Part shown: positions 1 through 13,545 of the stretch, one piece after another | How positions within the stretch are numbered: the first letter of the stretch is position 1 | How the letters are laid out: each line of letters starts with the position of its first letter | NCBI GenBank assembly: GCA_900556645.1 | Contig: USPJ01000008.1 | Span: forward strand, 1-13,545 | From: an uncultured Lachnospiraceae bacterium | GTDB lineage: Bacteria; Bacillota_A; Clostridia; Lachnospirales; Lachnospiraceae | Reading direction: 5' to 3' | Length of the DNA stretch: 13,545 bases | The notes under the pieces: model-generated | The model's input: the letters and a program-made list of their open reading frames with translations, nothing else | What the model was told of the DNA's origin: nothing | The model's database searches: none | Program-made: the position numbers and the translations under genes

Positions 1-1261
1 CAGAAGCCGGAGTGTTTCCTTCCTCCGGGTTCCCCTCTTTGACTGCCATACGAAAGCATATTGCCCCTATGACAAAAAGTACTGCAATCATCCCCACACC
101 TTTATTAATATCTCCGGTTAACTGGGATACTCCGCTGACAATGGCAGTTCCCATAAAGGAAGCTCCCTTTCCGCAGATGTCCATCAAGCCAAAATATTCT
201 CCCGACTGCTCTGCCGGAATAATTTTGGTAAAGTAGGAGCGGGACAATGCCTGTATTCCTCCCTGAAACATTCCTACGAAGATTGCCAGTATCCAGAACT
301 GAAACTGTGTCTTTAAAAAGACTGCGTAAACTGCAATTCCCAGATAGGCAAAAATACAGAGCATTATCAGCTTGGCTGTTTCATATTTCTGTGCCAATCT
401 CCCAAACAGAATCGCAAAAGGGAACGCCACTATCTGAGTTACCAGCAATGCCAGCAACAGACCGGTACTGTCCAATCCCAAAGCGGAGCCATAGGCTGTT
501 GCCATATCGATAATGGTATACACTCCGTCAATGTAGAAGAAAAATGCCAGCAGAAACAGGAAGATTTTCTTTTCTTTCCTGATACTTTTAAAGGTCTCTC
601 CCAAACGTTTGAAGCTGTCTGCCACAGCATGTTTTCTTTTCTCCACATAATATTTTTGCTGATAGTTTTTTATCAACGGCATAGAAAACACCAGCCACCA
701 TGCCGCAATGATTCCAAAGGCAATTGCCATGGCACTCTCCATGGACAGACCGATACTCTCTGCCCCCAGAACCAATCCCAGACATATGACAAAAGGAATA
801 CAGCTTCCTATGTACCCCCACGCAAAGCCTTGGGAGGACACATCATCCATCCTCTCTTCTGTTGTTACATCGGACAGCATGGAATCGTAAAAAATCAAGC
901 TGCCGGAAAAGCCCACTTTGGCAATAACAAAAATTACCAGAAACAGCACCCATTGTTTTGCCAGTCCCAGACTGATACAGCCTATGGCTCCCACCACGAT
1001 AAAGGTGGTAAAAATCGGCTTTTTGTAACCCTTTGTATCTGCCAGCGTTCCGAATACCGGTCCCAGAAGAAGCATAATCAGGGTTGCCGCAGAGGCCGCA
1101 TATCCCCAGTAAGCCAAATACTCCACGGAGGACAGTCCCGCATTGCCTGCCAGATAGTTAAAATAAATCGGCATGATTGTGGATATCAGCAATACAAACG
1201 CCGAATTTCCCACATCATATAAAATCCAGTTTTTTTCACTTTTCGTCAATTTAAATTTCAT
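1..1261 (-). CDS. UMF1-family MFS transporter, 3' end cut by window edge
   Basis: An uninterrupted minus-strand frame runs from an ATG at 1261-1259 to the window edge with no stop, giving about 420 visible residues. The N-terminus carries WILYDVGNSAF (residues 12-22), close to the YDWANSAF signature of the UMF1/Atg22-like branch of the major facilitator superfamily. Many hydrophobic segments follow, including an MFS-type loop LGPVFGTLADTKGYKKP, a charged central loop (KNYQQKYYVEKRKHAVADSFKRL) and a second half with a GIQALSRSYF segment. It is an integral membrane protein; the substrate is unknown, and UMF1 members are poorly characterised. The ATG overlaps the TGA of the upstream phospholipase-C-like gene (ATGA), so translation is probably coupled and both sit in one operon. 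Visible length is near the family norm, so only the extreme C-terminus should be missing. No frameshift was found when I read the whole frame. Confidence 0.9.
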   Translation of the reverse strand, partial: MKFKLTKSEKNWILYDVGNSAFVLLISTIMPIYFNYLAGNAGLSSVEYLAYWGYAASAATLIMLLLGPVFGTLADTKGYKKPIFTTFIVVGAIGCISLGLAKQWVLFLVIFVIAKVGFSGSLIFYDSMLSDVTTEERMDDVSSQGFAWGYIGSCIPFVICLGLVLGAESIGLSMESAMAIAFGIIAAWWLVFSMPLIKNYQQKYYVEKRKHAVADSFKRLGETFKSIRKEKKIFLFLLAFFFYIDGVYTIIDMATAYGSALGLDSTGLLLALLVTQIVAFPFAILFGRLAQKYETAKLIMLCIFAYLGIAVYAVFLKTQFQFWILAIFVGMFQGGIQALSRSYFTKIIPAEQSGEYFGLMDICGKGASFMGTAIVSGVSQLTGDINKGVGMIAVLFVIGAICFRMAVKEGNPEEGNTPAS

Positions 1262-2091
1262 CCTGCTTTTTCCTCTTTCTCCGGCTCCTTTGTTCCAAAG
1301 GTATACCGGTATATCTCATCTAAAGGTTTCTTGTTTTCCAAATAATCTCCATACTCCAAAATCAGTCGGATTGCCAGTTCCTTTGCATTCTGATACAGCC
1401 CCGACAGATTCTTCGTACTCATTTCACAGTCTGGGTTTTTCTCATAATTTACCATCAGTCCATGCATCTCTTTATAATTCCCCGTAGCTTTTAACAACGC
1501 ACAAACAAGCCAGCGTTTTCCCTTTGAAGGTGTAATTAACAAGTGGTTGTGAAAAATCATACTCTCCAAGGATTCCTGCACTTGCTCCACCGTAGCCGCC
1601 GGGTAAAATTCCTTTATGACTTTTGCATTTTCCAAAGATGGTACGATATGTCCGGTCAACTCCTGCCGCAGCGGATCTAATCCATCCATCAACATCAGCT
1701 CCCGGTCAAACTCCACCTCAATCTCCGTATGGGTAATACCGCTTTCCTCTATCCTGCGGTCTATGTATCCGTGACAGGTAACATCCAATGCAAAGTGACA
1801 AATTACTCCGTAAACATATGCAAGATATGCTTCTCGCTCCTCTGTATCCTTGTGTTTTTCGATTACCTGTGCCGCTCTCTCAAAAAATTCTGCCCCGGCT
1901 CTGCCGTGGGTTCCATATCCGATTTGGTTTACCGGATGGATTCTTAAGGGTTTATAGTAGAAAAAAATGTCCGGTCCATGAAGCCCAATCAGATACAGTT
2001 CCGAATGTGCGGCTATTATCCTCCGTTCTTCTCCCCGTAATTTTTCCTTTACCTCCTGCCCCATCCTGTAATGTGCATATGTAGATGGCAT
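1258..2091 (-). CDS. Zinc-dependent phospholipase C-family protein
   Basis: This 277-residue protein resembles the zinc-dependent phospholipase C / S1-P1 nuclease-like fold (Zn_dep_PLPC family). Candidate metal ligands are spread through the chain as expected: H7 in TYAHYRMG, H39 and D41 in HGPDIFF, H62, then H99, D103 and H107 in VICHFALDVTCHGYI, and H121 and E125 in HTEIEVEFDREL. No signal peptide is visible, so it is probably cytoplasmic, unlike secreted clostridial alpha-toxins. Phospholipase activity is therefore not established; a phosphoester hydrolase is the safer statement. The frame stays open upstream to 2235, but I start at the ATG at 2091 because AAAGGAG lies 8 nt before it and the upstream codons overlap a terminator hairpin. 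It overlaps the UMF1 transporter by 4 nt. Confidence 0.85.
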   Translation of the reverse strand: MPSTYAHYRMGQEVKEKLRGEERRIIAAHSELYLIGLHGPDIFFYYKPLRIHPVNQIGYGTHGRAGAEFFERAAQVIEKHKDTEEREAYLAYVYGVICHFALDVTCHGYIDRRIEESGITHTEIEVEFDRELMLMDGLDPLRQELTGHIVPSLENAKVIKEFYPAATVEQVQESLESMIFHNHLLITPSKGKRWLVCALLKATGNYKEMHGLMVNYEKNPDCEMSTKNLSGLYQNAKELAIRLILEYGDYLENKKPLDEIYRYTFGTKEPEKEEKAG

Positions 2092-2163
2092 GTAGCTTTC
2101 TCCTTTCCTCTTTCTGTTTCTGCTCCCATTGTAGAAAGATTTTTCGCTCCATGCTATCATGAT

Positions 2164-2193
2164 AATGTAAAAGTCTTGTGAAAAAATTGTAAA
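2164..2193 (-). promoter_or_regulatory. Possible promoter for the PLC-like/UMF1 unit
   Basis: On the minus strand TTTACA (2193-2188) is followed after 18 nt by TACATT (2169-2164), a moderate sigma-70-type match. This leaves a leader of roughly 65 nt before the ATG at 2091. It lies directly after the terminator of the HEPN/MNT unit, where a fresh promoter is expected. The assignment rests on consensus matching only. Confidence 0.35.
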
Positions 2194-2216
2194 ACCCAGA
2201 AAGTACCAGAAATGGA

Positions 2217-2248
2217 AGAAAAAACTGCCACTCATTCGAGTGACAGTT
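2217..2248 (-). terminator. Rho-independent terminator after the HEPN gene
   Basis: On the minus strand an 11-bp stem, AACTGTCACTC paired with GAGTGGCAGTT (one U-G pair, loop GAAT), spans 2248-2223 and runs straight into a T-run. It starts 22 nt beyond the HEPN stop codon and closes the MNT/HEPN transcription unit before the PLC-like gene. Confidence 0.85.
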
Positions 2249-2270
2249 GTTCTTCTTATTCATCTAGCAG

Positions 2271-2699
2271 TTATGAAAATTTTTCTTCTTTGATGTTAGC
2301 AATGTATTCCTCTACTTTGTTCAACACATACTCAGCATTCTCTATTTGTTCCTGTGTATCATTTTTACTGGCCACAAACATATCATCATAATCCGAAGCA
2401 TTTCTGATAATAAACGCAGAACCTATCATCTGAGACATTTCTTTGGAAAATATTCCTTCTTTAATATATTTTCTTCTAAATTCTGCTATGACCCCGCTAT
2501 GTTTACTGGAATCAAAATTATCAAATACAAGCACTGCTCTCATAGAATGAAACATAGCATAATATGCACGATTATTGGCAACTCGATAATTGTCATTTTG
2601 AAACAAAAGGCGAGCAGCCTTTAAATCCTCTCTGGCTCTTTCTAAACGATATGTTGCGTAATCTCTCTGCATATCAAAATTCTCAGGCAATCCTAACAC
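2271..2699 (-). CDS. HEPN domain protein, probable toxin partner of the adjacent MNT
   Basis: This small all-helical protein (142 residues from the GTG at 2699) matches the HEPN family: YRLERAREDLKAARLLF (residues 17-33), the signature NRAYYAMFHSMRAVL (43-57), KHSGV (66-70) and RNASDYDDMF (99-108). HEPN proteins paired with a minimal nucleotidyltransferase form MntA/HepT-type (type VII) toxin-antitoxin modules in which HEPN is usually the RNase toxin. The classical R-x4-6-H motif is not evident at R99; R44-x6-H51 fits the spacing but lies in the family's conserved helix. The start is uncertain: the GTG at 2699 abuts AGAGG with no spacer, an in-frame TTG at 2690 has better spacing, and an ATG at 2672 gives the usual family N-terminus. 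The two long starts overlap the MNT gene, implying coupling. The gene is much more AT-rich than its neighbours. Confidence 0.85.
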   Translation of the reverse strand: MLGLPENFDMQRDYATYRLERAREDLKAARLLFQNDNYRVANNRAYYAMFHSMRAVLVFDNFDSSKHSGVIAEFRRKYIKEGIFSKEMSQMIGSAFIIRNASDYDDMFVASKNDTQEQIENAEYVLNKVEEYIANIKEEKFS

Positions 2700-3018
2700 C
2701 CTCTTTCTCTACATTTTGATAAAAACGAGATACATTTAAATATTGCTGATACACCTGATAACTTTGAAATATTGGAGTTAATACCACGTCATATTCTAAA
2801 TCAAGCTTATCAGAAACAGAAAATATTTTCTTCTGCTCCTGACTGATTAAGTCTCGAGGAACATCTAACAAAACCAGAATATCAATATCGCTATCCTGCG
2901 AAAAATCCCCTCTGGCACAAGAGCCATATAAAATAACATCATGTAACTTTACTCCGTATACTTTTTTCGCTTCTTCCACAAACAAAGTTACAACTTCTTT
3001 TATCTTGTCGTTATCCAT
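2683..3018 (-). CDS. Minimal nucleotidyltransferase (MNT), MntA-like antitoxin candidate
   Basis: This 111-residue DNA polymerase beta-type nucleotidyltransferase carries the active-site motif G32-S33-x10-D44-x-D46 in GSCARGDFSQDSDIDILV, and a likely third carboxylate D77 in EYDVVLTP. It therefore looks catalytically complete. In MntA/HepT pairs the MNT protein modifies the HEPN toxin with AMP and neutralises it; that role here is inferred from pairing with the HEPN gene, which follows with an overlap of up to 17 nt. I chose the ATG at 3018 because AGAGAGG lies 6 nt upstream; an in-frame ATG at 3042 has no such site. AT content is high: sampled lines of the two-gene cassette are about 30% GC against roughly 47-58% in lines of flanking genes, suggesting separate acquisition. 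Confidence 0.88.
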   Translation of the reverse strand: MDNDKIKEVVTLFVEEAKKVYGVKLHDVILYGSCARGDFSQDSDIDILVLLDVPRDLISQEQKKIFSVSDKLDLEYDVVLTPIFQSYQVYQQYLNVSRFYQNVEKEGVRIA

Positions 3019-3060
3019 ACAGCACCTCTCTTTCAAATTCATTTTATAATTTGATTTTCT

Positions 3061-3075
3061 GCTATTAGTATAGCA
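3061..3075 (-). promoter_or_regulatory. Extended -10 promoter of the MNT/HEPN cassette with overlapping palindrome
   Basis: On the minus strand TGC-TATACT (3075-3067) is a good extended -10 element; no strong -35 lies 17 nt upstream, as is common for this promoter type. The leader would be about 42 nt. The -10 sits inside a 5-bp inverted repeat, GCTAT-N4-ATAGC (3061-3074), a possible autoregulatory operator. Confidence 0.55.
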
Positions 3076-3116
3076 TTCTCTAATTTATTATGCCACATTT
3101 TTTGATAATAACATTT

Positions 3117-4868
3117 TCACACCGGCAAGCTATCCCTCACGCAAAGTGTTCCCCAGCCCAGTTCTGGATTTGGATACTCCTGGACCGCTGCAATATGCCC
3201 GGCACCGTGCATCAGGTATGCCTTTACTTTCTCTCCGTAAAGGAACAAATCATTTCCATTGACAATTCCCCATTCCATCAAAAGTGCCGCACTTCCCGTC
3301 ACAAAAGGCGTTGCCATGGAGGTTCCCGAGGCAGTCACATAACCACCTCCCACCGCACAGGAAGTGATATCCACACCGGGAGCAGCAATATCCGGCTTTA
3401 TCTGATTGGTCTGCCGGGTAAATCCCCGTCCCGAAAAATCAGCCAGCTGTTTTAATCTTGCATCATATGCTCCCACCGTAATGACCCGTGCTGCGGTGGA
3501 CGGAATGGTAAGGGTGGTCTCCTCCGTGGGATAGAGAAAACCCGTTCCCACACTCAGAATTGTCTCGCTTGGCAGCCACATATTATAAATCCCTAACACA
3601 ATCCTCCGTGGAAACAGTTCTACCCGCCAGACACCGCTGTTGATATAAGTCCTAACCGGAAGAAAGGTAATATAGATTTCCTGAAATTCGCTGTAAGGAC
3701 TAGGTTCTCCGTAATAGAGTAATATCTCCGTATCATCCAGCGTAAAACGCTGTGTTCCCAAAATCTTTTGCAACGGACCCACTCGTTTGCCTGACGGTGA
3801 AATCAGTGCAATATCAAAGTCATCCACATAGCTTTTCCAGATTTGCAGACTGAGGGTAGTTTCATAAGGTGCCACCGCCAACTCCACCTCTTTTCGCATA
3901 CCCACTACCAGACTTCCCCGGGTGTGTCCACGTGCCGCACCTTCGTTTCCGCTTCCCACACAGATAACACTTTTTCCATAATTGGAAATATCACTCATAA
4001 AGGTTTCCAATAATGCTGTTCCGCTGTGGGCACCGTAAGTATTTCCGATACTGATGTTGACAGCTACCGGTTTTCCATAGGAAATGGATTTTCGCAGCAC
4101 ATAGTCCAGTGCCGTCATCAGCTCCGTGGTCCGTGGAAAGGAACGCTCCCCCGGATAACCCAGTTTTACAATTAAAAGGTCACTTTCCGGTGCAACCCCC
4201 TGATATCTGCCGTTAGATTCGTTTCCATTTCCTGCCGCAATTCCTGCTACATGGGTCCCGTGACCACTGGTGTCCCGGCTTCTGACAATCCTTAATCCCT
4301 CCTCCCTGCTTCCGGCATCTAACGCCCGGTTTATTTCCTCTCTCGTGTACTCCACGCCTCTGCGAAATCCCTCCGGGATTCGTTCTCCCTCTCCGGCTGT
4401 CAGCGTTTGATCCCAGATATCCAGAATCCGTGTGCTGCCGTCGCGGTTTCTGAAGTCCCTATGAAAATAGTCAATTCCTGAATCGATTACCGCGGTAATC
4501 ACCCCTCGTCCGGTCAACGCCAGCGGCTCCCTCTGTACCGGAAGGATACAGGACTCTCTTACCCCATCCAACAGAGAGAAAAAAAGGTTTTTCGGTTTTT
4601 CCACATACTCCACCTCAACCTGTTGTGCCACCGCATCAATCAGTGGTTCCGGCACGTTTAAAATGGCATATTCGTTTGTCAGCTCTTCCACCGTGATTCC
4701 GTCGCCCATTTCCTCCAGTCTCTGTATATTTCCGTTATATTTTACAATCAGCTCCCATGTATTGGTGGCCTGCTGATATCCAACATTCAACTCTGCCGAT
4801 TTTTCCCGTTCCTCCTCCGTGGCATTTAACGCCAGATTCAAAAGATTCTCTAATTTTCCGTTATACAT
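3117..4868 (-). CDS. S8 family serine peptidase, CspA/CspB-like subtilisin
   Basis: This 583-residue subtilisin-like protease has a complete triad: D129 in AVIDSGID, H203 in SGHGTHVAG and S517 in GTSMATP, plus oxyanion-hole N308 in GSGNEG. The N-terminal ~115 residues look like a prosegment. A ~130-residue insert (about 325-455), rich in predicted beta structure, separates the oxyanion and Ser regions, as in clostridial CspA/CspB germination proteases with a jelly-roll insert. Motifs YFHRDF and STRILDIWDQT also fit that group. No signal peptide or membrane segment is visible, so it is cytoplasmic or exported by another route. The ATG at 4868 follows AAGGAAG at 8 nt spacing. No germination genes (sleC, cspC) are nearby, so a germination role is only one option. 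It begins 42 nt past the alpha-galactosidase terminator. Confidence 0.9.
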   Translation of the reverse strand: MYNGKLENLLNLALNATEEEREKSAELNVGYQQATNTWELIVKYNGNIQRLEEMGDGITVEELTNEYAILNVPEPLIDAVAQQVEVEYVEKPKNLFFSLLDGVRESCILPVQREPLALTGRGVITAVIDSGIDYFHRDFRNRDGSTRILDIWDQTLTAGEGERIPEGFRRGVEYTREEINRALDAGSREEGLRIVRSRDTSGHGTHVAGIAAGNGNESNGRYQGVAPESDLLIVKLGYPGERSFPRTTELMTALDYVLRKSISYGKPVAVNISIGNTYGAHSGTALLETFMSDISNYGKSVICVGSGNEGAARGHTRGSLVVGMRKEVELAVAPYETTLSLQIWKSYVDDFDIALISPSGKRVGPLQKILGTQRFTLDDTEILLYYGEPSPYSEFQEIYITFLPVRTYINSGVWRVELFPRRIVLGIYNMWLPSETILSVGTGFLYPTEETTLTIPSTAARVITVGAYDARLKQLADFSGRGFTRQTNQIKPDIAAPGVDITSCAVGGGYVTASGTSMATPFVTGSAALLMEWGIVNGNDLFLYGEKVKAYLMHGAGHIAAVQEYPNPELGWGTLCVRDSLPV

Positions 4869-4909
4869 TTTTCTGTCTTCCTTTTTTTATCAGTCTACGA
4901 AAAAAAGAC

Positions 4910-4936
4910 AAAAAAAGAACCCCCTTTTAGGGGCTC
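4910..4936 (-). terminator. Rho-independent terminator of the alpha-galactosidase operon
   Basis: On the minus strand GAGCCCC (4936-4930) pairs with GGGGTTC (4923-4917, one G-U pair) around a 6-nt loop, and seven Ts follow (4916-4910). It begins 4 nt after the alpha-galactosidase stop and ends the tetR-to-alpha-galactosidase unit. Confidence 0.9.
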
Positions 4937-4939
4937 TCA

Positions 4940-7282
4940 TTACTCAGCTTCCATGAAATAGATACGGGATGCAAAATCCGGGAAATACCGGACCTCTTCG
5001 TTATATCCGGTACCGCCAAATGCCGGTTTCAAATGGACACCGCTATACATCAGCGTATCACCGTAAGCATAACAATCTTCCGTCTCGCCTTCCAGCTTTA
5101 CAAATTTCGCAACCAGATTATGAGCCAGAGAATCCTGCCGAATGTGTACCGGAGATTGGGTATTGATTAAATCTCCAAATTCTTTGATATTATATTTTCC
5201 TTTTCGATTGTAAAAATGGTATCGGTATTCCTCACACAATCCCTTTGGTTTGTAATATTCCCATTGGGCATTGGCTTTTGTCAGCCTCTGCATCAGAAAG
5301 CCCACAGCTTTCTTCCGATTCGGTGATACACAGGTCCACTCTATGACATTACCGTTTCTTCCCCGGTAAAATTCGCCTTTTTGCAGGACTTCCCTCCACT
5401 CCTTATAGAGCTGAATCTGTGCCTTGATTTCTTCCAACTCTTCTTTTTTCATATCTGAAAAATTACATTCATATCCCAGCACACCAAAACATGCCACATG
5501 GAATCTTGTTTCCAGCGGGGTATTCCGAAGGGTCTGATGATTGGGACATGCAGACACATGGGCTGATACCACCGACATAGGATACCCATAGCTGTATCCG
5601 TTTTGAATATCCACACGGCATAGGGCATCTGTGTTATCGCTGGCCCATATCTGCGGAAAATAGCACAGGATTCCTAAGTCAAAACGATTTCCTCCTGCGG
5701 AACACCCTTCAAACAGAATATCAGGAAACCGTTGGGTTAAGGTTTTCATACAACGGTACAGTCCCATCACATACCGGTGTGCCACCTCTCCCTGACGCTC
5801 CGGTGGAAGTGCCATAGAATAATAATCCGAAACAATACGGTTCATATCCCATTTTACATAAGAAATATCTGCGGATGAAAATACTCTGCTCATGGTCTCA
5901 ATGATATAGTCCTGAACCTCCACCTGCCCCATATCCAAAATTCTCTGGTTTCTGCCCTCGGAGTGGGGTTTTCCCGGAATCTGCATCACCCATTGAGGAT
6001 GTTCTTCATAGAGCCTGCTTTTGACATTCACCATCTCCGGCTCTACCCAGATTCCAAAATCCAAACCCAGAGCTTTTATCTTTTGGCACAACCCGGACAG
6101 ACCATGGGGCAGTTTTTTTTGATTTTCTTCCCAATCTCCCAAAGACTGTGTATCATCCTCTCTGTTTCCAAACCAGCCGTCATCCATGACAAACAACTCT
6201 ACTCCGGCATCTTTTCCCGCCTTAGCCAGAGACAGCAGTTTCTTTTCATTGATGTCAAAATAAGATGCCTCCCAGCTATTTAAAAGAACGGGACGCAGTC
6301 GTTCCTTCCAGACACCCCGCACGATATGCTCCCGGACAAACCGATGCATATTCCGGCTCATGCCATTACAGCCTTTTTCAGAGTAGGACATGACTGCCTC
6401 CGGAGCTTCAAAGCTCTCTCCCGGTTCTATCCGAAAAGAAAAGGATTGAGGATTGATTCCCGACACAATTCTGGTTTTTCCGCCACTGTGAACCTCTACT
6501 GCCTCATAATGATTTCCGCTATATATCAGATTAAATCCATAACAGTCCCCATAATCCTCCGTGGTTGTTTCCTTTTCTAACATAACAAAGGGATTGGAAC
6601 GGCTGGAGGAGGTTCCGGTATAAGAGGAATTTACCAGCTTTCCCCCGGTCATCCGGCAACTGGTTTTCTCCATTTCCCTTGCCCATGCTCCATGAAAAGT
6701 AGTAAAGACATAATCCGGTGTATCAAAGTCTAGCTGCATACTCATCAGACGTTTTAATTCCACCGGCTCTTTCCCTTCATTATACAGCTTGGTACATCGG
6801 GTAATCACATCACAATCTTCGTAAATGTAATAATGAAGCTCCAGTTTCAAGTCATACTGCTTATCTCGCAGGGTCACCAAAAGATGCTCTACCTCATCCT
6901 CCGTCCCATAGGAACCGGGAAGGGTTTCAAATTCTTCCTTTCCCTTTGTGATTTCTGCCTTTTCAAAGAGAAAGTCAGAGGTTATGCTGCCATCGCTGTG
7001 AACCACCTCTATCAAAGGCTCTCTGATATCCCCTTTTCCATAGGAGGACATTTCCAGACGGACATCCTCCAGAGAAAATTTTTTCTGATTTTGATTATAT
7101 GCAATGCTGTTTCCCAAAGGAAAAACATGAGGCTCCACGCAGGCACTCAGTTCCTCCTGCGTGTTTGCTGTGATTTTCCTTCCATAATAGAGATGCTCCA
7201 AATGCCCGGTCTCCATAACCCGAAAGCAATAAGAGGTATGTTTTGTACTACATAGGAAACTTTCCTTATCTCTTAAAATCAT
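4940..7282 (-). CDS. Alpha-galactosidase, glycoside hydrolase family 36
   Basis: This 780-residue GH36 enzyme removes terminal alpha-1,6-galactose from melibiose, raffinose, stachyose or related galactosides with retention of configuration. The catalytic nucleophile is D479 in YVKWDMNR and the acid/base is D549 in WASDNTDA; other GH36 landmarks are LNSWEASYFD (334-343), VMDDGWFG (365-372), GIWVEPEMV (410-418), FEGCSAGGNRFD (524-535) and CPNHQTLRNTPLETRFH (579-595). The large N-terminal beta-sandwich and C-terminal domain are present. There is no signal peptide, so it acts inside the cell on imported sugar, matching the symporter gene 10 nt upstream. The ATG at 7282 follows GAGGGGA. It is the last gene of its operon, with a terminator 4 nt after its stop. 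Exact substrate preference cannot be read from sequence. Symbols aga, rafA and melA are all used for such genes, so none is given. Confidence 0.96.
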   Translation of the reverse strand: MILRDKESFLCSTKHTSYCFRVMETGHLEHLYYGRKITANTQEELSACVEPHVFPLGNSIAYNQNQKKFSLEDVRLEMSSYGKGDIREPLIEVVHSDGSITSDFLFEKAEITKGKEEFETLPGSYGTEDEVEHLLVTLRDKQYDLKLELHYYIYEDCDVITRCTKLYNEGKEPVELKRLMSMQLDFDTPDYVFTTFHGAWAREMEKTSCRMTGGKLVNSSYTGTSSSRSNPFVMLEKETTTEDYGDCYGFNLIYSGNHYEAVEVHSGGKTRIVSGINPQSFSFRIEPGESFEAPEAVMSYSEKGCNGMSRNMHRFVREHIVRGVWKERLRPVLLNSWEASYFDINEKKLLSLAKAGKDAGVELFVMDDGWFGNREDDTQSLGDWEENQKKLPHGLSGLCQKIKALGLDFGIWVEPEMVNVKSRLYEEHPQWVMQIPGKPHSEGRNQRILDMGQVEVQDYIIETMSRVFSSADISYVKWDMNRIVSDYYSMALPPERQGEVAHRYVMGLYRCMKTLTQRFPDILFEGCSAGGNRFDLGILCYFPQIWASDNTDALCRVDIQNGYSYGYPMSVVSAHVSACPNHQTLRNTPLETRFHVACFGVLGYECNFSDMKKEELEEIKAQIQLYKEWREVLQKGEFYRGRNGNVIEWTCVSPNRKKAVGFLMQRLTKANAQWEYYKPKGLCEEYRYHFYNRKGKYNIKEFGDLINTQSPVHIRQDSLAHNLVAKFVKLEGETEDCYAYGDTLMYSGVHLKPAFGGTGYNEEVRYFPDFASRIYFMEAE

Positions 7283-7292
7283 AATTTTCCCC

Positions 7293-8675
7293 TCACTCCT
7301 GAATGCTGTGTCTCTTCTTCAACTCTCCATTAATCTCTTCTATCTTTTTCTCTGTCAGCAGATATTTTTTATGAAAGAGGAATACTGCTACTAAGAATCC
7401 GATAATCGGAATTACGGTCATGGTTAAACGAAGTCCCATAACAGAGCTTCCTGCAACTGCCGCCTCTGCTGCTTGACTGGTATCATTACTGAGATTGAAT
7501 ATGGTAAGGCAAACGGATGCTACCATGGCTGCCACACCGGAGGCAAGTTTTACTACAAAGGTCTGCATGGAGAAAATCACACTTTCATCCCGTCGTCCGT
7601 TTTTTACTTCTCCATAATCTACGGTATTCGCCAAAAATACGGTTGTCAAAACAGTCACTATTCCGAATGCTGCAAAGATGAAAAAGCCCGGAACAAACAG
7701 AAGGATTATATTCTTTTCTCCTGTAACCATCAATCCCAGCAGAATGCCATATCCGATAACTGCCATTACAATGCTGACATAGAAGATACGGATGCTGTCC
7801 ATGAATTTACGCAATAGCGGATAAAATATCATCATCGACAGAATCTGCATTGCTCCCCCAAAAATATTGAATAACGTATAGCTATTATACCACTGGCTTC
7901 CACCAAAATCATATTTAAAGAAGTAAATAACCAGATTGGAGGTAATATAAAGGGAACAGTTTATAAGTACAATAATCATAACTACTGCTACCGCCTGATC
8001 ATTCTGGAACAATGCACGGAACATCTGACCTACGGAAGGTGCCTCCACATCCACTGTGGATTTTTCCTTAATGCTCAGACAGGTAATTGTAATGGCAATC
8101 ACAAAAATAACGGCAATGACCAGACTGAACCATTTAAAACCTATCCGCTCATTTCCCTGTCCCATAAAGTAAACACATTTCATAGTGATAATGGTAACAA
8201 TCGCAGAACCTACACCGGCACAGGAACGGGCTAGCGTAGACAATCCCTCTCTTTCCTTACCGCCTTCTGTAAATGCCGGAATCATGGACCAGAAAGGAAT
8301 ATCCATCATGGTGTAAGTGACACCCCACAGTACATAGGTAATTGCTGCATAGGCAATCAAACCATTTCCACTCAGGGCAGGCGGTGCCGCAAACAACAGT
8401 ACCAGTATAACAGCATTTAGTAAGGTTCCTACAAACAGCCATGGACGGAATTTTCCCCAGCGGGTTCTGGTTTTTGCCACCAAAATTCCCATGATTGGGT
8501 CATTGAAGGCATCAAACACACGGGCTGCCATCAATATGACACCCATGGCAAGTGCCTTTACCCCTAAAATATCCTGATAATAATATAAAATGTAACTTGC
8601 CGAGAGCATATATACCATGTCTTTTCCCACTGCTCCCAGACCGTAAGATGCTTTTTCTTTTGCTGTAAGTTTCAT
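7293..8675 (-). CDS. GPH-family sugar:cation symporter, MelB-like
   Basis: This 460-residue membrane protein has about 12 hydrophobic segments and belongs to the glycoside-pentoside-hexuronide:cation symporters. Residues equivalent to the MelB cation and sugar site are present at nearly identical positions: D19, R52, D55 and D59 (GKDM; ARVFDAFNDPIMG), D125 in MMDIPFWS and K376 in QTFVVKLASG. The cytoplasmic loop RTRWGKFRPW (70-79) is also typical. It should bring alpha-galactosides such as melibiose or raffinose into the cell with H+ or Na+; conserved acidic residues make Na+ possible but do not prove it. It lies between the GT-B gene (17 nt gap) and the alpha-galactosidase (10 nt gap), so uptake and hydrolysis are co-transcribed. 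The ATG at 8675 has GGAAAGGGG 5 nt upstream. Confidence 0.93.
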   Translation of the reverse strand: MKLTAKEKASYGLGAVGKDMVYMLSASYILYYYQDILGVKALAMGVILMAARVFDAFNDPIMGILVAKTRTRWGKFRPWLFVGTLLNAVILVLLFAAPPALSGNGLIAYAAITYVLWGVTYTMMDIPFWSMIPAFTEGGKEREGLSTLARSCAGVGSAIVTIITMKCVYFMGQGNERIGFKWFSLVIAVIFVIAITITCLSIKEKSTVDVEAPSVGQMFRALFQNDQAVAVVMIIVLINCSLYITSNLVIYFFKYDFGGSQWYNSYTLFNIFGGAMQILSMMIFYPLLRKFMDSIRIFYVSIVMAVIGYGILLGLMVTGEKNIILLFVPGFFIFAAFGIVTVLTTVFLANTVDYGEVKNGRRDESVIFSMQTFVVKLASGVAAMVASVCLTIFNLSNDTSQAAEAAVAGSSVMGLRLTMTVIPIIGFLVAVFLFHKKYLLTEKKIEEINGELKKRHSIQE

Positions 8676-8692
8676 AAAAACCCCTTTCCGAA

Positions 8693-10156
8693 CTATTTCT
8701 TCTGCATGGCAAGCTCTACCACCTTATAAGCACCGTCATAGATACCTGCCTCTTTATTAGCTACAATATTGTCACACATATCCGTAAGATAGTGTTCATC
8801 CTCCATAAAAAGTTTCAACATTTGCAGTGTGTGTGGAATGTCCTCACATTCCAAGGTTCCTTCTCCCAGCTCTGCGGAATGAATGGCTCCCCATTGCTCA
8901 TGTCCTCCAACCCGCTGAATAAACAGCTTTGGAACCGGATAAAATGCCAGCTCGCTGGGTTTTGTCACAAGCACATCGCAACTTCTCATCAACAGATTCG
9001 TACAATACACTGCTTCAAAAATATTTTCATGCCAGAAAACATGAATCCCGCTAATGTCCTTTTTCAAAGCTCCTTCTGCAAAGCTTTTGGTTTCTTTCCA
9101 ATCATTCAAATGTTCCTCTGCCAGTCCTCTTAAGCCTGCTATCTCTCCCGCCAATTCTTCCCACACATTCCGGTAATCTCCCACATTGATATAAAGTGCT
9201 GCCTTTTTTTCTCTGATAGCCGGAAGAAGGTAGCGAATGATTTCTGCAAAGATTTCTTTTTGTGCTCCCGCTCCTCCCACAGTCAAAAGAAAACGCATCG
9301 GCTTTTTCTCTTCTTTTCTCTTTCTCCTTGATTCACAATCTGCTGGGATATTGGTTACCAGTTCATGGTCGATATAATGTCCGGTGTAGACCAAATCCTT
9401 TTCCGGCATAGGCTTCAAAACCTCTTTTTTCTTCATACCGTTTAAGATACGGTAGCCCTGATACGCATAGTGGGTCTGAACCGTGTGGATACTTCCCTCT
9501 GCCAGATGCAACGCCATTGGCCAGTTGTCCGGTATGGCATTTACCACATACTCCATCCCCGCATGGACTGCTGCCTGTGCCGGCCACACATGGGTGGCAA
9601 CCACCGGAATCTCTTTTGGTATATTCCGATACACCGGTGCCATCAGCTCTGCATTTTTCTGGTCCGAAGCATTGTAGGACAGTTTACGGAAACCTTCATA
9701 ATTCAAAGGCTCCCAGACCACCTTGTTAAAAATCTTACTCTTTCCCGACATTCTTGAACCCATGGAATAGAGGCGGTTCTGTTCACTGATAACTTTCGTG
9801 CAGACGGTCTGCTCATAGGAATTCAAATCCATCCAATAAGGAGTATATCCCATGGCGTGAGCCGCCGAGGCAATCGCCATAGAGATTCGATAATGGCCGA
9901 ATCCCATACGGATATTTCCCACAATGATTCCTTTTTCTCTGTCAAATTCTTCCCCTTCCTCCTTCTTCTGTTCCAGACGAATGTCCTGCACTCCCAGAAT
10001 ATCTCCAATATGTTGATTCCGATAGACGTACACCGGATAATTCACCTTACTGTCCTCACCGAATTTTTTCTGGTATTTTCTCTTGGACTTCTGTGCTTTC
10101 CGGCAGACACTTTCCGGCATCTGATTCCCAAAAATCTCTCTGGACCTTTCTTTCAT
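8693..10156 (-). CDS. GT-B fold glycosyltransferase-like protein of unknown substrate
   Basis: I recognise only a fold-level resemblance, to GT28-type enzymes (MurG, MGDG synthase, UgtP). Over 487 residues these parts are visible: a basic N-terminal stretch (about 1-75); a Rossmann entry GNIRMGFGHYRIS (80-92), similar to the GGGH loop of GT28; THVWPAQAAVHAG (188-200); a linker GHYIDHEL (259-266); a second Rossmann start LLTVGGAGAQ (290-299), like MurG's GGSxGA; and DVLVTKPSELAF followed closely by PVPKLFIQRVGGHEQWGA (394-424), matching the donor-sugar region but lacking the usual EALAxGLP segment. No signal peptide or membrane span is seen. It begins 4 nt after tetR, with GAGG of its ribosome site overlapping the tetR stop, and is followed by the symporter. 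It could transfer a sugar from UDP-Gal or UDP-Glc to a lipid or glycan, or have lost that activity. Substrate and role are unknown. Confidence 0.75.
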   Translation of the reverse strand: MKERSREIFGNQMPESVCRKAQKSKRKYQKKFGEDSKVNYPVYVYRNQHIGDILGVQDIRLEQKKEEGEEFDREKGIIVGNIRMGFGHYRISMAIASAAHAMGYTPYWMDLNSYEQTVCTKVISEQNRLYSMGSRMSGKSKIFNKVVWEPLNYEGFRKLSYNASDQKNAELMAPVYRNIPKEIPVVATHVWPAQAAVHAGMEYVVNAIPDNWPMALHLAEGSIHTVQTHYAYQGYRILNGMKKKEVLKPMPEKDLVYTGHYIDHELVTNIPADCESRRKRKEEKKPMRFLLTVGGAGAQKEIFAEIIRYLLPAIREKKAALYINVGDYRNVWEELAGEIAGLRGLAEEHLNDWKETKSFAEGALKKDISGIHVFWHENIFEAVYCTNLLMRSCDVLVTKPSELAFYPVPKLFIQRVGGHEQWGAIHSAELGEGTLECEDIPHTLQMLKLFMEDEHYLTDMCDNIVANKEAGIYDGAYKVVELAMQKK

Positions 10157-10160
10157 ATCT

Positions 10161-10733
10161 TTACCTCGCTTTTTCTGTTAAAACAATTCCGTTCATCAAA
10201 ATATTTACCACTTCGTCCAATGCCTCCGCATAGGAGATATTGTTGCGTATCAGAATATCTCTCTGGAAGAACTGTTCCAATGTTGCTTCCATCATCATCT
10301 TTAGAATCGGTATCTTAATCGGCTGTATCACTCCCTCTTCCATGCCCTGTTCCAAAAGTGCGATGGTAGTTTCCCAGCCTGTCTCCAAACGCTTCTCTAC
10401 CTGTTTGTAAATATTGGGATACTTATCCTTCAGCAGATATAGCTGTTGGAAATTTACCTCCCGATAGCCCTCTGGCAGTACTCCCAGAATTCCGTGTATT
10501 TTCTCCACCGTAGTCAGACTCTCGTCATTTACAACCTTTTGCTCGCTTTCCTTAATGGTATCAAAGAGATAATCTACCATTGCCAGAAACAATTCTTCCT
10601 TATCCCTAAATACCGTATAAATGGTTTTTTTACTGATTCCCAAAATACCGCAGATGTCATCCATGGTAAACTTCAATCCTTTTTTATTGAAGGCCTGTAA
10701 TGTCCCCAGTAAAATCTTCTCCCGTAACTCCAT
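10161..10733 (-). CDS. TetR-family transcriptional regulator of the alpha-galactoside operon
   Basis: This 190-residue regulator has an N-terminal TetR helix-turn-helix, TMDDICGILGISKKTIYTVF (residues 23-42), followed by RDKEELF, and a divergent helical C-terminal ligand domain. The frame extends upstream to 10847, but the ATG at 10733 is chosen because AGGAGG lies 6 nt before it and the HTH then falls at the normal distance from the N-terminus. It is the first gene of the four-gene operon and sits opposite galK, so it is likely autoregulated and may also control galK-galT. The paired palindromes upstream (10760-10785 and 10819-10844) are candidate operators. The inducer is unknown: sugar-operon regulators are more often LacI, AraC or GntR types, so a TetR controlling this set is unusual, and a lipid-like ligand is conceivable given the GT-B neighbour. 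Confidence 0.92.
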   Translation of the reverse strand: MELREKILLGTLQAFNKKGLKFTMDDICGILGISKKTIYTVFRDKEELFLAMVDYLFDTIKESEQKVVNDESLTTVEKIHGILGVLPEGYREVNFQQLYLLKDKYPNIYKQVEKRLETGWETTIALLEQGMEEGVIQPIKIPILKMMMEATLEQFFQRDILIRNNISYAEALDEVVNILMNGIVLTEKAR

Positions 10734-10759
10734 GATTCTCCTCCTGACTTTCAAATTTG

Positions 10760-10785
10760 GAAACTCATTTTTAATATATAGTTTC
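10760..10785. promoter_or_regulatory. Candidate TetR operator 1 (GAAACT-N14-AGTTTC)
   Basis: GAAACT at 10760-10765 is mirrored by AGTTTC at 10780-10785 with an AT-rich 14-nt centre; an extra flanking base pair (G/C) extends each arm. The half-sites are 20 bp apart centre to centre, about two helical turns, so both face the same side. It covers the predicted transcription start of tetR, an effective repression position. Confidence 0.65.
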
Positions 10786-10789
10786 CTGT

Positions 10790-10818
10790 ATGGTACCATG
10801 TTCTTGTTTTTCTCACAA
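10790..10818 (-). promoter_or_regulatory. Predicted promoter of the tetR-GT-B-symporter-alpha-galactosidase operon
   Basis: On the minus strand TTGTGA (10818-10813) is followed after 17 nt by TACCAT (10795-10790) with an extended -10 TG one base upstream. Each hexamer matches the consensus at 4 of 6 positions. The -35 directly abuts candidate operator 2 and the start site falls in operator 1, which supports the assignment. Confidence 0.5.
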
Positions 10819-10821
10819 GAA
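10801..10821. repeat. 21-bp inverted repeat over the tetR promoter spacer
   Basis: TTCTTGT (10801-10807) and ACAAGAA (10815-10821) form a perfect 7-bp inverted repeat with a 7-nt centre. It overlaps the predicted -35 hexamer and the first bases of operator 2, and its length is typical of operators for dimeric regulators. Confidence 0.55.
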
Positions 10822-10844
10822 ACTATTTTCATAAAATTAGTTTC
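10819..10844. promoter_or_regulatory. Candidate TetR operator 2 (GAAACT-N14-AGTTTC)
   Basis: GAAACT (10819-10824) and AGTTTC (10839-10844) repeat the arms and exact spacing of operator 1, 59 bp away, while the 14-nt centre differs. It lies just upstream of the predicted tetR -35 and between the two divergent promoters, so it could affect either direction. Confidence 0.65.
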
Positions 10845-10916
10845 CATTTTTTATTACTTTTTACCAAAGGTCTTTTAGTAATAATTGCACAATTTTTGGT
10901 TTTTCACGGCAGACAG

Positions 10917-10946
10917 TTGACACCTATCTTTTTCACGTGCTATTTT
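10917..10946 (+). promoter_or_regulatory. galK-galT promoter
   Basis: A perfect -35 TTGACA (10917-10922) is followed after 18 nt by TATTTT (10941-10946), with TG at the extended -10 position. Transcription would start near 10953, giving a leader of about 40 nt before the galK TTG. The nonamer TTTTTCACG occurs on both sides of the -35 (10900-10908 and 10929-10937). Confidence 0.7.
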
Positions 10947-10975
10947 TGATTCAATCTTATGGTGTTATTTCAAGA

Positions 10976-10984
10976 AAGGAAGGG
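10976..10984 (+). promoter_or_regulatory. Ribosome binding site that fixes the galK TTG start
   Basis: A purine-rich AAGGAAGGG lies 6 nt before TTG at 10991. No ATG occurs at a suitable place in this frame, so the site decides in favour of the TTG over the GTG at 10937, which lies inside the promoter. Confidence 0.75.
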
Positions 10985-10990
10985 TTTGTT

Positions 10991-12157
10991 TTGATAGAAC
11001 AACTAACTACTATTTTTTATGATACTTTTGGAGAGGGCGGAGATATCCGCTGTTACTTCTCTCCCGGTAGAGTCAATCTGATTGGCGAACACACCGATTA
11101 TAACGGCGGTCACGTATTTCCCTGTGCCCTTACCATCGGCACTTATTTTCTGGTTCGGAAACGTCAGGACCGTCAGATGCGTTTCTATTCCGAAAATTTT
11201 AAAACTTTAGGCATTTCAGAGCGGTCTCTTGAGGATATTTCCATTCAGCAGGATAATCACTGGGTCAACTATCCCATGGGAATTATCTGGACTTTGGAAC
11301 AGAACGGCTACACGGTACCCCAAGGCTTTGACCTTTTGGTATACGGAACGATTCCCAACAGCTCCGGTCTGTCCTCCTCTGCTTCTATTGAAGTGGGAAC
11401 CGCCTTTTTTCTGAACGACTTCTTCGGGTTTGGACTGAGTCTTACGGATATGGCAAAGCTTAGCCAATATTCGGAAAATCACTACAACCATGTAGCCTGC
11501 GGCATTATGGATCAGTTCTCCATTGCCATGGGCAAAAAAGATCATGCTATCTTTTTAGATACCAATACCCTTCAATACGAATATGTTCCGGTACTTTTAG
11601 AGGACGCTAAAATCATTATTTCCTGCAGCAACAAAAAGCGGGGACTGTGTGATTCTCTATACAATGAACGCCGTCGGGAATGTTCTGCGGCTTTGGCCCA
11701 GATTCAGGAGGTGGTGGGAATTGATTCTCTGGGTGACCTTACCCGGGAACAATTTGACCTCTATCAGACTGCCATCCGTGACAAAAATTGGAAAAAACGT
11801 GCCAAACATGCGGTTTCCGAAAATCTGCGAACCGTAGAGGCTGTAAAGGTTTTGCAGGAGGGAAATCTGGAAAAATTCGGTGAGCTTATGGTGGCTTCCC
11901 ACAATTCTCTGCGGGATGACTTTGAGGTAACCGGCATGGAACTGGATACCCTTGTGGAGGCTGCCCTTGCACAGGAGGGCGTCATTGGCTCCCGCATGAC
12001 CGGAGCCGGTTTTGGCGGCTGCACCGTCAGTATTGTAAAAAACGGCTGTGAAGGAAATTTTATGAAGAATGTGGGAAATATATATCTGGACAAAATTGGT
12101 TATGCCGCTGACTTTTATATAGCAGAGATTGGCGACGGCGTCAGACGTATTTTCTAA
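10991..12157 (+). CDS. galK: Galactokinase
   Basis: GalK phosphorylates alpha-D-galactose at C1 with ATP, the first step after alpha-galactoside hydrolysis in the Leloir pathway, in the cytoplasm. The 388-residue product has the normal length and all GHMP-kinase signatures: GRVNLIGEHTDYNGG (26-40, with catalytic R27 and sugar-binding residues), the ATP loop PNSSGLSSSAS (122-132), catalytic base D174 in GIMDQFS, and RMTGAGFGGC (335-344). The start is TTG at 10991, giving MIEQLTTIFYDTFG; the same frame could be read from a GTG at 10937, but that codon lies between the predicted -35 and -10 and cannot be in the transcript. galT follows after 13 nt, so the two are co-transcribed, divergently from the tetR operon. 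Confidence 0.97.
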   Translation: MIEQLTTIFYDTFGEGGDIRCYFSPGRVNLIGEHTDYNGGHVFPCALTIGTYFLVRKRQDRQMRFYSENFKTLGISERSLEDISIQQDNHWVNYPMGIIWTLEQNGYTVPQGFDLLVYGTIPNSSGLSSSASIEVGTAFFLNDFFGFGLSLTDMAKLSQYSENHYNHVACGIMDQFSIAMGKKDHAIFLDTNTLQYEYVPVLLEDAKIIISCSNKKRGLCDSLYNERRRECSAALAQIQEVVGIDSLGDLTREQFDLYQTAIRDKNWKKRAKHAVSENLRTVEAVKVLQEGNLEKFGELMVASHNSLRDDFEVTGMELDTLVEAALAQEGVIGSRMTGAGFGGCTVSIVKNGCEGNFMKNVGNIYLDKIGYAADFYIAEIGDGVRRIF

Positions 12158-12170
12158 GGAAGGAGCTAAT

Positions 12171-13545
12171 ATGATTCATCAAGCAATCCAACAACTGGTT
12201 CTCTACGGCATAAGGACAGGCCTTACCCCACCGGAAGAACGTATCTACACCACAAATCTTATCTTAGATGTTTTAAATCTGGATTCTTACGCAGAACCGG
12301 AGGAACCCTCTGAGCCATGGCAGTTAGAAACCATTTTGGAAAAACTTTTAACCTACGCTGTTTCCCATGGACTGGTGGAAGACAATACCGTATCCCGGGA
12401 CCTGTTTGACACCAAGCTGATGAACTGTCTTATGCCACGACCAGCACAGGTACAAAAAACTTTTTGGGAAAAGTACGACAGTTCTCCTAAAGTGGCAACG
12501 GATTATTACTATGAACTGAGTCAAAACTCCGACTATATCCGCAGATATCGGGTCTGCAAAGATTTGAAATGGACGGTGGATACAGAGTACGGAACCATTG
12601 ATATCACCATCAACCTCTCCAAGCCGGAGAAGGACCCGAAAGCCATCGCTGCCGCTAAAGCGGCTGCTTCTGTGGATTATCCGAAATGCCTTCTCTGTAT
12701 GGAGAACGAGGGATATGCCGGAAGATTGAACCATCCTGCCAGAGAAAACCACCGGATTATTCCCCTTACCTTAGGGAATACCGGGTATGCTCTTCAATAC
12801 TCCCCTTATGTTTACTATAATGAGCATTGCATCGTATTCAATCAGCAGCATACCCCTATGGAAATCACACCAGCCACCTTCCGTCGGCTCTTTGACTTTG
12901 TGAAACAATTTCCACATTACTTTTTAGGCTCCAATGCCGACCTTCCCATTGTAGGCGGCTCTATTCTGACCCATGACCATTTTCAGGGGGGATGCTACTC
13001 CTTTGCTATGGAAAAGGCTCCGGTAGAATATGAATTTACAGTAAAGGGCTATGAAGATGTGCAGATTGGCATTGTAAAATGGCCGCTTTCCGTCCTACGG
13101 CTCTGGTGTAGCGATGAGCAACGTGTAATCGCTCTGGCATCACATATTTTAGAGATTTGGAGAAATTATACCGATGAAGAGGCTTTCCTGTTTGCCCATA
13201 CAAATGGGGAAAATCACAATACCATTACCCCCATTGCCCGTTATCGGGATTCCATGTATGAATTGGATTTGGCCCTTCGCAACAATCTTACAACAGAGGA
13301 ATATCCACTGGGAGTTTACCATCCTCACAGCGAATATCATCACATAAAAAAAGAAAACATCGGCTTGATTGAAGTTATGGGACTTGCAGTACTCCCTGCC
13401 CGTTTAAAAACCGAACTGGAGCTTTTAAAAGAATATATTTTAGAGAAAAAAGATATTCGTTCCAATGATAAGATTGCCAAACATGCCCAATGGGTGGAGG
13501 AATTCCTGCCAAAATATACAATTACGGATGAAGCTTCCCTTACTA
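12171..13545 (+). CDS. galT: UDP-glucose--hexose-1-phosphate uridylyltransferase, class II GalT, cut at window end
   Basis: GalT exchanges UMP between UDP-glucose and galactose-1-phosphate, giving UDP-galactose and glucose-1-phosphate. The frame is open from ATG 12171 to the window edge, 458 residues, so a short C-terminal part is missing from a family usually near 490-510. It is the Firmicute class II type: N-terminus IHQAIQQLVLYGIRTGL, CLLC (173-176), NHPARENHRIIPL (187-199), and active site GGSILTHDHFQGG (262-274) with H268-D-H270-x-Q272, where the second His should carry UMP. Class I enzymes have HPHxQ here. GGAAGGAG precedes the start by 5 nt. The gene is absent from simple closed-ORF lists because its stop lies outside. 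galE would be expected downstream or elsewhere. Confidence 0.96.
   Translation, partial: MIHQAIQQLVLYGIRTGLTPPEERIYTTNLILDVLNLDSYAEPEEPSEPWQLETILEKLLTYAVSHGLVEDNTVSRDLFDTKLMNCLMPRPAQVQKTFWEKYDSSPKVATDYYYELSQNSDYIRRYRVCKDLKWTVDTEYGTIDITINLSKPEKDPKAIAAAKAAASVDYPKCLLCMENEGYAGRLNHPARENHRIIPLTLGNTGYALQYSPYVYYNEHCIVFNQQHTPMEITPATFRRLFDFVKQFPHYFLGSNADLPIVGGSILTHDHFQGGCYSFAMEKAPVEYEFTVKGYEDVQIGIVKWPLSVLRLWCSDEQRVIALASHILEIWRNYTDEEAFLFAHTNGENHNTITPIARYRDSMYELDLALRNNLTTEEYPLGVYHPHSEYHHIKKENIGLIEVMGLAVLPARLKTELELLKEYILEKKDIRSNDKIAKHAQWVEEFLPKYTITDEASLT

What the first reader, a model, noticed from the sequence alone, without database searches (positions are those of the whole stretch)
8693..10156. Uncharacterised GT-B protein embedded in an alpha-galactoside catabolic operon
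Regulator, GT-B protein, symporter and alpha-galactosidase form one operon with 4, 17 and 10 nt gaps. The last two genes and the opposite galK-galT explain import and breakdown of alpha-galactosides; a GT28-like transferase has no place in that pathway. It may use UDP-galactose or UDP-glucose made through GalT to build a glycolipid or glycan when galactoside is available, or act as an unknown galactoside-processing enzyme. This is the best candidate here for an undescribed function.
Basis: partly seen in the sequence, partly recalled or inferred. Interest (0 to 1): 0.72.

Follow-up and report, generated by a model that had tools for sequence, protein, structure and literature searches.

The report
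Glycolipid-synthase-like enzyme in galactoside regulon
In many gut Clostridia, a set of genes for eating galactose-containing sugars also carries, under what looks like the same genetic switch, an unstudied enzyme whose predicted shape resembles those that attach sugars to membrane fats, which suggests the cell may use part of the imported galactose to build something instead of burning it.

Summary

The linkage is general: of 61 loci from one Clostridia family, 58 keep the symporter and/or GH36. Gene order varies, GH2 is often present, and operons of the same make-up exist without the gene. So it is an accessory, not a needed step.

New here: an operator-like palindrome, GGAAACT-N14-AGTTTCC, precedes the TetR gene in 85 of 95 distinct loci, a reversed control in none. 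In one 4.5-Mb genome the gene sits over 1 Mb from the operon, yet the only two exact sites lie before the operon and before this gene.

Best reading: a UDP-sugar transferase, probably lipid-directed, fed by the galactoside pathway. Donor, acceptor and TetR binding are untested. New variant of a known kind.

The parts
8693..10156 (-). Focal gene: DUF6937 (residues 8-237) + DUF6938 (250-484), GT-B glycosyltransferase-like protein, 487 aa
10161..10733 (-). TetR-family regulator, start re-assigned to ATG 10733 (190 aa); the listed ORF extends to 10847
10759..10786 (.). Operator-like palindrome O1, GGAAACT-N14-AGTTTCC, 0 mismatches
10818..10845 (.). Operator-like palindrome O2, 1 mismatch, 59 nt from O1
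7293..8675 (-). GPH-family cation symporter, MelB-like (460 aa)
4940..7282 (-). GH36 alpha-galactosidase (780 aa)
4915..4938 (-). Terminator-like hairpin and T tract after GH36
   Evidence: consensus match only
10937..12157 (+). galK, galactokinase (divergent; listed ORF start GTG)
12129..13544 (+). galT, galactose-1-phosphate uridylyltransferase; runs off the window. A better start is the ATG near 12171 (read by eye)

Best explanation
The gene encodes a UDP-sugar-dependent, probably inverting, GT-B glycosyltransferase distantly related to the UgtP/MGDG-synthase glycolipid transferases. It is an optional, co-regulated branch of a galactoside regulon. The TetR protein represses through GGAAACT-N14-AGTTTCC operators; when galactosides (or a molecule derived from them) arrive, the symporter, GH36, often a GH2 beta-galactosidase, and this transferase are made together. 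Imported galactoside is cut to galactose, GalK/GalT turn galactose into UDP-galactose, and the transferase spends UDP-galactose (or UDP-glucose) on a lipid acceptor, most simply a diacylglycerol-type lipid. Shown by computation: fold class on a predicted model, invariant motifs, linkage, shared palindrome, dispensability for the catabolic operon. Inferred: TetR binding to the palindrome and its inducer, catalytic activity, donor, acceptor. My odds: co-regulated with galactoside use 0.95; active UDP-sugar transferase 0.85; UDP-Gal rather than another donor 0.5; lipid acceptor 0.5.
Against: No Pfam glycosyltransferase model is hit up to E 1. The usual ribose-binding Glu position of UgtP-type enzymes is not conserved; a Glu four residues after the T of TKP (E402) stands instead, so the substrate site differs. 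Only the N-terminal helix 15-32 (net +7) hints at membrane contact; helices 118-176 are not strongly amphipathic. The lipase-like gene is in the same run in only 4 of 61 loci. Genomes with and without the gene do not differ clearly in having a separate UgtP/MGDG-type enzyme (4 of 41 against 6 of 39). The palindrome is missing near the TetR gene in 10 of 95 distinct loci (in L048 it lies before a chemoreceptor gene that heads the run), and 6 of 25 carrier genomes have no site at all with up to one mismatch. Of 40 loci where no TetR gene was called upstream, 2 have a site near the focal start and 6 have one within 7 kb upstream.
Confidence: 0.42

Rival explanations
1. Soluble-acceptor transferase: the enzyme galactosylates or glucosylates the imported galactoside, the sugar released from it, or a small metabolite, as storage, detoxification or relief of UDP-Gal / galactose-1-P stress (an analogue in role of lacA in the lac operon, recalled).
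For: GT-B fold alone does not fix a lipid acceptor; Foldseek also ranks trehalose synthases/transferases and small-molecule transferases. Linkage is to GH36-like and galactokinase-like genes even in variant clusters L187, L189, L190. The donor loop differs from UgtP.
Against: The two best sequence-profile relatives among solved structures are the lipid transferases UgtP and, marginally, MGD1; a 2-epimerase follows at E 1.2.
Confidence: 0.3
2. Galactolipid handling: the regulon takes up and breaks down plant galactolipid head groups (alpha-Gal by GH36, beta-Gal by GH2, acyl chains by the Hydrolase_4 enzyme), and the focal enzyme acts on the same lipids, either re-using the backbone or running in reverse to give UDP-galactose.
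For: GH36 + GH2 fits alpha-Gal-beta-Gal-glycerol (established chemistry of DGDG); the MGD1-like fold; Hydrolase_4 directly behind the focal gene under the exact palindrome in G663; the symporter also resembles lysophosphatidylcholine symporters, far more weakly than MelB (7.2e-15 against 1.6e-72).
Against: Lipase-like gene in only 4 of 61 runs; GH2 near in 27 of 61; GH36 and symporter look like ordinary oligosaccharide enzymes; reversal of an inverting transferase is energetically uphill for ordinary beta-galactosides (established knowledge, recalled).
Confidence: 0.15
3. Not a transferase: a UDP-sugar 2-epimerase-like or other non-transferring GT-B enzyme, or a sensor that has lost catalysis.
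Against: Lower Z than MGD1/MurG; G-loop His, Asp210, GGAG and TKP/GxxE motifs are invariant in 108 proteins, which argues against lost catalysis.
Confidence: 0.08
4. The linkage is passive: the gene rides with the operon without shared physiology.
For: Presence is patchy on the symporter tree (15 changes by parsimony, at least 5 forced by well supported branches).
Against: Gene orders differ yet linkage persists; the translocated copy keeps an exact palindrome.
Confidence: 0.05

Closest known systems
Plant MGDG synthase MGD1 (galactolipid synthase; PDB 4wyi, 4x1t)
   Different: 15% identity; the aligned region leaves out the first ~72 residues of the focal protein; no Pfam MGDG_synth hit; E402 in place of the usual ribose Glu position; lies in a catabolic regulon
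Bacterial UgtP/YpfP processive diacylglycerol beta-glucosyltransferase (PDB 9wde)
   Same: Only sequence-profile match below E 0.1 among solved structures (E 1.1e-9), best over the donor-binding half
   Different: Proteins of this class fetched here are about 381-383 aa with PF06925 (L096); the focal family has DUF6937/DUF6938 and an altered donor loop
MurG
   Different: No sequence-profile match listed up to E 10; context is galactoside use, not cell wall
MelB-GH36 (melibiose/raffinose-type) operons
   Same: Symporter close to MelB (E 1.6e-72) and GH36 close to AgaB/AgaA (E 3.9e-190)
   Different: TetR regulator with a GGAAACT-N14-AGTTTCC palindrome, frequent GH2, and the extra transferase

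Membership tests
Pfam DUF6937 + DUF6938 | Both models above gathering cut-off over nearly full length | tested here: met
   411.9 and 386.4 bits against cut-offs of 27
MGDG synthase / UgtP (PF06925, GT28-type) | Hit to PF06925 or Glyco_tran_28_C | tested here: not met
   neither listed up to E 1
MGDG synthase / UgtP (PF06925, GT28-type) | GT-B fold of the MurG/MGD1 type | tested here: met
MGDG synthase / UgtP (PF06925, GT28-type) | His in the N-terminal glycine loop | tested here: met
   MGxGHxR invariant in 108 proteins; MGD1 H155 role from PMC7419546 passages; that H88 is the equivalent residue is inferred
MGDG synthase / UgtP (PF06925, GT28-type) | Canonical ribose-binding Glu after the TKP motif | tested here: not met
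   alignment with 9wde has a gap there; E402 lies earlier (the ribose role of the canonical Glu is recalled)
MGDG synthase / UgtP (PF06925, GT28-type) | Transfers hexose from a UDP-sugar to diacylglycerol | not testable with these tools
   needs enzyme assay
Non-hydrolysing UDP-GlcNAc 2-epimerase | Epimerase fold and family match | tested here: inconclusive
GPH symporter, MelB type | GPH subfamily model over cut-off | tested here: met
   TIGR00792 374.8 bits against 231.35; the MelB equivalog model gives 384.4, below its cut-off 456
GH36 alpha-galactosidase | Melibiase plus GH36 N- and C-terminal domains | tested here: met

The most novel reading that the evidence does not exclude
Gut Clostridia hold a TetR-controlled galactolipid/galactoside regulon in which a galactolipid-synthase-like enzyme, sometimes paired with a monoacylglycerol-lipase-like enzyme, diverts diet-derived galactose (or plant galactolipid parts) straight into bacterial membrane glycolipid, so that the membrane composition follows the galactoside supply.
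Probability: 0.25. Interest if true: 0.78.

Novelty: new variant of a known kind. Interest (0 to 1): 0.52.

Why it matters
Two Pfam families of unknown function, with thousands of homologues (5747 scored matches for the window protein), gain a testable place: a transferase switched on together with galactoside import in gut Clostridia. If it makes a glycolipid, it would tie a dietary sugar directly to membrane or surface chemistry of gut bacteria. The palindrome gives a simple handle for finding other members of the regulon, and the G663 case suggests that regulation, not only gene order, holds the gene to the pathway.

Tried and rejected
Literature: searches. The terms DUF6937, DUF6938, PF22052 and PF22053 gave no paper. 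No paper describing this operon was recognised in the listings, but only the listings and abstract starts (10 to 20 titles or fewer per search) were seen. Only PMC7419546 was opened (12 passages).

Complementation idea: that the gene replaces a UgtP/MGDG-type enzyme. PF06925 is found in 4 of 41 genomes with the gene and 6 of 39 without; rejected.

Regulon-wide prediction with one mismatch allowed: in 25 carrier genomes 40 forward sites against 25 for the control (summed by hand), and 6 of the 25 have none, so one-mismatch sites elsewhere are mostly noise. I used exact sites: 12 in those genomes, of which I place 11 at the operon or the focal gene (by comparing) and 1 elsewhere (G702:C1:1992885). 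In the window a third match, with two mismatches, lies at 125-152, far from the operon.

Membrane anchor: helices of the model were checked for hydrophobic moment; only a basic N-terminal helix stands out, weak evidence.

DUF6938-only relatives sit in neighbourhoods without recognised galactoside genes in the five loci read by eye and gave no functional clue.

Fold search: no family's absence from the lists was used as evidence except as marked inconclusive.

The lipase-like profile was by mistake built from four proteins, one of them an unrelated 311-aa neighbour in L144; only hits above 300 bits were counted (four loci). One search used a table typed for 97 of its 117 genomes (matches below 45% identity left out). 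The tree used symporters of 400-640 aa scoring over 500 bits: 43 of the 62 gene-bearing loci L131-L192, the window, and the 20 loci without the gene; the label is only slightly more clustered than in shuffles (53 and 48 of 500 as low). ORF picking misses some focal, TetR and GH2 genes (for example L001, L025, L033), so the set-1 counts are lower bounds.

Full report
1. Observation. The window holds a minus-strand run TetR (ORF 10161-10847), focal gene (8693-10156), symporter (7293-8675), GH36 (4940-7282) with gaps of 4, 17 and 10 nt, opposite galK and galT (families). A terminator-like hairpin follows GH36 (consensus match only). The TetR start is better placed at ATG 10733, giving 190 aa, because the longer ORF runs through two palindromes and the TetR cluster of relatives has a median of 194 aa.

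2. The protein. Pfam gives DUF6937 at residues 8-237 and DUF6938 at 250-484, both far over cut-off; NCBIfam gives nothing over cut-off; no PDB sequence matches the single protein up to E 10. The database search scored 5747 relatives at E 1e-3 or better; among the 120 listed, the few source names are 'hypothetical protein'. A second search, from a more divergent relative, names one listed member 'DUF6937 domain-containing protein' and the other named ones 'hypothetical protein'. A third, from a distant relative, lists proteins that carry DUF6938 alone, mostly near 440 aa, some named as from Spirochaetes, Ignavibacteriaceae, Kiritimatiellales and Firmicutes; they average 23% identity to the first group over the 507 pairs with a long alignment.

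4. Linkage. Set 1: the 80 best of 547 confirmed loci in genome contigs, plus the window, 81 in all: symporter cluster 73, GH36 66, TetR 64, GH2 32 on the same strand nearby (lower bounds, because ORF picking missed some genes). Set 2, less biased: DUF6937 occurs once in each of 63 of 397 genomes of the family of the L004 genome (record titled Lachnospiraceae), and in 0 of 14 control genomes. I fetched 61 of the 63 (G001 was already held as L004; G442 is a fragment at a contig edge). Of 61, symporter-type MFS_2 55, GH36-type 52, both 49, either 58, GH2 27, TetR 38. The three without either are L136 (below), L161 (5.8-kb contig, galK adjacent) and L191 (4.8-kb contig). Ten set-2 loci repeat set-1 loci. 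Contig ends cut some others. Gene orders differ: focal-symporter-GH36, GH36-focal-symporter, symporter-focal-GH36, symporter-GH36-focal, so linkage has survived rearrangement. Representatives of the neighbour clusters were verified by Pfam as GH2 and GH36. Across the phylum sample DUF6938 rings in 13 of 398 genomes, 5 of them full orthologues at E 2.4e-104 or better.

5. Accessory, not essential. Close symporters (at least 58% identical) occur in 80 of 397 genomes: 41 with DUF6937 and 39 without. Of 20 fetched loci without it (20 of the 39), five show TetR-GH2-symporter-GH36 and two GH2-symporter-GH36, with the focal gene simply absent; two more have symporter-GH36; the other eleven have other contexts. 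On a symporter tree of 64 rows the gene's presence changes 15 times by parsimony, at least 5 forced by well supported branches (shuffled mean about 17.5). Assembly gaps could mimic some absences, but not the intact operons that lack it.

6. Shared regulation. The window has GGAAACT-N14-AGTTTCC at 10759-10786 (exact) and 10818-10845 (one mismatch); chance expectation for up to two mismatches is 0.09 per window, and one further two-mismatch site lies at 125-152. With up to two mismatches and a spacer of 14 or 15, the motif is found around the start of the TetR gene in 59 of 63 loci of set 1 and 31 of 38 of set 2, 85 of 95 after removing repeats (75 with up to one mismatch); a reversed control motif in 0. 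Loci without a called TetR have it near the focal start in 0 of 17 and 2 of 23; within 7 kb upstream, 6 of those 40 have a site with up to one mismatch. In L048 it lies before a chemoreceptor gene that heads the run. In genome G663 the focal gene lies at C1:715703, more than 1.1 Mb (if circular; 3.4 Mb if not) from TetR-GH2-symporter-GH36 at C1:4086052-4092708. The only two exact sites in that 4.5-Mb genome are at 4086007-4086034, before the TetR gene, and at 715648-715675, before the focal gene (a one-mismatch site overlaps the latter); the control motif gives 0 there. I take this as the strongest evidence that the gene belongs to the galactoside regulon. Among 25 carrier genomes searched, 12 sites are exact, 11 of which I place at the operon or focal gene; 6 of the 25 have no site with up to one mismatch, and the one-mismatch total (40) is not far above the control (25). 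That the TetR protein binds this motif is inferred.

7. A lipid hint. In G663 the gene directly behind the focal gene is a Hydrolase_4 protein whose solved relatives include monoglyceride lipases, though the best matches are described only as alpha/beta hydrolases. Close homologues occur in the same gene run in L144, L179 and L141: with L136, 4 of 61 loci. This is suggestive, not strong.

8. Mechanism. Best reading: an inverting UDP-sugar transferase, fed by the galactose pathway and acting on a lipid, derepressed together with galactoside uptake. The inverting label follows from the fold relatives (established for MGD1 and MurG, recalled). Donor and acceptor rest on nearest relatives and context only. 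Rivals: soluble acceptor; galactolipid handling; non-transferase; passive linkage, which is disfavoured.

9. Novelty. Pfam already names the two domains, and MGD1/UgtP/MurG-type folds are well known. I found no paper naming them nor, in the listings seen, one on this operon. The regulon, the palindrome and the accessory status are, as far as these searches go, new. I rate it a new variant of a known kind, interest about 0.5.

Noticed in passing
window 2271-3042 (-): HEPN protein (2271-2699) overlapping a nucleotidyltransferase-domain protein (2683-3042): a HEPN/MNT toxin-antitoxin-like pair (the pairing is recalled).
   Followed up: partly
window 3117-4868 (-): CspB-type germination protease-like subtilase with CspB prodomain.
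   Followed up: no
window 1258-2235 (-): Protein with a zinc-dependent phospholipase C family domain.
   Followed up: no
window 2-1261 (-): MFS transporter with an ATG22-family match, running off the window.
   Followed up: no
L048:3482-4957, L016:1633-3120, L035:4074-5531; L016:3147-4811: Chemoreceptor (MCP) genes, and in L016 also a GGDEF gene, ahead of the operon in relatives; in L048 the palindrome pair lies before the chemoreceptor, so it may belong to the regulon.
   Followed up: partly
L187:5466-11178, L189:2822-8729, L190:3-5446: Among the most divergent DUF6937 members: the gene sits between a different MFS_2 transporter plus a short GH36-like protein (about 540 aa) and a divergent galactokinase-like GHMP protein (Pfam check of L187 only).
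   Followed up: partly
L067:9481-11295 and similar frames in G636, G690, G505, G562, G664, G522: The MelB-like symporter is about 600-650 aa in some loci, matching the window's as two blocks split near residue 173: an extra stretch between the halves.
   Followed up: no
L193, L195 (intermediate relatives) and L196-L198 (distant relatives): Proteins of about 440-475 aa that carry DUF6938 alone, in varied bacteria and varied neighbourhoods; function unknown.
   Followed up: partly
L080:10871-13621: Natural GalK-GalT fusion protein (916 aa) downstream of the symporter.
   Followed up: no
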